Part shown: positions 1 through 64,000 of the stretch, piece after piece
Numbering within the stretch: the stretch's first letter is position 1
How the letters are laid out: each line of letters opens with the position of its first letter
Assembly (NCBI RefSeq): GCF_000687835.1
Contig: NZ_JHYB01000006.1
Location: 1 to 64,000, forward strand
DNA from: Haploplasma modicum ATCC 29102
Lineage (GTDB): Bacteria > Bacillota_I > Bacilli_A > Acholeplasmatales > Acholeplasmataceae
Direction: 5' to 3'
DNA: 64,000 nt
Notes under the pieces: generated by a model
Told to the model about the DNA's origin: nothing
The model's input: the letters and a program-made list of their open reading frames with translations, nothing else
The model's database searches: none
Position numbers and translations under genes: made by a program

Positions 1-208
<208 letters not shown>

Positions 209-320
209 ATTTATTGTTTTTGTTTGATTGCTCAATTATAATTTTTTTTTTTTTTTGATTCTTATTACGCTCTCATCATCATTCAGTTTTCAAAGATTTT
301 CTGTACCTTTCTTATAGGCA

Positions 321-356
321 CTTAATTATTGTATCAAACTTAATTAGATATGTCAA
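321..356 (-). promoter_or_regulatory. rRNA operon promoter
   Basis: A perfect -35 TTGACA (351-356) and a -10 TACAAT (328-333) are separated by exactly 17 bases on the minus strand. Predicted transcription starts near 321, giving a leader of about 110 bases before the 16S gene. The leader contains CTTTGAAAACTGAA, a motif common ahead of 16S genes in Firmicutes, and a run of 15 A (T on the plus strand, 242-256). Confidence 0.8.
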
Positions 357-407
357 CACTAATATTAACTTTATTTTAATTAATGTTTTTTATCATAAAT
401 ACAATAA

Positions 408-491
408 TGGTGGAGGGGGACAGATTCGAACTGTCGAACCGTTAGGAACAGATTTACAGTCTGCCGCGTTTAGCCACTTCGCTACCCCTCC
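408..491 (-). tRNA. tRNA-Tyr (anticodon GTA)
   Basis: The minus strand folds as a class II tRNA. The acceptor GGAGGGG (485-491) pairs with CCCCTCC (412-418), followed by discriminator A and an encoded CCA (408-410). The anticodon loop CTGTAAA gives GTA. There is a long variable arm and the T-loop TTCGAAT. It lies between parB and the 16S gene. Confidence 0.96.
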
Positions 492-509
492 AACTAGGCT
501 TGCTTATAT

Positions 510-538
510 ATTGTATCCTATACATTTATAAATTGCAA
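510..538 (-). promoter_or_regulatory. tRNA-Tyr promoter
   Basis: A -35 TTGCAA (533-538) and a -10 TACAAT (510-515) are spaced by 17 bases, about 19 bases before the tRNA 5' end. The -10 hexamer is identical to that of the rRNA promoter. Confidence 0.65.
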
Positions 539-651
539 GGCTTTTATCAAACTTTTTTAAATTTAATTTCGTTATTTAGGTTTATATGGTTTTTTTTATA
601 AATAATTAAAAAATTAGCAATAATTTAAGGTGTTTTTTAATAAGATTGCTC

Positions 652-1497
652 TTATAATGCGTTTTTTATTAATTTTTCTAATAATAATTTTATAGATTCA
701 TCATCGGTAATCTTAAAAATTACCTTATCTTCCTTAATATAAACATTGGAACCATAATATTGTTTTAAAATGTTTCTTTCATTTTTATAAACTTTGTTAA
801 TACTTCTTTTAGCGATACTATTTCTTTTATTAAGTGATGCACTTAATTCTTCAATATCTCTTACTGTTAATTTTTCCGAAATTATCTTATTGGCAAATTC
901 AATCATTGTTGCCTCATCTTTTAACTTACTTAAAACACGAGCATGACCCATTGATATTTTGTTATCTAAGATCATTTTTTGAATTATTTCTGGCAAATTT
1001 AATAGTCCTATTATATTAGTAATATGTGATCTACTTTTACCAAGTTTTGCAGCTAATTCACTTTGGGTAATTTTAGTTACATCAATCATCTGTTTATATG
1101 ACCATGCTTCTTCAATTGGTGATAAGTTTTCTCTTTGGATATTTTCAATAATACTAATCTCAGCAATCTTTGCATCACTATAATTTCTAATTACCGCAGG
1201 GATTTTATCTAGTTTCAATAACGATGCTGCTCGGTATCTTCGTTCTCCTGCTACAATAATATAATTATTTTCTATTTTTTTTAAAATTAACGGTTGTAGT
1301 ATTCCATTTTCTTTAATAGAATCCGCTAATTCTTTAATTTTGTCCTCAGCAAAGAACTTTCTTGGTTGATTAGGATTTGGAAAAATTTTATCTAAACTAA
1401 TTTCAACTATTAACTCATTATCTAAAACTTTATCAACATTATGTTCTTCAATTAAGTCTTTAAGTCCTCTACCAACTAATTTATTTTTTTGATCCAT
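652..1497 (-). CDS. parB: Chromosome partitioning protein ParB (Spo0J)
   Basis: ParB-family centromere-binding CTPase that loads on parS sites near the origin and works with ParA in chromosome segregation. The N-terminal GRGL motif is followed by the CTP-binding GERRYRA motif (residues 84-90) and a helix-turn-helix around 145-167 (TQSELAAKLGKSRSHITNII). The chosen ATG at 1497 gives the usual N-terminus and 281 residues, and has AAAGGAG upstream. The reading frame stays open to 1557, but those extra 20 residues lie inside parA and do not look like ParB. It overlaps the end of parA by 17 bases, which suggests translational coupling. No convincing parS was found in the window. A Noc-type paralogue is less likely because the gene is paired with parA. 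Confidence 0.95.
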   Translation of the reverse strand: MDQKNKLVGRGLKDLIEEHNVDKVLDNELIVEISLDKIFPNPNQPRKFFAEDKIKELADSIKENGILQPLILKKIENNYIIVAGERRYRAASLLKLDKIPAVIRNYSDAKIAEISIIENIQRENLSPIEEAWSYKQMIDVTKITQSELAAKLGKSRSHITNIIGLLNLPEIIQKMILDNKISMGHARVLSKLKDEATMIEFANKIISEKLTVRDIEELSASLNKRNSIAKRSINKVYKNERNILKQYYGSNVYIKEDKVIFKITDDESIKLLLEKLIKNAL

Positions 1498-2260
1498 TTT
1501 TCTTGATAATCTCCTTTGCCAAATTTTTGTATAGTTTTGCTGATGGTGCCTTAGCATTATAATTTAATATTGGTGCACCATATGTTGGGGCAACTTGTGC
1601 AGCAACATTACTTGTAATGATTGTATCAAAGACTCCTTCACCAAAATAACTCTTAACTTCATGAACAATTTCCCATCCGGCCTTTGTTCTTTTATCGAGC
1701 ATTGTTAGTAAAACTCCTTCAATCCCAAACTTTCTATTTACAAGTCTTAGCTCACTTTGAACAATTCTAATAGTATTTAGTAATTGTGTTAATCCGTCAA
1801 TTGCTAAAAATTGACATTGAACTGGAATTAATACAGTATCAGCTGCATATAATGCACTAAGTGTAAATAATCCAAGTGATGGTGGTGAATCTATTATTAT
1901 ATAATCATAGTCATCTTTTATTTCTAAGAGTTTTTCATACAAAACAAAGTTTCTTTCATCATGTTTTAATTTTAATTCTGCATTTGCAAGTTCTATCGTT
2001 GAAGGTATAACATCTAATTTATATTGTGGCAAATTAATAATGCTATCTTTAATTTCTCTTTGATTAGTTAAAACTTCATAAATAGTGTTAAAAAGACCAC
2101 TTCTATTAATTCCAAGACTAGTTGTTGCTGAACTTTGAGGGTCCATATCAACAAGTAAGACTTTTTCCGAATAGTATCCAAGTGATGCTGCAAGATTAAC
2201 ACTAGTAGTTGTTTTACCTACTCCACCTTTTTGATTAGCTATAGCAATTATTTTCCCCAT
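1481..2260 (-). CDS. parA: Chromosome partitioning ATPase ParA (Soj)
   Basis: Deviant-Walker ParA/MinD-type ATPase that works with ParB in origin segregation and control of replication initiation. The N-terminal KGGVGKTT (residues 11-18) carries the signature lysine, and DMDPQSSAT and IIDSPPSLG are the A' and B motifs. Its 259 residues are typical for Soj, and there is no extended N-terminal helix-turn-helix of the plasmid ParA type. It follows rsmG by 9 bases and overlaps parB. AAGGAG lies just before the ATG. The order mnmG-rsmG-parA-parB is the classic origin-proximal order of Firmicutes. Confidence 0.96.
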   Translation of the reverse strand: MGKIIAIANQKGGVGKTTTSVNLAASLGYYSEKVLLVDMDPQSSATTSLGINRSGLFNTIYEVLTNQREIKDSIINLPQYKLDVIPSTIELANAELKLKHDERNFVLYEKLLEIKDDYDYIIIDSPPSLGLFTLSALYAADTVLIPVQCQFLAIDGLTQLLNTIRIVQSELRLVNRKFGIEGVLLTMLDKRTKAGWEIVHEVKSYFGEGVFDTIITSNVAAQVAPTYGAPILNYNAKAPSAKLYKNLAKEIIKKNGSKK

Positions 2261-2269
2261 ATAAACTCC

Positions 2270-2965
2270 TTATAATGGTTTTTTTACCATCTCTTGATAT
2301 TTTCTAGGATAACCTTTAACATGTACATCCTTTTTTATAACATATATTGTTCGCTCACCATAATCATATGGCAACTCAAAATTCATTTCATTTACTATAT
2401 TACTTTTTAGAATTCTAAAAACACTTATAGCATTATTTAACTCTTCATTTGATTTTGAACCTTTCATTGCAATAAATCTGCCATTAACTTTAAGCATTGG
2501 GATTGCCATCTCACTAATTAGTGTTAAATTACCTAAAGCTCTTGCTGTTACATAGTCAAATTTTTGTTGATTATTTATCCCAAAATCTTCTATTCTTGAA
2601 TGAACTAAATTAACATCATCTAATTTTAATTCAGTTACTAGTTCTTTTAAAAACTTAATTCTTTTATTAGATGAGTCTATTATTGTTACCTTTAAATTAG
2701 GCATAATTATTTTTAGTGGGATTGAAGGAAATCCTGCCCCACTTCCCATATCACATAGTGTTACACCATTTCCTTCAATAAAAGTCTTTATTGTTAAAGA
2801 ATCATAAAAGTGTTTATAATACACATCATTTTCTTCAGTTATTCTTGTTAAGTTTGTATGTTTATTATATTCAATTAACTTGTTAAAATAAAGACTAAAC
2901 ATTTCTTCTTGTTCTTTTGTTAATAAAATATTAAAATGCTTTCTTAAATCTTCTTTAAAATCCAT
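2270..2965 (-). CDS. rsmG: 16S rRNA (guanine-N7) methyltransferase RsmG
   Basis: SAM-dependent enzyme that methylates N7 of G527 (E. coli numbering) in 16S rRNA. The Rossmann SAM motif [10 protein letters not shown] is at residues 72-81, and VTARALG around the catalytic region is typical of the GidB family. The 231-residue length is normal. The ATG at 2965 has AAGGAG about 10 bases upstream and lies inside the 3' end of mnmG (11-base overlap), so the two are probably translated together. Confidence 0.95.
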
Positions 2966-4820
2966 TGATATTTCTCCTTGACTCTATATATAGAATAAGT
3001 AGTGATATATCAGTTGCATTAACTCCCATTATTCTGGATGCTTGACCAATTGATTTTGGAAGTACTCTTTTTAATTTTTCACGTGCTTCATAAGATAGAT
3101 TTGAAATATGATCATAGTTTACATCATTAGGTATTTTTTTATTTTCAAGTTTAAGAACTTTTTCAGCTTCTTTTCTTGCTTTATTAATATATCCTTCATA
3201 TTTAACTTGAATTTCAATTTGTTCATAAATATCTTCGTCAAATTTATTACCTAAAAAATATTTAATATCATCTTTGTTAATTTCTGGTCGCTTTAATAAA
3301 TTAAATAAAGATATTTTCTCAAAGATTCTTGCTGAATCTCTATTTACTAAATATTCATTATTTTCTTCATTTGGCATAACATAGAATTCTTTTACGTTAT
3401 TAATTAATTCTTCAAATTTAGCTTTTTTATTATTAAACATTTCATATTCTTTATCAGAGACAACCCCAAATTTATAACCATATTCAGTAAGTCTTAAATC
3501 AGCATTATCATTTCTAATAAATAATCTATATTCAGCTCTTGATGTAAGTAATCTATAAGGATCATCAATCCCTTTAGTTACAAGATCATCAATCATAACA
3601 CCAATATATGCTTCATCACGTTTTAAAATAAATGGTTCTTCATTTGAAACTTTAAGCCCAGCATTTATTCCTGCCATTAATCCTTGAGCAGCTGCTTCTT
3701 CATAGCCACTTGTTCCATTAATTTGTCCTGCACAAAATAGATTTTTGATTTTCTTTGTTTCTAGGTTTGGATTTAATTCAAGTGGGTTAATTGCATCATA
3801 TTCAATAGCATATCCATATTTCATTACTCTGGCATTTGCTATTCCTGGTATTGTCTTTAATATTTTATCTTGAATATCTTCAGGAAAACTTGTTGATAAT
3901 CCTTGAACATATACTTCATCCCAATAAATACTTTCTGGTTCTAAAAATATTTGATGTCTTGGTTGTTCACTAAATTTAACAATTTTATCTTCAATTGAAG
4001 GACAGTATCTAGGTCCAACCCCTTCTACTATTCCACTATACATTGAAGATAGTGCTAAATTGTTTCTAATCAAATTATGAGTTTCCTCTGTTGTATGAAG
4101 TAGATAGCAATTTTCTTTTGGTGCATTTTCATTAAAATAACTAGGGTCATGACTGAAAGTATATTTTTCAGGATCTCCCGGTTGAACAACAAATTGACTA
4201 AAATCAATTGTTTTTTTATCAAGTCTCATTGGTGTCCCGGTTTTTAATCTAATTACTTCTAGACCATGCTCTTTTAACTGTCCACTAATTCCTTTAGTAG
4301 TTTTATCACCATCTGGTCCACTTTCTGTTTTAGTTAATCCTCTTAGGATTGCACTTCTTAAATATGTTCCAGTTGTTATTATTACGGTTTTACTAAAAAT
4401 CTTTTCGCCATTTTCAAGTAAAACCCCTTTTACTTCATTATCTTCGATTATAAGTTTATCAACAAATTCTTCTAATAAATCAAGACCTTCTTGTTGTTTT
4501 AAATATCTTAAAACAATTTTAGGATATTTTACTTTATCTAATTGAGCACGGTATGCTCTGACAGCTGGTCCTTTTGAAGCATTTAATAGCTTCATTTGGA
4601 TTTGCCCTTCATCACTTGCTTTCCCTTGAATTCCACCAAGGGCATCTATTTCTCTAACTACAACACCTTTTGCTGGACCACCTATTGAGGGGTTGCAAGG
4701 CAAAGAGGCAACCTTATCAAGATTGCCAGTAATTAGTAAAGTTTTTTTATTCATTTTTGCTAAGGAGAGAGCTGCTTCTACACCAGCATGTCCGCCTCCA
4801 ATTATAATACTATCGTACAA
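2955..4820 (-). CDS. mnmG: tRNA uridine-5-carboxymethylaminomethyl modification protein MnmG
   Basis: FAD-dependent subunit of the MnmE-MnmG complex, which modifies the wobble uridine of several tRNAs. The N-terminal dinucleotide-binding motif is [10 protein letters not shown] (8-17), and [11 protein letters not shown] and the C-terminal region around YIxKxxxE/ARKEAEK match the GidA family. It has 621 residues, a normal length. The start is TTG (plus-strand CAA at 4818-4820): an in-frame stop lies immediately upstream and no ATG fits. It ends inside rsmG and follows tkt by 19 bases. No mnmE gene is in the window. Confidence 0.96.
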
Positions 4821-4839
4821 TTAAATCACACTTCTTTTT

Positions 4840-6786
4840 TTATTTGATTTCTTTAAATGTTTTTGCTAAATTTTCTGGAGTAAATCCTAGATCAGCCATT
4901 GCTGTATCTCCATCAGTACTTAAACCAAATCTATTTAATCCCATGACATTTTTTGTATATTTATACCATGACATTGGACTTGCCATCTCAACAGCAAGTG
5001 TTTTAACATTGTTAGGTAAAACTTCTAATTTATATTCATTGCTTTGTCTTTCAAAATCAAACATTGAAGGCATAGATACTACTCTAACATCAAGACCTTC
5101 TTTATATAAGATTTCTTTTGCTTTCATTGCAAGGCTTACTTCTGAACCTGATGCTAATAAAATACCATCCAGTTTTTTGTTTTCCTTACCTATTATATAA
5201 GCACCTTTCTTTACTCCTTCATAGTTTGAAGTTGTAAAGTTATCAACATTTTGTCTAGTAAATATTAAACATGTTGGGGTTGTAGTTGCTTCATATGCTA
5301 TTTTCCATGCTGCAATTGTTTCATTAGCATCAGCTGGTCTTATAACATTTAAGTTAGGGATAGCTCTAAGTCCTGCTAATTGTTCAATTGGTTGATGAGT
5401 TGGTCCGTCTTCCCCTACAGCAATACTATCATGAGTAAAAACAAATGTTGTAGGTAGATTCATAATTGCTGCTAGTCTAACTGCCGGTTTCATATAATCA
5501 CTAAAGACAAAGAATGCTCCAGTAAATGTTCTAAGACCAGATAGTGCAATACCATTTGCAATTGCACCCATTGCATGTTCTCTTACTCCATAGTTAATAT
5601 TTCTTCCAAGTAAAGTATCTGGTCCATAATTACCATCTGCACCTTTTGCTTTTGTTGAACTTGTTAAATCCGCTGACCCACCAATAATATTTAAATGTTT
5701 TTTAGAAATAATTTTTATTACTTCACCATTAATATTTCTTGTTGCAGTTGGTTTAGATTGATCAATTTCATCAAATTCTTTTAAATCTAATTTATAATCA
5801 TTTTTAATAAATTCATTAAATAATTTAGCTTCTTCTGGATATGCCAACTCATATTTAGCAAACATTTCTGCCCATTTAATATAACTATTTTTTCCTCTTT
5901 TTGTTACTAAGTTATTGAAATTATCATAAATTTCTTTACTAATTTCAAATGGAGCAAATTCCCAGTCAAGATTTTTTCTAAGAACTTCAACATCAGCACC
6001 TAATGGTGATCCATGAACTGAACTTGTTCCTTCTTTTGTTGCACCACGACCAATAATTGTTTTTACTTCAATTAGTGTTGGTTTATCTACTGATTCTTTA
6101 GCCTTATTGATTGCATCATTAATCGCTTCTAAATCTTCACCATCTTTAACTAATAAGTAATTCCAATTTTGGGCTTCAAATTTTTGTTTATGATTTTCTG
6201 TAATTGCAAGATTTACTGGGCCATCTAATTGGATATCATTTGAGTCAAATAAAACAATAAGTTTGTTTAATTTTAAGTGTCCGGCTAAACTAATTGCTTC
6301 TAAAGCAACTCCTTCTTGTAAATCACCATCTCCAACAATAACATATGTATGATGATCAATTACATTAAATCCTTCTTTATTAAATCTTTTTGCCATATGA
6401 CTTTCAGCAATAGCCATCCCAACAGCATTAGAAATACCTTGACCAAGTGGTCCTGAAGTAGTTTCTACTCCATCAGTATGTCCATACTCAGGATGTCCTG
6501 GTGTATTACCAACTTTTCTAAAGTTTTTTAAATCTTCAATTGTAATATTATAGCCAATTAAATGATTAATTGCATAAAGCATTGCTGATCCATGACCAGC
6601 TGATAAAACAAATCTATCTCTGTTTGCCCACTTTGGTTTACCAACATTAACATTTAAATGATTAGTAAAAATACTATAAGCCATTGGTGCTGCTCCAAGT
6701 ACAATACCTGGATGTCCACTATTTGCATTATTGATTGCATCTACCCCTAAAAATCTAATTGCATCAACCGATTTTTTGTTTAACAT
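4840..6786 (-). CDS. tkt: Transketolase
   Basis: Thiamine-diphosphate enzyme of the non-oxidative pentose phosphate pathway, transferring two-carbon units between sugar phosphates. The TPP-binding motif GDGDLQEG, the N-terminal GHPG and the mid-protein VGEDGPTHQP are intact. About 648 residues is normal. The ATG at 6786 is preferred: GGAGG sits five bases before it, whereas the upstream in-frame ATG (6798) overlaps that ribosome-binding site. It is probably co-transcribed with the upstream membrane-protein gene. With gnd at 49009 it indicates a working pentose phosphate route, although zwf is not in view. Confidence 0.96.
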   Translation of the reverse strand: MLNKKSVDAIRFLGVDAINNANSGHPGIVLGAAPMAYSIFTNHLNVNVGKPKWANRDRFVLSAGHGSAMLYAINHLIGYNITIEDLKNFRKVGNTPGHPEYGHTDGVETTSGPLGQGISNAVGMAIAESHMAKRFNKEGFNVIDHHTYVIVGDGDLQEGVALEAISLAGHLKLNKLIVLFDSNDIQLDGPVNLAITENHKQKFEAQNWNYLLVKDGEDLEAINDAINKAKESVDKPTLIEVKTIIGRGATKEGTSSVHGSPLGADVEVLRKNLDWEFAPFEISKEIYDNFNNLVTKRGKNSYIKWAEMFAKYELAYPEEAKLFNEFIKNDYKLDLKEFDEIDQSKPTATRNINGEVIKIISKKHLNIIGGSADLTSSTKAKGADGNYGPDTLLGRNINYGVREHAMGAIANGIALSGLRTFTGAFFVFSDYMKPAVRLAAIMNLPTTFVFTHDSIAVGEDGPTHQPIEQLAGLRAIPNLNVIRPADANETIAAWKIAYEATTTPTCLIFTRQNVDNFTTSNYEGVKKGAYIIGKENKKLDGILLASGSEVSLAMKAKEILYKEGLDVRVVSMPSMFDFERQSNEYKLEVLPNNVKTLAVEMASPMSWYKYTKNVMGLNRFGLSTDGDTAMADLGFTPENLAKTFKEIK

Positions 6787-6797
6787 GTAATCCTCCA

Positions 6798-7622
6798 TTA
6801 TTTATTGTTCTTTTTTATTAATTTAATTAAATCTTGTTTTGTTAAGCTTGAATAACCTTTTAATTCCATAGATCTTGCCATATCTTTTAATTCAGCAACT
6901 GTCATTGCTTCATAATTTATTTTTTTAGCTTTTGGTTTTTCTATTACTTCAACCTCTACTTCTTCTTGAATATTTTCTTCTTCTAAAATTTGATCTTCCG
7001 CTTGAGCATTTTCTTCGATTTCTAAAACTTCTTCATCATCTAGAACTTCAACTTCTTCATCTTCTTCAAATTTGAAGTATTCTTTCATATATTCTTCTTG
7101 ATCTTTTAAAAGCTTACGGAATCCTTCTTCTGTCAGTAATTCTTTAATTTGCATTTGAGCTTTATCATTTTTTTCACGCATTTGAGCATTCGCTTTTCTT
7201 GAATGAATTGCATTACCAATAAATGTAATAACTAAAGCAGCAATAATACCTAAGAATAATTTATCTTCCGGTAAGAATAATGTTGCAAGCACAATAATTA
7301 CTAATGATAATCCCATTGAGCCTAGTAAAAAGATTCTTGACATCTTTGAGTTCATTTCTGAAATTTCATCTAAGTAGTTTAACCATACTTCGTTTATTTC
7401 TTCCTTGAAGAAATAATCCATTTTTTCATAAAAACCTTTTTCAATTAAAAGTTTGTAGTTTCTTCCATCAGATGACCAAATATAGAATCTTCCTCTTGGT
7501 ACATATTGTTGTAAGAAAGGTGTATCATTCATATAATGTAATTCTACTTGTTTACCATTTAACTCTTGAACTAAAAAAGGCTCTCCTGTTAAATATTTAA
7601 ATACTTTATTGTTCATTTTCAT
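6798..7622 (-). CDS. Unknown membrane protein with C-terminal SAP/Rho_N-like domain
   Basis: I do not recognise the family. About 274 residues: a soluble N-terminal region of about 100 residues, a pair of membrane helices around 105-150 (IFLLGSMGLSLVIIVLATLF and LGIIAALVITFIG), a charged segment, a very acidic stretch around 190-235 (rich in Glu) and a final lysine-rich module. The last ~37 residues (MTVAELKDMARSMELKGYSS ... LIKLIKK) look like a SAP or Rho N-terminal helical motif, which usually binds nucleic acid. The ATG at 7622 has GGAGG eight bases upstream; the longer in-frame TTG would sit on that site. It lies between the SRP RNA and tkt. Its role is unknown; a membrane-tethered nucleic-acid or ribosome contact is possible but unproven. 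Confidence 0.7.
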   Translation of the reverse strand: MKMNNKVFKYLTGEPFLVQELNGKQVELHYMNDTPFLQQYVPRGRFYIWSSDGRNYKLLIEKGFYEKMDYFFKEEINEVWLNYLDEISEMNSKMSRIFLLGSMGLSLVIIVLATLFLPEDKLFLGIIAALVITFIGNAIHSRKANAQMREKNDKAQMQIKELLTEEGFRKLLKDQEEYMKEYFKFEEDEEVEVLDDEEVLEIEENAQAEDQILEEENIQEEVEVEVIEKPKAKKINYEAMTVAELKDMARSMELKGYSSLTKQDLIKLIKKNNK

Positions 7623-7648
7623 ATTAAAATCCTCCAATTCTATAATAT

Positions 7649-7657
7649 ATTATATCA
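7649..7657 (-). promoter_or_regulatory. Extended -10 promoter for the membrane protein and tkt
   Basis: TGATATAAT on the minus strand (TG at -15/-14 plus a consensus -10), about 27 bases before the start codon at 7622. No good -35 is seen; an A/T-rich stretch lies there instead. Confidence 0.55.
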
Positions 7658-7703
7658 TTAAACTCTATTTTTTATTTTTTTTTACATATTATTATTAAAT
7701 TAT

Positions 7704-7816
7704 AAATCCCCATTAAGCATCACCACCCACATAAAGAGAATGCTTATGGCTGCTTCGATCAAGACCTGACCAGATTCACACTTTCTTTATTGAATGATGA
7801 TGCTTAATAGGGATTT
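7704..7816 (-). ncRNA. ffs: Signal recognition particle RNA (small bacterial type)
   Basis: A 113-base hairpin RNA. AAATCCCTATTAAGCATC at the 5' end pairs with GATGCTTAATGGGGATTT at the 3' end. The apical domain contains GGTCAGGTC ... GAAGCAGCC, the conserved Ffh-binding helix 8. The usual tip CGGAAG is replaced by TTGATC. The RNA starts within the TAA stop codon of tadA and there is no clear promoter of its own, so it may be processed from the tadA transcript. No T-run terminator follows it. The tadA-SRP RNA adjacency also occurs in Bacillus, where dnaX follows; dnaX is absent here. Confidence 0.9.
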
Positions 7817-8270
7817 ACTTTTTATTTCTAATTTCTTTAAAAAAACTTTTGAGTAGTTGTTCACTTTTTCCATCATCATCAATTTTACTTATAGTGGTTT
7901 GATGATTAAATGGTTGTTCGAACATTTCTATTATACTATTAGCGACTCCACTTTTCAAGTCTGAAGCGGAATAATAAACAGTTTTAATTCTTGATTGAAT
8001 GATTGCTCCAGCACACATCGGACAAGGTTCAAGTGTTGCATACAAGATACAATCTTCTAAGCGCCAACTTTTTAGTTTTTTATTAGCCTTTTTAATTGCA
8101 ACAATTTCTGCATGTCCTAATACACTTTTTTTACTTTCACGGTTATTGTGTGCTTTAGCAATTACTTTATCTTTATAGACAATTACAGCACCAACAGGAA
8201 CTTCATTTTTTTTATACGACTTTTTTGCTTCCTCAAAAGCAAGATTCATAAACTTATTATGATTATTCAT
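7815..8270 (-). CDS. tadA: tRNA adenosine(34) deaminase TadA
   Basis: Zinc-dependent deaminase that converts A34 to inosine in tRNA-Arg(ACG). The HAE motif (LGHAEIVAIKKA) and PCPMCAGA supply the zinc ligands and the catalytic glutamate. Length 151 residues, normal. It overlaps the end of tdk by 8 bases and its stop codon lies in the first bases of the SRP RNA gene. The ribosome-binding site is weak, consistent with coupling to tdk. Confidence 0.94.
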   Translation of the reverse strand: MNNHNKFMNLAFEEAKKSYKKNEVPVGAVIVYKDKVIAKAHNNRESKKSVLGHAEIVAIKKANKKLKSWRLEDCILYATLEPCPMCAGAIIQSRIKTVYYSASDLKSGVANSIIEMFEQPFNHQTTISKIDDDGKSEQLLKSFFKEIRNKK

Positions 8271-8856
8271 TTATTTTTTCTTTACCTGGAACTAAATGTT
8301 CATCACGTGATCTTGGTTCATATGATTCTGTTGCTCCAATTAAAACGATAGGGTCGTTATAATTTGCTGGACTTCCATTGATAATTCTTTGGGTTCTAGT
8401 TGCTGGCTTACCACTAACATTACAAATTGCAGTTAGTTTTGTTACTACTTCAGCAATTGCAAGAATTTGTGGCATTGGTCCAAAAGGTTCACCTTTAAAA
8501 TCACGGTCTAATCCACCAACAATTACTCTAAGCCCTTTGTCTGCTAATCTATCAATAACATCAACAATTCTTTGATCAAAGAACTGTGCTTCATCGATAA
8601 TTACTGCTTCTAGTGAATCATCAATATAATCATATATTTCTTCACTTGCTTTAATATTAATAGCATCTTTTTCATTTTTGTTATGAGATTTAATTACATA
8701 ATCACCATGTCTATCATCAACTGCTGGTTTAAATACTAAAAATTTCTTTTTGGCAAATTCAAGTCTTTTAATTCTTCTGATTAATTCTTCAGTTTTACCG
8801 GCAAACATTGGTCCGCAAACCACTTCAATATAGCCGCATTCAAAATTATGATACAT
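8263..8856 (-). CDS. tdk: Thymidine kinase
   Basis: Type II (TK1-like) thymidine kinase, which phosphorylates thymidine in nucleotide salvage. The P-loop GPMFAGKTEEL and the DEAQFF motif are present, and the C-terminal substrate lasso contains TRTQRIINGSPA. The structural zinc site is degraded: the first CxxC is CNVS, and the usual second pair (CRxC) is SRDE. The rest of the lasso is conserved, so the enzyme is probably active without zinc, as reported for some relatives. It follows rpmE, separated by that gene's terminator, an order also known in Bacillus. Confidence 0.94.
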   Translation of the reverse strand: MYHNFECGYIEVVCGPMFAGKTEELIRRIKRLEFAKKKFLVFKPAVDDRHGDYVIKSHNKNEKDAINIKASEEIYDYIDDSLEAVIIDEAQFFDQRIVDVIDRLADKGLRVIVGGLDRDFKGEPFGPMPQILAIAEVVTKLTAICNVSGKPATRTQRIINGSPANYNDPIVLIGATESYEPRSRDEHLVPGKEKINE

Positions 8857-8876
8857 TATTTAGCCCCCTATTTTTA

Positions 8877-8900
8877 GAAAAAAACGTGACTTGGTCACGT
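8877..8900 (-). terminator. Intrinsic terminator after rpmE
   Basis: A perfect 7-bp stem ACGTGAC/GTCACGT with a three-base loop (8884-8900) is followed on the minus strand by seven T. It lies six bases after the rpmE stop and before the tdk ribosome-binding site. Confidence 0.9.
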
Positions 8901-8906
8901 CTAAGA

Positions 8907-9134
8907 TTATTTATCTTTATTTTCTTTTTCTTTATTTACACCATAACGACGATTAAATCTTTCAACACGTCCTTGTGCTTGAACAAATGATTGTGATCCT
9001 GTATAGAATGGATGACATTTTGAACATGTATCAACTTTAATTTCTTTTAATGTTGAACCTACTTCAAATTCTTCTCCGCATGTTGAACAATTAACTTTCG
9101 CTAAGTTATATTCTGGTTGAATGTTTACTTTCAT
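8907..9134 (-). CDS. rpmE: 50S ribosomal protein L31 (zinc-binding form)
   Basis: Large-subunit ribosomal protein. CSTCGEEF and CSKCHPF provide two CxxC pairs, so this is the zinc-containing (C+) type. HPFYTGSQSFVQAQGRVERFNRRYG is the typical C-terminal half. 75 residues. It has its own promoter, a leader hairpin and a strong terminator. Confidence 0.97.
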   Translation of the reverse strand: MKVNIQPEYNLAKVNCSTCGEEFEVGSTLKEIKVDTCSKCHPFYTGSQSFVQAQGRVERFNRRYGVNKEKENKDK

Positions 9135-9151
9135 ATTTTTACTCCTTCCGC

Positions 9152-9212
9152 CATAGTTTCCTATGATAAGTTTTTTACTTAAATATTATATCATAGATAA
9201 AATCATAATCAA
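9152..9212 (-). promoter_or_regulatory. rpmE promoter and leader hairpin
   Basis: -35 TTGATT (9207-9212), 16-base spacer and -10 TATAAT (9185-9190) preceded by TGA (extended -10). The leader carries a small hairpin CATAG-GAAA... (9152-9165, CATAGGAAACTATG on the minus strand) just before the ribosome-binding site GGAAGGAG. It may be an L31 autoregulatory leader; L31-binding hairpins are known upstream of rpmE in several phyla, but the match was not tested. Confidence 0.55.
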
Positions 9213-9217
9213 GTATT

Positions 9218-9727
9218 TTATTCTTCTTTGTTTTTATCTTGATAATGTATTAAAAATTTCTCTGCGATTAAACCAATTACTATTCCTGTTATAACTCCCA
9301 GTGGAATCATAATATATAAATACATTGCAATCTCAGATGTTCCTAAAACAAATATACCGATAATTATTTGACCAATTTGATGTGAGATAGATCCAATTAA
9401 ACTTACAAGGATTGTCCCAAATTTAAGTTTCTTAAGTAGGCTCATTACAGTCGTTGATAAAACTGATCCTGCAAATCCCATCCAAAAGGTTGGTCCAATA
9501 ACTCCTGATAATATCGCAACTAGAAAAACTCTTGTAAGACTAACTATATATGCTTCCTTGTATGAAAACATATATAAAACTACTAATACTACTAGATTTG
9601 CAAGTCCAAGCTTTGCACCTGGAACAACCACTAACTCTAACCTTGATTCAATAAGTCCTAACACAATTGCAAGGGCAGTTAGATTGGCAAGCATAATCAT
9701 TTTTTTTGTTTTTTTAGATGATGTCAT
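9218..9727 (-). CDS. Gx transporter family membrane protein (HepS1/EetB-like)
   Basis: Integral membrane protein of about 169 residues with five or six helices. LGLIESRLELVVVPGAKLGLANLV near the N-terminus is the signature of the Gx transporter family, often named heptaprenyl diphosphate synthase component I. Members (EetB in Listeria-type loci) sit in flavin-based extracellular electron transfer clusters next to a NusG domain II protein, exactly as here; their transported substrate is not established. The ATG at 9727 gives a 14-base overlap with the upstream gene; an upstream frame to 9757 is open but would lie deeper in that gene. Last gene of the Rnf cluster; no terminator is seen before the rpmE promoter. 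Confidence 0.78.
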   Translation of the reverse strand: MTSSKKTKKMIMLANLTALAIVLGLIESRLELVVVPGAKLGLANLVVLVVLYMFSYKEAYIVSLTRVFLVAILSGVIGPTFWMGFAGSVLSTTVMSLLKKLKFGTILVSLIGSISHQIGQIIIGIFVLGTSEIAMYLYIMIPLGVITGIVIGLIAEKFLIHYQDKNKEE

Positions 9728-10163
9728 CGTAATTTGTTCCTGAAGAGATAAAGACAATTATTACATTATTAGGAATACATGATATTGGTTTACCATTTGA
9801 TACTCCTTGTTTTAGACATGTGTTGTTTGGACTTTCTTCTTCAATAACTTGCATTGTTCTATCTTCTAAATTATATTTAATTACTATTTCTTGTCTAATT
9901 CCATCTATTTTATAATCACCTAAAATAGTTATTGTATTATTAGTACTATCATGTTTAGGATATCCTACAGAATTATTTTCTTGATCCATTAGATTTACTT
10001 TCTTATTTTCAAAATCTACATCAGCAACTATAGTATCACGATACTTAATAATTGAATTAGTAAATGTAGTTTTTTTGTAGGCATTTGAAATCATGAAATA
10101 CCCTATTATAGTGATCAATACAATAACAATTATTATTATTAAATCTCGATATTTAGTTTTCAT
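9714..10163 (-). CDS. NusG domain II-containing membrane-anchored protein (EetA-like)
   Basis: 149 residues: an N-terminal membrane anchor (about residues 8-27) followed by an outward-facing NusG domain II fold. The family signature is visible near the C-terminus as SPNNTCLKQG ... ISCIPNNVIIVF, including its two cysteines. Proteins of this family are found beside Gx transporters, ApbE and Rnf genes, and one is named EetA in extracellular electron transfer loci. No enzymatic role is known. It is unrelated in function to the transcription factor NusG. It lies 13 bases downstream of apbE and overlaps the Gx transporter gene, so the three are surely co-transcribed. Confidence 0.75.
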   Translation of the reverse strand: MKTKYRDLIIIIVIVLITIIGYFMISNAYKKTTFTNSIIKYRDTIVADVDFENKKVNLMDQENNSVGYPKHDSTNNTITILGDYKIDGIRQEIVIKYNLEDRTMQVIEEESPNNTCLKQGVSNGKPISCIPNNVIIVFISSGTNYDDII

Positions 10164-10176
10164 GACTTCATCACCT

Positions 10177-11400
10177 CTATTCTTCGCTATCTTCTTTATT
10201 TGATAGTTTAGATTTATTATTTTTTGAAATATAGTATATTCCTACACCAAATACAATTATAACACCACTAATAATTAACCAATCAAAGATTGATGCTTTA
10301 ATGATGTTAGTTGAACCATCAGAATTTACAAACTCATTTTCTTTTAAATTATTGATTATTTTTTTATCTGATTTTATAATTATATACTCTGTTAATTTGT
10401 TTTGCTTGCCCCAAGCTTCTAATTTCTTTTTATCCATTGAAAATATTGCTGTACTTAGTGCATCACCAAGTGCTGCACTATCAGTTACAATAATTGCAAT
10501 TCTATTATCAATTTCAGGCATTCTTGTAATAGGAGATATTATATGATGGTATAATCTGCCAAAAAATTCTTTATTTTGTTCAGTATCACCACTAGTTGTA
10601 ACAGTCTTATTAGCAACATTAATATAGCCATAAATACCACCAAATGGATTAGAAACACCAACTTTAGTATACCCTTTATCATTATTTAAGTTATAACCAT
10701 ATTTTAGTGAACTTGCACTACCTTTAATTTTATAACTAACAAGTCCTTCTTCTTTAAAATAATTTTCAACTTCATCAAGTGCATAACCTTTGGCGATTCC
10801 ACCAAGATCGATTTTTACACCTTCTTTAATTAACACATAATATTTATTATTTTCTTTTGTAAGAACTATTCCATTATCAATAATTGGTATATTCTTAATT
10901 TCTTCAACAATTTTATTAAACTGCTCTTCGGTATAATTATTATTAGCAAGTGGATCTATTAGATCTTTCCACTTATCAATAATTTTACCAATTGAAATAT
11001 TAAAATATCCTTCAGTTAATACTTGTACTTCTAGTGAAAACTCTAAAATATCATATAAAACTTTATCAATTTCAATTTTTTTGTTAATGTTATTATTGAT
11101 ATAATAAACATTTTTAATTGGCTCACCTAAAACATCATAGCCTTCAAAATTATCTGTTAGTATACTAATATTTGTAATAATTTCTTCAGAACGTTTTAAT
11201 TGTTCTAAGTAGTTATTAGCTTTTGGATCATTAACGTCAATTTCAACCGAAAAATCTGTATCCATTGCTGAAATGTATTTTCTATGATATTCATTTGGTT
11301 TAACTTCACTGTTTGCCAAAACTTTATTGTTATTTAGTGTTTGTACTGTAAATAATCCAACGAAAATCATTAGACAAACACTAATTACTTTTTTTAACAC
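10177..11400 (-). CDS. apbE: FAD:protein FMN transferase ApbE, membrane-anchored at both ends
   Basis: Attaches FMN covalently to threonines of RnfG/RnfD-type proteins outside the membrane. The N-terminal signal/anchor (residues 4-22) is followed by the catalytic domain with DLGGIAKGYALDEV, TTSGDTEQ, HHIISP and TDSAALGDALSTAIFSM. The usual HIxDPxTG motif reads HIISPITRMP, so the Asp and the terminal Gly are altered. An added C-terminal membrane helix (about 373-395) and a short basic/acidic tail make it longer (407 residues) than ordinary ApbE. The start is GTG at 11400, right after the rnfA stop. Its position after five to six flavin-bearing Rnf genes names its substrates. Confidence 0.9.
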   Translation of the reverse strand: MLKKVISVCLMIFVGLFTVQTLNNNKVLANSEVKPNEYHRKYISAMDTDFSVEIDVNDPKANNYLEQLKRSEEIITNISILTDNFEGYDVLGEPIKNVYYINNNINKKIEIDKVLYDILEFSLEVQVLTEGYFNISIGKIIDKWKDLIDPLANNNYTEEQFNKIVEEIKNIPIIDNGIVLTKENNKYYVLIKEGVKIDLGGIAKGYALDEVENYFKEEGLVSYKIKGSASSLKYGYNLNNDKGYTKVGVSNPFGGIYGYINVANKTVTTSGDTEQNKEFFGRLYHHIISPITRMPEIDNRIAIIVTDSAALGDALSTAIFSMDKKKLEAWGKQNKLTEYIIIKSDKKIINNLKENEFVNSDGSTNIIKASIFDWLIISGVIIVFGVGIYYISKNNKSKLSNKEDSEE

Positions 11401-11964
11401 TTATAAAATACCTGCTAATCCCATGAAAATCATAGCAATTAGCCCTGTTGTTATAAGTAAAATTGGAAAACCTCTAAATGATTTAGGGATTCCTGGTAAA
11501 TCTAATTTTGGTTTTATAGTATAAAGTAATAACATCATTAACATAAACCCTATCATATAACCAACTACTTCAACAAGTGCGCCTACATATGTTTCTGATT
11601 GTAAGATTAATAATAAAATAGTAACTACTAAAGCATCTTCTAAAATAAATGTTTCAAGAATATTTGTTCTACCTTCTTCAAACTGAATTTTATCGACTAC
11701 TTTATTACTTAGAACAACAACATTTTGTAAAACTAATACAATTAAGATTGGAATTAAAAATGAGAATGTTGTTCCCACAAATAAATATTTATTAAGTGGG
11801 TATACAATAAGTGCTGATACAAAAGTAAAGATTGCTAATTTAGTACTATTGATCATTAATGATTTTAATTTAGTCTTTTTACTAATCGTTGGAAAACCTT
11901 CTAATTTATAAAACATAATATTTGAAATAAAGATTGCTGCAAATAATATTTCTAGATATTTCAT
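11401..11964 (-). CDS. rnfA: RnfA-like membrane subunit lacking all cysteines
   Basis: 187-residue integral membrane protein. The C-terminal half (PGIPKSFRGFPILLITTGLI followed by AMIFMGLAGIL) matches RnfA/NqrE very well, and the N-terminus begins KYLEILFAAIFISNIMFYK as expected. In known complexes RnfA and RnfE each contribute cysteines from two half-helices (LGLCP and TTNCAV regions) to a shared intramembrane [2Fe-2S]. Here the first region reads KLEGFPTISKK and the second ILEDALVVTILL, and there is no cysteine in the whole protein. It overlaps rnfE by four bases (ATGA). Identity is secure from sequence and context, but the electron-transfer role is in doubt. Confidence 0.85.
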   Translation of the reverse strand: MKYLEILFAAIFISNIMFYKLEGFPTISKKTKLKSLMINSTKLAIFTFVSALIVYPLNKYLFVGTTFSFLIPILIVLVLQNVVVLSNKVVDKIQFEEGRTNILETFILEDALVVTILLLILQSETYVGALVEVVGYMIGFMLMMLLLYTIKPKLDLPGIPKSFRGFPILLITTGLIAMIFMGLAGIL

Positions 11965-12593
11965 ATTCTTGCTCCTCTCTTATTGAAAATTGCTACAATA
12001 AATCCTAATAATATTATAGCACCTAAAGGATTTGAGAATACTGTCATTGCATAATCCTTAAATAGGTTAAGCTGGAATTTAATGTTAGTATAGTTACCGA
12101 AAGTGATCATTCCTGTACTTAATAATTCTCTAAAGAACCCAATTACAATCATAATTACCATTAATCCTAAAAATGACTGTAATGAATTTAACACACTATA
12201 TCCAATATTACGTTTTTCATTGTCTGCAATTAACATATATGGTAATGCACTAATAGATAGAATAATTATATAAAGATTATAATCTTTACTAAAATTTATG
12301 AAAAATGCATTAGACAGTAAACTAACTAAAACTGCAGTACTGATAAAGATAAATGGTACTACAATTGGAATTAATTCTTCTCTTACAGTTTTATAGATTA
12401 ATTTACCCAAAAATGTTACTAAAATTAAATAAATAAATGAAAACAATAAATAAACCAATGTTGATTCAAGTGTTTTAGTAACAAAGATTGCTGGAAGTAG
12501 AGAATAAATAAGTAATGATACAGATTTTTTGTTTACTTCATGTGGATGAAAAATGTTTAATAAATTTTGATCTTTTACGCTCATTGGTGTCAT
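11961..12593 (-). CDS. rnfE: RnfE-like membrane subunit lacking all cysteines
   Basis: 210-residue membrane protein. GFFRELLSTGMITFG corresponds to the GSLREIIGNGTLF region of RnfE, and NPLGAIILLGFIVAIFNKRG to its C-terminus. The conserved LGLCP and VTNCIVVGRAE elements that bind the [2Fe-2S] in the family are replaced by IYSLLPAIFVT and SALPYMLIADNEKRN, and no cysteine occurs anywhere. GGAGG precedes the ATG by eight bases. It sits between the multi-flavin RnfG-like gene and rnfA. RnfE/NqrD and RnfA/NqrE are paralogues; the order and C-terminus support the RnfE assignment. Confidence 0.83.
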   Translation of the reverse strand: MTPMSVKDQNLLNIFHPHEVNKKSVSLLIYSLLPAIFVTKTLESTLVYLLFSFIYLILVTFLGKLIYKTVREELIPIVVPFIFISTAVLVSLLSNAFFINFSKDYNLYIIILSISALPYMLIADNEKRNIGYSVLNSLQSFLGLMVIMIVIGFFRELLSTGMITFGNYTNIKFQLNLFKDYAMTVFSNPLGAIILLGFIVAIFNKRGARI

Positions 12594-12594
12594 C

Positions 12595-14331
12595 TTATTT
12601 ACCTCCTAATAGATTTGCAAGTTCTGTTAATAATTTAACAATTGCGTTTTTTGAATTTGTAGCACCCGTAATATCTGAATTATATTCTAAAATATTATCA
12701 ACCACTACTTTGTTTTTAACTAGGCTATCTAAAAACTCAATAGATTTACCCTTGAAACTTCCTTCTGTATGATTGTATTCATAGATAACATAACCAATTA
12801 TTTCACGGTTATTATTTAGCATGAATTCAAAGTCAATTACTCCAGTATTTTGACCAAGGTAGATTGCTTTTATTGCTGCTCTTGATGTTGTACCTACTAC
12901 TTCACCGTTAATTAATACATTTTGATTTCTTGATACATATTCATTTTTTAGTGCTGTTTCTTCTAAAGTTACTTCAGCACCATAAATTACTTCATAAATA
13001 TCTTTTTCATTTAAAACAACAAAATCATTCAAGTTTTTAAACATTAACTTAATTGCACTTTGAGTATTTGTTGCACCTGTATTATCAGTTGAGTAAAGTG
13101 ATGCTTCTTCTATGCTTAACTTTTGTTCAACAATTTCATCTAAGAATTTTAAAGAAATTTCATAAAGATTTGTTTGTCCAAGTGCTAAAGTGTGTTTATA
13201 TTCAACTTCTTCATAACCGATTATTTTATTATCTAAGTCTAAAATAATATTGAATGTAATATGGCCACTTCTTCCATTAAAATATTCAGCTTCTTGACTT
13301 ACTAAATAAGAATAACCAACATGATTATTATCAATATGTAATTCATTAAAAGCAAGAACTTCATCAGTTTGAATAATTGGCATTCTTTCAAAACCAACAT
13401 TTTTAGATTTAAAGATTACTTCATAAATACTTACATAGTTATTACTAATAAATTGATTTAAGTCTTCAAACATTGCTCTAATTGCAGCTTGTGAACCTGT
13501 TGCTCCAGTAATATCTGTTTCATGGTCTTTTACTTTATTAATATTTAAACCAAGTTTTGTTATTTCATCTAAAAACTTAATTGATGCTTCCATATACTGT
13601 CCTTGTCCATGACCGTATTCAATTACTTCATAGCCTAAGATTTCATTTTCTAAGTTTAAGACAACATTTAATTTAATTGCTCTTCCTGTATCATCAACTG
13701 AGTTAATAACAAATGATCTTGCGACTTTATTACCTTTTACAAAAACATTCTTTTGTTCTAAAACGGTTTCTGTTTTTTTAAACTTATAATTAGCAACTGA
13801 GAAATTTTTACCAAATAGTATTTCATAAATTGATTTTTCTTCAATAAATCCACCAGCAATACCAACATCTTTTAATAACTCGTCAATTGTTCCAAGTGTT
13901 ATTGAAACAGTTGGTTTAGCAATATCACTATTTCCTGGATTTTTAATTTCAGATCCCTTAAGCGCATTAACATAATTATTTACTTCACTAGGATGATTCT
14001 TTCCTGGAAATTGTTGGTCAATATTTGAAGCAATTCCAATAATTTTTCCTTCTTTATTTAAAACTACATCTAATTTAATGTTACCGTATGTATTATCTTT
14101 TTCTGCTTTATATAACAATCCAATCTCTTTTTTTCCATTTAAAACTTTACTTACTTCAGTAATTGTTTTTGGGAGATTTTTTATTTCAACAGTTTCAAAT
14201 TTAACTTTTTGTCCAAGTGATTTTTCTATTTTTGAAGTTGGGATAATGAAAAGGTAAGATAATAACACTAAACTTGATACTAATAATAAAATAAGTGTAT
14301 TAACTAGTAAAAATAAATTTTCTTTTTTCAT
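12595..14331 (-). CDS. Multi-FMN RnfG-like protein with three flavinylation sites
   Basis: 578 residues, far longer than ordinary RnfG (about 200). An N-terminal membrane anchor is followed by four repeated FMN_bind-like units. The last three each end with a flavinylation motif of the form DxTGAT: DITGATGS (Thr about 278), DNTGATNT (Thr about 421) and DITGATNS (Thr about 558). The first unit ends with AKPTVSITLG and lacks the motif. Each active unit also carries a preceding EY(G/K/N)H segment and an FLDE/FLDS helix. The start at 14331 has AGGTGGTGAG upstream; an open GTG at 14343 overlaps rnfG. It probably arose by duplication of the neighbouring rnfG. Multi-flavin proteins of this kind act as electron wires outside the membrane in extracellular electron transfer systems. 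Confidence 0.88.
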   Translation of the reverse strand: MKKENLFLLVNTLILLLVSSLVLLSYLFIIPTSKIEKSLGQKVKFETVEIKNLPKTITEVSKVLNGKKEIGLLYKAEKDNTYGNIKLDVVLNKEGKIIGIASNIDQQFPGKNHPSEVNNYVNALKGSEIKNPGNSDIAKPTVSITLGTIDELLKDVGIAGGFIEEKSIYEILFGKNFSVANYKFKKTETVLEQKNVFVKGNKVARSFVINSVDDTGRAIKLNVVLNLENEILGYEVIEYGHGQGQYMEASIKFLDEITKLGLNINKVKDHETDITGATGSQAAIRAMFEDLNQFISNNYVSIYEVIFKSKNVGFERMPIIQTDEVLAFNELHIDNNHVGYSYLVSQEAEYFNGRSGHITFNIILDLDNKIIGYEEVEYKHTLALGQTNLYEISLKFLDEIVEQKLSIEEASLYSTDNTGATNTQSAIKLMFKNLNDFVVLNEKDIYEVIYGAEVTLEETALKNEYVSRNQNVLINGEVVGTTSRAAIKAIYLGQNTGVIDFEFMLNNNREIIGYVIYEYNHTEGSFKGKSIEFLDSLVKNKVVVDNILEYNSDITGATNSKNAIVKLLTELANLLGGK

Positions 14332-14332
14332 C

Positions 14333-15259
14333 TTACTCACCACCTAATAAAAACTTTGAAAGTTCAACTAACATTTCTTTAACTAACGTTCTACTATTTG
14401 TAGCACCTGTAACATCAGATACAAATGTTTCAACTTCACCAATTTTTACTTTAGCATCTGCTAGTTCATCAAGATAAGCAAATACTTTTTTCTTAAATCC
14501 GCCGCCTGTATGTTTATATTCTAATTCTTCAGCACCTAAAATTGTATAATCAGGGCTTAAAATAATATTTAAGTCAATTGATGCTTTTTCTTGTTCATTA
14601 TAAATACCTAATCCTGTTATATGGTAAACGTGAGCTAAAACTTCACCATTAACTAAAATTGTTTTATAACCTTTAATATTTTCCAAGTCTGGTTTTGTTT
14701 GTGCTTCTTCTGTATAATCTTTACCAAATAATTCTTCATAGATTGTTAATTTTTCTTCAACAATACCATGTGATTTACTAATTTCTTCTAAGATAGCATT
14801 TGCTGTATCTAATGAGAAACTAACTGTTGGTGCTGTAATTTCAGTTGTTGGTTGATTAATTTTTGAACCCTTATAACCTTCAACATATGTTTTAGTTAAA
14901 CTTGCACCAATTGATTGGTTTACATTAGCACTTATTCCAAGAATTGTTCCATCTTCTAATACTGCAACAATCATTTGAATATCACCATAACCGTTAGCAA
15001 GTGTTGCGTCATATAATGAAACTGTTTTGTTATCACTATTTTTAGCTTGTAATTTTTCTGTAATAATTCCCTTTTCAAACTCTGTTTCTTCTAAATCTTT
15101 TAGTTCACTGACTAAACCACTATATTTTTTTAGTCGTTCTTTTGAAATGTTGTTATTTTTAACTGGTGTCAATAAGAAGCTTGCGCCAATTAAAACACCT
15201 AAAGTAACGAAAAGATAAATTAAAATGACTAAGTATTTATTTACTGTATCTTTTTTCAT
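14333..15259 (-). CDS. rnfG: RnfG electron transport subunit with one FMN site
   Basis: 308 residues: one N-terminal membrane helix (about 9-30) and two FMN_bind-like units facing outward. The second unit ends with SDVTGATNS, with Thr287 the predicted FMN attachment site made by ApbE. The first unit ends with TAPTVSFSLD and lacks it, in the same way as the first unit of the next gene. Normal RnfG has a single unit, so the protein is extended. One base separates it from rnfD and from the multi-FMN gene, showing one operon. Confidence 0.9.
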   Translation of the reverse strand: MKKDTVNKYLVILIYLFVTLGVLIGASFLLTPVKNNNISKERLKKYSGLVSELKDLEETEFEKGIITEKLQAKNSDNKTVSLYDATLANGYGDIQMIVAVLEDGTILGISANVNQSIGASLTKTYVEGYKGSKINQPTTEITAPTVSFSLDTANAILEEISKSHGIVEEKLTIYEELFGKDYTEEAQTKPDLENIKGYKTILVNGEVLAHVYHITGLGIYNEQEKASIDLNIILSPDYTILGAEELEYKHTGGGFKKKVFAYLDELADAKVKIGEVETFVSDVTGATNSRTLVKEMLVELSKFLLGGE

Positions 15260-15260
15260 T

Positions 15261-16304
15261 TTAAAAACCCCCTACTCCAGCAAACACAATTAATGCGATT
15301 ACTAAAATAACTGATGCATAACCAATAATGAATTTCTTTGTATATAAACTGTTTGTCCATTTTTTGTAATCAATTAAAGCAACAAATGTATTTGCAACTA
15401 ATAATGCAAAAACCATACCTTCTGGAAGTGACCCAAATAATCTAATTATTGCTACTAGTGCACCAATTATTAAACTAAAAATTAATCTACCTGGACCAGT
15501 ATATGGTGATGTAACTGGATCAGTTGCCATAAATACTATCCCAAATAAGAAACCACCTGATAAAATGTGGAATAATACATATTTAATTACTGAATTAAAA
15601 TCTAATCCAATTCCAATTCCAGCTACTAACATAAATAAACTAAATGTTAGAAGACTAGTTACAATAACACGGTAATCAGCAGATCTTCTAGCTATTAAGT
15701 AAATAGCACCAATAATTATTGCAAGTTTGTTAATTTCACCCATTGAACCTGGAACTAAACCAAATAGTAAATCGGTAATTGAATAATAGTTTAGGACATC
15801 TGGAAATGAACTACCTAGTGCTGTTGCTCCTGCAATAGCATCTATTCCTTCATAGGAGAAGAAACTTGCAAAGCTTAATGCTACAAAAACTCTACCTAAA
15901 CCAGCTGGGTTAAAAATATTTCTACCTAAACCACCAAAAATCATTTTACCAATTAAAATTGCAAAGCTTATTCCCACTACAACAACTACTAAGCTAATTG
16001 TGCTTGGTAATGTTAAGACAAAAATAAGTGCAGTAATTATTGGTGGAACAATATTATTTACTGTATATTTATATTTAAAACGTTCTTTCCATGTTTCAGT
16101 TTCATCTTTCATTAATCCAAATGCTAATGCTTCAAGTAATACTGCAACTACACTCGCAACTACTGCTCTTAAAGCAAAATCAAATTTATATTGAAATAAA
16201 GCAAATGCCATAACTGGTAGTAATGCAATTAAAACGTCAACCATCATTCTTTTTGTACTTGTGTCTTTTCTAACATAAGGACTTTTTTTAGCTATTGCTT
16301 GCAT
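15261..16304 (-). CDS. rnfD: RnfD electron transport membrane subunit
   Basis: 347 residues with about nine membrane helices. The N-terminus SPYVRKDTSTKRMMVDVLIA is typical of RnfD/NqrB. The FMN-threonine motif is present as DAIAGATALG (Thr161), and KMIFGGLGRNIFNPAGLGRV and ATDPVTSPYTGPGR are well conserved. In known complexes it carries covalent FMN and interacts with RnfG and RnfA/E. It follows rnfC by one base. Nothing in it is degraded, in contrast to RnfA and RnfE. Confidence 0.95.
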   Translation of the reverse strand: MQAIAKKSPYVRKDTSTKRMMVDVLIALLPVMAFALFQYKFDFALRAVVASVVAVLLEALAFGLMKDETETWKERFKYKYTVNNIVPPIITALIFVLTLPSTISLVVVVVGISFAILIGKMIFGGLGRNIFNPAGLGRVFVALSFASFFSYEGIDAIAGATALGSSFPDVLNYYSITDLLFGLVPGSMGEINKLAIIIGAIYLIARRSADYRVIVTSLLTFSLFMLVAGIGIGLDFNSVIKYVLFHILSGGFLFGIVFMATDPVTSPYTGPGRLIFSLIIGALVAIIRLFGSLPEGMVFALLVANTFVALIDYKKWTNSLYTKKFIIGYASVILVIALIVFAGVGGF

Positions 16305-16305
16305 T

Positions 16306-17613
16306 TTAATTTCCTACCTCTCTTAAAAATTGTTTTGATTTTCTCATATATTCTGTTAAATGAATCTTTGAAGGACATACAAATGAACATAGCCCACATT
16401 CGATACATTTATTAACATTAAGCATTTCAAGACCATTAGCATCACCATTTTTTAGTGCATTCATAATTTGTACTGGTTGAATCTTAACCGGACATGAATA
16501 AACACAAGCAGCACAGTGGATACATGGCTCTTCAAAGTACTCTTCGTTATTTAATACAATCATTGATGTTGTTGTTTGAGTAATAATAACATCATCACTT
16601 ACAGTATTACCACCCATCATTGGTCCACCAAGAATTAAAACTTTTGGTATTTCAACATCCAAGTAACCACCTGCAAGTTCAACTAAATCACTGATCTTTG
16701 TTCCAACTCTTGCTCTAAAGTTAACATTTTTTATTCCATTACCACTTAAAGTAAAGAATCTTTCAAGTAATGGCATTCTAAATTTAATTGCTTTAAAGAT
16801 TGTTGCAAGAGTTGATACGTTTAAGATTAACACACCATGATTTGCTGTTAGTTGCCCTTGTGGTATTTTAACCCCAATTGCATTTTTAACTGTTTCTAAT
16901 TCCCATCCTGATGGATAGTGATTACCTACACCAACTACTTCAATGTTGTAGTCTGGGTATTCTTTTAAAGCAAATTCCATAACTTCTTTAATTTCTTTAT
17001 ACTTTTTCTTAATTGCAATTACACCACGTTTAGCACCCATAGCATTCATTGAATATATAAGTCCTTTAATTACCCAGTGTGGTTCATTCATCATAAGTTC
17101 AAAGTCACTAACTAAATATGGTTCACACTCAACACCGTTTGCAACAATTGTATCAATTTGTTTGTCAGTGCTAAATTTGATATATGTTGGAAAGGCACTA
17201 CCACCTAAACCTACTAATCCCATATCTTTTACAATTTCAATAAAATCTTTTTTTGTTAAGTTGTTAACTTCTTCATCTGATCTTTCATAAACGGATTCAT
17301 GCATTTCATACTTGTAATCATTTTTAACGATTACATAGTTAACTAATCTTCCTGCTTCATCATGTCTTTTTTCATGAGCAATAATTTTACCACTAACTGT
17401 CGCATGAATTGGTTGTTCAAAAAAAGCAGCCTTTCTAGTTCCAATAACTTCACCAACTTTTACTTCTTGACCATCAATCACACAAGTTTCACCTTGGGGA
17501 CATCTAGCTGTAGTAACTGGGTAGTATAGGTACTTTGCTTCCTTATGATAAATAATTGGTAGTTTTTTTAATTCTTTTTTACCATCAGGAATAATTTTTG
17601 TTTTCATTATCAT
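16306..17613 (-). CDS. rnfC: RnfC electron transport subunit (NADH/FMN, two [4Fe-4S])
   Basis: 435-residue peripheral cytoplasmic subunit that exchanges electrons with NAD(H) in known Rnf complexes. The nucleotide/FMN region carries GLGGSAFPTYIKF and ANGVECEPYL, a SLBB domain follows, and two [4Fe-4S] motifs close the protein: CIHCAACVYSCP (from residue 364) and CIECGLCSFVCP (from 403). There is no fused RnfB-like extension. GGAGGAAG precedes the ATG. It is 14 bases downstream of glyA and is the first gene of the cluster proper. Confidence 0.95.
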   Translation of the reverse strand: MIMKTKIIPDGKKELKKLPIIYHKEAKYLYYPVTTARCPQGETCVIDGQEVKVGEVIGTRKAAFFEQPIHATVSGKIIAHEKRHDEAGRLVNYVIVKNDYKYEMHESVYERSDEEVNNLTKKDFIEIVKDMGLVGLGGSAFPTYIKFSTDKQIDTIVANGVECEPYLVSDFELMMNEPHWVIKGLIYSMNAMGAKRGVIAIKKKYKEIKEVMEFALKEYPDYNIEVVGVGNHYPSGWELETVKNAIGVKIPQGQLTANHGVLILNVSTLATIFKAIKFRMPLLERFFTLSGNGIKNVNFRARVGTKISDLVELAGGYLDVEIPKVLILGGPMMGGNTVSDDVIITQTTTSMIVLNNEEYFEEPCIHCAACVYSCPVKIQPVQIMNALKNGDANGLEMLNVNKCIECGLCSFVCPSKIHLTEYMRKSKQFLREVGN

Positions 17614-17627
17614 TTTAAATCTTCCTC

Positions 17628-18869
17628 CTACTCGTTAAATAATGGGTAGTTACTCATCAATTGAATAACTTCATTTTTAATTTCATTTAATATATTTTCA
17701 TCTTGATAATTTAATAATGCACGATCAATTAGTCTAACAACTAATTTCATTTCTTCCTCTTTTAATCCTCTAGTTGTAACAGCTGGACTACCTACTCTAA
17801 TTCCACTTGCATAATTTGGTTTAAGTGTATCAAATGGAATAGTATTTTTATTAATTGTAATATTTACAGAACCTAAAATATCTTCAGCTTGTTTACCGGT
17901 TAGATTTAATTTACTATAGACATCAATTAATACTAAATGATTATCTGTTGTTCCACTAACAATTCTATAACCTAGTTTACTAAATTCCTCAGCCATTGTT
18001 TTAGCATTTTTAATTACTTGCATTTGATATGTTTTAAAACTATCTTCTAACGCTTCATTAAATGCTACTGCTTTTGCTCCAATAACGTGCATTAACGGAC
18101 CACCTTGTGCTCCTGGGAAAACTGCGCTATTTACTTTTTTAGCAATTGCTTCATCATTAGTTAAGATAATACCACCACGTGGTCCTCTTAATGTTTTATG
18201 TGTAGTTGATGTAACAACATGGGCATAAGGAATTGGTGATGGGTGTAAGTTAGTTGCAACTAACCCGGCAATATGTGCCATATCAACCATTAAGTATGCT
18301 CCTACTTCATCTGCAATTTCTCTAAACTTTTTAAAATCAATAGTTCTTGAATAAGCACTTGCTCCCGCAACAATGATTTTAGGTTTAACTTTATTAGCAA
18401 TTTTTCTTACTTCTTCATAGTCAATCATTTCAGTTTCTTTATTTACACCATAAAATGCACTTTTATAGAAATTACCTGAAAATGATAATTTATAACCGTG
18501 AGTTAAATGTCCACCTTCGTTTAGTGACATTCCAAGAATTAAATCCCCTGGTTCAAGAAGTGCAGCATATGCAGCCATATTTGCTTGTGAACCTGAATGT
18601 GGTTGAACGTTTGCAAAATTAGCCCCAAATAATTTTTTCAAACTTTCGATTGCTTCATTTTCTAAAACATCAACAAATTCACATCCACCATAATATCTTT
18701 TACCTGGATAACCTTCTGCATATTTATTTGTCAAGATTGAGCCCTGCATAGTTAAAACATCATCTGAAACAAAGTTTTCTGATGCTATCAATTCTAAGTG
18801 ATTTCTCTGTCTATTTGCTTCGTTTTCTAAAGCTCCAAAGAGAATTTTTCTTATTTTATTATCTTTCAT
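17628..18869 (-). CDS. glyA: Serine hydroxymethyltransferase
   Basis: PLP enzyme that interconverts serine and glycine with tetrahydrofolate as one-carbon carrier. The PLP lysine lies in [14 protein letters not shown], and [12 protein letters not shown] and [12 protein letters not shown] are family motifs. 413 residues, normal. Its promoter lies directly upstream and no terminator separates it from rnfC, so it leads the Rnf operon. One-carbon metabolism is also served by folD at 20211. Confidence 0.96.
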
Positions 18870-18891
18870 ATTATCGCCTTCTTTTATACTT

Positions 18892-18900
18892 ATTATATCA
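18892..18900 (-). promoter_or_regulatory. Extended -10 promoter for the glyA-rnf operon
   Basis: TGATATAAT on the minus strand, 22 bases before the glyA ATG, with AAGGCG as ribosome-binding site. No good -35; the upstream bases are the T-tail of the yebC terminator. No other promoter was seen between glyA and rnfC. Confidence 0.55.
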
Positions 18901-18912
18901 CAAAAAAAACGT

Positions 18913-18946
18913 AAAAAAAGATGGTTTTTTTTAATTAAACCATCTT
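18913..18946 (-). terminator. Intrinsic terminator after yebC
   Basis: A 10-bp stem AAGATGGTTT/AAACCATCTT with an A/T loop (18918-18946), continuing into a T-run on the minus strand (18913-18919). The yebC stop codon lies inside the 5' arm. Confidence 0.88.
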
Positions 18947-19664
18947 ACTCAATGATAGCGTTATTATAAACATCCTTTACGTCGTCTAACTCATCTAACA
19001 TCGTCATTAACTTGTTATACATATCGATATCTTCTTGATTTTTTAGTGTAACTTCTGTTAAAGGAACCCACATAATTTCATCTGTTACAAACTCAATTTT
19101 ATCATCAAAACTAAGTAAAGCATTACGAATCTTAGCATAGTCTGTTGACTTACCGAAGATACTTACACCTTGTTCATCTTCTTCAATATCACTTGCATCA
19201 ATATCATTTTCTATAATTATTTCTAGTATTTCATCTTCTGTCATATCTTTAATTGCAAAAACTGATTTTTCTTCAAACATATGAACAACAGAACCTGATA
19301 TTCCTAATTTTGAATTTGATTTTGTAAAACAATTTCTAACATTTGAAATTGTTCTAGCTACATTATCAGTTAAACATTCGACGATAAATAAACTATTACC
19401 TGGACCAAAACCTTCATATCTAACTTCTGAATAGTTTTCATCAGTTCCACCTTTAGCCTTATCAATTGCTCTTTTAATAATATCTCCAGGAACTTGTTCT
19501 TTTTTAGCTCTTTCAATAATTCTTTTTAGTTCCATATTAATTTCTGGATCTGGATTACCTTTAGCGGCCATATATACTTCACGACCATATTTTGAATAAA
19601 TTCTTGTTTTTGCAGCAGCAGTTTTTGCCATTGCTTGTTTTCTAACTTCAAACGCTCTTCCCAT
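18945..19664 (-). CDS. YebC/PmpR family protein
   Basis: 239-residue protein of the YebC family. The N-terminus GRAFEVRKQAMAKTAAAKTR and the SKYGREVYMAAKGNPDPEIN segment are typical. Members have been described as transcriptional regulators and, for one subgroup, as factors that relieve ribosome stalling at proline stretches; which applies here is not visible from sequence. It lies 12 bases after ppa and is followed by a strong terminator, so it ends the folD-ppa-yebC operon. Confidence 0.92.
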   Translation of the reverse strand: MGRAFEVRKQAMAKTAAAKTRIYSKYGREVYMAAKGNPDPEINMELKRIIERAKKEQVPGDIIKRAIDKAKGGTDENYSEVRYEGFGPGNSLFIVECLTDNVARTISNVRNCFTKSNSKLGISGSVVHMFEEKSVFAIKDMTEDEILEIIIENDIDASDIEEDEQGVSIFGKSTDYAKIRNALLSFDDKIEFVTDEIMWVPLTEVTLKNQEDIDMYNKLMTMLDELDDVKDVYNNAIIE

Positions 19665-19676
19665 TATTACACTTCC

Positions 19677-20210
19677 TTATTTTTTTAAAAACGTTTCTTC
19701 ATAATTTTTCATTGCATATTCAATTATTTTTTCTGCTTCTTTTCTACCTTCAATATCTAACACATATGTTTGTTTACCTTCTAAGGCCTTATATGTTTCA
19801 AAGAAGTGACCAATCTCTGTTAGTAAATGTTGTGGTAAATCATTAATATCTTTATAAGATGTCATTGATGGATCGCCCAGTGGTACTGCAATTATTTTTT
19901 CATCAACATCATCATCATCAATCATTTTCATTACACCAATTGGATAACATTCCACTAAACTCATTGGTTCAATGTCTTCTTGACATAAAACTAAGACATC
20001 AAGCGGGTCATTATCATCTGAATATGTTCTTGGTATAAAACCATAATTTGCTGGATAATGAGTTGACGTAAACAAAATTCTATCTAAAATAATTAAGCCA
20101 GTTTCTTTATCTAGCTCATATTTTTTCTTACTTCCTTTTGAAATTTCAATTACTGAGATAAACTTTTCTTTTGAAATTCGCTCTTTACTTATATCATGCC
20201 AAATATTCAT
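19677..20210 (-). CDS. ppa: Inorganic pyrophosphatase (family I)
   Basis: Soluble Mg-dependent hydrolase of pyrophosphate to phosphate. The metal-binding signature is [12 protein letters not shown], with [12 protein letters not shown] before it, both typical of family I. 177 residues, normal. It starts directly after the folD stop, with no gap, so translational coupling is likely. Confidence 0.95.
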
Positions 20211-21041
20211 TTAATCACGCTCCATTTTGCTTATCTTATAGACATTTTCTAAAAGTGCATTAATTGTCATTGGACCAACTCCCCTTGGAACTGGTGTTAT
20301 GTAACTTGCTTTTTTGCTGACATTTTCAAAATCAACATCGCCAATTAGTTTCCCATCAATACGGTTAATCCCGACATCAATTACGATAACCCCATCTTTA
20401 ACCATATCTTCTTTTAAGAGTTTTGCTATACCAACAGCAACAACAACTAAATCAGCTTCTTTAGTATATAATTTTATATCTTTTGTTTTACTATGACAAA
20501 TTGTAACACTTGCATTTCTATCTAGTAAAAGTTTAGCAATTGGTAGTCCTACAATCTGACTTCTTCCGATAACAACAACATTCATTCCACTTACATCAAT
20601 CTTATATTCATCGATAAGATTAATAATCCCTTGTGGGGTTGCAGCATTAATACAATCTAATTTTTGAAATAGTTTTCCTTGGTTGATTGTTGTAAAGCCG
20701 TCAATATCTTTATTAGGGTCTATTAAATTAATCATTTTCTTTTCATTAAAGCCTTTAGGTAGTGGTAATTGTAATAAAATTCCATTAACACTACTATCAT
20801 TATTTAATCTCTTGATTAATAATTCTAACTCAGACTCTTTAATATCATTACTTAAATTAATTAATTCTGTTTCAATACCAACTTCTTTAGAAGCCTTTAT
20901 TTTACCCTTTACATAAACTAAACTAGCCGGGTCTTCACCTACTAATATAATTGATGTTTTTAATTTAAGATTTTCATTTTTAATTTTAGTTTTTAATTCT
21001 TCATTTCTTTTTTTAGAAATTAAAAGCCCATCTAGCAACAT
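20211..21041 (-). CDS. folD: Bifunctional methylenetetrahydrofolate dehydrogenase/cyclohydrolase FolD
   Basis: Converts 5,10-methylene-THF to 10-formyl-THF, linking glyA to formylation reactions. VGEDPASLVYVKGKIKA carries the catalytic Lys/Tyr region, VVVIGRSQIVGLPIAKLL the dinucleotide-binding site, and PVPRGVGPMTI the C-terminal signature. 276 residues. It heads the folD-ppa-yebC operon, with its own promoter upstream. Confidence 0.96.
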   Translation of the reverse strand: MLLDGLLISKKRNEELKTKIKNENLKLKTSIILVGEDPASLVYVKGKIKASKEVGIETELINLSNDIKESELELLIKRLNNDSSVNGILLQLPLPKGFNEKKMINLIDPNKDIDGFTTINQGKLFQKLDCINAATPQGIINLIDEYKIDVSGMNVVVIGRSQIVGLPIAKLLLDRNASVTICHSKTKDIKLYTKEADLVVVAVGIAKLLKEDMVKDGVIVIDVGINRIDGKLIGDVDFENVSKKASYITPVPRGVGPMTINALLENVYKISKMERD

Positions 21042-21078
21042 ACTATCGCCTCTTCTTTACTTCTATTTATCATTTATT

Positions 21079-21087
21079 ATTATAACA
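21079..21087 (-). promoter_or_regulatory. folD extended -10 promoter
   Basis: TGTTATAAT on the minus strand, about 38 bases before the folD ATG; no strong -35. Confidence 0.5.
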
Positions 21088-21108
21088 TACAATTATATCT
21101 CTAGACCC

Positions 21109-21151
21109 AAAAATAAAAAATTAAGAGCATTACAAGTAGTAACACTCTTAA
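21109..21151 (-). terminator. Intrinsic terminator after pflB-pflA
   Basis: A 13-bp stem with two wobbles (21121-21133 with 21139-21151, arms TTAAGAGTGTTAC/GTAATGCTCTTAA), five-base loop, then TTTTTTATTTTT on the minus strand. Confidence 0.9.
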
Positions 21152-21157
21152 TATAAA

Positions 21158-21904
21158 TTATTCTTGCATATATTTAAAACCTGATTTTAAAATATTTTCT
21201 GCTATTTTAACATCATCTTTTGTTGCTTCTCTAACCCCATCAAGTGGATAAGTTAAGCCCATTTGTTCCCATTTAATTTGACCTTTAGAATGATATCCTA
21301 ACACGTCAATTTTAACTATGTTGTTAAGTGTATCTAAAAACTTTCTTAAAGTAATTAAATCATCTAAGTCGTCATTAACACCAGGAACTAAAACGTGTCT
21401 AGTGTTTACCTTAACACCTAATTCATCCAAAAATTTAGCAAAATCTAAAACTTTTTTATTCGATGATCCAACTAATACTTTATGTTTTTCATCATTGATT
21501 TGTTTGATATCTAGTAAGACTAAGTCAGTATACTTCATTAGTTCTTTAAATTTATCATTTTCTCTAACGTTATAACATGCAGCACTAGTATCAATACATG
21601 TATGAATTCCTTCACTTTTAAATTTTTTAAATAATTCTATTAGAAATGGTAATTGTAATAAAGGTTCTCCTCCACTTACAGTAATACCACCGGTTTTATA
21701 AAATGATTTATACTTTGAAAAGTCATTAAAGATTTCATCAACTGACATTAATTTGTTAGTTCTTGTACTCCATGTATCTCTATTATGGCAAAACTGACAT
21801 TTAAATGGACACCCTTGTAAAAATACAATATATCTTACTCCTGGTCCATCAAATGCGCCAAATGTTTCTATCGAATGAACGTTACCAACATTATCTACTT
21901 TCAT
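21158..21904 (-). CDS. pflA: Pyruvate formate-lyase activating enzyme
   Basis: Radical-SAM enzyme that installs the glycyl radical on PflB. The cluster motif [12 protein letters not shown] is the standard CxxxCxxC, and GGEPLLQ and the N-terminal [13 protein letters not shown] are family features. 248 residues. Its ATG lies 14 bases inside the 3' end of pflB, so the two are translationally coupled; a terminator follows. Confidence 0.96.
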
Positions 21905-24161
21905 GGAATGTTCTACTAATAACTTCTAACTTTTGTTCATTTGTTAGGTTTGAGAAGTTAACAGCATAACCTGATACTCTAATTGTTAAGTTTGGATATA
22001 AATCTGGATTATTATAAGCTTCTACTAATGTTTCACGGTTTAAAATATTAACATTTAAGTGATATCCGCCACTGTTGAAATATCCATTTAAAATTCCAAC
22101 TAAGTTATCAACTTTAATGTCACCTTCAAATGTAAAGCCGTCTTCAGTAATAACTTCATCACTCTTACCAAGTGATTGTGGAATCATTGTAAATGTATTT
22201 GAAATACCATCTTGACATGATTCACATGGAATCTTAGCAACACTTAATAATGATTTTAAAGCACCTGAGTTATCTCTACCGTGCATTGGGTTAGCACCTG
22301 GAGCAAATGCTTCTCCAGCTCTTCTACCATCTGGTGTATTACCTGTTTTCTTACCATAAACTACGTTTGAAGTAATTGTTAATACACTCATTGTAGGAAC
22401 TGAGTTTCTATATGTATGATTTGATTTAATCTTGTTCATAAATACTTCAACTACTTTAACAGCTAATTGATCAACTGCATCATCATTGTTTCCATATTTA
22501 GGGAAGTCTCCTTCTGTTTCAAAGTCAACAACTAAACCTGTTTCTTCATCATAAATTGGTTTTACTTTTGCATGTTTAATAGCTGATAATGAGTCTGCAA
22601 CTACTGATAATCCTGCAACACCTGTTGCGAAGAATCTTGTTACATTTACATCATGTAGAGCCATTTCAACTTTTTCATATGCATATTTATCATGCATGTA
22701 GTGAATAATATTTAATGCGTTAACATAAACTTCTGCTAATTCATCCATTGTTTTATCAAAACGATTCCAAACTTCATCAAAATCTAATACATCTGTTTTT
22801 AAAACGTCTGTTACATATTTTGTAAATACTTGATCGCCTGATTTTTCATCACGACCACCATTTATTGCATATAGTAATGCTTTTGCTAAGTTTGCACGTG
22901 CTCCGAAGAATTGCATTTCTTTACCAATAGCCATTGGTGAAACACAACATGCAATACCATAATCATCACCATGTGTTGGTCTCATTTGTTCATCATTTTC
23001 ATATTGAATACTTGATGTATCAATTGAAACTTTTGCACAGAAACGTTTGAAGTTTTCAGGTAATCCATCTGACCATAAAACTGTTAAGTTTGGTTCTGCT
23101 GATGTTCCTAAATTATATAATGTTTGTAAGTATCTAAATGAGTTTTTAGTTACATAACTTCTACCATCTAAATTCATACCACCGATTGATTCAGTAACCC
23201 ATGTTGGATCTCCTGTAAATAAGTCATTATATTCTGGTGTTCTAGCAAATCTAATCATTCTTAATTTCATGATGAAATGATCTATTAATTCTTGAGCTTC
23301 AACTTCAGTTAAAAGCCCATTTGCAATATCTCTTTCAATATAAATATCTAAGAATGTTGATGTTCTACCTAAACTCATCGCAGCACCATTTTGTTCTTTA
23401 ACTGCTGCAAGATATGCTAAGTATACCCATTGGATTGCTTCTGCTGCATTTTCTGCTGGTCTTGAAATATCAAAACCGTAAATATTACCTAACTCAATTA
23501 ATTCTTTAAGTGAATTAATTTGATCTGTAATTTCTTCTCTAAGTCTAATTTTGTCTTCTGTCATTGGGAAAGTAATTTGTTCTTTCTCCATTTGTCTTTG
23601 TTTAATTAAAAAGTTAACACCGTATAAAGCAACTCTTCTATAGTCACCAATAATTCTACCTCTACCATAACCGTCAGGTAGACCTGTAACTACACCACTT
23701 CTTCTTGCTGCTCTAATTTCTTTTGTATATGCATCAAATACACCTTGGTTATGTGTTTTTCTATATTCAGTAAAAATATGTTTTAAGTTTTCATCAATTT
23801 CATAACCGTATGCACTTGCAGCATTTACTGCAATGTTAATTCCACCATATGGATGGAATGCTCTTTTAAATGGTTTGTCTGTTTGTAATCCAACAATTTT
23901 TTCTAATTTTTGATCAATGTATCCTGCACCATGTGAAACGATTGATGATACTACACTTGTATCTAATTCAATAACTCCACCTTTTTGTTTTTCTTCTTTT
24001 AAAAAGTTAAAAAACATTTCGTTTAATTTCTTACTTGCATCTGTTGCTCCTGCTAAGAAATTTGAACTTCCTGTATATTCAGTATAGTTACTACTGATAA
24101 AATCTCTCACGTCAACTGTCTTTTCCCAGTTACCGCCTTTAAAACCTTCCCATGCTTTCAT
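21891..24161 (-). CDS. pflB: Formate C-acetyltransferase (pyruvate formate-lyase)
   Basis: Cleaves pyruvate to acetyl-CoA and formate under anoxic conditions through a glycyl radical. The adjacent catalytic cysteines are in GIACCVSP and the radical glycine in RVSGYAV (Gly731 of 756). The N-terminal PFL domain and C-terminal Gly-radical domain are complete. AAGGAG precedes the ATG. With pflA it forms a two-gene operon. Formate produced here could feed folate one-carbon metabolism, but no formate-THF ligase is in view. Confidence 0.97.
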
Positions 24162-24207
24162 TACTATTCACTCCTTAATAATATTTACTACATGATTTAT
24201 CATTTTT

Positions 24208-24263
24208 ATTATATACCAATAGCAACTGTTATGCATTTTTATCTTGATGAAAACGTTTTTTCA
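24208..24263 (-). promoter_or_regulatory. pflB promoter with an upstream cre-like element
   Basis: A -10 TATAAT (24208-24213) lies 47 bases before pflB; the -35 is poor. About 35 bases farther upstream (24248-24263) is tgaaaacgttttttca, which resembles a catabolite-response element (TGWAANCGNTNWCA) with two extra T. It overlaps the mfd stop codon. CcpA control of pfl is known in lactic acid bacteria; here it is a guess. Confidence 0.35.
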
Positions 24264-27200
24264 CATAATTATTTTTGACAAATATTCTTCAATTATGATA
24301 GAAAATGTTAACAACCAGTGTTGTTTATTGTTATTATAATTAAGTTCAATACCAACTTCATCGTTTAAATAACTGAGTTTAAGATCATACTCACTTTTGT
24401 TAACAACTTCAAATAGTTTTCTTCCATCAATATTTTTACTTGATAGTTTATCTACTGAAATTCTAACACTCCCACGTCCGTTTATTATCTTATAACCACC
24501 GATTTTATAAAATAGTTTTTTAAATAATTTTTCATACATATATTCTTTTAACTCGTCACTTAATTTACCAAATCTATCTTCTAGTTCATTTTCTAGTTCC
24601 TTTAGCTCAGAAGTAGTTTGAATCTTGTTTATTTGTTTATGAATTTCAATTCTAATACTATCTTCTTCAATATATTCCTTATCTACCGTACGTTTTGAAT
24701 ATATATTAGTATTTTCGCTTTCAACCTTTAACTCATCCTTATTATGGATAACTTCATTTAAGAGCTGCATATACATTTCAAAACCAACTGAATCGATAAA
24801 GCCTGATTGTTCACTACCTAAAATATCACCAGCACCTCTAATCGATAAATCTCTTAAAGCAATCTTATAGCCACTTCCTAATTCCGTAAATTCTTCAAGC
24901 ACTTTTAATCTCTTATATGCTTCATCATTTAAGTCTTTATTTGCTTCATGCATTAAATATGCATAAGCAATCTTATCACTTCTACCAACCCTACCTCTAA
25001 TTTGATAAAGTTGAGATAGACCTAGTTTATCTGCATCATGAATAATTAAAGTATTAGTGTTTGGAATATCAATTCCCGTTTCAATAATTGTTGTTGAAAC
25101 TAAGACATCATACTCATGATCTATAAAATCACTAATTGTATCTTCTAACTTATTTTTAGTCATCTTACCGTGCGCATAAGTAATTCTCGCTTCTGGAACT
25201 AAGTCTTTAATCTTTAAAACAATTCGTTCAATATCAACAACTTTGTTATATAAATAAAACACTTGTCCCCCTCGAGCAATCTCTCTTCTAATTGCCTCTT
25301 TTACTAAAGCATCTTCCCTTGGTATAACATAAGTCTGAACTGGATATCTGTTTCTTGGTGGCGTTTCAATTGTTGTTAGATCTTTTAATCCCATCATTGT
25401 CATTTGTAACGTTCTAGGAATTGGTGTTGCACTAAGGGTTAAGCTATCAACATTTACTTTTATTTCTTTAATACGTTCTTTATGCATAACTCCAAATCTT
25501 TGTTCCTCATCGACTACCATTAAACCTAAATCACTAAATTTAACATCCTCTGATAATAAGCGATGAGTCCCAACAACAACATCAACTAATCCTTTACCTA
25601 GTTTATCAATTGTTTCTTTTTGCTTTTTAGCACTAACAAATCTACTCATTAAAGAAACTACTGCCCCAAACTTCTCAAACCTTGATTTAAAGGTTAAATA
25701 ATGCTGTCTAGCAAGCACTGTAGTTGGAACTAGGTATAATACTTGTTTCCCTGATAAAACAGCCTTAAAAGCTGCTCTAAGAGCAACTTCGGTCTTACCA
25801 AACCCAACATCACCGATAATTAACAAGTCCATTGGTTTAGGTCTTTGCATCAACTCTTTAACTTTCTTAATACTTGTTTCTTGGTCTTTCGTTAATTCAT
25901 ATTTAAAATCATTTTCAAACTCAATTTGAAGATTATCATCAGCATTAAACTCATAACCAATTGTTTCTTCTCTAAGCGCATAAAGTTTAATTAATCTATC
26001 ACTTAATTCTTTAATTTTCTTTCTTACTTCACGTTTGGTAGCATCCCATTGCTTGCTACCCATTTTTGATAATTTAGGAATTACTCCCTCTTCACTACTA
26101 TATTTTAAGACTAAATCAATTTGGTCAATTGGTACGTATAATGACTCATCATCCTTATACATAATATACAAATAGTCTTTAGTTCCACCACTTAAATCCA
26201 TGGTTTTTAAGCCCATATATTTACCAATACCAAAGTCATAATGAACAACATAATCACCAACATTTAACTCATCAACATTACTAATTTTAGTTGCTTGATT
26301 TAAAACACTACGATACTTAGCTTTTCTGTTTGATTTAAAATTAAATATACTCTCTTCATTGATGAAAATAACTTTTTCGCGATTTAAAATAAATGAACCA
26401 ACAATTTGTTCAGTAGTTAAAGAATAATCATTAAAATCTTTTGACGCAAAATATTCAAGTAGTTTTTTCTTATAAAAATCATTGTTGATTGAAATAATGA
26501 TTTCATAATTCTTGTAGCTGTTGATAAGGTCATAGTAAAAAAGTGGTAAGTTTTCAAAATATTCAGTAGTTTTTAATACTCCTATATCAAATCCTACTTC
26601 ACTAATTTTGCCGTTAGTAATAAAAATATCACTTCTAGCAAACATATTTAAGTAGTTTTGATAAAAAGGAATAGATGAAAAACTTTTACCATCTAATGTT
26701 CTTTCGAAAGTTTGTAAATCATCAATTTTTTGTTTTTCATTAATCTCACTTTTATGTTTATCAATAATAATTATTTGTTTATTAGAAACAAAATCAATAA
26801 CCGACGTTTCTTCTTCATTAAAGAATGGAATATAAATATTAAGTGTTTGTAAGTTTTTTCTTAAAGCTATTTTTTCCATATCTTCATCAAATCTTTGTAA
26901 TTCTTTTTTTGATAACTTAAAATTACTAAAGTGTTTATCAATTCTCTTTATTGCCTCATCCATCATTTTTGTTGTATAGAAAAGTTCGTAAAGCGGACTA
27001 ACTTCTATTTTTTCAACTTGAGCAATAGATTTCTGAGTTTCAGGATCAAAAACTTTAATACTTTCTAAATAGTTATCAAAAAAATCCAGTCTAAAAGGAC
27101 CTTCATTGTCTCTTGGATAAATATCAACAATTCCACCTCTAATGGAAAATGTTCCTGGCATATCTACAATATAACTAAAAGAATAGCCACTACTAATTAA

Positions 27201-27635
27201 GAAATCCCTAATCCCATTATAATCATACTCTTTATTTTTTTCTAAGACTAAATTACTATTCAAATAGTCTATAGGCTTTAACTGACGCATTAAAATACCA
27301 TCTAGAGTTGTTACAACAATACTTTTTTTATTTCTTAATAATCTTCTAATTGTAAATAATCTTTCACTTTGAAATTCAGGACTACCTAATGACATTACTT
27401 GAGTTAATGTTTGATCAATTGGATAAAATAAAATATCTTCCTCATCCATAATTAAATTAAGACTATCATAATATTTTTGAGCTTCATATAAATTAGGAAG
27501 TACGACAAAAATTGTTTCATCTTTTTGATAAAACAGATCTTTAATTAAATATATATTATAACTATCTACTGAATTATAATAATATTTTTCATTATTTAAT
27601 AAAATATTTTTAAACTCTTTATTCAATATTTTCAT
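24261..27635 (-). CDS. mfd: Transcription-repair coupling factor Mfd
   Basis: DNA translocase that removes RNA polymerase stalled at lesions and recruits UvrA. 1124 residues with the full domain order: UvrB-like N-terminal part (GSPEFQSERLFTIRR, FSIRGGIVDIYP), RNA-polymerase-binding CarD-like domain (NVGDYVVHYDFGIGKYMGL), helicase motifs GDVGFGKTEVALRAAF (Walker A), DEEQRFG, SATPIPRTLQM and QIRGRVGRS, and a C-terminal TRCF domain. The stop is TGA. It follows pth, whose terminator lies in the short gap. Confidence 0.97.
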   Translation of the reverse strand: MKILNKEFKNILLNNEKYYYNSVDSYNIYLIKDLFYQKDETIFVVLPNLYEAQKYYDSLNLIMDEEDILFYPIDQTLTQVMSLGSPEFQSERLFTIRRLLRNKKSIVVTTLDGILMRQLKPIDYLNSNLVLEKNKEYDYNGIRDFLISSGYSFSYIVDMPGTFSIRGGIVDIYPRDNEGPFRLDFFDNYLESIKVFDPETQKSIAQVEKIEVSPLYELFYTTKMMDEAIKRIDKHFSNFKLSKKELQRFDEDMEKIALRKNLQTLNIYIPFFNEEETSVIDFVSNKQIIIIDKHKSEINEKQKIDDLQTFERTLDGKSFSSIPFYQNYLNMFARSDIFITNGKISEVGFDIGVLKTTEYFENLPLFYYDLINSYKNYEIIISINNDFYKKKLLEYFASKDFNDYSLTTEQIVGSFILNREKVIFINEESIFNFKSNRKAKYRSVLNQATKISNVDELNVGDYVVHYDFGIGKYMGLKTMDLSGGTKDYLYIMYKDDESLYVPIDQIDLVLKYSSEEGVIPKLSKMGSKQWDATKREVRKKIKELSDRLIKLYALREETIGYEFNADDNLQIEFENDFKYELTKDQETSIKKVKELMQRPKPMDLLIIGDVGFGKTEVALRAAFKAVLSGKQVLYLVPTTVLARQHYLTFKSRFEKFGAVVSLMSRFVSAKKQKETIDKLGKGLVDVVVGTHRLLSEDVKFSDLGLMVVDEEQRFGVMHKERIKEIKVNVDSLTLSATPIPRTLQMTMMGLKDLTTIETPPRNRYPVQTYVIPREDALVKEAIRREIARGGQVFYLYNKVVDIERIVLKIKDLVPEARITYAHGKMTKNKLEDTISDFIDHEYDVLVSTTIIETGIDIPNTNTLIIHDADKLGLSQLYQIRGRVGRSDKIAYAYLMHEANKDLNDEAYKRLKVLEEFTELGSGYKIALRDLSIRGAGDILGSEQSGFIDSVGFEMYMQLLNEVIHNKDELKVESENTNIYSKRTVDKEYIEEDSIRIEIHKQINKIQTTSELKELENELEDRFGKLSDELKEYMYEKLFKKLFYKIGGYKIINGRGSVRISVDKLSSKNIDGRKLFEVVNKSEYDLKLSYLNDEVGIELNYNNNKQHWLLTFSIIIEEYLSKIIM

Positions 27636-27649
27636 CTTTCACCTCAAGT

Positions 27650-27673
27650 AAAGAAAAGGGCTAAAAAGCCCTT
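27650..27673 (-). terminator. Intrinsic terminator after pth
   Basis: A 7-bp stem AAGGGCT/AGCCCTT with a TTTT loop (27656-27673), followed by TTCTTT on the minus strand. The pth stop codon overlaps the 5' arm. Only 15 bases then remain before mfd, so some read-through into mfd is likely. Confidence 0.75.
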
Positions 27674-28241
27674 AGTTATTTGTGTTATATTTAGTCATTA
27701 CATCTTTAAAATATTGTTCACTTATAAAATCATCAACAACATTCATAGCATCAATAACTACAGGTTTAATTGTTTCTAGTTCTTGTTTACTAAATTTACC
27801 TAAAACATAATGATCTAGTGGCATTGATTTATCTAATCCAATTCCAAATCTTATTCTTTTAAAATCTTTCGTATTTAGATGTTTAATAATATCTTTAACG
27901 CCATTATGACCACCATGGCCATTAGTTTCTCTTACTCTTAACTTACCAAGTTCTAAGTCAATGTCATCGTATATTACTAATATATCATCTACTTCTATTT
28001 TATAATATGACATGATTTTACTAAGAGCATTACCACTTAGGTTAACATATGTTGTTGGTTTTGAAAATATTACTTTTTCACCATTTATTCTTTTCTCAGC
28101 AATAAATGATTCTAGTTTACTATCAAATTTAAAATCAATATTTAATTTTTGAGCAATTTCATCTAAAACGATAAAACCAACATTGTGTCTAGTTAAATGA
28201 TATTTTTCACCGACATTACCTAAACCTATAATTAATTTCAT
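27672..28241 (-). CDS. pth: Peptidyl-tRNA hydrolase
   Basis: Releases peptides from dropped-off peptidyl-tRNA. MKLIIGLGNVGEKYHLTRHNVGF contains the catalytic His20 (in TRHN), and KPTTYVNLSG and YDDIDLELGKLR are conserved. 189 residues. It lies 12 bases downstream of prs and upstream of mfd, a gene order common in Firmicutes (prs-pth-mfd). Confidence 0.96.
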   Translation of the reverse strand: MKLIIGLGNVGEKYHLTRHNVGFIVLDEIAQKLNIDFKFDSKLESFIAEKRINGEKVIFSKPTTYVNLSGNALSKIMSYYKIEVDDILVIYDDIDLELGKLRVRETNGHGGHNGVKDIIKHLNTKDFKRIRFGIGLDKSMPLDHYVLGKFSKQELETIKPVVIDAMNVVDDFISEQYFKDVMTKYNTNN

Positions 28242-28253
28242 TTAATCACTTCT

Positions 28254-29246
28254 TTATTCTTTTTCTAATACTTCTAATGTTTCAATTTCAGCAAATAATT
28301 GACTGATTGGTAAATCTTCAATAATATGTAAGATTGATTTTCCTAGTAAAGAACCAATACTTACTTGAGATATTTTCTTAGATTTGATTGCATCTTCTCT
28401 AAGTTTAATAGTATCCGTTACAATTACATCTTTAATTGGTGAGTTTTCAATATTTTTAATTGCGTTACCTGAAAAAATAGCATGAGTTGCTGCAGCATAA
28501 ACTTCTGTCGCACCTTTTTCAATTAATGCACTTGCTCCAGCACAAAGTGTTCCAGCAGTGTCAATTATATCATCAATTAAAATAGCAACCTTACCTTCAA
28601 CTTCCCCAATAATGCTCATAACTTCAGCTTTATTTGGTTCTGGTCTTCGCTTATCAATGATAGCAAGTGGTGCATCTAATAATTTAGCAAATTGTCTAGC
28701 TCTGGTTGCTCCACCATGGTCAGGTGAAACTACAACTACGTTTTCTAATTTTTTACGTTTTAAGAAATAGTTTGCAAGTAGTGGTGCTGCTGGGAAATTA
28801 TCAATTGGGATATTGAAAAAACCTTGGATTTGGGCAGCATGTAAATCGATTGATAAGATTCTATCGATTTTTGCTACTTGTAATAAGTCTGCTACTAATT
28901 TTGCCGTAATTGGTTGTCTTGATTTAGCTTTTCTATCTTGTCTTGAATAACCATAATAAGGCATAATAACTGTTAAACTTTTTGCAGATGCACGTTTAAC
29001 CGCATCAGCAAATATTAATAACTCCATTAAATGTTCATTTGTTGGATTACTTGTTGATTGAATTACGAAAACATCAAAACCACGTACACTTTCGCTAATG
29101 TTTAATCCAATCTCACCATCTGAAAATCTGATTAACTCAATTTCACTTAGCTTAAATCCTGCTTCTCTAGCAATAATTTTAGCTAGTTCAGGGTTTGAAT
29201 TTAATGCAAATACCTTTGTTTTCTTGATCAATAAAAGTTCTTTCAT
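28254..29246 (-). CDS. prs: Ribose-phosphate pyrophosphokinase
   Basis: Makes PRPP from ribose-5-phosphate and [24 protein letters not shown] (ATP loop), the metal-binding [13 protein letters not shown] and the PRPP loop [13 protein letters not shown] are all present. 330 residues. AAAGGAG precedes the ATG. It draws on the pentose phosphate pathway represented here by tkt and gnd. Confidence 0.97.
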
Positions 29247-29281
29247 TTTAAATAAAACTCCTTTATATACTATTTACTTTA

Positions 29282-29287
29282 ATTATA
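29282..29287 (-). promoter_or_regulatory. Probable prs promoter (-10)
   Basis: TATAAT on the minus strand about 35 bases before the prs ATG, downstream of the marR terminator. No convincing -35. Confidence 0.4.
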
Positions 29288-29334
29288 CAATAAAAAAATG
29301 ATTTTAAAATAAATAATTGCCTAAAGCGTTTTAG

Positions 29335-29360
29335 TAAAAAAAATACTAGAAAACTAGTAT
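29335..29360 (-). terminator. Intrinsic terminator after marR
   Basis: A 7-bp stem ATACTAG/CTAGTAT with a TTTT loop (29343-29360), followed by eight T on the minus strand. The marR TAG stop codon lies inside the 5' arm. Confidence 0.88.
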
Positions 29361-29791
29361 CTATTTTTAAAGTATTCTTTGACTCCTTCAAGTGACTTAA
29401 TTAACACTTCATCCTCACTGAGATTTAAATCCTTAAGCGCTGAATCAATCATTTCATCATGGAATCTATCATGAATTACTAACGCTTCTTTTGCAAGATC
29501 AGTTAATTTTAGATTTACAACCCTCTTATCCTCAACGCCTCTAGTTCTTAGTACATAACCTTTTTTGACTAGCGTATGAATAGAAGTAGTTAGAGTTCCA
29601 ACTGTTACTCTTAGTCTATTTGCTACATTCGTCATTGTTGGAATGTCAGATAATTTGATTGCCTCCAAAACATGAATTTCTGTCATTGATAGAGTAACAC
29701 CTCTATCTCTTAATTCTTTTTCCTCAATTGATAAAATGTGGTTGAATACTTCAACCAACAACTCATTAATTAAATCCTTTGTTTTTGCCAT
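29354..29791 (-). CDS. MarR family transcriptional regulator
   Basis: 145-residue winged-helix regulator. The recognition region is TMTNVANRLRVTVGTLTTSI followed by HTLVKKGYVLRTRGVEDKRVV, with the MarR wing DKR. It resembles the FabT branch (MTEIHVLEAIK near the N-terminus). It is 10 bases downstream of degV, a fatty-acid-binding protein family, so control of lipid metabolism by analogy with FabT is reasonable, but no fatty-acid synthesis gene is in the window. Its own operator was not identified. Confidence 0.85.
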   Translation of the reverse strand: MAKTKDLINELLVEVFNHILSIEEKELRDRGVTLSMTEIHVLEAIKLSDIPTMTNVANRLRVTVGTLTTSIHTLVKKGYVLRTRGVEDKRVVNLKLTDLAKEALVIHDRFHDEMIDSALKDLNLSEDEVLIKSLEGVKEYFKNRY

Positions 29792-29801
29792 GTTATACTC
29801 C

Positions 29802-30653
29802 TTAATTATTATTAATTATTATTACTCCCATTGTTCCAGGTCCGGCATGAGCTCCAACAACTGGAGTTAGTGGAACAACTTCAACTTTAATATTGTTTTG
29901 TTCTTTAAGTCTACTTGCAAATTCTATTGCTTCCTCTTTATTACTTGTATAAGCAATATATACTGATACATCTTTATCTTTTATTTTTTCAGTTAAGATT
30001 TTAAATAGTCTTTCTCTTGCTTTAGAGGTGGTTCTGATTTTTTCAAATGGAACTAAACTTCCCTCTTCATTAACTACTAAAAGTGGTTTAATTTTTAACA
30101 TTGTTCCAAGGAAACCACTTGTTGCAGATAGTCTTCCATTTTTAACTAAATATTTTAGAGTATCTACTAAAACATAGATTTTTAAATTATCTCTTAGTTC
30201 ATTTAGTTTATTATAAATATCCTCTGCATCTATTCCTTTATTAATTAATTCAATAGCCTTTTCAACTAAGAACACTTCACCTTGTGAAACAGACTTTGAA
30301 TCAACTACATAAACATTGATATCGTCAACTAATTCTTTAGCTAATATTGCACCTTGAAATGTACCTGATAACTTGGAAGATACTGTAATAACAATAATAT
30401 CTGTTACTCCTGTTTCTTTTAATTCATTATAAACTTCAGAAATTCTACCAGTTGATGTTTGTGATGTTCTTATATCGATATTTGGATTTGCAATAACTAA
30501 TTTATAAAAATCTTCTGCTTTAATATCAACATAATCTTCATATTCTTTACCATCAAGTAATAACGTTGACCTAATTACTTTAACTGGGAAATCAATATTT
30601 AAATAATCGATCCCCGAATTTCCACATACTACTATTCCTATTTTTTGTTTCAT
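29802..30653 (-). CDS. DegV family fatty-acid-binding protein (FakB-like)
   Basis: About 283 residues. DegV-fold proteins bind a fatty acid and present it to fatty acid kinase FakA. RTSQTSTGRISEVYNEL, VSSKLSGTFQGA, KYLVKNGRLSATSGFLG and the C-terminal VVGAHAGPGTMGV are family motifs. The start chosen gives MKQKIGIVVCGNSG; an in-frame ATG at 30671 would add six residues and cannot be excluded. It is co-transcribed with a MarR regulator. No fakA is in the window. Confidence 0.88.
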   Translation of the reverse strand: MKQKIGIVVCGNSGIDYLNIDFPVKVIRSTLLLDGKEYEDYVDIKAEDFYKLVIANPNIDIRTSQTSTGRISEVYNELKETGVTDIIVITVSSKLSGTFQGAILAKELVDDINVYVVDSKSVSQGEVFLVEKAIELINKGIDAEDIYNKLNELRDNLKIYVLVDTLKYLVKNGRLSATSGFLGTMLKIKPLLVVNEEGSLVPFEKIRTTSKARERLFKILTEKIKDKDVSVYIAYTSNKEEAIEFASRLKEQNNIKVEVVPLTPVVGAHAGPGTMGVIIINNN

Positions 30654-30722
30654 TTTATCTATTTTCCTCATTTTTCTCTCATATTCAAAAATAAAAAACC
30701 CTTTTATTTATGAATTAGTAAT

Positions 30723-30751
30723 ATCATAACATACAAAGGTTTTAATTTCAA
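30723..30751 (-). promoter_or_regulatory. Promoter for degV-marR
   Basis: -35 TTGAAA (30746-30751), 17-base spacer and -10 TATGAT (30723-30728) preceded by TGT. Best-formed promoter of this region. Confidence 0.65.
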
Positions 30752-30759
30752 AGTATTTT

Positions 30760-31731
30760 TTATTTAATAAGATAATTTCCCAAAATATCAATCATTTCTT
30801 TAGAAGTTCCTGCTTTAGAAAGTTCTTTTCTAATCTCGCTAGCATTAGGAAGACCCTTTAAATACCATGGTGCATGACCTCTCATCTCTAAGGTTGCAAG
30901 TTTTTCACCCTTAAACTTTTTTAGTTCACTTAAATGATTAACAATTAAATCATATAGTTCAGTGTTTGTTGGACGCTCTGGTACTTGCTTATTATTTAAA
31001 TAAGCATCAATTTCCCTAAAAATCCAAGGATTTCCTAGTGCTGCTCTCCCTATCATTACTGCATCACAATTAGTATACTCTAACATTTTAATTGCAGACT
31101 TTCCGTCAATAATATTACCATTACCAATAACAGGTATATTAACAGCTTCTTTTACAGCCTTAATAACGTCTAAATCTGGTTCTCCAGAATATCCTTGTGC
31201 TCTTGTTCTAGCATGAACTGTAATTAATGATGCACCTGCTTCTTCAATTTTTTTAGCAACTAAAACTGCATTAACACTATTGCTATCCCAACCACTTCTA
31301 ATCTTAACTGTTACAGGTTTACTTACACTACCTACAATTGCTTTTACAATTTCATATATTTTATCTGGATCTTTCATTAATGCGGAGCCTGCTTGATTTT
31401 TAATTGCAACTTTAGGAACAGGACAACCCATATTAATATCAATTGCATCACAGTTACTATTTTTATCAATATATTTTGCAGCCTTGACCATTGTTTCTAA
31501 GTCTGAACCAAAAATTTGCTGAATCATCGGCTTTTCAACATCTTCCATATATAGCATTTTTTTAGTTTTATCATTATTATGAAGTAATCCCTTATCTGAG
31601 ACCATTTCAGCAAAAACTAAACCAGCTCCATATTTTCTAGCAAGAATTCTAAAAGGACTATTTGATACTCCTGCCATTGGGGCAAGAACTACTTTATTTT
31701 CTATCTTTATATCTCTAATTTTAAAAGACAT
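30760..31731 (-). CDS. dus: tRNA dihydrouridine synthase (DusB-like)
   Basis: FMN enzyme that reduces uridines in the tRNA D-loop. LAPMAGVSNSPFR, the catalytic-cysteine motif NMGCPVPKV, KIRSGWD, HARTRAQGYSG and GNGNI are all present. 323 residues, normal for DusB. Its promoter is divergent from that of hslO and overlaps an inverted repeat. No terminator was found after it; the degV promoter follows. Confidence 0.95.
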   Translation of the reverse strand: MSFKIRDIKIENKVVLAPMAGVSNSPFRILARKYGAGLVFAEMVSDKGLLHNNDKTKKMLYMEDVEKPMIQQIFGSDLETMVKAAKYIDKNSNCDAIDINMGCPVPKVAIKNQAGSALMKDPDKIYEIVKAIVGSVSKPVTVKIRSGWDSNSVNAVLVAKKIEEAGASLITVHARTRAQGYSGEPDLDVIKAVKEAVNIPVIGNGNIIDGKSAIKMLEYTNCDAVMIGRAALGNPWIFREIDAYLNNKQVPERPTNTELYDLIVNHLSELKKFKGEKLATLEMRGHAPWYLKGLPNASEIRKELSKAGTSKEMIDILGNYLIK

Positions 31732-31744
31732 TTTATCACCGCAT

Positions 31745-31775
31745 TAATTGTATCACAATTATATTAATATGTTAA
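31745..31775 (-). promoter_or_regulatory. dus promoter with an inverted repeat over the -10
   Basis: -35 TTAACA (31770-31775), 17-base spacer and -10 TACAAT (31747-31752) with TGA before it. A perfect inverted repeat TAATTGT-N3-ACAATTA (31745-31761) covers the -10, which is where a repressor could bind. The regulator is unknown. Confidence 0.5.
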
Positions 31776-31783
31776 AATATATA

Positions 31784-31811
31784 TTGTAGGTTTAAAATAT
31801 TATATTATAAT
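31784..31811 (+). promoter_or_regulatory. hslO promoter
   Basis: -35 TTGTAG (31784-31789), 16-base spacer and -10 TATAAT (31806-31811). Predicted start near 31818, giving a leader of about 63 bases. No CIRCE element is seen. Confidence 0.5.
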
Positions 31812-31836
31812 TAAGAAATATTTTAAATAAATAAGG

Positions 31837-31870
31837 AAAGGAGATATATTTAAATTTAGTATTTAAATAT
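31837..31870 (+). promoter_or_regulatory. hslO leader: distant ribosome-binding site and all-A/U hairpin
   Basis: AAAGGAG (31837-31843) lies 37 bases before the only usable start codon (31881). Between them is a perfect 10-bp inverted repeat, ATATTTAAAT / ATTTAAATAT (31846-31855 and 31861-31870), with a five-base loop and only A-U pairs. Folding the hairpin brings the ribosome-binding site to about 12 bases from the ATG. Confidence 0.55.
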
Positions 31871-31880
31871 AGAACATTTT

Positions 31881-32747
31881 ATGAAAAATTATGCATTAAT
31901 TGCAACAGCATATGATAATATGGCAAGAATATATATAGGTAATACCACAAATCTTGTTGAAGAAGCTAGACAAATTCATAAAACATTACCAACAGCAACA
32001 GCAGCTTTTGGTAGATTTTTAACAGTTTCCGGACTAATGGGTCTAATGTATAAAGATGATGAAAAATTAACACTACAAATTAAAGGTGATGGTCCAATTG
32101 GAACAATGCTCGTTGAATCAAATGGGCTTGGTGTAGTAAGAGGCGACATCATTAATCCTAATGTTTATATCAGAGCAAAAAAAGAAGGTAAGTTAGATGT
32201 TGGTGCTGCCGTTGGAAATGGTTTTCTTCATATCACAAAAGATTTAAATATGAAAAATCCTTTTACTTCTTCAACTGAATTAGTATCAGGAGAAATTGCT
32301 GAAGATTTTGCTAATTATTTTGTTGTCAGTGAACAAACACCATCAGCTGTCTCACTTGGTGTGTTAGTAAATGTTGATCAGTCAGTTTTAAGTGCTGGGG
32401 GATTTATTGTTCAAGTGTTACCTGGAGCAAGCGATGAAGTTATTACTAAACTAGAAAATAGTATTAATGGTGCTGGGCCAATTAGTAGATGGTTAAATGA
32501 TGGTAGAACAATTGAAGATATGCTTGAATTTATTTCTAATGGAACACAAAAGGTGTTAGCAACAAAAGAATTAAAATACGAATGTAATTGTTCAAAAGAT
32601 CGCTTTGCTAAATCATTATCTGCATTAGATAATCAAACAATGGATGAATTAATTGAAGACGATGGAATTGAAGTTGAATGTCATTTTTGTAAAACAAAAT
32701 ATAATTTTACTAAAGATGAACTAATTAAAATTAAAGACAACCAATAA
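31881..32747 (+). CDS. hslO: Redox-regulated chaperone Hsp33
   Basis: Holdase chaperone activated by oxidation. The N-terminal domain (ALIATAYDNMARIYIGNTT, GDGPIGTMLVES) is typical, and the C-terminal zinc centre has the four cysteines as CNC and CHFC (in ECNCSKDRF and VECHFCKTKY). 288 residues. It is the only plus-strand gene of the window, diverging from dus. An in-frame stop (31857-31859) shuts the frame upstream, so the ATG at 31881 is the start even though its ribosome-binding site is far away. Confidence 0.96.
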   Translation: MKNYALIATAYDNMARIYIGNTTNLVEEARQIHKTLPTATAAFGRFLTVSGLMGLMYKDDEKLTLQIKGDGPIGTMLVESNGLGVVRGDIINPNVYIRAKKEGKLDVGAAVGNGFLHITKDLNMKNPFTSSTELVSGEIAEDFANYFVVSEQTPSAVSLGVLVNVDQSVLSAGGFIVQVLPGASDEVITKLENSINGAGPISRWLNDGRTIEDMLEFISNGTQKVLATKELKYECNCSKDRFAKSLSALDNQTMDELIEDDGIEVECHFCKTKYNFTKDELIKIKDNQ

Positions 32748-32755
32748 AAACAAAA

Positions 32756-32790
32756 ACTATATTAGAAATCCTAATATAGTTTTATTTTTT
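32756..32790. terminator. Bidirectional intrinsic terminator between hslO and the lipoprotein gene
   Basis: A perfect 10-bp stem ACTATATTAG/CTAATATAGT with a five-base loop (32756-32780). T-rich tails follow in both directions (TTTATTTTTT on plus, TTTTTGTTTTT on minus), serving the convergent genes. Confidence 0.88.
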
Positions 32791-32792
32791 AA

Positions 32793-34406
32793 TTATTTAT
32801 TTTCAATAATCCAGTGATCTGTACCAAATACTTCTTCTAATGAAGTAAACTCTTTAATATCTTCTAAAACATCTGATACATTAATATATCCATAATTTTT
32901 ACTAAAATTATATTCAGTATTTCTTGATATACCAAATAGTGTACCTGCTTTTAATGTTACTAACTCATTTTGTGCTGCCACTTCTTGTAATCCACCAACT
33001 CTAACTAAGTTTTTAACGCTTGAGTTATAAATACCAGTTTGACCAATTAAATTACCAACATTTAGGCTCATTTTATATGTGTATTTTAATTCTTTAATTA
33101 CTTCTTCATCGTTTTCATTTTTTTCTTTAACTTGATTATCTAATGTATAAGCACCAACTTTAATATTACCACTATGAATCATATCTTTTGGTTCAACACT
33201 CATTGATTGTCCAAATAAACCACCAATGTTTACTTCTAAATTAATATCTTTAGGATTCTTTTTGTTTTCGTCACTTAAATTACTTTCTGATGCAATAACA
33301 TAGTCTAGTTTATCTACATTAATATTTGTTTTTGAGATAACATTATTGATTAATACTTCTGATGCATCACCAATAATCCCACCAATATATAATGCATTTT
33401 TTCCACCACGTAAACCAGCTTCAGCTTTTTGTTCAACACTAACATCAATATTAGCTTCTACTTTTACTCTTTGAATAGAACTTACGTTTGATTTAATTTC
33501 GCCAACTAAACCACCAACTCTTGTTGTCCCAATTCTTTCATGAGTAATATCAATATTACTATCTATAATATTAACATCATTAATTTTAGCTGTTGTAACA
33601 CCACCAAGTAATCCAACTTTAACATAATTTGATTCACTATTGATAGCTAGTCTAATTGAACTATTTTTAATAGTTATATTGCTAATTTTTGTTGAATTTG
33701 ATTGTGCTTGTCCAAATAAAATACCTACATATCTTGAACCTGTTACTTTACTTACTGGTTTGATTGTTAAAGTATCAATTATTAAATCTTTAACAACAGC
33801 ACCTGATGAAAGTTGTCCAAATAAACCAATACTTGTATTTGTTGAATCAATTTTGTAATTACTAATTGTTTTATTATTGCCATCAAAAACACCACTAAAT
33901 GTTCTTATTAAATTTTGTTTAACATCAGCTTCTCTACCTGTAAAATCTAAGTCTGCACCAAGGGTATAATGACCGTTAGGATTTTGACTAATTGCAAAAA
34001 ACTCATCTACTGTTTGAATTGTTTTTTCAACTGGTTCATTTGCTTTAAATGATTTAGTCCCAATTGTTAAAATTTTTTCACCAATTGTCGCTTTTACAAA
34101 TACTGTATAATTTTTACCTACAGTTAAATTCTTAAACTCAATATTATCTTTATCTTCTTCTTCTAATTCTTTAATAGTAAATGTTAATTCTTCTTTAACA
34201 GTACTTGATCCGTCTTCTTTAATTTGAATATAAATTCTTGATGTTACTTCTCGATCTGGATCTTCAAGTTTTAAATCAAATTTGATTGATGTCCCAAGAT
34301 TTTCAAAATTATTAAATTTCGCTTTAGCGTATGTTTTATCTTTATTACATCCCACTAAAGTAACAGCTAACAATAACGTTATAATTAAAGCACCTATTTT
34401 TTTCAT
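32793..34406 (-). CDS. Surface lipoprotein with GLUG-like beta-helix repeats
   Basis: 537 residues. A lipoprotein signal peptide ends in the lipobox LVGC (Cys20), so it is anchored on the outer face. Residues ~28-125 look like a fibronectin-III-like fold. The rest contains at least six repeats of the form GxxxG followed by a beta strand, such as GLFGQLSSGAVVKDLIIDTL, GLLGGVTTAKINDVNI, GGLVGEIKSNVSSIQRV, GGIIGDASEVLINNVI and GNLIGQTGIYNSSVKNLV, which resemble the GLUG motif of right-handed beta-helices. Such proteins often act in adhesion or polymer binding, but no function can be named. Its start overlaps the gltX stop by four bases, so it is translated with a tRNA synthetase. Confidence 0.75.
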   Translation of the reverse strand: MKKIGALIITLLLAVTLVGCNKDKTYAKAKFNNFENLGTSIKFDLKLEDPDREVTSRIYIQIKEDGSSTVKEELTFTIKELEEEDKDNIEFKNLTVGKNYTVFVKATIGEKILTIGTKSFKANEPVEKTIQTVDEFFAISQNPNGHYTLGADLDFTGREADVKQNLIRTFSGVFDGNNKTISNYKIDSTNTSIGLFGQLSSGAVVKDLIIDTLTIKPVSKVTGSRYVGILFGQAQSNSTKISNITIKNSSIRLAINSESNYVKVGLLGGVTTAKINDVNIIDSNIDITHERIGTTRVGGLVGEIKSNVSSIQRVKVEANIDVSVEQKAEAGLRGGKNALYIGGIIGDASEVLINNVISKTNINVDKLDYVIASESNLSDENKKNPKDINLEVNIGGLFGQSMSVEPKDMIHSGNIKVGAYTLDNQVKEKNENDEEVIKELKYTYKMSLNVGNLIGQTGIYNSSVKNLVRVGGLQEVAAQNELVTLKAGTLFGISRNTEYNFSKNYGYINVSDVLEDIKEFTSLEEVFGTDHWIIENK

Positions 34407-35749
34407 AATCCACCTCTTTGTAGTTTAATAGTTAATTTTATTCTATTTAAAACTTCATCTTTTCCAAGTAATTCTAACGTCATTGGTAAACTTGGCCCGT
34501 GCATATCTCCTGTTGTTGCAATTCTTAAACTCATGAAAAGTGGTTTACCCTTAGTATTTGTAATTTTACCAGTTTCTTTAATTGCATCATTTATTGCATC
34601 ATGAGTAAAATCATTTAAATCACTTAATAGTTTCTCAAATGTCAATAACATTTCTTCGCTATTAAATTCTTTTAATACGTTTAACTCTTCTTCATTTAAA
34701 CTAAATTCATGATGGAAGAAGTTATTATATAATTCAACAATTTCCCCGACATAACTCATTCTATCTTTAAATAATTTAACTAAGTTTAATAACCAGTTAT
34801 CATCTTTAATTTGAATATTTGCTTTATCAAAGAAAACTTTAGCTTTATCTTTTAAAATATTGTCATCTAACATTTTTATATATCTACTATTGATATAACC
34901 AAGTTTTACTTTATCAAACATAGCTGGTGATTTTGATAATTTACTTGGATCAAATAATTTAATTATTTCATCCTTTGATAAGATTTCTTCTTCACCACCT
35001 GGTGACCATCCTAATAACGAAATGAAGTTAAACATTGCCTCCGGAAGATATCCTGCTTCTTCATATTCTTGGATGAACTGAATAACATTTTTATCTCGCT
35101 TAGATAGTTTTTTTCGCTCTTCATTAACAATAATTGTCATATGACCAAATCTTGGAATATCCCAGCCAAAAGCTTCATATACCATCATTTGTTTTGGTGT
35201 ATTTGTAATATGTTCTTCACCTCTTAAAACATCTGTAATTTCCATTAAGTGATCATCTATTACAACAGCAAAGTTATATGTTGGAATTCCGTTATCTTTC
35301 ATTAAAATCCAGTCTTCAACTTCTTTACTTTCAAATCTAAGTGTTCCTCTAACTATATCATCAAATTCATAAGTCTTATTTTCTGGAACTCTAAAACGGA
35401 TAGCAAACTTATCACTATCCTCACGGTACTCTTTATATGCTAAACCTTTTTCTAATAAAATATTTGCATACTTTTGATATAATTCTAATCTTTCTAACTG
35501 ACGGTATGGACCAAATGGGCCACCCTTATCTGGTGATTCTTGCCATTCTAAACCTAGCCATGTTAAATACTTTAACTGACTTTCTTCTCCGCCTTCAACA
35601 TTTCTTAAAACATCTGTATCTTCGATTCTAATTACAAAATCTCCATTATAATGTTTTGCATATAAATAAGTAAATAATGCACTTCTTGCGTTCCCAATAT
35701 GTAGGAAACCAGTTGGACTTGGTGCATATCTTGTTCTAACTTTTTTCAA
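34403..35749 (-). CDS. gltX: Glutamyl-tRNA synthetase
   Basis: Class I synthetase charging tRNA-Glu (and perhaps tRNA-Gln in the indirect pathway). The HIGH motif is HIGN in RYAPSPTGFLHIGNARSALF and the KMSKS motif is KLSKRD. About 448 residues with the C-terminal anticodon-binding part. The start is probably TTG at 35749, giving MKKVRTRYAPSPTG, with AAGGA 10 bases upstream; a GTG at 35758 is too close to that site. The downstream lipoprotein gene overlaps it. Confidence 0.95.
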   Translation of the reverse strand: MKKVRTRYAPSPTGFLHIGNARSALFTYLYAKHYNGDFVIRIEDTDVLRNVEGGEESQLKYLTWLGLEWQESPDKGGPFGPYRQLERLELYQKYANILLEKGLAYKEYREDSDKFAIRFRVPENKTYEFDDIVRGTLRFESKEVEDWILMKDNGIPTYNFAVVIDDHLMEITDVLRGEEHITNTPKQMMVYEAFGWDIPRFGHMTIIVNEERKKLSKRDKNVIQFIQEYEEAGYLPEAMFNFISLLGWSPGGEEEILSKDEIIKLFDPSKLSKSPAMFDKVKLGYINSRYIKMLDDNILKDKAKVFFDKANIQIKDDNWLLNLVKLFKDRMSYVGEIVELYNNFFHHEFSLNEEELNVLKEFNSEEMLLTFEKLLSDLNDFTHDAINDAIKETGKITNTKGKPLFMSLRIATTGDMHGPSLPMTLELLGKDEVLNRIKLTIKLQRGGL

Positions 35750-35779
35750 TATTAACACATCCTTAACTCTATCTATTAT

Positions 35780-35808
35780 ATTATAATAGATTTGGCTTCA
35801 ATATACAA
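35780..35808 (-). promoter_or_regulatory. gltX promoter
   Basis: -35 TTGTAT (35803-35808), 17-base spacer and -10 TATAAT (35780-35785). A second, overlapping TATAAT is at 35775-35780. Confidence 0.6.
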
Positions 35809-35814
35809 TCTAAA

Positions 35815-35843
35815 ATAAAAAAATAGAGAACCCAAAGGCTCTC
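35815..35843 (-). terminator. Intrinsic terminator after rplM-rpsI
   Basis: A 7-bp stem with one G-U pair (35826-35832 with 35837-35843, GAGAGCC/GGTTCTC), TTTG loop, then TATTTTTTTAT on the minus strand. Confidence 0.85.
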
Positions 35844-35853
35844 CACTTTAAAA

Positions 35854-36246
35854 TTATCTCTTTGAAAATTGTGGTGCACGACGTGCTTTCTTTAATCCGT
35901 ATTTCTTACGTTCTTTAGCACGTGGATCTCTAGTTACTAATCCAGCTTTCTTTAATACATCTCTTAAGTCTGGGTTAACTTCTAATAATGCACGAGTAAT
36001 ACCTAAACGGATTGCTCCTGCTTGTCCTGTTAAACCGCCACCGAATACATTAACTGTAATATCATATTTACCATTTGAATTTGTTAATTCAATTGGTTGC
36101 ATTACGTCTAATCTTGTTGCTGCTGATGGAAGATATTCTGTGAATTCACGTTCATTAACGATGAATTTACCTGTTCCTGTTGTTAAGATAACACGAGCAA
36201 CTGATTTTTTACGACGACCTGTTCCTAAATATTGTACTTTAGCCAT
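35854..36246 (-). CDS. rpsI: 30S ribosomal protein S9
   Basis: 130 residues. [15 protein letters not shown] at the N-terminus, [15 protein letters not shown] in the middle and the C-terminal [20 protein letters not shown] with final FSKR are diagnostic; the last residues reach the P-site tRNA. It follows rplM by three bases and ends at a strong terminator. Confidence 0.98.
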
Positions 36247-36249
36247 GAA

Positions 36250-36678
36250 TTAAACCTCCAAACTTTCTGGTTTTTGTGCGATATGTGGATGTTCTGATCC
36301 TGCATATACGTATAATTTACGGTACATATCTTCACCTAATGATGTTTTAGGTAACATACCTTTTACTGCTTTTTCAACCATACGAGTTGGGAATTTTTCC
36401 ATAACTTCTTTAGCTGTTTTTTCAGAAAGACCACCATTATAACCACTGTGGCTATAATAGATTTTTTGATCCCATTTTTTTCCTGTTAATTTAATTTTGT
36501 CTGCATTTACTACGATTACATAATCTCCGCAATCTACATGTGGAGTATAGATTGGTTTATGTTTACCACGTAATACACTTGCAACTTCAGTTGCTAAACG
36601 TCCTAGTGTCTTGCCTTCTGCATCAACTACGAACCATTTACGATCAACTGTTTGATTATTTGCCATATATGTTTTCAT
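36250..36678 (-). CDS. rplM: 50S ribosomal protein L13
   Basis: 142 residues. [20 protein letters not shown] and [10 protein letters not shown] are typical of L13, as is [19 protein letters not shown]. First gene of the rplM-rpsI operon, with a strong promoter and a structured leader. Confidence 0.98.
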
Positions 36679-36688
36679 TCTTTTTTTT

Positions 36689-36747
36689 CTCCTTAAGTTC
36701 CTTTTTCAAGGGGCTTTTTTTGTGGAATAAATTTTGTACCGTCTAAT
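36689..36747 (-). promoter_or_regulatory. rplM leader, possible L13 leader RNA
   Basis: The leader contains the hairpin CCTT-GAAA-AAGG (36700-36711) directly before the ribosome-binding site AAGGAG (36689-36694), with GCCCCTTG ahead of it. Many Firmicutes carry an autoregulatory L13 leader at this place. The match is by position and general shape only. Confidence 0.4.
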
Positions 36748-36776
36748 ATATTACTATATATTATCACCTTTGTCAA
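36748..36776 (-). promoter_or_regulatory. rplM-rpsI promoter
   Basis: A perfect -35 TTGACA (36771-36776), 17-base spacer and -10 TAATAT (36748-36753). The TGA stop codon of ktrA is part of the -35 hexamer. Confidence 0.65.
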
Positions 36777-37456
36777 ATGAAAGTATCAAAAAAGTTAATT
36801 ATCTTGTTAATATCTTTCTTTCTACCAAAAATAATTAAATGGTCCTTAGGTTTTAGGACTGATTCTTTATTTGGTACTAATTTTTCACCATTTCTAATAA
36901 TTACTAAAATGTTAATATAATACTTACTTCTAGCATTTAATTCAACAATAGGTATTTCCCTAAATTCTTTCTTTAATTCAATTTCATATGCATCAAAACT
37001 ATCTGTCATTTTGAAGTAGTCAATAACACTATCACTAGTTATTCTATTTGCAATTTTTTCACTAGCTATTTTCAGTGGAAAAATAATATCATCTGCACCA
37101 ATTAAATGCATTGTATCAACAAATGATTCATCATCTACTCTTACTGTAATTTTATTTATTCCTAAAGCTTTTAATCTAATTACTGTAACAATAGTAGTTG
37201 CAATATTCATATCTTCTTCTTGACCAAATGCAACAATCACGTGATCACAGTCTTTAATTCCTGATTCCTTTAAAGCATCTTCATTTGTTGAATCACATAC
37301 AATAGTATAATCAGTAAATAAACTAGCACGTTCAATTCTATCTTTTCTATAATCTAATGCTAAAACATCAACATTATTTTTAGCAAATGATTCTGTTAAG
37401 CTTATTCCAAATCTTCCCATTCCGATAATTCCGATAGTTTTTTTCAACTTTAACAC
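36773..37456 (-). CDS. ktrA: Potassium channel regulatory subunit KtrA/TrkA
   Basis: Cytoplasmic RCK-domain protein that gates the KtrB potassium pore. The Rossmann fold starts TIGIIGMGRFGISL and binds a nucleotide (ATP/ADP in KtrA); the C-terminal RCK_C domain follows (from about residue 140). 227 residues. It follows ktrB by eight bases. It ends in TGA, which confirms UGA as a stop codon in this genome. Confidence 0.93.
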   Translation of the reverse strand: MLKLKKTIGIIGMGRFGISLTESFAKNNVDVLALDYRKDRIERASLFTDYTIVCDSTNEDALKESGIKDCDHVIVAFGQEEDMNIATTIVTVIRLKALGINKITVRVDDESFVDTMHLIGADDIIFPLKIASEKIANRITSDSVIDYFKMTDSFDAYEIELKKEFREIPIVELNARSKYYINILVIIRNGEKLVPNKESVLKPKDHLIIFGRKKDINKIINFFDTFI

Positions 37457-37464
37457 ATCCTTTT

Positions 37465-38766
37465 TTAAATTAAATAATTTATATCAATATAATCAACATT
37501 CCTTACATCTACTTGTTGTTTAAATATAAATGAACTAATAAATGTAATAACTCCAAGTCTACCAATAAACATTAAGAAAATAATTATACCTTGTGACAAT
37601 CTAGTTAAACTGCTAGTTATCCCCAGTGATAACCCAGTATTAGACAGTGCACTACCTGCTTCAAATAAAATACTTGTAAGAGATATATCGTTATTAAATA
37701 TTGTAATTACTATTACCCCGGTAAGCAAAATTATAAAATTAGCAATTATAATAAAATATGCTTTTTGCTGATATTCTCTAGGAATCTTTCTCTTATAAGC
37801 AATCGGATCTTTCCCTTTAATAAAGCCAGTAATTGACTTTAACACTGTATAGAAGGTTGTTACTTTAATCCCTCCAGCCGTTGAAGCAGGTGCTGCTCCA
37901 ATAAACATTAAACTAATTGTTATAAGAATTGTTGCATTTTTAGCAACCGAATAATCATATGTATAAAATCCTGCTGTTCTTGTTGTTGCTGAATGGAATA
38001 GTGCATTTAAAATACTTGCATCCTTTTCAATTAAATAAAAACTAACTGCACCAAACAAGAATAAAATTAAAGTCATTTTTAAGATAATTTTTGAATGGAA
38101 ACTTAGTTTCCTGAAACTTTTTTTCTCATAAATATCATAAATAACTATCGTCCCAATTCCCCCTGTTAAAATAAGTAAAATAGTTAATATATTAAATAAA
38201 TAATTATTACTAAACATCATTAAACTATTATTGTCCGAAAATATTGTTATCCCCGCATTATTAAATGATGAGATGGTATGAAATAATGCATTACCAAATG
38301 AATCAGCTAAATTATACCCCTGATAATTGAAAAATGCAGTAAATAATATAACACCGATACTTTCAATAATAACGGTAATTCTTACAATTTTTCTAATTGT
38401 TTTAACGATACCAACTCTTGTATTTAAATTAGTATTTTCTCTAATTAAATCTCTTTGTTTATAACCAATTTTTGCCCCAAAAATAGTGAAGATAAAAAAT
38501 GCTAGTGTTGTAATACTCAATCCACCAAGTTGAATTAATAAGCCAATAATTATCTTACCAAAGAGGGTATATGTTTTAGCCACATTAACTGTTGTTAACC
38601 CAGTAATTGTTACCGAGGTTGTTGCTGTAAATAAATGATCAAAATAACTTACATCAGTTAGTCCGGTAACTGCAAAGGGTAAAGCCAAAAGTACTGACCC
38701 AATAAGTATCAAAATCATAAATGAAAACAGTATATTTAGTTGTGGTGATATCTTATTTTTTATCAT
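37465..38766 (-). CDS. ktrB: Potassium uptake membrane subunit KtrB/TrkH
   Basis: 433-residue pore-forming protein with four repeated M1-P-M2 units. The selectivity-filter loops are visible as TTSVTITGLTTV, ISSFNNAGITIF, HSATTRTAGFYTYDYS and AGSALSNTGLSLGIT, each with the conserved glycine. Known KtrAB systems take up K+ in a Na+-dependent way, which would fit the sodium-type V-ATPase in this window. It is first in the ktrB-ktrA operon, with its own promoter. Confidence 0.94.
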   Translation of the reverse strand: MIKNKISPQLNILFSFMILILIGSVLLALPFAVTGLTDVSYFDHLFTATTSVTITGLTTVNVAKTYTLFGKIIIGLLIQLGGLSITTLAFFIFTIFGAKIGYKQRDLIRENTNLNTRVGIVKTIRKIVRITVIIESIGVILFTAFFNYQGYNLADSFGNALFHTISSFNNAGITIFSDNNSLMMFSNNYLFNILTILLILTGGIGTIVIYDIYEKKSFRKLSFHSKIILKMTLILFLFGAVSFYLIEKDASILNALFHSATTRTAGFYTYDYSVAKNATILITISLMFIGAAPASTAGGIKVTTFYTVLKSITGFIKGKDPIAYKRKIPREYQQKAYFIIIANFIILLTGVIVITIFNNDISLTSILFEAGSALSNTGLSLGITSSLTRLSQGIIIFLMFIGRLGVITFISSFIFKQQVDVRNVDYIDINYLI

Positions 38767-38794
38767 ATTATTTTACTTATCCTACCTTTTCCTT

Positions 38795-38823
38795 ATTTTA
38801 CCATAGATGAAAATATCAAGCAA
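38795..38823 (-). promoter_or_regulatory. ktrB-ktrA promoter
   Basis: -35 TTGCTT (38818-38823), 17-base spacer and -10 TAAAAT (38795-38800) with TGG before it (extended -10). The -35 lies in a short CAAG triplication. Confidence 0.6.
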
Positions 38824-38833
38824 GCAAGCCATA

Positions 38834-38867
38834 TAAAAAGAATTCAGTCATTTAAATAACTGAACTC
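38834..38867 (-). terminator. Intrinsic terminator after metG-yitT
   Basis: A 9-bp stem with one G-U pair (38840-38848 with 38859-38867, GAGTTCAGT/ACTGAATTC), 10-base loop, then TTTTTAT on the minus strand. Confidence 0.82.
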
Positions 38868-38877
38868 TAAATGCTTA

Positions 38878-39834
38878 TTATGCAATTCTTTTACGTTTGA
38901 AATTACCATGTACATTTTTAACTGGTCTTGAGATAACAAATGCTTTTTGATCAATTTTATTAATAATCTCTAACATTGACTGTAGCTCATAACTTGAAAT
39001 TACAACCATTATTTTTGTCTTTTCAACATTAGAGTAAGCCCCACTCACCTTTGTAAGGGTAACGCCACGTCCCATCTTGTATAAGACACTTTCAATAATT
39101 TCAAGTGGGTTTTCAGTAATAATCTCAACTGATAAATAATGGTATGCTGTATGAACTTTATCAGTTGCAAGAGTTGTTACAATAAGTCTAACCATTGTAT
39201 ATGAAAACACTAAACCTGCTCCAATTTGTACACCACCATGAACTTTACCACCAGTAATTAACGCCCCTGCTGTCGCAATAACAATATTTAAGGTCATTGA
39301 GATAAATCCAACTGATTGTCCTTTTTTAAATGACCAGTACTGTGCAACAATATCAAATCCACCTGTTGATGTTCCATACTTTAAGGCACCACCAACACCA
39401 ACACCAATTAATAAACCACCTAACACTGATGCTAGTAATGCATGTGAAGGATCATTTAACCCTAAATCAACTTTAGGTATAATCCCAATAACAACTGACT
39501 GAATAACAACTGATACTAAACTATATATTGTAAATCTCTTTGAAACTCCAAACCAACCAAGAATTAGTATTGGAATGTTTGCAGTAACAATAAACAATGA
39601 CATAAAGATATCGCCATTAAAATCTGGATTTGATTTTACAATAATATCTCTTACAACCTGAGCTATCCCAGGAATACCACCTGTATACATTGGTACAGCT
39701 GATTGTTCTAAAAACCAAGATACACCAAAACCATAAATCATTGTAAAAAAGACAACGGCTAAAAATCTTTTAATTTCTGGAAAAACTTTCTCACTAAAGA
39801 AGGGTGAACTAATAAAGTTCTTTATTTTTTTCAT
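38878..39834 (-). CDS. YitT family membrane protein
   Basis: 318 residues: five or six membrane helices (DUF161 type, with GVGVGGALKYGTSTGGFDIVAQY as the clearest motif) and a C-terminal cytoplasmic DUF2179 domain (VHTAYHYLSVEIIT ... GRGVTLTKVSGAYS). Members are common in Firmicutes but their role is not established. Its ATG overlaps the metG TGA by four bases, so it is under the metG T-box. Confidence 0.88.
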   Translation of the reverse strand: MKKIKNFISSPFFSEKVFPEIKRFLAVVFFTMIYGFGVSWFLEQSAVPMYTGGIPGIAQVVRDIIVKSNPDFNGDIFMSLFIVTANIPILILGWFGVSKRFTIYSLVSVVIQSVVIGIIPKVDLGLNDPSHALLASVLGGLLIGVGVGGALKYGTSTGGFDIVAQYWSFKKGQSVGFISMTLNIVIATAGALITGGKVHGGVQIGAGLVFSYTMVRLIVTTLATDKVHTAYHYLSVEIITENPLEIIESVLYKMGRGVTLTKVSGAYSNVEKTKIMVVISSYELQSMLEIINKIDQKAFVISRPVKNVHGNFKRKRIA

Positions 39835-41387
39835 GAATCTGATGCAATCTCCTCTATTTTTTTAATAATATCATATCTTTCAAACAATACTTCTGCTTCA
39901 TTAAACAGTGTTTCACTGTATTGTCCAAATTCTTCTAAACTTTCAAATGATTCATCTTTAATATTTAACATCTTAATAATCTTATCTGCAGTTTCAGGAA
40001 TAAATGCTTTTAGTCCAACTGCTACAAATCTTATTGTTTCTAATAATGTATATAACACATGATCTAATACTTCAGGTTTATCTGTATCTTTCACTAATTC
40101 CCATGGTTTTGATACATCAATATATTTATTTGCTGCTCTAGATAAAATTAATACTTCTTCTAATGCATCAGAAACATGATAAGTTTCCATATGCTTTATC
40201 ATTCTTGGCAACATTTCTAATGACTTTTCTTTTAAATTTAATTCAAAAGGTTCATCTAACATAACTTTCTTAAATTTACCACCACGATACTTATTAACCA
40301 TTCCAATTGTTCTATTTACTAAATTACCAATTGTATTTGCTAAATCACTATTGTTTCTTTCAATAATTAATTCATGAGTATAATTACCGTCTTGTCCATA
40401 TGGTATTTCATGAAGCACATAATATCTAATTACATCTGTTTTAAAATGTTTTAATAACTCATCTGTATAAACTACATTATTAGTTGATTTACTCATCTTA
40501 GATTTATCAAACAATAACCAAGGATGACCAAATACAGTTTTTGGTAATTCAATATTTAATGCCATTAATAAGATTGGCCAGTAAATAGTATGGAATCTTA
40601 AAATATCTTTACCAATTAAGTGAATATCAGCTGGCCAGAATTCATCCATCATAACACTACTATTTAATCCATTAAAACCTAGACCAGTTAAGTAATTACT
40701 TAAAGCATCGATCCAAACATAAGTAACATGATTTTTATCGAAATTAAATGGAATTCCCCATTTAAATGATGTCCTTGAAATTGAAAGGTCTGGTAACTTA
40801 TCTTTTAAGAAATTATTTAACATTTCATTTTTTCTAGATTCTGGCATAATAAATGAATCATTATTTTTAATATGTTCGATAAGTCTATCTTGATATTTTG
40901 ATAGTCTCAAGAAATATACATCTTCAACTGTCCAAACCGGCGTATCTCCGCTAGGTCCCTTGCCGTCTACGATATCATTTTCAGAAATATATGATTCATC
41001 AGCAACCGAATACCATCCTTCATATTTACCTAAATAAATATCATCTTGGGCTAGTAATCTATCTATGATATTTTGAACTGCATTAACATGATTACTATCT
41101 GTAGTTCTTACAAATTTGTCATAGCTAATATTCATTGTATTATATATTCTTTTAATTTCATTAGTTATTTGATCAACATATACTTGTGGGGTAATTTCAT
41201 TATCAATTGCTTTTTGTTCTATTTTTTGACCATGTTCGTCTGTTCCTGTTTGAAAGTAGACATTATAACCTTCAAGTCTTCTAAATCTTGCAATACTATC
41301 AGCAAGTATTGCTTCATAAACATTCCCTAGATGAGGAATTGCTGAACTATATGCAATTGCAGTTGAAATATAAAAATTTTTCTTCAT
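39831..41387 (-). CDS. metG: Methionyl-tRNA synthetase, without zinc knuckle or C-terminal domain
   Basis: Class I synthetase. The HIGH motif is HLGN in SSAIPHLGNVYEA and KMSKS is KMSKST. About 518 residues, so the C-terminal Trbp111-like tRNA-binding domain of Bacillus MetS (about 660 residues) is absent. The zinc-knuckle cysteines are lost: the usual WYCxxC and CPxCG positions read WYSVADE and GPSGDTPVW. The ATG at 41387 has AAAGGAG eight bases before it; an open GTG at 41396 does not. Its expression is controlled by a T-box leader. It stands next to rsmI as in Bacillus. Confidence 0.95.
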   Translation of the reverse strand: MKKNFYISTAIAYSSAIPHLGNVYEAILADSIARFRRLEGYNVYFQTGTDEHGQKIEQKAIDNEITPQVYVDQITNEIKRIYNTMNISYDKFVRTTDSNHVNAVQNIIDRLLAQDDIYLGKYEGWYSVADESYISENDIVDGKGPSGDTPVWTVEDVYFLRLSKYQDRLIEHIKNNDSFIMPESRKNEMLNNFLKDKLPDLSISRTSFKWGIPFNFDKNHVTYVWIDALSNYLTGLGFNGLNSSVMMDEFWPADIHLIGKDILRFHTIYWPILLMALNIELPKTVFGHPWLLFDKSKMSKSTNNVVYTDELLKHFKTDVIRYYVLHEIPYGQDGNYTHELIIERNNSDLANTIGNLVNRTIGMVNKYRGGKFKKVMLDEPFELNLKEKSLEMLPRMIKHMETYHVSDALEEVLILSRAANKYIDVSKPWELVKDTDKPEVLDHVLYTLLETIRFVAVGLKAFIPETADKIIKMLNIKDESFESLEEFGQYSETLFNEAEVLFERYDIIKKIEEIASDS

Positions 41388-41408
41388 TATAAACACTCCT
41401 TTTTTTAT

Positions 41409-41638
41409 AAAAAAAACGCCCTCAAAAAAATATTAAGGACGAAAATATTCCGTGGTACCACCTTAGTTCTAGTTTCCTAGCACTCAACACTTTTAACGCA
41501 AGCTTACGTTTAGCCTACATATCGACTAAATTGCTCCAAAGCCATAGTTACTAGCCATTTTATTTACTCACACCAATCGTAAACTCTCTTTGAAAATTAA
41601 TCTAATAACACTCTTCTTCAACGCATATTCAATTTTAC
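41409..41638 (-). promoter_or_regulatory. T-box riboswitch leader of metG
   Basis: About 230 bases of untranslated leader sensing uncharged tRNA-Met. The conserved T-box AAGGTGGTACCACGG is at 41451-41465. It is followed by a terminator with stem CGTCCT/AGGGCG (41417-41441) and eight T. Stem I elements GAAGAAGAG, AGAGAG and GGTGTGAG lie upstream. Two ATG triplets could be the specifier (41543-41545 and 41556-41558); the first is closer to the usual distance from the conserved GGAG that closes stem I. Confidence 0.93.
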
Positions 41639-41644
41639 ATATTT

Positions 41645-41672
41645 ATTATAACATTAAAATATTTAATTGCAA
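41645..41672 (-). promoter_or_regulatory. Promoter of the metG T-box transcript
   Basis: -35 TTGCAA (41667-41672), 16-base spacer and -10 TATAAT (41645-41650) preceded by TGT. Confidence 0.65.
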
Positions 41673-41677
41673 CTACC

Positions 41678-42511
41678 TTATTTATTAGTCTTAATCTTAT
41701 CATAAACTTCCCTCTTTGAGATACCAAGTTCCTTAGCAATAAGCTTCATATTGGTCATATCATCAAGTCCTAGTTTTTGATATTTAACAAATAAATCAAT
41801 AACTGATAAATTACTTTCTTCCTGAATAAATCCCTCTACTAATATTACATATTCACCCTTATTTATAAACTCTATTTTAATTGCTTCTTTTAATGTTGTT
41901 CTTATAAAAGTTTCATATATTTTAGTTAACTCTCTAGCAATTACTACTCTTCTATCACCTAGTATTTCAAATAAATAATTGATTGTTTTATCAATTCTAA
42001 ATGGTGATTCATAAAAAATTAGAGTTGCATCTACTGTTAAATATTTATTTAGGAATAAAGTAATTTCACTTTCTTTTCTTGGTAAGAAACCTAAAAATAA
42101 ATTAGGCTGCATTTTTAATCCTGATGAAACAAGTGCTGTCATACTTGCTGTAGCACCTGGTATGCTAGATACATTAAAGCCCTTTTCAATTACTTTATTG
42201 GCAATTTCAAATCCTGGATCACTAATACCTGGAGTTCCTGCATCACTTATTAAAGCAACATCAAATCCATTTTCCAAATACCAAAGAACATCATTTTCTT
42301 TTTCTAGTTTATTATGCTCATGATATGATTTCATCTTTGTTTTTATATTATAATGTGATAAAAGACGCATTGATGTTCTAGTATCTTCGGCAAAGATAAC
42401 TTCTACATTACTAAGTACTTCAACTGCTCTATAAGTAATATCTTTTAAATTACCAATTGGTGTTGAAACTAGGTATAGAGTTTTTTTATCATTTCTAAAA
42501 CTTTCTTGCAT
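41678..42511 (-). CDS. rsmI: 16S rRNA (cytidine-2'-O) methyltransferase RsmI
   Basis: Methylates the 2'-O of C1402 in 16S rRNA. LYLVSTPIGNLKDIT, EDTRTSMRLL, ISDAGTPGISDPG and IPGATASMTAL are the family motifs. 277 residues. The ATG at 42511 shares bases with the trmN6 stop (TGATG); an open TTG three bases upstream is less likely. Last gene of the operon starting with the ECF genes. Confidence 0.95.
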   Translation of the reverse strand: MQESFRNDKKTLYLVSTPIGNLKDITYRAVEVLSNVEVIFAEDTRTSMRLLSHYNIKTKMKSYHEHNKLEKENDVLWYLENGFDVALISDAGTPGISDPGFEIANKVIEKGFNVSSIPGATASMTALVSSGLKMQPNLFLGFLPRKESEITLFLNKYLTVDATLIFYESPFRIDKTINYLFEILGDRRVVIARELTKIYETFIRTTLKEAIKIEFINKGEYVILVEGFIQEESNLSVIDLFVKYQKLGLDDMTNMKLIAKELGISKREVYDKIKTNK

Positions 42512-43215
42512 CAAAAATCACCTATGATTTCTTTCATTTCTTCTGTAAATTCATGTTTTTCTTTATATATAATTAAAGGGTTTAGGACATCTAGTCCTAA
42601 GTTGCCATTTTTAATGCCTTTAATTAAAACGTGATTTGCCCTACTCTCTAAATATGGATGAACAAATCTTATGGTCTTTAAAACTATATTGTATTTATTA
42701 AATAAATAAATAATTTCTTCTAATCGATCTGGTCGATGTACTAAATAAAAGGTTCCGCGATACTTAAGTAATCTACTTACATTACTTACTAAATCTTCTA
42801 GTGTAAGACTTACTTCATGTCTTGCTATTAAATCTTCTAAATTTTCACTTAATCTTTGATTGTTATTAACTTTAAAAAATGGTGGATTTGAAACAATCAT
42901 GTCAAATAATATCTTATTATTAAATTCTTTTAAATCCTTATTATATACTTTTAATCTCTCACTTAAATCATTTAGCATAATGTTTTCTTTTGCTTGAATA
43001 AATCTTTTTTCTTGAATTTCAACACCAAAGATATTAGCATTTGTTTTAAATGCTAAGTCAAGCATTAAAACTCCTGATCCTGTTCCGATATCCAAAATAT
43101 TTTTACACACTTTAGGAACTTTAATAAAATTTGCAAGAAGGATTGTATCCGTATTAAAAGCTTGTTCTTTTGTTTGATTTAATTTAAAGTTTTTTGTAAG
43201 TACTTGAAAAGTCAT
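42511..43215 (-). CDS. trmN6: tRNA1(Val) (adenine(37)-N6)-methyltransferase TrmN6-like
   Basis: SAM-dependent methyltransferase (YabB family). The SAM motif is DIGTGSGVLMLDL and the catalytic tetrad is NPPF in VSNPPFFKV. 234 residues. It lies between ricT and rsmI, where Bacillus has yabB; the intervening yabA of Bacillus is missing. Substrate specificity is inferred from the family. The stop is TGA. Confidence 0.9.
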   Translation of the reverse strand: MTFQVLTKNFKLNQTKEQAFNTDTILLANFIKVPKVCKNILDIGTGSGVLMLDLAFKTNANIFGVEIQEKRFIQAKENIMLNDLSERLKVYNKDLKEFNNKILFDMIVSNPPFFKVNNNQRLSENLEDLIARHEVSLTLEDLVSNVSRLLKYRGTFYLVHRPDRLEEIIYLFNKYNIVLKTIRFVHPYLESRANHVLIKGIKNGNLGLDVLNPLIIYKEKHEFTEEMKEIIGDF

Positions 43216-43216
43216 A

Positions 43217-44014
43217 CTATTTAATTAACTCTCTATAATCTACCCATTCAGGGATAATATCATTTTCAAAATACTTGATTTTAACTTTACTACTAATAAA
43301 ATTAATATCAATAACTCTTCCTTCACCTTTTTCAGATTTAACTTTTTGATTTAAGTCTGGCATCTCATTTTTCAAGATTCCATATACTTCATCCTCAAAC
43401 TTTAAGCAACAAAGAAGTTTTCCACAAACACCTGAAATATTTTTAGGATTTAATGATAATTCTTGGTTTTTTGCCATTTTAATTGTTACAGCATCAAACT
43501 CGCCAATAAATGACTGACAACAAAGTACTAAACCACATGGGCCAATACCACCTACTATTTTAGCAACATCTCTTGGTCCTATTTGTCTAAGTTCAATTCT
43601 AGTTTGATATAATCCTGATAAGTCTTTTACTAAGTCTCTAAAATCTACTCTCTCTTCTGCTTTAAAATAGATTGTTAGTTTTGCTCTATCTAGAGTATAT
43701 TCAGCATTTAAAACAAACATATCTAAATCATATTTGTTTATTAATTTTCTTACTTCATCTATTACTAATATTTCGTCAGCTTGATTTTTAGCTTCATGCT
43801 CCAAATCTTTCTTTGTAGCAAGTCTAACAACTGGTTTTAAGTTATCTAATACTTCTAGTTCATCTTCACCCTTAATCGAACTAACTAAGCCTATTTCTAG
43901 ACCTACAGTAGTTTCTAAAATAACTTTATCTCCTTCATTTAATTTTAAATGTTCTGGAATCTTAAAATAATATTTCTTTCCAGCTTCTTTAAACTGAATT
44001 AAAGCAATATCCAT
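43217..44014 (-). CDS. ricT: PSP1 domain protein RicT (YaaT)
   Basis: 265 residues. RicT belongs to the iron-sulfur RicAFT complex that helps RNase Y process mRNAs in Bacillus. The cysteine motifs are GPCGLVLCCQSF and SGVCGKLLCCLKFE, and IELRQIGPRDVAKIVGGIG is the PSP1 hallmark. RicA and RicF are not in the window, so the partner set is unknown. It lies between holB and trmN6 as in Bacillus. Confidence 0.92.
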   Translation of the reverse strand: MDIALIQFKEAGKKYYFKIPEHLKLNEGDKVILETTVGLEIGLVSSIKGEDELEVLDNLKPVVRLATKKDLEHEAKNQADEILVIDEVRKLINKYDLDMFVLNAEYTLDRAKLTIYFKAEERVDFRDLVKDLSGLYQTRIELRQIGPRDVAKIVGGIGPCGLVLCCQSFIGEFDAVTIKMAKNQELSLNPKNISGVCGKLLCCLKFEDEVYGILKNEMPDLNQKVKSEKGEGRVIDINFISSKVKIKYFENDIIPEWVDYRELIK

Positions 44015-44022
44015 AAATACAC

Positions 44023-44937
44023 CTACTTCTTTAAGTTAACCATTAATAAATCTAGTGATAGACTGATATTAATATTGGCACTTTGTTTTCTTATTTCATC
44101 TTTAATATACTTTGTTTTTTTAATTACTTTGCCTAAGGTTAAACTCTTACCTACTTTATAATTAAAATAACTTTCTTCTTTTATCAAATATTTTAATAAA
44201 TCTAAGTAATTGCTTAGCAATAAATCTAAAAATGTTACATAAATATTTTTATTAATAAGTACGTTACTTAGTAATTCATTTACCCTTATTAATGGTTGAT
44301 ATTTTTTATTATCGATATTTTCCATATGTTCTTTAATATAGTTAATAATTTCTATAATATTGGGGTCATCTAAATAATTTTTTGCTAAATTAAGATCACT
44401 AGTCAAGAATGAAATATTTCTAGCAGTAAAATCATCTACTTCATCATTTATTAATGTTTCGTATATATCATTTAGAATACTAGCATTAACTCTTACTACT
44501 TGGCTTCTTGATGTAATGGTTGGTAATACACTTTGTAAATTATTAGTAAGTAGTATTCCATATACATTACTATTTTCAGGCTCTTCCATAAACTTAAGTA
44601 AACTATTAGCTGCCTGAATACTAATTACATCAACATCCTCTATTATATAGATTCTTGGGGCATTAACTAACGATGTTTTAGAAAATGTTTTTTGTAGTTC
44701 TAGTATTTGATCTTTCTTAATACTTAAACCATCTGGTTTAATAAAAGATACTTGACTATGTTTCAAATCACGAATTATATTTAATAAATCTTCTCTCTTA
44801 TCAAAGTCAGATAAAATAAGACTTGCTATTTCAAACGCTAAATCTCTCTTATTTACATCAATACTTCCGGTAATTAAATAAAGGTGGGTTAGACGATTCT
44901 TTTCTTTAGCTTTAATAAAAAAATCTAAGTTACTCAT
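44023..44937 (-). CDS. holB: DNA polymerase III subunit delta'
   Basis: Clamp-loader subunit, 304 residues. SIQAANSLLKFMEEPE and ITSRSQVVRV are the delta' signatures. There is no working Walker A and no zinc-binding cysteines, consistent with delta' being a non-ATPase subunit. It overlaps tmk by four bases. dnaX is elsewhere. Confidence 0.9.
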   Translation of the reverse strand: MSNLDFFIKAKEKNRLTHLYLITGSIDVNKRDLAFEIASLILSDFDKREDLLNIIRDLKHSQVSFIKPDGLSIKKDQILELQKTFSKTSLVNAPRIYIIEDVDVISIQAANSLLKFMEEPENSNVYGILLTNNLQSVLPTITSRSQVVRVNASILNDIYETLINDEVDDFTARNISFLTSDLNLAKNYLDDPNIIEIINYIKEHMENIDNKKYQPLIRVNELLSNVLINKNIYVTFLDLLLSNYLDLLKYLIKEESYFNYKVGKSLTLGKVIKKTKYIKDEIRKQSANINISLSLDLLMVNLKK

Positions 44938-45545
44938 ATTTTACTCATAATACTATCTAACATAATTTTTGCAATATTATCAATTGACTGATCTCCATCA
45001 ATTGTCATAATACGGTCATCAAATTTTTTAGCTACTTCTAAGTAACCACTTCTTACCTTTTGATGGAATGTTAGTTTTTCTTGATCTAAGCGATCAATCT
45101 TGTCTCTTCCTTTAATTCTTTTTAATCCGATTTCCGGATCTAAATCAATGTAAAACGTTAAATTAGGTAAATGGTCTAACGCATACTTATTAATATTTAA
45201 AATAAAATCTAACCCAAGTTCTCTTGCAAATGCTTGATAAGCTAAAGAGCTATCAAGATATCTATCACATAAAACAATTGTTTTATTTTTAAGTGCTGGA
45301 AGAATTACTTCGTCTAAGTGTTGTGCCCTAGAAGCAGCGTATAATAATGCTTCTGTGTATGGATTAACATTTGTATATTTGGGATCTAAAACAAGCTGTC
45401 TTATACTCTCAGCAAACAAAGAGCCACTTCCTCCTGGTTCTCTTGTTAAAATAACGTTATAGCCCTTGCTTTCTAATTCCTTTTTTACAAGTGCAATCAA
45501 CGTTGTTTTTCCTGTTCCTTCTCCACCTTCAAATGTAATAAACAT
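44934..45545 (-). CDS. tmk: Thymidylate kinase
   Basis: Phosphorylates dTMP to dTDP. The P-loop is FEGGEGTGKTTL, the DR(Y/H) motif is DRYLDSSLAYQ and REPGGSGSLFAE is conserved. 203 residues. It would act after the salvage thymidine kinase at 8263. GGAGG precedes the ATG. Confidence 0.96.
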   Translation of the reverse strand: MFITFEGGEGTGKTTLIALVKKELESKGYNVILTREPGGSGSLFAESIRQLVLDPKYTNVNPYTEALLYAASRAQHLDEVILPALKNKTIVLCDRYLDSSLAYQAFARELGLDFILNINKYALDHLPNLTFYIDLDPEIGLKRIKGRDKIDRLDQEKLTFHQKVRSGYLEVAKKFDDRIMTIDGDQSIDNIAKIMLDSIMSKI

Positions 45546-45562
45546 TTTAATTCCTCCTAATT

Positions 45563-46294
45563 TTAATAGATTACTTTTTTAAAATATAATCCTTTTGCTT
45601 CTGCAGTTTTTCCTGCAAGCATTCTATTTTTTGTTTCAAAAATTTCATCAATTACTTCAATACTCATTTTATCAGTTGCTACGGCAATAATTGTTCCCAT
45701 AATTGATCTAACCATATATCTTAAGAAACTAATTCCAACAAATTTGAAATAATAATAATCCTTAGTCTCTTTTACACTAATTTCAGTAATAGTTCTAATT
45801 GGCTCTTTATCTTTACTTATTTTACTAAATCCGGTAAAGTCTTTTGTTCCAATAAACTTTAAACTTGCTTCAATCGCTAATTCAATATTAAAATTTTCAA
45901 TATAAACCTCATATCTTTGATTAAAGATATCAGATTCCTTTTTCGCAATCTTATACTCATATACTCTAAACTTTGCATTATGTCTCGCGTGAAATCTATT
46001 ATCAACTTGTTTAATTTTATTAATTCTAATATCACTTGGAAGTCTAAAATTTATTCCTTTAATCCATTTATCTATCTCAATTTCAAATGGTAAGTCTAGA
46101 TGGAATGTCTGATCTAAGGCATGAACACCTTTATCAGTTCTACCTGCTGAATGAATTGTATAGCTATTAGCAGTCATTCCTTTTAATGCTCGCTCAATTT
46201 CTCCTTGAATTGATTTAGAGTTTTCTTGTCTTTGAAAACCTGAATAATCAGTTCCATCATAGCTTACATGAAATAAATATCTATAATATTCCAT
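45563..46294 (-). CDS. truA: tRNA pseudouridine(38-40) synthase TruA
   Basis: Makes pseudouridine at tRNA positions 38-40. The catalytic aspartate is in SAGRTDKGVHALDQ; YDGTDYSGFQRQ near the N-terminus is typical. 243 residues. It shares a base with the ecfT stop and is part of the ecfA1-ecfA2-ecfT-truA series often seen in Firmicutes. Confidence 0.96.
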   Translation of the reverse strand: MEYYRYLFHVSYDGTDYSGFQRQENSKSIQGEIERALKGMTANSYTIHSAGRTDKGVHALDQTFHLDLPFEIEIDKWIKGINFRLPSDIRINKIKQVDNRFHARHNAKFRVYEYKIAKKESDIFNQRYEVYIENFNIELAIEASLKFIGTKDFTGFSKISKDKEPIRTITEISVKETKDYYYFKFVGISFLRYMVRSIMGTIIAVATDKMSIEVIDEIFETKNRMLAGKTAEAKGLYFKKVIY

Positions 46295-47277
46295 TATAGT
46301 TTAATCCTAATAAAGATAATTGCAGTAATAACTAAAATACTAAACGTTAATGTTAATATATCTTTTATGCTAATTTTATACTCATCAATTCTTGTTCTTC
46401 TTTGACCAATTACATAACCTCTTGCTTCCATAGCATCACTTAATTCTTCTGATCTTGTAATTGAGATTAAAAAGATTGGAATAAGTAAGGCAATCATTTG
46501 ATTAATTTTGTCTTTTAGCTTGCTTTCATTAAAATCAAGTCCTCTTGATGCTTGTGCTTTCATAATTTTATCTGTTTCAAATAAAAGGGTTGGAATATAT
46601 CTTAAGATTAAAGATAACATCATAGCGAACACATCAACCGGTACTTTAATTATCTTAAGTGGTTTTAATATCGATTCAAATCCAAAATTTAGATCTGTTG
46701 TCATTGTTGTAAATGTTAAAAGAGATGTTAATAAAACAGTAATCATAATTCTGACAAATAAGAATAAACCTCTTATTATTCCTTCATCCGTTGGGGCAAA
46801 TTGATATTTATAAATAGTCCCATAAGGAAGTAAGTATTGTAGATAGAATACTAAAAATACTATAACGAAAAATAATATCGTTCTAAATGGTAAACCTCTT
46901 TTAAATACATTGTAAAGCACTAATAAAACTAAGATTGCACCAATACTTGAAAATGATAAGTATAGAGTTTCATTTAAGATTGGATTACCTTCTTTAATTG
47001 TAAAAAGCTGAATTACAAAGGTAAATGTTAATAAAAATATTAAAGGTTTTAACCCTCTTATTACTTTTTTAAAAGGAATTTTTGCTACTAAGTTTAATAT
47101 AAAACTAATAACAAGAAGTGATCCTAACATAATTAAACTACTTAAGTTAGAGTTAATTGGAATTAAAAATAATGAGACTAACATTAATACTAGACTAATT
47201 ATTTTTATTCTTGGATCTAGTCTATGTAAAATAGAGTTAGTTGGTATATACTGACCAATACTTATTTTATTATTCAT
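46294..47277 (-). CDS. ecfT: ECF transporter transmembrane protein EcfT
   Basis: Scaffold membrane protein of energy-coupling-factor vitamin transporters. About 327 residues, six or more helices, and the two Ala-Arg-Gly coupling motifs: QASRGLDF and MEARGYV. It overlaps ecfA2 by four bases. It pairs with EcfA1/A2 to energise separate S-components, none of which is in the window. Confidence 0.94.
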   Translation of the reverse strand: MNNKISIGQYIPTNSILHRLDPRIKIISLVLMLVSLFLIPINSNLSSLIMLGSLLVISFILNLVAKIPFKKVIRGLKPLIFLLTFTFVIQLFTIKEGNPILNETLYLSFSSIGAILVLLVLYNVFKRGLPFRTILFFVIVFLVFYLQYLLPYGTIYKYQFAPTDEGIIRGLFLFVRIMITVLLTSLLTFTTMTTDLNFGFESILKPLKIIKVPVDVFAMMLSLILRYIPTLLFETDKIMKAQASRGLDFNESKLKDKINQMIALLIPIFLISITRSEELSDAMEARGYVIGQRRTRIDEYKISIKDILTLTFSILVITAIIFIRIKL

Positions 47278-48119
47278 AACTTAACCTCCTCTAAATAAGA
47301 AGTTAATTCTTCTAGTGTATATAGCTCTTTATACTCAATATTTAATTTTTCGCTTAAATATTTCATCATTTTAAGTGGTGTCGGTAAATCTAGGTTAAAT
47401 GAATCAAAATCTTTATGATTAAATAAGTCTTCTTTACAACCATCAAAAACAATTTTTCCTTCTTTAAGAACAATAATTCTTTTTGCATATTTACTTACAA
47501 TATCCATATCATGGCTAATTAAAACTATTGTCTTGTTTTCATTTTCATGTATGTTATTAAATATTTCCATCATTTCATCACGACCTCTTGGGTCCAGACC
47601 TCTTGTTGGTTCATCTAAAACTAAAATGCTAGGATCCATAGCAAGAATTCCTGCAACAGCAACTCTTCTCATTTGTCCACCACTTATTCTAAATGGTGAT
47701 TTATCATACATTGATTCATCCAGTCCTACTTGCTTAGCTGCCTTTTTTGCATTTTCTAGCGCATGTTCTTTAGTCTCTTTAAAGTTTTTAGGCCCAAATG
47801 AAATATCTTCAATTATTGTATTTTCAAATAACTGATATTCTGGAAACTGAAAAACAAGTCCAACTTTTCTTCTTAAATGATTTACTCTTTCACGCTTTTT
47901 AGGTGGTAAATCTTGACCAAATACTGTAACAATACCACTAGTTGGATACATTAAAGCATTCATATGTTGAACTAGTGTTGATTTACCAGCACCCGTATGA
48001 CCTAGAATTGCAATAAATTCTCCTTCTTTTTCGATATTTAAGTTAATATTTGAAATGGCATTATCACTTCTACCAATACTTAAGTACTCATGACTTACAT
48101 TTTTAAATTGTATTCCCAT
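47274..48119 (-). CDS. ecfA2: ECF transporter ATP-binding protein EcfA2
   Basis: ABC ATPase. Walker A GHTGAGKST, Q-loop FQFPEYQLF, signature SGGQMRRVAVAG and Walker B ILVLDEPTRGLDP. 281 residues. It overlaps ecfA1 by 25 bases, and an EcfA1-EcfA2 heterodimer is expected. Confidence 0.95.
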   Translation of the reverse strand: MGIQFKNVSHEYLSIGRSDNAISNINLNIEKEGEFIAILGHTGAGKSTLVQHMNALMYPTSGIVTVFGQDLPPKKRERVNHLRRKVGLVFQFPEYQLFENTIIEDISFGPKNFKETKEHALENAKKAAKQVGLDESMYDKSPFRISGGQMRRVAVAGILAMDPSILVLDEPTRGLDPRGRDEMMEIFNNIHENENKTIVLISHDMDIVSKYAKRIIVLKEGKIVFDGCKEDLFNHKDFDSFNLDLPTPLKMMKYLSEKLNIEYKELYTLEELTSYLEEVKL

Positions 48120-48898
48120 AATGCCTCCAATATATTCTTATCAACCTTTTCATCTTTTGCAAGTTCATTATAAACGCTTAATGAAAAAGGAATTTCTAAG
48201 TTTGATGATTTTAATATTTCTTCTTCTTTAAATACTTCTTTTGGTGAGCCTTCAAGAACTAAATTCCCGTCTTTAAATACAAAAATATAGTCACTTAAAT
48301 TAGCCAGTGATAAATCATGGGTAATTGTAATTACTGTTTTTTCTTTTTCTTTATTTACTTTTTTAATTAAATCGATAATTTCGTTAGTTCCTTTTGGATC
48401 TAACATTGAAGTTGCTTCATCTAAAATAATAATATCGTGTTGCATTGCAAGTGCTCCTGCAATAGCAACTCTCTGCTTTTGTCCACCTGATAAGTTATGT
48501 GGTTCTTTATCTAAGTAATCTTCCATTCCAACAAATCTAGCATACTCTAAGACTAGTTTATTAATTTCCTTTGATGAAAGTTGTTGATTTTCAAGACCAA
48601 AAGCAATATCGTATTTTACGGTAGAACCAACAAACTGGTTATCTGGATTTTGAAATACAATACCTATTTTTTTTCTTATATCATGAACGGTTTGTTCATT
48701 TAAGACTATATCATCGATTATTATTTCGCCTTCATTAGGTAATAAAAGACCTATTAATAGTTTGGCAAATGTTGATTTACCTGATCCATTATGACCAATT
48801 ATTGAAATCCATTTGCCTTTTTTTACCATTAAGCTAATATTTTTAATGGCTTCAGTATTTTTATTATAATTAAATGTTAAATTATTTACCTTAATCAT
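48095..48898 (-). CDS. ecfA1: ECF transporter ATP-binding protein EcfA1
   Basis: ABC ATPase. Walker A GHNGSGKST, Q-loop VFQNPDNQFVG, signature LSGGQKQRVAIAG and Walker B IIILDEATSMLDP. 267 residues. First gene of an operon that continues through ecfA2, ecfT, truA, tmk, holB, ricT, trmN6 and rsmI. Confidence 0.95.
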   Translation of the reverse strand: MIKVNNLTFNYNKNTEAIKNISLMVKKGKWISIIGHNGSGKSTFAKLLIGLLLPNEGEIIIDDIVLNEQTVHDIRKKIGIVFQNPDNQFVGSTVKYDIAFGLENQQLSSKEINKLVLEYARFVGMEDYLDKEPHNLSGGQKQRVAIAGALAMQHDIIILDEATSMLDPKGTNEIIDLIKKVNKEKEKTVITITHDLSLANLSDYIFVFKDGNLVLEGSPKEVFKEEEILKSSNLEIPFSLSVYNELAKDEKVDKNILEALWEYNLKM

Positions 48899-48926
48899 TT
48901 AAATTCACCCTCTTTATCACTAATTA

Positions 48927-48935
48927 ATTATATCA
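48927..48935 (-). promoter_or_regulatory. Extended -10 promoter of the ecfA1 operon
   Basis: TGATATAAT on the minus strand 28 bases before ecfA1, with a weak -35 TTAAAT 17 bases upstream (48950-48955). Confidence 0.55.
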
Positions 48936-48964
48936 TATTATTTAGATTTATTTAATTTACGACA

Positions 48965-48999
48965 TTAAAAAACAAATTTAGTTTATAAACCAAATTTGT
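48965..48999 (-). terminator. Intrinsic terminator after gnd
   Basis: A long stem ACAAATTTgGTTT/AAACtAAATTTGT (48972-48999) with an ATA loop, then TTTTTTA on the minus strand. Confidence 0.85.
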
Positions 49000-49008
49000 C
49001 TTAATTAA

Positions 49009-50454
49009 TTATTTATTATATGTTGTTGACTTGGTTGTTCCGCCTCTACCCGTCCAATTGGTATGGAAAAACTCTCCATCTTTTTTATCAAGTCTTTCAT
49101 ATGTATGTGCACCAAAATAATCTCTCTGTGCTTGAATTAAGCCTGTTGGTAAGAGTGATTTTGTATATGAATCAAAATAACTAAGTGCACTACTTAGAGT
49201 TGGTGTTGGAATTCCATTTAAGATTGCCTCACTTAATACAATTCTAAATGAATTAATTCTTTCTTTTATTTCATTAACAAAATAAGCATCCATTAATAAA
49301 TTTTCAAGACTTGGATTGTTGTTATAAGCATCCATGATATTATTTAAAAATCCAGATCTAATAATACATCCACCACGCCATATCTTAGCAATATTTGAAT
49401 AATTAAAGTCCCAATTATGTGTTTTAGAAGCCTCTTTAATTAAATCAAATCCTTGCGCATACGAGATAATCTTTGCTACATATAAGGCATTTTCTAAGTG
49501 TTTAATAAACTCATCTTTATTAACACTACTCTTTATTTCTAAATTACCGTAAAATTCGTTAGCTCTAACTCTCTCTTCTTTTTTGCTTGAAATGATTCTT
49601 GCATAAACAGCTTCTGTTATTAGAGTTAATGGTACATTTTCCTCTAATGAAGAGATTGCTGTCCATTTACCTGTTCCTTTTTGACCTGCTTTATCTAATA
49701 TTTTAGTAACAAGTGGTAAATTATCTTGATCTTTAAATTTTAAAATATTACTTGTTATTTCAACTAAGTAGCTATTTAGTTTACCATTATTCCATGAGTT
49801 AAAAATTTCGCTCATTTCATCAAAATCAATTTTTAAAATATCTTTCATAATATTATATGTTTCAGTAATAAGTTGCATATCACCATATTCGATACCATTA
49901 TGAACCATTTTGATAAAATGTCCTGAACCATCTGTACTCATCCACTCTGAACATTTATCACCATTAACATCTGCTGAAATTGCTTTAAAGATCGGAAGAA
50001 TATGATTAATTGCACTAGCTGGTCCACCTGGCATAATGCTTGGTCCATTTAGTGCACCTTCTTCACCGCCTGATACACCTGCACCAACGAATTGAATATT
50101 TTTTTCCATTAACATTTTAGATCTTCTAATTGTATCTAAGTAGTTTGAATTACCACCATCAATTATAATATCATTTTCATCTAAGTATGGTAATAAATTT
50201 TTTATAACTTGATCGATAGGATCTCCTGCTCTAATCATCATCATAATTTTTCTTGGTTTTTCTAGGCTTTTTACTAATTCTTCTAAGCTATATGTAGCTA
50301 AAATATTTTTATTTTTTCCTCTTGTACTTATAAAATCAGTAACTCTATTTGAATCAATATCATAAACTGAAACAGAAAAACCTTTGCTCTCAATATTCAT
50401 TGCAAGATTTTCACCCATAACAGCTAACCCGATCATTGCTATATTATTTTTCAT
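49009..50454 (-). CDS. gnd: 6-phosphogluconate dehydrogenase (decarboxylating)
   Basis: Oxidative pentose phosphate enzyme making ribulose-5-phosphate, CO2 and reduced NAD(P). The N-terminal dinucleotide motif is GLAVMGENLAMNI; substrate motifs are GAGVSGGEEGALNGPSIMPG, the catalytic-lysine region FIKMVHNGIEYGDMQ, and GRGGTTKST at the C-terminus. 481 residues, the long form. It has its own promoter and terminator. Confidence 0.96.
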   Translation of the reverse strand: MKNNIAMIGLAVMGENLAMNIESKGFSVSVYDIDSNRVTDFISTRGKNKNILATYSLEELVKSLEKPRKIMMMIRAGDPIDQVIKNLLPYLDENDIIIDGGNSNYLDTIRRSKMLMEKNIQFVGAGVSGGEEGALNGPSIMPGGPASAINHILPIFKAISADVNGDKCSEWMSTDGSGHFIKMVHNGIEYGDMQLITETYNIMKDILKIDFDEMSEIFNSWNNGKLNSYLVEITSNILKFKDQDNLPLVTKILDKAGQKGTGKWTAISSLEENVPLTLITEAVYARIISSKKEERVRANEFYGNLEIKSSVNKDEFIKHLENALYVAKIISYAQGFDLIKEASKTHNWDFNYSNIAKIWRGGCIIRSGFLNNIMDAYNNNPSLENLLMDAYFVNEIKERINSFRIVLSEAILNGIPTPTLSSALSYFDSYTKSLLPTGLIQAQRDYFGAHTYERLDKKDGEFFHTNWTGRGGTTKSTTYNK

Positions 50455-50492
50455 TTTGATTACCTCTTATATCTAATTATTTAATCTAATAT

Positions 50493-50501
50493 ATTATATC
50501 A
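50493..50501 (-). promoter_or_regulatory. Extended -10 promoter of gnd
   Basis: TGATATAAT on the minus strand, 38 bases before gnd. The TGA at its 5' end is also the stop codon of rdgB. Confidence 0.55.
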
Positions 50502-51083
50502 TAAGTATTTATTATTCAAAAAATCATTAACAAATTTTAAAGTTGCAATATTACGGTGAGACATACTATTTTTTAAATCTCGATCCATCTCTCCTGCTGT
50601 TATATTTAATCCTTCTGGTATAAATATTGAATCATATCCAAAACCATTACTTCCTTTAATCTCATTTGTAATAGTTCCTTCCCAAACCCCTAGATAATCA
50701 TTTAAAAGTTTACCATTATATGCAAGTGTTAAATGGCAAATAAATCTGGCTTTTCTATTTGTTTTACCTTCAAGTTCACTTAAAACTTTTAAATTATTTG
50801 CTATGTCACCACCTCCACTATATCTTGCTGAATATATTCCTGGTAAATTATTAAGTTCTTCAATTTCAATACCAGAATCATCAGCTAATACGAAGTAACC
50901 CTCATATTTATTTGATATACCAAGAGATTTAATTTTTGAATTTTCAAAAAAAGTCTTACCATCTTCAATAATATCTTCAAAATCATTTAAATCACTTAAG
51001 GATAAGACTGTTACTTTTTCATTAAGTAATTTTCTAAATTCATTTACTTTATTTTCATTATGAGTTGCAATTATTAGTTTCAT
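50499..51083 (-). CDS. rdgB: XTP/dITP diphosphatase (RdgB/HAM1)
   Basis: House-cleaning enzyme removing non-canonical purine nucleoside triphosphates. ATHNENKVNEF, VLADDSGIEIEELN, GIYSARYSG and GFGYDSIFIPE are the family motifs. 194 residues. It starts only about 20 bases after the V-ATPase terminator and has no obvious promoter of its own, so it may depend on read-through. It ends in TGA. Confidence 0.95.
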   Translation of the reverse strand: MKLIIATHNENKVNEFRKLLNEKVTVLSLSDLNDFEDIIEDGKTFFENSKIKSLGISNKYEGYFVLADDSGIEIEELNNLPGIYSARYSGGGDIANNLKVLSELEGKTNRKARFICHLTLAYNGKLLNDYLGVWEGTITNEIKGSNGFGYDSIFIPEGLNITAGEMDRDLKNSMSHRNIATLKFVNDFLNNKYL

Positions 51084-51096
51084 AAAACTCCTTTAT

Positions 51097-51127
51097 ATAA
51101 AAATAAATAGGGAAAACCCTATTTATT
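51097..51127 (-). terminator. Intrinsic terminator after the V-ATPase operon
   Basis: A perfect 11-bp stem AATAAATAGGG/CCCTATTTATT with a TTTT loop (51102-51127) and a short T tail. The TAG stop of the subunit D gene is in the 5' arm. Confidence 0.82.
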
Positions 51128-51784
51128 AATATTTTTCGCTCTATCTTCAAGCATTTTTTTAACAACAATATCTTTACTTTTCATAATACGAACTGTGTTA
51201 CTTCTCTCGTTTTCATCTAGTTTCATTCTAATTGACTTAATCTCTTCAGTAATCTCCGGAACTAAAACGTGTTCAATGACGTTTACTCTTCTTCTTACTT
51301 TTTCAATCTCATCAGCCATTAATCTAATTTTTTGTTCTAATTCAGCGAGTAAAATAATTTTAGGAAGAAAACTTTTAATATCTTTATCGATAAAATCAAT
51401 TTCAATCGGTGCTGATAAATCACTAAATGTTTTATCATTTGTTAGATTATTTTCTACTAAATCAATTTTTGGAATAACTACAGCCATAATACTACTTGTT
51501 TCGTATTTAACTTCCAAATTACTACTTGGAACCATCAACATTTCATAAATGTTCACTAAAGATCTTTTACGTTTTACTGTTTCAAACTTACCAACTAGAT
51601 TAGTCATTGTATTATCAACTAATTCACGTAACTCTTTTGTTTCATGAACTATTTTAACAAACTGATGGATTAATTCATCTTGTTTGTCTTTAAGTAACTT
51701 ATGACCTCTCCTTGTCATTGAAAGTTTATTCTTTAGTTTCATTAGTTCCATTCTAGTTGGATTACTGTGGTTACCTACTTTCAT
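51119..51784 (-). CDS. ntpD: V-type ATPase subunit D
   Basis: Central-stalk subunit of the V-type ATPase. NPTRMELMKLKNKLSMTRRG followed by HKLLKDKQDELIHQF is the family hallmark. 221 residues, mostly coiled-coil. Last gene of the nine-gene operon, five bases after the B subunit. Confidence 0.95.
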   Translation of the reverse strand: MKVGNHSNPTRMELMKLKNKLSMTRRGHKLLKDKQDELIHQFVKIVHETKELRELVDNTMTNLVGKFETVKRKRSLVNIYEMLMVPSSNLEVKYETSSIMAVVIPKIDLVENNLTNDKTFSDLSAPIEIDFIDKDIKSFLPKIILLAELEQKIRLMADEIEKVRRRVNVIEHVLVPEITEEIKSIRMKLDENERSNTVRIMKSKDIVVKKMLEDRAKNINK

Positions 51785-51789
51785 TTATC

Positions 51790-53169
51790 TTACTCCTTTT
51801 TGTAATAATATTTTTCAATATTCTCACTACTAATTCGTTTTAATTCACTTGTAGGTAATATTCTTAGTAACTCCCAGCTTAGATCTAATGTTTCCTCAAT
51901 TGTGCGGTTTGTTTCAAATCCTTGAGAAATATATTCTGATTCAAATAAATCAGCAAATTTTGCATATAATTTATCAATATTTGAAAGAGCTGCTTCACCT
52001 AAAATTGTGGATAATTCTTTAGCTTCTTTTCCACGTGCATAAGATGAGAACATTTGGTTCATCACGTTTGCATGATCTTCTCTAGTCTTACCCTTACCAA
52101 TCCCTTTATCTTTAAGTCTTGAAAGTGATGGTAAAACATCGATTGGTGGTGTTAAGTTTCTAAGGTTTAATTCTTTAGAAACAATAATTTGTCCTTCTGT
52201 AATATATCCTGTAAGGTCAGGAATTGGGTGTGTAATATCATTTTCAGGCATTGTTAAAATTGGAATTTGAGTGATTGATCCTTTTTTACCTCTAATTCTA
52301 CCTGCTCTTTCATAAAGTGAAGCAAGGTCAGTATACATATAACCTGGATATCCTCTTCTACCTGGAACTTCTTTTCTAGCAGCTGAAATTTCTCTTAGTG
52401 ATTCAGCATAGTTAGTTAAGTCTGTTAAGATAACTAATACATGCATACCTAGTTCTTCTGATAAATATTCAGCAGCAGTAATTGCCATTCTAGGAGTAGA
52501 AATACGTTCAATTGCTGGGTCATTTGCTAAGTTAATAAATAGTACTGTTCGTTCAATTGAACCCGTTCTTTTAAAGTCTTCGATAAAGTATTCTGCTTCT
52601 TCAAATGTAATACCAATTGCCGCAAATACTACCGCAAACTCTTCATTATCACCACGTACTGTTGCTTGTCTAGCAATCTGTGCTGCTAACTTTGAGTGTG
52701 GTAATCCTGATCCTGAGAAGATTGGTAACTTTTGACCACGAACTAATGTGTTTAGTCCATCAATTGCTGAAATACCAGTTTGAATAAATTCACTTGGAAA
52801 ATCACGAGCAACTGGATTTAATGGACTACCATTAATATCTCTTCTTTGTTCTGGAATAATTGCACCTTTGTTATCTGTTGGATTACCCATTCCATCAAAA
52901 ACACGTCCTAAGATATCAGGAGATAGACTAAGCTCAACACCATGACCTAGGAATACAACTTTAGCATCATCAATTTTTAAACCTTGACTACTTTCAAATA
53001 ACTGAACAACAGCTGTATCATTATCTACTTCTAAAACTTTACCATACTTAACTGTGCCATCTGCTTGTTTAACTTGAACAAGTTCGTCGTATTTAACACC
53101 ACTTACTTTATCAACAAGCATTAAAGGACCAACAACTTCTTTGACATTTTTAAATTCTTTAATTGCCAT
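51790..53169 (-). CDS. ntpB: V-type ATPase subunit B
   Basis: Non-catalytic regulatory subunit of the V1 head, 459 residues. The P-loop region reads [16 protein letters not shown], without a Walker lysine, as expected for [23 protein letters not shown] is typical. It overlaps the A subunit by one base. Confidence 0.97.
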
Positions 53170-54941
53170 TAGTTATTACCTCCTTTATTAAATTCTTCAT
53201 TAATTAATTTTTCTAATTTAATAATTTCACTATCAACATTAGCTTCTAAAATATATTTAAATCTTCCGATTAAATCTCTTGCTTTACTTAATTCAATATC
53301 ACTATATTTAACACCATTCTTAAGAGCATTTATTGCACTATCGAACCAATGTAAAATAATCTTCATCATATTAAATTGCTTAATTGTTGATGAATATGTA
53401 TCGACATCATCAAAAGCATTTTGATGTAAGTAGTCTTCTCTAATCATTTGAGCAACTAACATCTTAACTTGATCTTCTTTACTTAATGAATCAAATCCAA
53501 CTAATCTTACAATTTCTTCTAACTGTGATTCATCTTGTAAAATTGTTTTTACACGATTAACAAGAATTGGCCATTCTGGTGAAACAGTATCTTCAAAATA
53601 TCCAACCATATCACTTTGATATAATGAATAACTCTTTAACCAGTCAATAGCTGGGAAGTGTCTACGATATGCAAGTTGTGCACTTAATCCCCAGAATACT
53701 TTAACAATTCTCAAAGTAGCCTGGCTAACAGGTTCTGATGTATCTCCACCTGGAGGTGATACCGCACCAATTACAGTAACAGCACCTTCTTCATTTCTGT
53801 TACCTAAAACATCAACTAGTCCTGCTCTTTCATAGAACTCAGCAATTCTTGAAGATAGATATGCTGGATATCCTTCTTCACCTGGCATTTCTTCAAGACG
53901 TGAACTCATTTCTCTTAGAGCTTCTGCCCATCTTGAGGTTGAATCAGCCATTAAAGCAACTTTGTATCCCATATCGCGGTAATATTCAGCAATTGTAATA
54001 CCTGTGTAAATACTTGCTTCACGCGCAGCAACTGGCATGTTTGAAGTATTTGCAATAAGAATTGTACGCTCCATTAATGATTCTCCTGTTTTTGGATCTT
54101 TTAGTTCAGGGAACTCCATTAATACGTCTGTCATTTCATTACCACGTTCACCACAACCAACATAAACAATAATATCAGCATCACTCCATTTTGCAAGTTG
54201 GTGTTGAACTACAGTTTTACCAGAACCAAATGGTCCAGGAATAGCTGCAACCCCTCCGATTGCAATTGGAAATAATGTATCAATAACTCTTTGTCCAGTA
54301 ATCATTGGTTTGTTTGGTGATATTTTTTTATTGTATGGACGTTTTTTTCTAACTGGCCAAAACTGTCTCATTGAGACATCATGGACTTTTCCATTTTTAT
54401 CCTCTAATTTTAAAACAGTATCAGTTACAGTTTTTAACCCACTATCAATAAATACTACTTTACCACTAATATTTGGTGGAACCATAATTTTATGTTTTAC
54501 CACTTTAGTTTCATCAACTAAACCAAACACGTCACCACCAATTAACATATCTCCAATTTTAGCAACTGGTTTAAAATCCCATTTCTTTTCATAGTTCAAT
54601 GCTGGAATATCAATTCCAGCTGGAATAATCTTTTTATCTATTTTATATATTTCTTCTAAAGGTCTTTGAATACCATCAAAAATACTACCAATTAAACCCG
54701 GTCCAAGTTCAACAGATAAAACTTGATTTGTTAAATAAACCGGCTCTCCTGGTCCAATTCCTGCTGTTTCTTCATATACTTGAATTGATGCCAAATCACC
54801 TCTTAGTTCAATAACTTCACCAGTTAACTTTTTATCACTAACTTTGACAACGTCATAAACTTGAACACTAGCCATATTTTTAGCAACAATTAAAGGGCCA
54901 GATACTTTAGTAATAATTCCTACATTTTTATTTAAACTCAT
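53169..54941 (-). CDS. ntpA: V-type ATPase catalytic subunit A
   Basis: Catalytic subunit of the V1 head, 590 residues. Walker A is [16 protein letters not shown], with the V-type insert present and [22 protein letters not shown] following. As in other bacterial V-ATPases it may work as a pump or a synthase. The complex here has A, B, C, D, E, F, G, I and K. Confidence 0.97.
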
Positions 54942-54954
54942 TTAGAACCTCCCT

Positions 54955-55266
54955 TTAAAATAAGTTGATTCCGGTTGCCCGTTCAACATCTTTTCTTATT
55001 TGTTCAACACCATCTTTACTTATACCATCAAGTGGTAATAGTAAAAATATTGGATATACACCATTTAATTCATTTCTAACTTCTTCAACCTCTTTTTTAA
55101 AGTTATCAGAAATTAAAATTATCTTAATATCATTTTTAATTAATAAATTAATTTCATCTAATAATTTAGATCTATCTTTAACTACTATTCCTCTAATTCC
55201 ACTTGAATTAAAGAGTAACGCATTTTCATCATGACCTAGACAAACAATAGACTCATTATTTTTCAT
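54955..55266 (-). CDS. ntpF: V-type ATPase subunit F
   Basis: 103-residue central-stalk subunit. CLGHDENALLFNSSGI at the start and IILISDNFKKEVEEV in the middle resemble the Rossmann-like NtpG/AtpF family (subunit F in V-type naming). It overlaps subunit C by 11 bases. Assignment relies on the family pattern plus operon position between C and A. Confidence 0.88.
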   Translation of the reverse strand: MKNNESIVCLGHDENALLFNSSGIRGIVVKDRSKLLDEINLLIKNDIKIILISDNFKKEVEEVRNELNGVYPIFLLLPLDGISKDGVEQIRKDVERATGINLF

Positions 55267-56164
55267 AATATGACCACCTTAAACTGTTATTTTCTTTTAA
55301 CTTTAAATGTATATATGAAACTAGTGATCCTAAATTATTTTTATCAAAACTAATTTTAGTTATTAAGTCATCATTAACTTCATTAATATTTTTAATTAGT
55401 TCAGTAAGTGTTTTATCACTAAAATACTTTTTTATTCCAGGAACTAACTTACCATAAAACTTAAGTTCAAAATAGCTTATAATTTCTTCTTCAGTTTTAG
55501 TATATAAATTAATCCATGTATCTTTATCAACATGTTTTTCAGCTAATAATAAATTGCTAAAGTTTAAAAGTGATTCATCTTTAAGTCTAAATTTAAATAA
55601 TAGATTTAAATTATTAACAAATCTTTTATATCCCAAGAAGGCCTCTAATGAAGGGTAATCTTCTTTTACAAGATTGTAATAATAGTTATAATAGATTGAT
55701 TCAATTAGTTCTAAGTCAACTTTAATATTTCCTGTTAAATTATCTTTAATTAATATTAAAACTTTTAAATCTTCTTGATCAATTAATAAATTATTATCAT
55801 ATTTGAAAAACTGAATTAACTCTTCTCCTCTAAATTTACCAACTAAATCTAAATCGTCGATTGCTAAATCATACTTAATACTTTTGTAAATAATTTTAAA
55901 ATTAGTTAAATCATGATCCATGAAAAATACATTTCCAAAAATACTAAGTTTAGTAAGAGAATTTAGTTCTTCTCTAACATTTAACAAATCTTGGTTTAGT
56001 ACTTCATCAATATTTGCGTAAGTACTTCCTAAACCGATATTATTATTTTTTAAGTATTCAAGAAACTCTTTTCCTTGTAATTTATTTAAATTGAAATATG
56101 AATCAAACGGAATTAAATTAGTTGTTTTTGCTTGATAAAATCCGTTTAAAAATGTTTTATTCAT
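55256..56164 (-). CDS. ntpC: V-type ATPase subunit C
   Basis: 302-residue subunit (d-subunit type, linking the rotor ring to the central stalk). Sequence identity is weak, but the helical pattern, the length, and the position between E and F support it. It begins MNKTFLNGFYQAKTTNLIPFDSYF.. and has a middle GYKRFVNNLNLLFKFR region as in the family. Confidence 0.85.
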   Translation of the reverse strand: MNKTFLNGFYQAKTTNLIPFDSYFNLNKLQGKEFLEYLKNNNIGLGSTYANIDEVLNQDLLNVREELNSLTKLSIFGNVFFMDHDLTNFKIIYKSIKYDLAIDDLDLVGKFRGEELIQFFKYDNNLLIDQEDLKVLILIKDNLTGNIKVDLELIESIYYNYYYNLVKEDYPSLEAFLGYKRFVNNLNLLFKFRLKDESLLNFSNLLLAEKHVDKDTWINLYTKTEEEIISYFELKFYGKLVPGIKKYFSDKTLTELIKNINEVNDDLITKISFDKNNLGSLVSYIHLKLKENNSLRWSYYEK

Positions 56165-56174
56165 ATTATCATCC

Positions 56175-56783
56175 TTACTTGAACAATTCTAAAGAAATTG
56201 CTTTTTCATTTTTCATTCTAACTTTATTTACGATTTCACTAAATTCAAAACTTAAATCATACTCAGTACCTTCAATTAAAAATCCGTTATTGATATTTAC
56301 CAATTTATTACTTAATTTAAAATTTTTACCTATTTTTTTATTTAATAAATCTAGTTCTGTTAATTCACCTTTTTTGTTAGTTGATAATGCAGCTAATAAT
56401 TTATCGTATGTGTTTTTATTTGTAAAAATAATTTCATTACCATAAAAACCTTCTTTTGTTATTAGTTTAATAACAAAATTTAATAAATCTTTTCCTTCAA
56501 GTGCTTCTACTTTATCTAGTACCTCTTTAAAGATTTGATCTAAAATTTGTTGTTTATTGGTTAAAAGTGACTGTCTTACTTCAAGTTCAACTAGTTTCTT
56601 TTGATGTTCAATTTGTTTTAAAACATCATCTTCAACTTTCTTTACTCTTCTACCATTTGAACTATGAGCTTTTGAAAGTATTTCTTCTTTAATTCTATCT
56701 GCTTCAATTTTAGCTTCATTTAGAATTCTTTCAATTCTTTCATTACCTCTTTGTTCAATTTTATCATATATTGTTATAGCCAT
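56175..56783 (-). CDS. ntpE: V-type ATPase subunit E
   Basis: 202-residue peripheral-stalk subunit: long N-terminal coiled coil with ERILNEAKIEADRIKEEILS, then a globular C-terminal part. It pairs with the G/H subunit. It lies 10 bases from subunit K and from subunit C. Confidence 0.92.
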   Translation of the reverse strand: MAITIYDKIEQRGNERIERILNEAKIEADRIKEEILSKAHSSNGRRVKKVEDDVLKQIEHQKKLVELEVRQSLLTNKQQILDQIFKEVLDKVEALEGKDLLNFVIKLITKEGFYGNEIIFTNKNTYDKLLAALSTNKKGELTELDLLNKKIGKNFKLSNKLVNINNGFLIEGTEYDLSFEFSEIVNKVRMKNEKAISLELFK

Positions 56784-56792
56784 AATATACTC

Positions 56793-57260
56793 CTATAATG
56801 AAGTATATAACAAGATGCTCACTAATAATGCTAAAATAGCATATGTTTCAACTAAAGCAGTCATTGTCATACCACTTGCTGACATATTTGGTCTTTTTGA
56901 AGTCATCATAATTGCTCCAGCTGCTGCCTTACCTTGATAGATAGCTGAAATTAACCCAACTATTGCAATTGGCATTGCTGCTGCAAAATAACGCCATCCC
57001 ATTACTGTATCAACAGGTACTGCTGTACCACCTAATAAACCAACTTTTTGTAATAGTAAAATTGACATTAAGAATCCATAAATACCTTGCGTTCCTGGTA
57101 GAGCTTGTAAAATTAACACACGTCCAAATAATTCAGGTTTTTCTGATAAAACTCCTGTACCTGCTTGTCCTGCAATAGATACACCAATTGCTGAACCTGC
57201 TCCAGCTAATGCTGTACTTAAAAATATTCCTATTAATGCTATAAATAATCCTTGATCCAT
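56793..57260 (-). CDS. ntpK: V-type ATPase subunit K (Na+-type rotor ring)
   Basis: 155 residues in two helical hairpins, the duplicated c-ring subunit of V-ATPases. Residues matching the Na+ ligands of Enterococcus hirae NtpK are all present: Leu54, Thr57 and Gln58 (in LPGTQGIYGF), Gln109 (in YQGKAAAG) and Glu138 (in VETYAILAL). The first hairpin lacks a carboxylate, as in NtpK. This predicts one Na+ site per subunit. It lies between I and E. Confidence 0.95.
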   Translation of the reverse strand: MDQGLFIALIGIFLSTALAGAGSAIGVSIAGQAGTGVLSEKPELFGRVLILQALPGTQGIYGFLMSILLLQKVGLLGGTAVPVDTVMGWRYFAAAMPIAIVGLISAIYQGKAAAGAIMMTSKRPNMSASGMTMTALVETYAILALLVSILLYTSL

Positions 57261-57272
57261 TTTTATTTCCTC

Positions 57273-59186
57273 CTAATATGTAATTTCATTTATATGTTTT
57301 GTATCAAATTTAAGTGGCATAAATTCTGTCCCGCCACCTTCATAGAATTTACCGAAAAATTCAATATATTGTAATCTTGAGTCATGAACATATGCTGATA
57401 ACATTCCCATCGCAAAGTTAAATGTATGTCCAATAAGATAAATTAAAACTGAGAATATTATACCAACAAAGTTCCCTTGAACTAATGCTGCTAATGTATT
57501 CATTGTCTCAGCGATAACTGCTGATGATAATGCAAGAGCTAAAATTCTTGAATAACTTAGTAAATCACTTAGATAGTTGGCAGAATTATATAATCCACCT
57601 AACCCACTAGCAACTTTACTAAATGCGCCTTTTTTCTCTCTACCAGCAAGTGCTAATATAAAGATAAAGCCAATTGCAACAAATCCTAATCCAATATACA
57701 TTAGTATATTAACTTTAACTAAAGTTGCAAATATAACAGCAATACTTCCACCAACTAAAATAAAGATCCAACTAAAGCCGTCAGCAAGTGCAGTTAAGAT
57801 ATCATTATGTTTTAATGAAACTTTAACTTTTAAGACAAGTCCTGATGTTAAGTGTAATACTCCTATTCCAATTGATAGTATTAACATCGTTAGAATATTA
57901 TCCATCATTGAAAATGATTTCCAGTTATCTTGACCAAAGATTTTACCAATATAACTAATAAAATCAACACTAAAGCCAAAGACACTACCAAAGATAATTC
58001 CGGCAAAAATTGATGTATAGCCGGCATAATATAAAACGTGAACTAATTGACTAAATGTTCCTTTTGGTTTTTTTAACTTAATAAAAAGACCGAGTAATAC
58101 AACCATTAATAGCCCGTAGCCAACATCACCCATCATAATACCAAAAATTAAGAAATACCAAACTGACATCACTGGGTTTGGATCAACATCATTAGTACTT
58201 GGTACTGAATACATGTTTGTAATAACTTCATGATTTTTAACAAATGTATTATTTTTAGTTGCTGTTGGAACTTCCTCATTTGCTCCTGGATCAGTAATAT
58301 CTAAGTCATATTCAGTAGTTACACTTTTAACAACTTCATGTAACCTATCTACCATATCTTCTCTAACATAACCTTCAATATAAACTGTTTCCTCAGTTTT
58401 TAAGAAACCAACTGTCATTCTTTCAATCTTTGCTGTTAATTGATCAATTAATATTTTAAGTTCTAAATCATTTGTTTTATTAGTTTTTAATTCTGTCTCA
58501 ATATAAGCAATCTTTTCTGAATAATTATTGATTAATTCACTAATCTGATCTAATCTTTCTATTACTTTAACATCTAGTGATGGTAAATTAATTTGATTAA
58601 AGTTAAGTTTATTCAACTCTTCTAAAACAACATCATAGTTATCTTTATCAACAGCAATTACCACGGGATAACCAAGATCTGTTAGTTCATATTTTTCAAA
58701 TTCAGCACTATTTTCCTTTAAGAAGTTAGATGTTGAATCAAGTTCAGTCTCTTTAATGAAACCAAAAATAAATGATACATAAATTGTTTTATTTAAATCC
58801 TTTGTTATATAGTTCATATTTTTAAAAGGATTTAGAAGATTAAGTTCATTTGATAAATTCTTGATTTTATCCTTTAAACTTACTATTTCATCAAAATTGT
58901 TTTCAAGTGATGATAAAAGATTAAGTCTTTTCTCATCTTCATTTATAAATTGTTCGTATGGTACAGTAAAATAATCAAAGAATGGCTTTTTTTCCATATA
59001 CTTTGAAAGTTTTTCCAAGACATTTGTTGCCCTAACAATAATATCTTGCTCTTCCTTCACATCAATACTTTTGGCATCAAGTTTACTTGTTGCCATAAAT
59101 ATTTCATTTTTTTGTAATGTTAATAATAAATCGGCAGTATTTTCTTCCATTACAAAGATTTTTGCCTTTTTTACTTTAACAATCAT
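57273..59186 (-). CDS. ntpI: V-type ATPase subunit I
   Basis: 637-residue membrane stator (a-subunit). The N-terminal half is cytoplasmic and partly coiled coil; the C-terminal half has seven or eight helices. MMGDVGYGLLMVVLLGLF and the SYSRILALALSSAVIA segment with the functional arginine are conserved. It overlaps subunit G by four bases. Confidence 0.95.
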   Translation of the reverse strand: MIVKVKKAKIFVMEENTADLLLTLQKNEIFMATSKLDAKSIDVKEEQDIIVRATNVLEKLSKYMEKKPFFDYFTVPYEQFINEDEKRLNLLSSLENNFDEIVSLKDKIKNLSNELNLLNPFKNMNYITKDLNKTIYVSFIFGFIKETELDSTSNFLKENSAEFEKYELTDLGYPVVIAVDKDNYDVVLEELNKLNFNQINLPSLDVKVIERLDQISELINNYSEKIAYIETELKTNKTNDLELKILIDQLTAKIERMTVGFLKTEETVYIEGYVREDMVDRLHEVVKSVTTEYDLDITDPGANEEVPTATKNNTFVKNHEVITNMYSVPSTNDVDPNPVMSVWYFLIFGIMMGDVGYGLLMVVLLGLFIKLKKPKGTFSQLVHVLYYAGYTSIFAGIIFGSVFGFSVDFISYIGKIFGQDNWKSFSMMDNILTMLILSIGIGVLHLTSGLVLKVKVSLKHNDILTALADGFSWIFILVGGSIAVIFATLVKVNILMYIGLGFVAIGFIFILALAGREKKGAFSKVASGLGGLYNSANYLSDLLSYSRILALALSSAVIAETMNTLAALVQGNFVGIIFSVLIYLIGHTFNFAMGMLSAYVHDSRLQYIEFFGKFYEGGGTEFMPLKFDTKHINEITY

Positions 59187-59491
59187 TCTGCCATAACCTC
59201 TTTATACATTAAATCAACAACACCACTTACTTTACTTTTTACTAAATCTTCAAGTTCTTTTTGTTGTTTATTTAACTTTTGCTCTAAATCAAGTTTAATA
59301 GCTTTTACTTCTTTTTCTAATTTTTGATTTAGTTCTTTTATCTTCAAGTCTGCTTCCTTCTTAATTGAAATAGCTTCCTCATTACTTTTATCACGGGCAT
59401 TTGATATAAGATTTATTGCATCTTGTTCAGCCTTTTTAATATTTTCTTCAATATTTTTTTCAGTTTGAACAATCTTTTCAAGAATTGACAA
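59183..59491 (-). CDS. V-type ATPase subunit G/H (peripheral stalk)
   Basis: About 102 residues, almost entirely coiled coil with KAEQDAINLISNARDKSNEEA, matching the small stalk subunit that pairs with E. The start is probably TTG at 59491 (protein MSILEKIVQTEK), nine bases after AGGTGG; two open GTG codons at 59500/59503 overlap that site. First gene of the V-ATPase operon. Confidence 0.87.
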   Translation of the reverse strand: MSILEKIVQTEKNIEENIKKAEQDAINLISNARDKSNEEAISIKKEADLKIKELNQKLEKEVKAIKLDLEQKLNKQQKELEDLVKSKVSGVVDLMYKEVMAE

Positions 59492-59521
59492 TATAATCAC
59501 CACCTATTTATTTTCTTTTTT

Positions 59522-59557
59522 ATTATATCATTTATAGACCTTTTTACAAAGTCTATA
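59522..59557 (-). promoter_or_regulatory. V-ATPase promoter with an adjacent inverted repeat
   Basis: The -10 is TGATATAAT (59522-59530). Just upstream is an inverted repeat with arms TATAGAC and GTCTATA (59533-59557) covering the -35 position. It follows the stop codon of the cation exporter gene but has no T-run, so an operator is as likely as a terminator. Confidence 0.5.
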
Positions 59558-59574
59558 ATTAAATTGCTTCAATC

Positions 59575-60429
59575 TCACATTTTACTTGGATTTACATGAA
59601 CCATACAGTGTGTCACAGTTTGAAAATTATCCTCAACACTAATATGAACTTCCTCAGCAATTTGATGAGCTTTGATTAAACTTAAATTTCTATCAACTGA
59701 TATTTCAATATCAATATATATTTTGTTAACATGAATTCTTGACTTGTAATCATCAATTGATAAAACACCAGGAAGATTTTTAATAAATGCTTTTACTTCA
59801 TCATTAAAGTCTTTGCTAGGTGATTCATCAACAATATACTTAACAGAATCTTTTATTACTTTAAAACCATTGTAAAAGATTAATAGTCCAATAATGATTG
59901 ATGCAATATAGTCAAAATAGTGAAATCCGAGTCTTGCGATAACAATTCCTATTAAACTAATTGAAGTTGCTAAAATATCGCCTAAATGATTAATTGATTC
60001 AGCCTTTAAACTAATTTGATCATACTTTTTATATCCTCTTAAAACTAAAAGATATATTAGAAACTTAATAACGATGCTTATTAAAGCAACAATAATCGTT
60101 ATTAAGTCAGGACTATTTGCCTTATTAAAGTTTACAATACTTGTAAAGATTAATATTCCACTTGTTACAATTAAAAACATTCCTAAAACAAGACTTACAA
60201 TAACTTCATACTTTTCATGACCATAAGGATGGTCTTTATCTGGTTTTTTATTAGAAATATTTAATGTAACAATTAACATAATACTAATTAATACATCTAA
60301 TACTGAGTTAATTCCATCACTAAATAGTGAAAATGAATTACCAATTAAACCTACAACTAGTTTATTAGTAGCAAGAATAATATTTAAAACTAGACTACAA
60401 ATTAGGATATTTTTTACTTCTTTCCTCAT
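59575..60429 (-). CDS. Cation diffusion facilitator family transporter
   Basis: 284 residues with six membrane helices and a C-terminal cytoplasmic domain. Metal-site residues are visible in SLFSDGINSVLDVL (TM2) and KAESINHLGDILATS (TM5), and HPYGHEKYE lies in the loop before TM3. Members export Zn2+, Mn2+ or Fe2+ in exchange for protons; the specificity cannot be read from the sequence. It follows an M3 peptidase gene by 28 bases. Confidence 0.93.
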   Translation of the reverse strand: MRKEVKNILICSLVLNIILATNKLVVGLIGNSFSLFSDGINSVLDVLISIMLIVTLNISNKKPDKDHPYGHEKYEVIVSLVLGMFLIVTSGILIFTSIVNFNKANSPDLITIIVALISIVIKFLIYLLVLRGYKKYDQISLKAESINHLGDILATSISLIGIVIARLGFHYFDYIASIIIGLLIFYNGFKVIKDSVKYIVDESPSKDFNDEVKAFIKNLPGVLSIDDYKSRIHVNKIYIDIEISVDRNLSLIKAHQIAEEVHISVEDNFQTVTHCMVHVNPSKM

Positions 60430-60457
60430 AATTACTCCGATTTATAAAGTAAAAACT

Positions 60458-62149
60458 TTATAACTTTGTATCATCAACACTATTTAAGTATTTATTAATT
60501 GGTTTTAATATTTCACTAATACTATTGTCTTTAAATGGATTAATTAAATTAACAGCTTCGATTAATCCCACAAATGATTTTGATCCACCGAGTTTACAAA
60601 GTGATAAATAACTTTCAAATGCTTTCTTGAAATCTTCTCTACTACTTGTCCAGTACTGGAATGCACACACTTGAGCAAGTGTGTAATCAATGTAGTAAAA
60701 TGGCCCAGTAAAGATATGTGATTGTCTAAACCAGAAACCTCCGTTTTGTAGAAAATCATCTTCATCATATTTTTTAAATGGTAAATACTCTTTCTCTAGA
60801 CTACGCCATACTTTTCTTCTTTCTTCTTTGCTTAAGTTTGGATTATTATAGACTTCATGTTGGAAGTGATCAACTAATGCCCCATAAGGTAAGAAGTTTA
60901 CTGCTCCTGATAGGTGATCATATTTATACTTTTCTGTATCTTCTTTAAAGAACATATCAATCCATGGCCATGCTAAAAACTCCATACTCATTGAATGAAT
61001 TTCAGCTGCTTCCATTGTTGGCCAGCGGTATTCACTAATTAATCCTCTACTTTGATACACTTGGAAAGCATGTCCTGCTTCATGAGTTAAAACATCAACG
61101 TCATGACTTGTTCCATTAAAGTTTGCAAAGATGAATGGTGCTTCATATTTTGGAATGTATGTACAATATCCACCACCAGATTTACCTGGTTTACTGTCTA
61201 ATTCTAAGAGGTCATTATCTAGCATGAAGTTAAAGAATTCTTTAGTTTCATTAGACATTTCAGAATACATTTTTTGAGCCTTATCAACTTGCCATGCTCG
61301 ATCGCCTTTTGGTGTTGGATTTCCTGATGTAAATGATAATGCTAAGTCATAACTTTGAGGATTTTCAATTCCTAGTCTTTTTGCTTTTTTATTAGTAAGT
61401 TCTGTTACAACAGGAACTACATATTCCATAATTTGTTTACGGTAATTTGCTACTTCTTTTTCTGTATAATCAGTTCTTCCTAATCTATCATATGCTAGTT
61501 GAACAAAGTTTTTGTATCCTAACTTATGAGCAATCGTTGTTCTAACTTTAATCATTTGATCATATATTTCATCGATTTCATCTTGGTTATCTTTAAAGAA
61601 CTTAGATACTGCAAGACTTGCTTTTTTTCTTCTATCTCTATCTTTATCTTGAGTAAATGGTGACATTTGACTTAAGTTATAAATATTTCCTTCAAAATTT
61701 ATTTCTGCACCAGCAGTTAGTTTTGAATATTTTGTTTGAAGTTTATTTTCTTCTTGAAGATCTAAAATGATTTCAGGCTTAAAAGTTTTTCTCATAACCT
61801 CTGCTTGAACAAAAAGTAGACTACCAAACTCTTTTTCTAAAAGTTTGCGGTTTTTACTTGATAGTAATTTATTTAAATAAATATTACTAATTTCTCCAAG
61901 CATAGGTAAGTTTTCATCAAAGAATTCTTGTTCTTGTTCATAGAATTCATCTTTTGTATTAATACTATTTCTAATTGAAGCAATTGTAACCATAGAAGAT
62001 AATTCATCTTCAAGTTCTTTATATTTTAAAATTGCTTTTAATTCTTCTTCAAAGCTTTTGTCTGTTCCAATACTTTCCATTAATTTATTAGATTCTTTTA
62101 TAAATTCTTCTAAATTAGGTCTCTTATATTCATAGTCATTAAATCCCAT
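60458..62149 (-). CDS. M3 family oligoendopeptidase
   Basis: 563-residue zinc metallopeptidase (PepF-like). The HEXXH site is HEAGH (356-360) in DVLTHEAGHAFQVYQS, with EAAEIHSMSMEFL supplying the third ligand region. It lacks a signal peptide, so it digests peptides in the cytoplasm. Its start overlaps the CBS gene by 11 bases. Confidence 0.95.
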   Translation of the reverse strand: MGFNDYEYKRPNLEEFIKESNKLMESIGTDKSFEEELKAILKYKELEDELSSMVTIASIRNSINTKDEFYEQEQEFFDENLPMLGEISNIYLNKLLSSKNRKLLEKEFGSLLFVQAEVMRKTFKPEIILDLQEENKLQTKYSKLTAGAEINFEGNIYNLSQMSPFTQDKDRDRRKKASLAVSKFFKDNQDEIDEIYDQMIKVRTTIAHKLGYKNFVQLAYDRLGRTDYTEKEVANYRKQIMEYVVPVVTELTNKKAKRLGIENPQSYDLALSFTSGNPTPKGDRAWQVDKAQKMYSEMSNETKEFFNFMLDNDLLELDSKPGKSGGGYCTYIPKYEAPFIFANFNGTSHDVDVLTHEAGHAFQVYQSRGLISEYRWPTMEAAEIHSMSMEFLAWPWIDMFFKEDTEKYKYDHLSGAVNFLPYGALVDHFQHEVYNNPNLSKEERRKVWRSLEKEYLPFKKYDEDDFLQNGGFWFRQSHIFTGPFYYIDYTLAQVCAFQYWTSSREDFKKAFESYLSLCKLGGSKSFVGLIEAVNLINPFKDNSISEILKPINKYLNSVDDTKL

Positions 62150-62558
62150 TGTTGTTCTCCTTATATTTTTGTGCTAAATGTGTAATAATTGCTTTTCTAG
62201 TAACAATCCCAATAAAGTTTTTTCTATCATCAACTACCGGAATAAAGTTTTGATCAACTGATAATTTTATAAGTTCATCAATGTCAGCATCAATATTTAC
62301 ATTCGCATGATCTTTCTTTCTATTTAAATCTTTTACTAAAATTGATTCAGCATATTGTAAATCAAATCTGTTAATATTTTTTATATGCCATAAAATATCA
62401 CCTTCTCGAAGAATCCCTATATACTTACCTGATTCAGATAAGATAGGAACAGCAGTATACCTATGATATTCCATTTTTTCCATTGCTTGTCTTAGGGTAA
62501 AATTATCATAAATAAACGCGACTTTTTCTTTAGGTATTAAATGAAATAATACATTCAT
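62139..62558 (-). CDS. CBS domain-pair protein
   Basis: 139 residues comprising two CBS domains (MEKMEYHRYTAVPILSESGKYIG and a second ending FIPVVDDRKNFIGIVTRKAI). Such stand-alone pairs bind adenine nucleotides; in Bacillus some relatives bind cyclic di-AMP. The target is unknown. It heads a three-gene unit with the M3 peptidase and the cation exporter. AAGGAGAAGG precedes the ATG. Confidence 0.85.
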   Translation of the reverse strand: MNVLFHLIPKEKVAFIYDNFTLRQAMEKMEYHRYTAVPILSESGKYIGILREGDILWHIKNINRFDLQYAESILVKDLNRKKDHANVNIDADIDELIKLSVDQNFIPVVDDRKNFIGIVTRKAIITHLAQKYKENNNGI

Positions 62559-62648
62559 GTTATCCTTCTCCTTCTTTAATATTTTAACATATTTTATAAA
62601 TATTTCCTTAATTATATTAAAACTTACATCATTACATTATTTTTCAAA

Positions 62649-62702
62649 ATAAAAAATCCCACACCTAAGAGACATTTTAAATGAATCTATCAGATATGGG
62701 AT
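62649..62702 (-). terminator. Intrinsic terminator of the rpoA-rplQ operon
   Basis: A long imperfect stem (62656-62702) whose base is ATCCCA/TGGGAT, with several wobble pairs above and an apical A/T loop, then TTTTTTATTTT on the minus strand. Confidence 0.8.
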
Positions 62703-62712
62703 ATTAATTTAA

Positions 62713-63072
62713 TTATACAAATTCAATGATTGCCATTGCTGCAGCATCGCCGCGTCTTGGCACAGTTTTAATAATTCTTGTATATCCACCATTACGGTCT
62801 TTGTAACGTGGTCCTAAAACTGTAAATAGTTTTTGAATTGCATTTTGGTTTTCTTCTAAAGTAGGCTCAAATCTTACTGTTTCAGCTGCTTTTCTTCTTG
62901 CTGCTAAATCTTCTTTTTTAGCAAGAGTAATCATTCTATCAGCTAATTTTTTTAACTCAAATGCTTTAGCTTCTGTCGTTGTAATTCTTTCATGAATTAT
63001 TAAGTCAGTTACTAAGTCACGTAGTAATGCTTTTCTTTGGCTACTATTTCTTCCTAATTTACTATATGACAT
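62713..63072 (-). CDS. rplQ: 50S ribosomal protein L17
   Basis: 119 residues. [20 protein letters not shown] and [21 protein letters not shown] are diagnostic, as is the C-terminal [20 protein letters not shown]. It follows rpoA by three bases. Confidence 0.98.
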
Positions 63073-63075
63073 ATT

Positions 63076-64000
63076 TTACTCCTCTTCTTCCTCATCGTCG
63101 TAGGATGTATTATAATCTCTTAATCCAGAACTTGCGAAAGATAATCCGTGTTCTTCGATTTTATCTTTTAGTTCTTTAAAAGATTTGCGTCCTAAACTTC
63201 TAAGTCTCATAATTTCTTCTTCAGATTTTGAAATTATTTCTCCGACTGTAGCAATTCCAGAACGTTTTAGGCTGTTATATAAACGAACTGTTAAGTCTAG
63301 TTTATCAATACCTAAATCTAATTTTTCATTTACAGGTTCTATTTCTTGTTCTTTAATATAGTCTGAGTTGATAACATTATCACTTAATTCAACGATTGCA
63401 GTTAAATAATCAATTAACATTTTTGAAGCAATTGGTAATACGTCATTTCCATCAATTGAACCGTCTGTTTCAACATTCATAATTAATGCATCATCATCTC
63501 CACGTATCTTATCTACATGGTAAGATACTTTATTAACTGGTGAGAATAATGAATCAATAGCAATAATACCAACTTGGTTATTACTGTGAACCTTATTATC
63601 GTTTGCACTAACATAACCTACACCACGACGAACAGTTACTTCCATATGTAATCTTCCTTGTTCGTTTAAGTTTGCAATTACTAAGTCTGGGTTAATAATA
63701 TTAACACCAGTAACCTTATTAAAATCGCCTGCTTTAACTACTGCTGGACCTTCCATATATAATTCAAGTTTTTGTTCAAAGTTTGGATCGTCCGAGTCTA
63801 CACTTACGATAACTTGTTTTAAATTTAAAACAATTCCCATTACGTCTTCGTATACACCTTCAATAACTGAGTATTCATGAACTACGCCGTCAATTTTAGC
63901 ATTAACGATTGCAGCTCCTGGTACTGATGAAAGTAACACTCTTCTTAATGTATTACCTAGTGTGATCCCAAATCCTCTAGCGAGTGGTTTAATTGAGTAT
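63076..64000 (-). CDS. rpoA: DNA-directed RNA polymerase subunit alpha, N-terminus outside the window
   Basis: The reading frame is open to the right edge and the residues there (PLARGFGITLGNTLRRVLLS) belong to the alpha N-terminal dimerisation domain, so only about the first 20 residues are missing. The C-terminal domain is present: LRSLGRKSFKELKDKI contacts DNA and regulators. It ends with an acidic tail. It is followed by rplQ, the usual end of the S10/spc/alpha operon, so ribosomal protein genes should continue to the right. Confidence 0.98.
   Translation of the reverse strand, partial: YSIKPLARGFGITLGNTLRRVLLSSVPGAAIVNAKIDGVVHEYSVIEGVYEDVMGIVLNLKQVIVSVDSDDPNFEQKLELYMEGPAVVKAGDFNKVTGVNIINPDLVIANLNEQGRLHMEVTVRRGVGYVSANDNKVHSNNQVGIIAIDSLFSPVNKVSYHVDKIRGDDDALIMNVETDGSIDGNDVLPIASKMLIDYLTAIVELSDNVINSDYIKEQEIEPVNEKLDLGIDKLDLTVRLYNSLKRSGIATVGEIISKSEEEIMRLRSLGRKSFKELKDKIEEHGLSFASSGLRDYNTSYDDEEEEE

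Follow-up and report, generated by a model that had tools for sequence, protein, structure and literature searches.

An RnfB-less rnf cluster of Haploplasma modicum that probably keeps the NADH arm of Rnf and leads to external covalent flavins

What kind of electron-transfer complex is encoded around an RnfG-like protein with three tandem flavin attachment motifs, when one of the subunits expected beside it is missing? Rnf is a membrane electron pump, which takes electrons from ferredoxin and pumps ions, and the question arises from a locus of Haploplasma modicum, a wall-less bacterium whose relative Acholeplasma laidlawii is a model mollicute. The stretch of DNA analysed (hereafter the window) comprises 64,000 nucleotides (positions 1 to 64,000 of NZ_JHYB01000006.1, from assembly GCF_000687835.1 of Haploplasma modicum ATCC 29102). 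We consider it probable that the cluster found there encodes an Rnf-derived half-complex, in which the ferredoxin-input/ion-pump arm has been lost and the NADH arm kept, with electrons passing to external covalent flavins. This reading builds on which genes are present, which ligands are lost and which sites are kept, and on folds, purifying selection and distribution, all read from sequence, and from these we infer the flavinylation, the direction of flow, the existence of an acceptor and the non-pumping state of RnfA and RnfE.

The RnfG-like protein (RnfG2, 12595..14343, minus strand) is 582 residues long when started at the GTG at 14343, or 578 when started at the ATG at 14331, and has a transmembrane helix (residues 7-33) and four FMN_bind units. 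The original prediction had placed three DxTGAT motifs at Thr 278, 421 and 558, and all three are there; in the 582-residue numbering, which is shifted by four, the predicted FMN sites are Thr282 (codon 13498-13500), Thr425 (13069-13071) and Thr562 (12658-12660), while in the degenerate unit 1 the motif is replaced by KPTVS at position 143, with the fold kept. At least one DxTGAT appeared by chance in 52 of 200,000 shuffles of the protein. The Pfam search recovered FMN_bind in two stretches (42.7 bits, against a cut-off of 22), and the AlphaFold model (mean pLDDT 84.4, with a single N-terminal helix at 7-33) is made of four repeats with the same helix and strand order, the motif-less unit 1 included, in agreement with the consecutive units and degenerate first unit that had been proposed. 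The last unit folded alone reached a pLDDT of 88.9 and a pTM of 0.84, the alignments behind these models being shallow (18 and 6 rows). Because a PDB sequence search with RnfG2 gave no match at E <= 1, fold comparison was used, and Foldseek found the last unit closest to RnfG of C. tetanomorphum (7zc6_G, TM 0.76 by query) and CbFMN4 domain 1 (8p2b, TM 0.80 by target), in both cases with a probability of 1.00 despite E-values that were 0.001 or higher for every match. Similarly, scans of genome and viral contigs with RnfG2 as single query found no relatives, and these were therefore sought via RnfD. Like multi-flavinylated proteins, RnfG2 has several FMN_bind domains in a single extracytosolic chain. 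The DxTGAT motif of RnfG1 and RnfG2 is one residue shorter than the consensus Dxx[S/T]GA[S/T] (PMC10339131).

The cluster runs on the minus strand in the order rnfC, rnfD, rnfG1, rnfG2, rnfE, rnfA, apbE, a NusG_II-like gene and a PF07456 gene. RnfC (16306..17613, 435 residues) corresponds to the NADH/FMN module with two [4Fe-4S] clusters (TIGR01945 at 325 bits, over a cut-off of 246, together with Complex1_51K and RnfC_N), and both its eight cluster cysteines and its GLGGSxFPTYIK NADH loop are conserved in the alignment. The membrane flavin subunit RnfD (15261..16304, 347 residues, PF03116 at 276 bits) bears the motif DAIAGAT, with FMN predicted at Thr161 (codon 15822-15824), and [AS]GAT is retained in the seven aligned rows (7/7) from RnfB-less genomes. 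RnfG1 (14333..15259, 308 residues, FMN_bind at 23.0 bits against a cut-off of 22) joins a degenerate unit (APTVS at 143) to a unit with DVTGAT (Thr287, codon 14399-14401), which brings the motif-bearing units of RnfG1 and RnfG2 to four altogether. The earlier count of attachment motifs (three in RnfG2, one in RnfG1 and the DAIAGAT of RnfD) was right, and five covalent flavins are predicted for the three proteins. The homologues of RnfE (11961..12593, 210 residues, PF02508 at 38.6 bits, matching 7zc6_E) and of RnfA (11401..11964, 187 residues, PF02508 at 37.1 bits, matching 9eri_A and 7zc6_A) contain no cysteine at all. They are followed by the flavin transferase ApbE (10177..11400, 407 residues, PF02424 at 144.7 bits), in which an N-terminal signal or transmembrane segment and a C-terminal transmembrane segment can be read and the GGN/GGG-type loop is GSAS, off the consensus; by a membrane-anchored protein resembling NusG domain II (9714..10163, PF07009 at 27.7 bits, just below the 29.6 cut-off), whose position after apbE is conserved across relatives; and by a Hpre_diP_synt_I-type membrane protein (9218..9757, PF07456 at 118 bits), the conserved last gene of the cluster. 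At one locus of a relative (L033:3639-5204) the NusG_II-like domain, a separate gene in the window, is fused to the C terminus of ApbE, which suggests that the two proteins may act together.

The unusual part of this locus is the complex around RnfG2, and not the repeats. Searches of the whole genome (99.75% complete) with TIGR01944 and PF04060 gave no match for RnfB, and rnfA directly abuts apbE, where RnfB-bearing relatives have an interval of about 580 bp with an RnfB of about 105 residues. The absence of PF04060 alone was not taken as loss of RnfB, given that a short variant (NCGACNKGSC, locus L159) was missed at threshold. This RnfB of about 105 residues has a single transmembrane helix and a single FeS domain, and lacks the usual two-[4Fe-4S] domain; it is the form of the order and also occurs in many genomes across the class, at loci such as L035:4142-4462 and L049:1840-2157, among many more.

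The losses extend to the membrane [2Fe-2S] cluster, for which RnfA and RnfE of the window have none of the four cysteines. In A. woodii the ligands are C25 and C113 of RnfA and C25 and C108 of RnfE, and mutating the ligand cysteines abolishes ferredoxin:NAD+ activity and autotrophic growth (PMC11889175). The four cysteines are absent from all 15 RnfB-less genomes examined (13 in three genera of the Acholeplasmataceae, 2 in a distant family, f10) and are kept in 83/83 RnfA/NqrE and 88/88 RnfE/NqrD comparison proteins (171 in total, from both Rnf and NQR). The vacated columns hold E, D or a gap and S, N or D in RnfA and mostly hydrophobic residues in RnfE, with no conserved substitute, and in the RnfB-less genomes the positions of RnfA E88 and of the RnfE GRAE motif also differ in most cases. 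Since RnfB is missing and all four [2Fe-2S] ligands are lost, this is not a normal Rnf. The original prediction of a flavin wire in place of a standard Rnf stands to that extent, but the reason that it gave, the repeats, does not, as RnfB-bearing relatives are also multi-unit; that the RnfG2 flavins work as a "wire" is something that we infer.

Among the RnfB-bearing relatives with several FMN_bind units, an arrangement of 2+2 is found in most Acholeplasmataceae. RnfG proteins of 1423-1434 residues (L056:3390-7694, L057:3885-8156 and L058:9462-13736) are encoded in Rnf operons where RnfB and the cysteines are retained, the one at L058 (1424 residues) having at least five FMN_bind stretches. 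We rejected the idea that repeated FMN units bring about, or are a marker of, the loss of the ferredoxin arm, both on account of these RnfB-bearing relatives (2+2 units, and RnfG of up to 1434 residues) and of f10, in which the arm is lost with single-unit G proteins. The repeats of RnfG2 alone are not new, because multi-flavin RnfG in Rnf clusters has already been published (Meheust et al. 2021, eLife, PMC8238504) and the number of units varies in relatives with a normal Rnf.

The order-level search found this type of RnfD in about 104 of 160 genomes, most of them with an rnfB of about 105 codons between rnfA and apbE. RnfB and the cysteines were lost together in 13/13 genomes of three genera, that of the window and two sister genera (g1-g3). 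The genomes taken as A. laidlawii PG-8 (G005, locus L175) and as A. palmae J233 (G009, L043) are RnfB-less, and the one taken as A. brassicae (G148, L067) keeps both RnfB and the cysteines. In f10, two loci (L156 and L157) encode RnfC, RnfD with a fused FMN_bind, RnfG, RnfE, RnfA, ApbE, NusG_II and PF07456, and no RnfB; their RnfA and RnfE have no ligand cysteines and are very divergent, their orthology being judged from gene order together with low HMM scores (for L156, 19 and 28 bits). In the RnfC tree f10 falls outside a group (support 100/99) that joins g1-g3 with RnfB-bearing families, and at least two independent losses of the ferredoxin arm are therefore likely, as judged from sequence; inside the Acholeplasmataceae, the trees are consistent with one or two losses.

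These losses have a counterpart in pyruvate:ferredoxin oxidoreductase (PFOR). None was found in the 13/13 RnfB-less genomes of g1-g3, with only borderline matches near 1e-3 in two of them (G001 and G003), and in the two genomes of f10 the scores stop at 164-168 bits (cut-off 911), without a full-length protein, which leaves all 15 RnfB-less genomes without a full-length PFOR. The enzyme is present in 87/89 RnfB-bearing genomes of the order (Fisher p ~2e-14, without correction for kinship). Where the ferredoxin arm is lost, a main source of reduced ferredoxin is thus lost as well, in a joint loss that may reflect no more than two or three events. A third family, f14, has minimal loci in small genomes that keep PFOR: RnfC with an RnfD-FMN_bind fusion (L161:6308-8973) or RnfC with RnfD (L162:7108-9352 and L163:5401-7781), without A, B, E or a separate G nearby. 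The first of these supports a free-standing C-D(-G) arm. At another locus (L160:7569-9301), only the second ligand cysteine (LNC) of RnfA is left, the neighbouring RnfD is shortened and no RnfE can be recognised; this locus is a possible intermediate in ligand loss.

FMN_bind occurs at only two loci of the genome, the cluster of the window and a second contig (C3). The latter has an NQR-like operon (L075:4208-9991), with NqrB-C-D-E-F and no NqrA, in which NqrD and NqrE have all four cysteines and NqrC is 847 residues long, with five FMN_bind-like units (TGAT, TGAT, TGVT, degenerate and TGVT). NqrC has one unit in most relatives, and forms of 669-675 residues are found at L068 and L072. At L062 (356-1501) an RnfC-like protein of 381 residues, with two [4Fe-4S] motifs, lies directly before NqrB-C-D-E, a place that is empty in other such loci. 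A genome-wide search for a fumarate-reductase-like terminal acceptor (PF00890) gave five matches, all of them short N-terminal stretches and none a protein of that kind.

In the half-complex that we favour, NADH would be oxidised by RnfC, whose sites are intact, through FMN and its two [4Fe-4S] clusters, and the electrons would cross the membrane via the flavins of RnfD, in a reversal of the last known Rnf steps. They would then reach the covalent FMN of RnfG1 and move on, outside the membrane, along the three that RnfG2 carries, before leaving to an external acceptor. The flavins would be attached by the ApbE encoded next door, and RnfA and RnfE would remain as cluster-less membrane subunits, probably as a scaffold. 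Outward flow would be the simplest direction, as proposed for the two-subunit NQR/RNF-like systems. A wider proposal, which we regard as evenly balanced, is that of a recurrent "half-Rnf" in two or more lineages of the class (A. laidlawii belongs to one of them), in which the ferredoxin and [2Fe-2S] arm was lost jointly where PFOR is absent, leaving a non-pumping NADH dehydrogenase that would deliver to external covalent flavins. A. laidlawii has a long-known membrane NADH oxidase activity, for which such a complex may account.

The same genes could be read in other ways, one of which is an ordinary Rnf with a multi-flavin RnfG, in which an unrecognised protein replaces RnfB, other residues hold the RnfA/RnfE cluster, and ferredoxin:NAD+ reduction and pumping continue. 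The retained RnfC, RnfD, RnfG and gene order and the already short RnfB of the relatives (about 105 residues) would suit it, but we find it unlikely: 15/15 genomes have lost the four cysteines and show nothing conserved in their place, the E88 and GRAE columns are mostly changed, and the operon leaves no space for rnfB in a genome without any PF04060 match or PFOR. Alternatively, the cluster could be a decaying remnant with no role in electron transfer, as the loss of cofactor ligands and of a subunit and the fast divergence of RnfA, RnfE and RnfG in the window's genus might suggest (the dN/dS of RnfA/E is 0.45-0.48 within that genus, which indicates fast evolution). We rejected this as very improbable, given that the RnfE and RnfA reading frames are full-length in 13/13 genomes and that dN/dS is about 0.1 for RnfA/E (A. 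laidlawii against its close relative G006) and 0.18-0.24 for RnfC/D; moreover, catalytic and cluster residues are conserved, and RnfG2 is expanded rather than eroded.

Two further readings keep an active complex and change its connections. One joins it with the NQR-like complex of C3 in a single circuit, linked via the external flavin domains, in which C3 gives the [2Fe-2S] arm; NqrF, the four-cysteine NqrD and NqrE and the five-unit NqrC would complement what the window lacks. It was rejected as highly unlikely on the evidence of three RnfB-less genomes, G015 (same genus, a complete single contig), G009 (A. palmae) and G010, which have one RnfD-type gene and no second complex; because they lack a second RnfD-type gene, the C3 locus is not a required partner. 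The other lets the half-complex run inward, from an external reductant through the flavin domains to RnfC, which would reduce NAD+. RnfD-to-RnfC is indeed the direction of the last forward steps of Rnf (PMC11889175), but -184 mV, the potential of one multi-flavin protein that has been characterised (PMC10339131), is too high for ready NAD+ reduction without energy input, and the cluster encodes no extracytosolic dehydrogenase, which makes inward flow improbable in our view.

The outward half-complex bears on how these organisms are annotated, since the literature counts Acholeplasma among the bearers of an Rnf complex (PMC5861303, PMC4221730). Applied to A. laidlawii and A. palmae, the Rnf label suggests ferredoxin:NAD+ reduction and ion pumping, both of which appear very unlikely from the sequences because the cysteines are lost and RnfB is missing; instead of the standard job of Rnf, the half-complex probably exports electrons. 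In addition, the RnfB-less cluster separates the two arms of Rnf naturally, in a culturable organism, and it bears on whether RnfC, RnfD and RnfG can work without the [2Fe-2S] arm, on whether RnfD alone still lets ions through and on the site of ion pumping in Rnf and NQR, for which RnfA/E and RnfD/NqrB have both been proposed (PMC12174285).

Compared with known systems, the cluster stands close in its genes to Rnf (RnfABCDGE of A. woodii, C. tetanomorphum and A. vinelandii), with homologues of RnfC, D, G, E and A in order, ApbE nearby and the RnfG fold. An RnfC with its NADH/FMN site and two [4Fe-4S] clusters, the RnfD flavin site and an RnfG with FMN_bind are all present; RnfB and the four RnfA/RnfE cysteines are not, and there are two RnfG proteins, one of them with four units. 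Na+-NQR has D, G, E and A homologues in common with it, but the operon of the window is without NqrF and NqrA, and the NQR-like locus of this genome is separate and keeps its cysteines. The multi-flavinylated RnfG for which a second electron exit to external acceptors was proposed (Meheust et al. 2021, PMC8238504) likewise bears several FMN_bind units, but in the window the RnfB/[2Fe-2S] branch is gone, and the type would not have been scored as Rnf in that survey, which required RnfB. SaFMN3 and CbFMN4, two multi-flavin proteins that have been purified with ApbE and whose single domains have been crystallised (Tong et al. 2023, PMC10339131), have tandem FMN_bind domains with one covalent FMN each, as is predicted for RnfG2, and the fourth unit of RnfG2 has domain 1 of CbFMN4 as one of its closest solved folds; RnfG2 differs in being membrane-anchored and encoded in an rnf operon, with longer units, one of them empty. 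Finally, the two-subunit NQR/RNF-like systems (Meheust 2021; Huang 2024, PMC10979944) would share with the window complex a single-arm, unidirectional path from NAD(P)H to an external flavin via an RnfD/NqrB-type subunit. They differ in fusing NqrB/RnfD to PF00175, whereas RnfD of the window matches PF03116 only: its NADH module is a separate RnfC instead of an NqrF-type domain fused to RnfD, and it retains RnfA and RnfE together with the RnfD flavin site.
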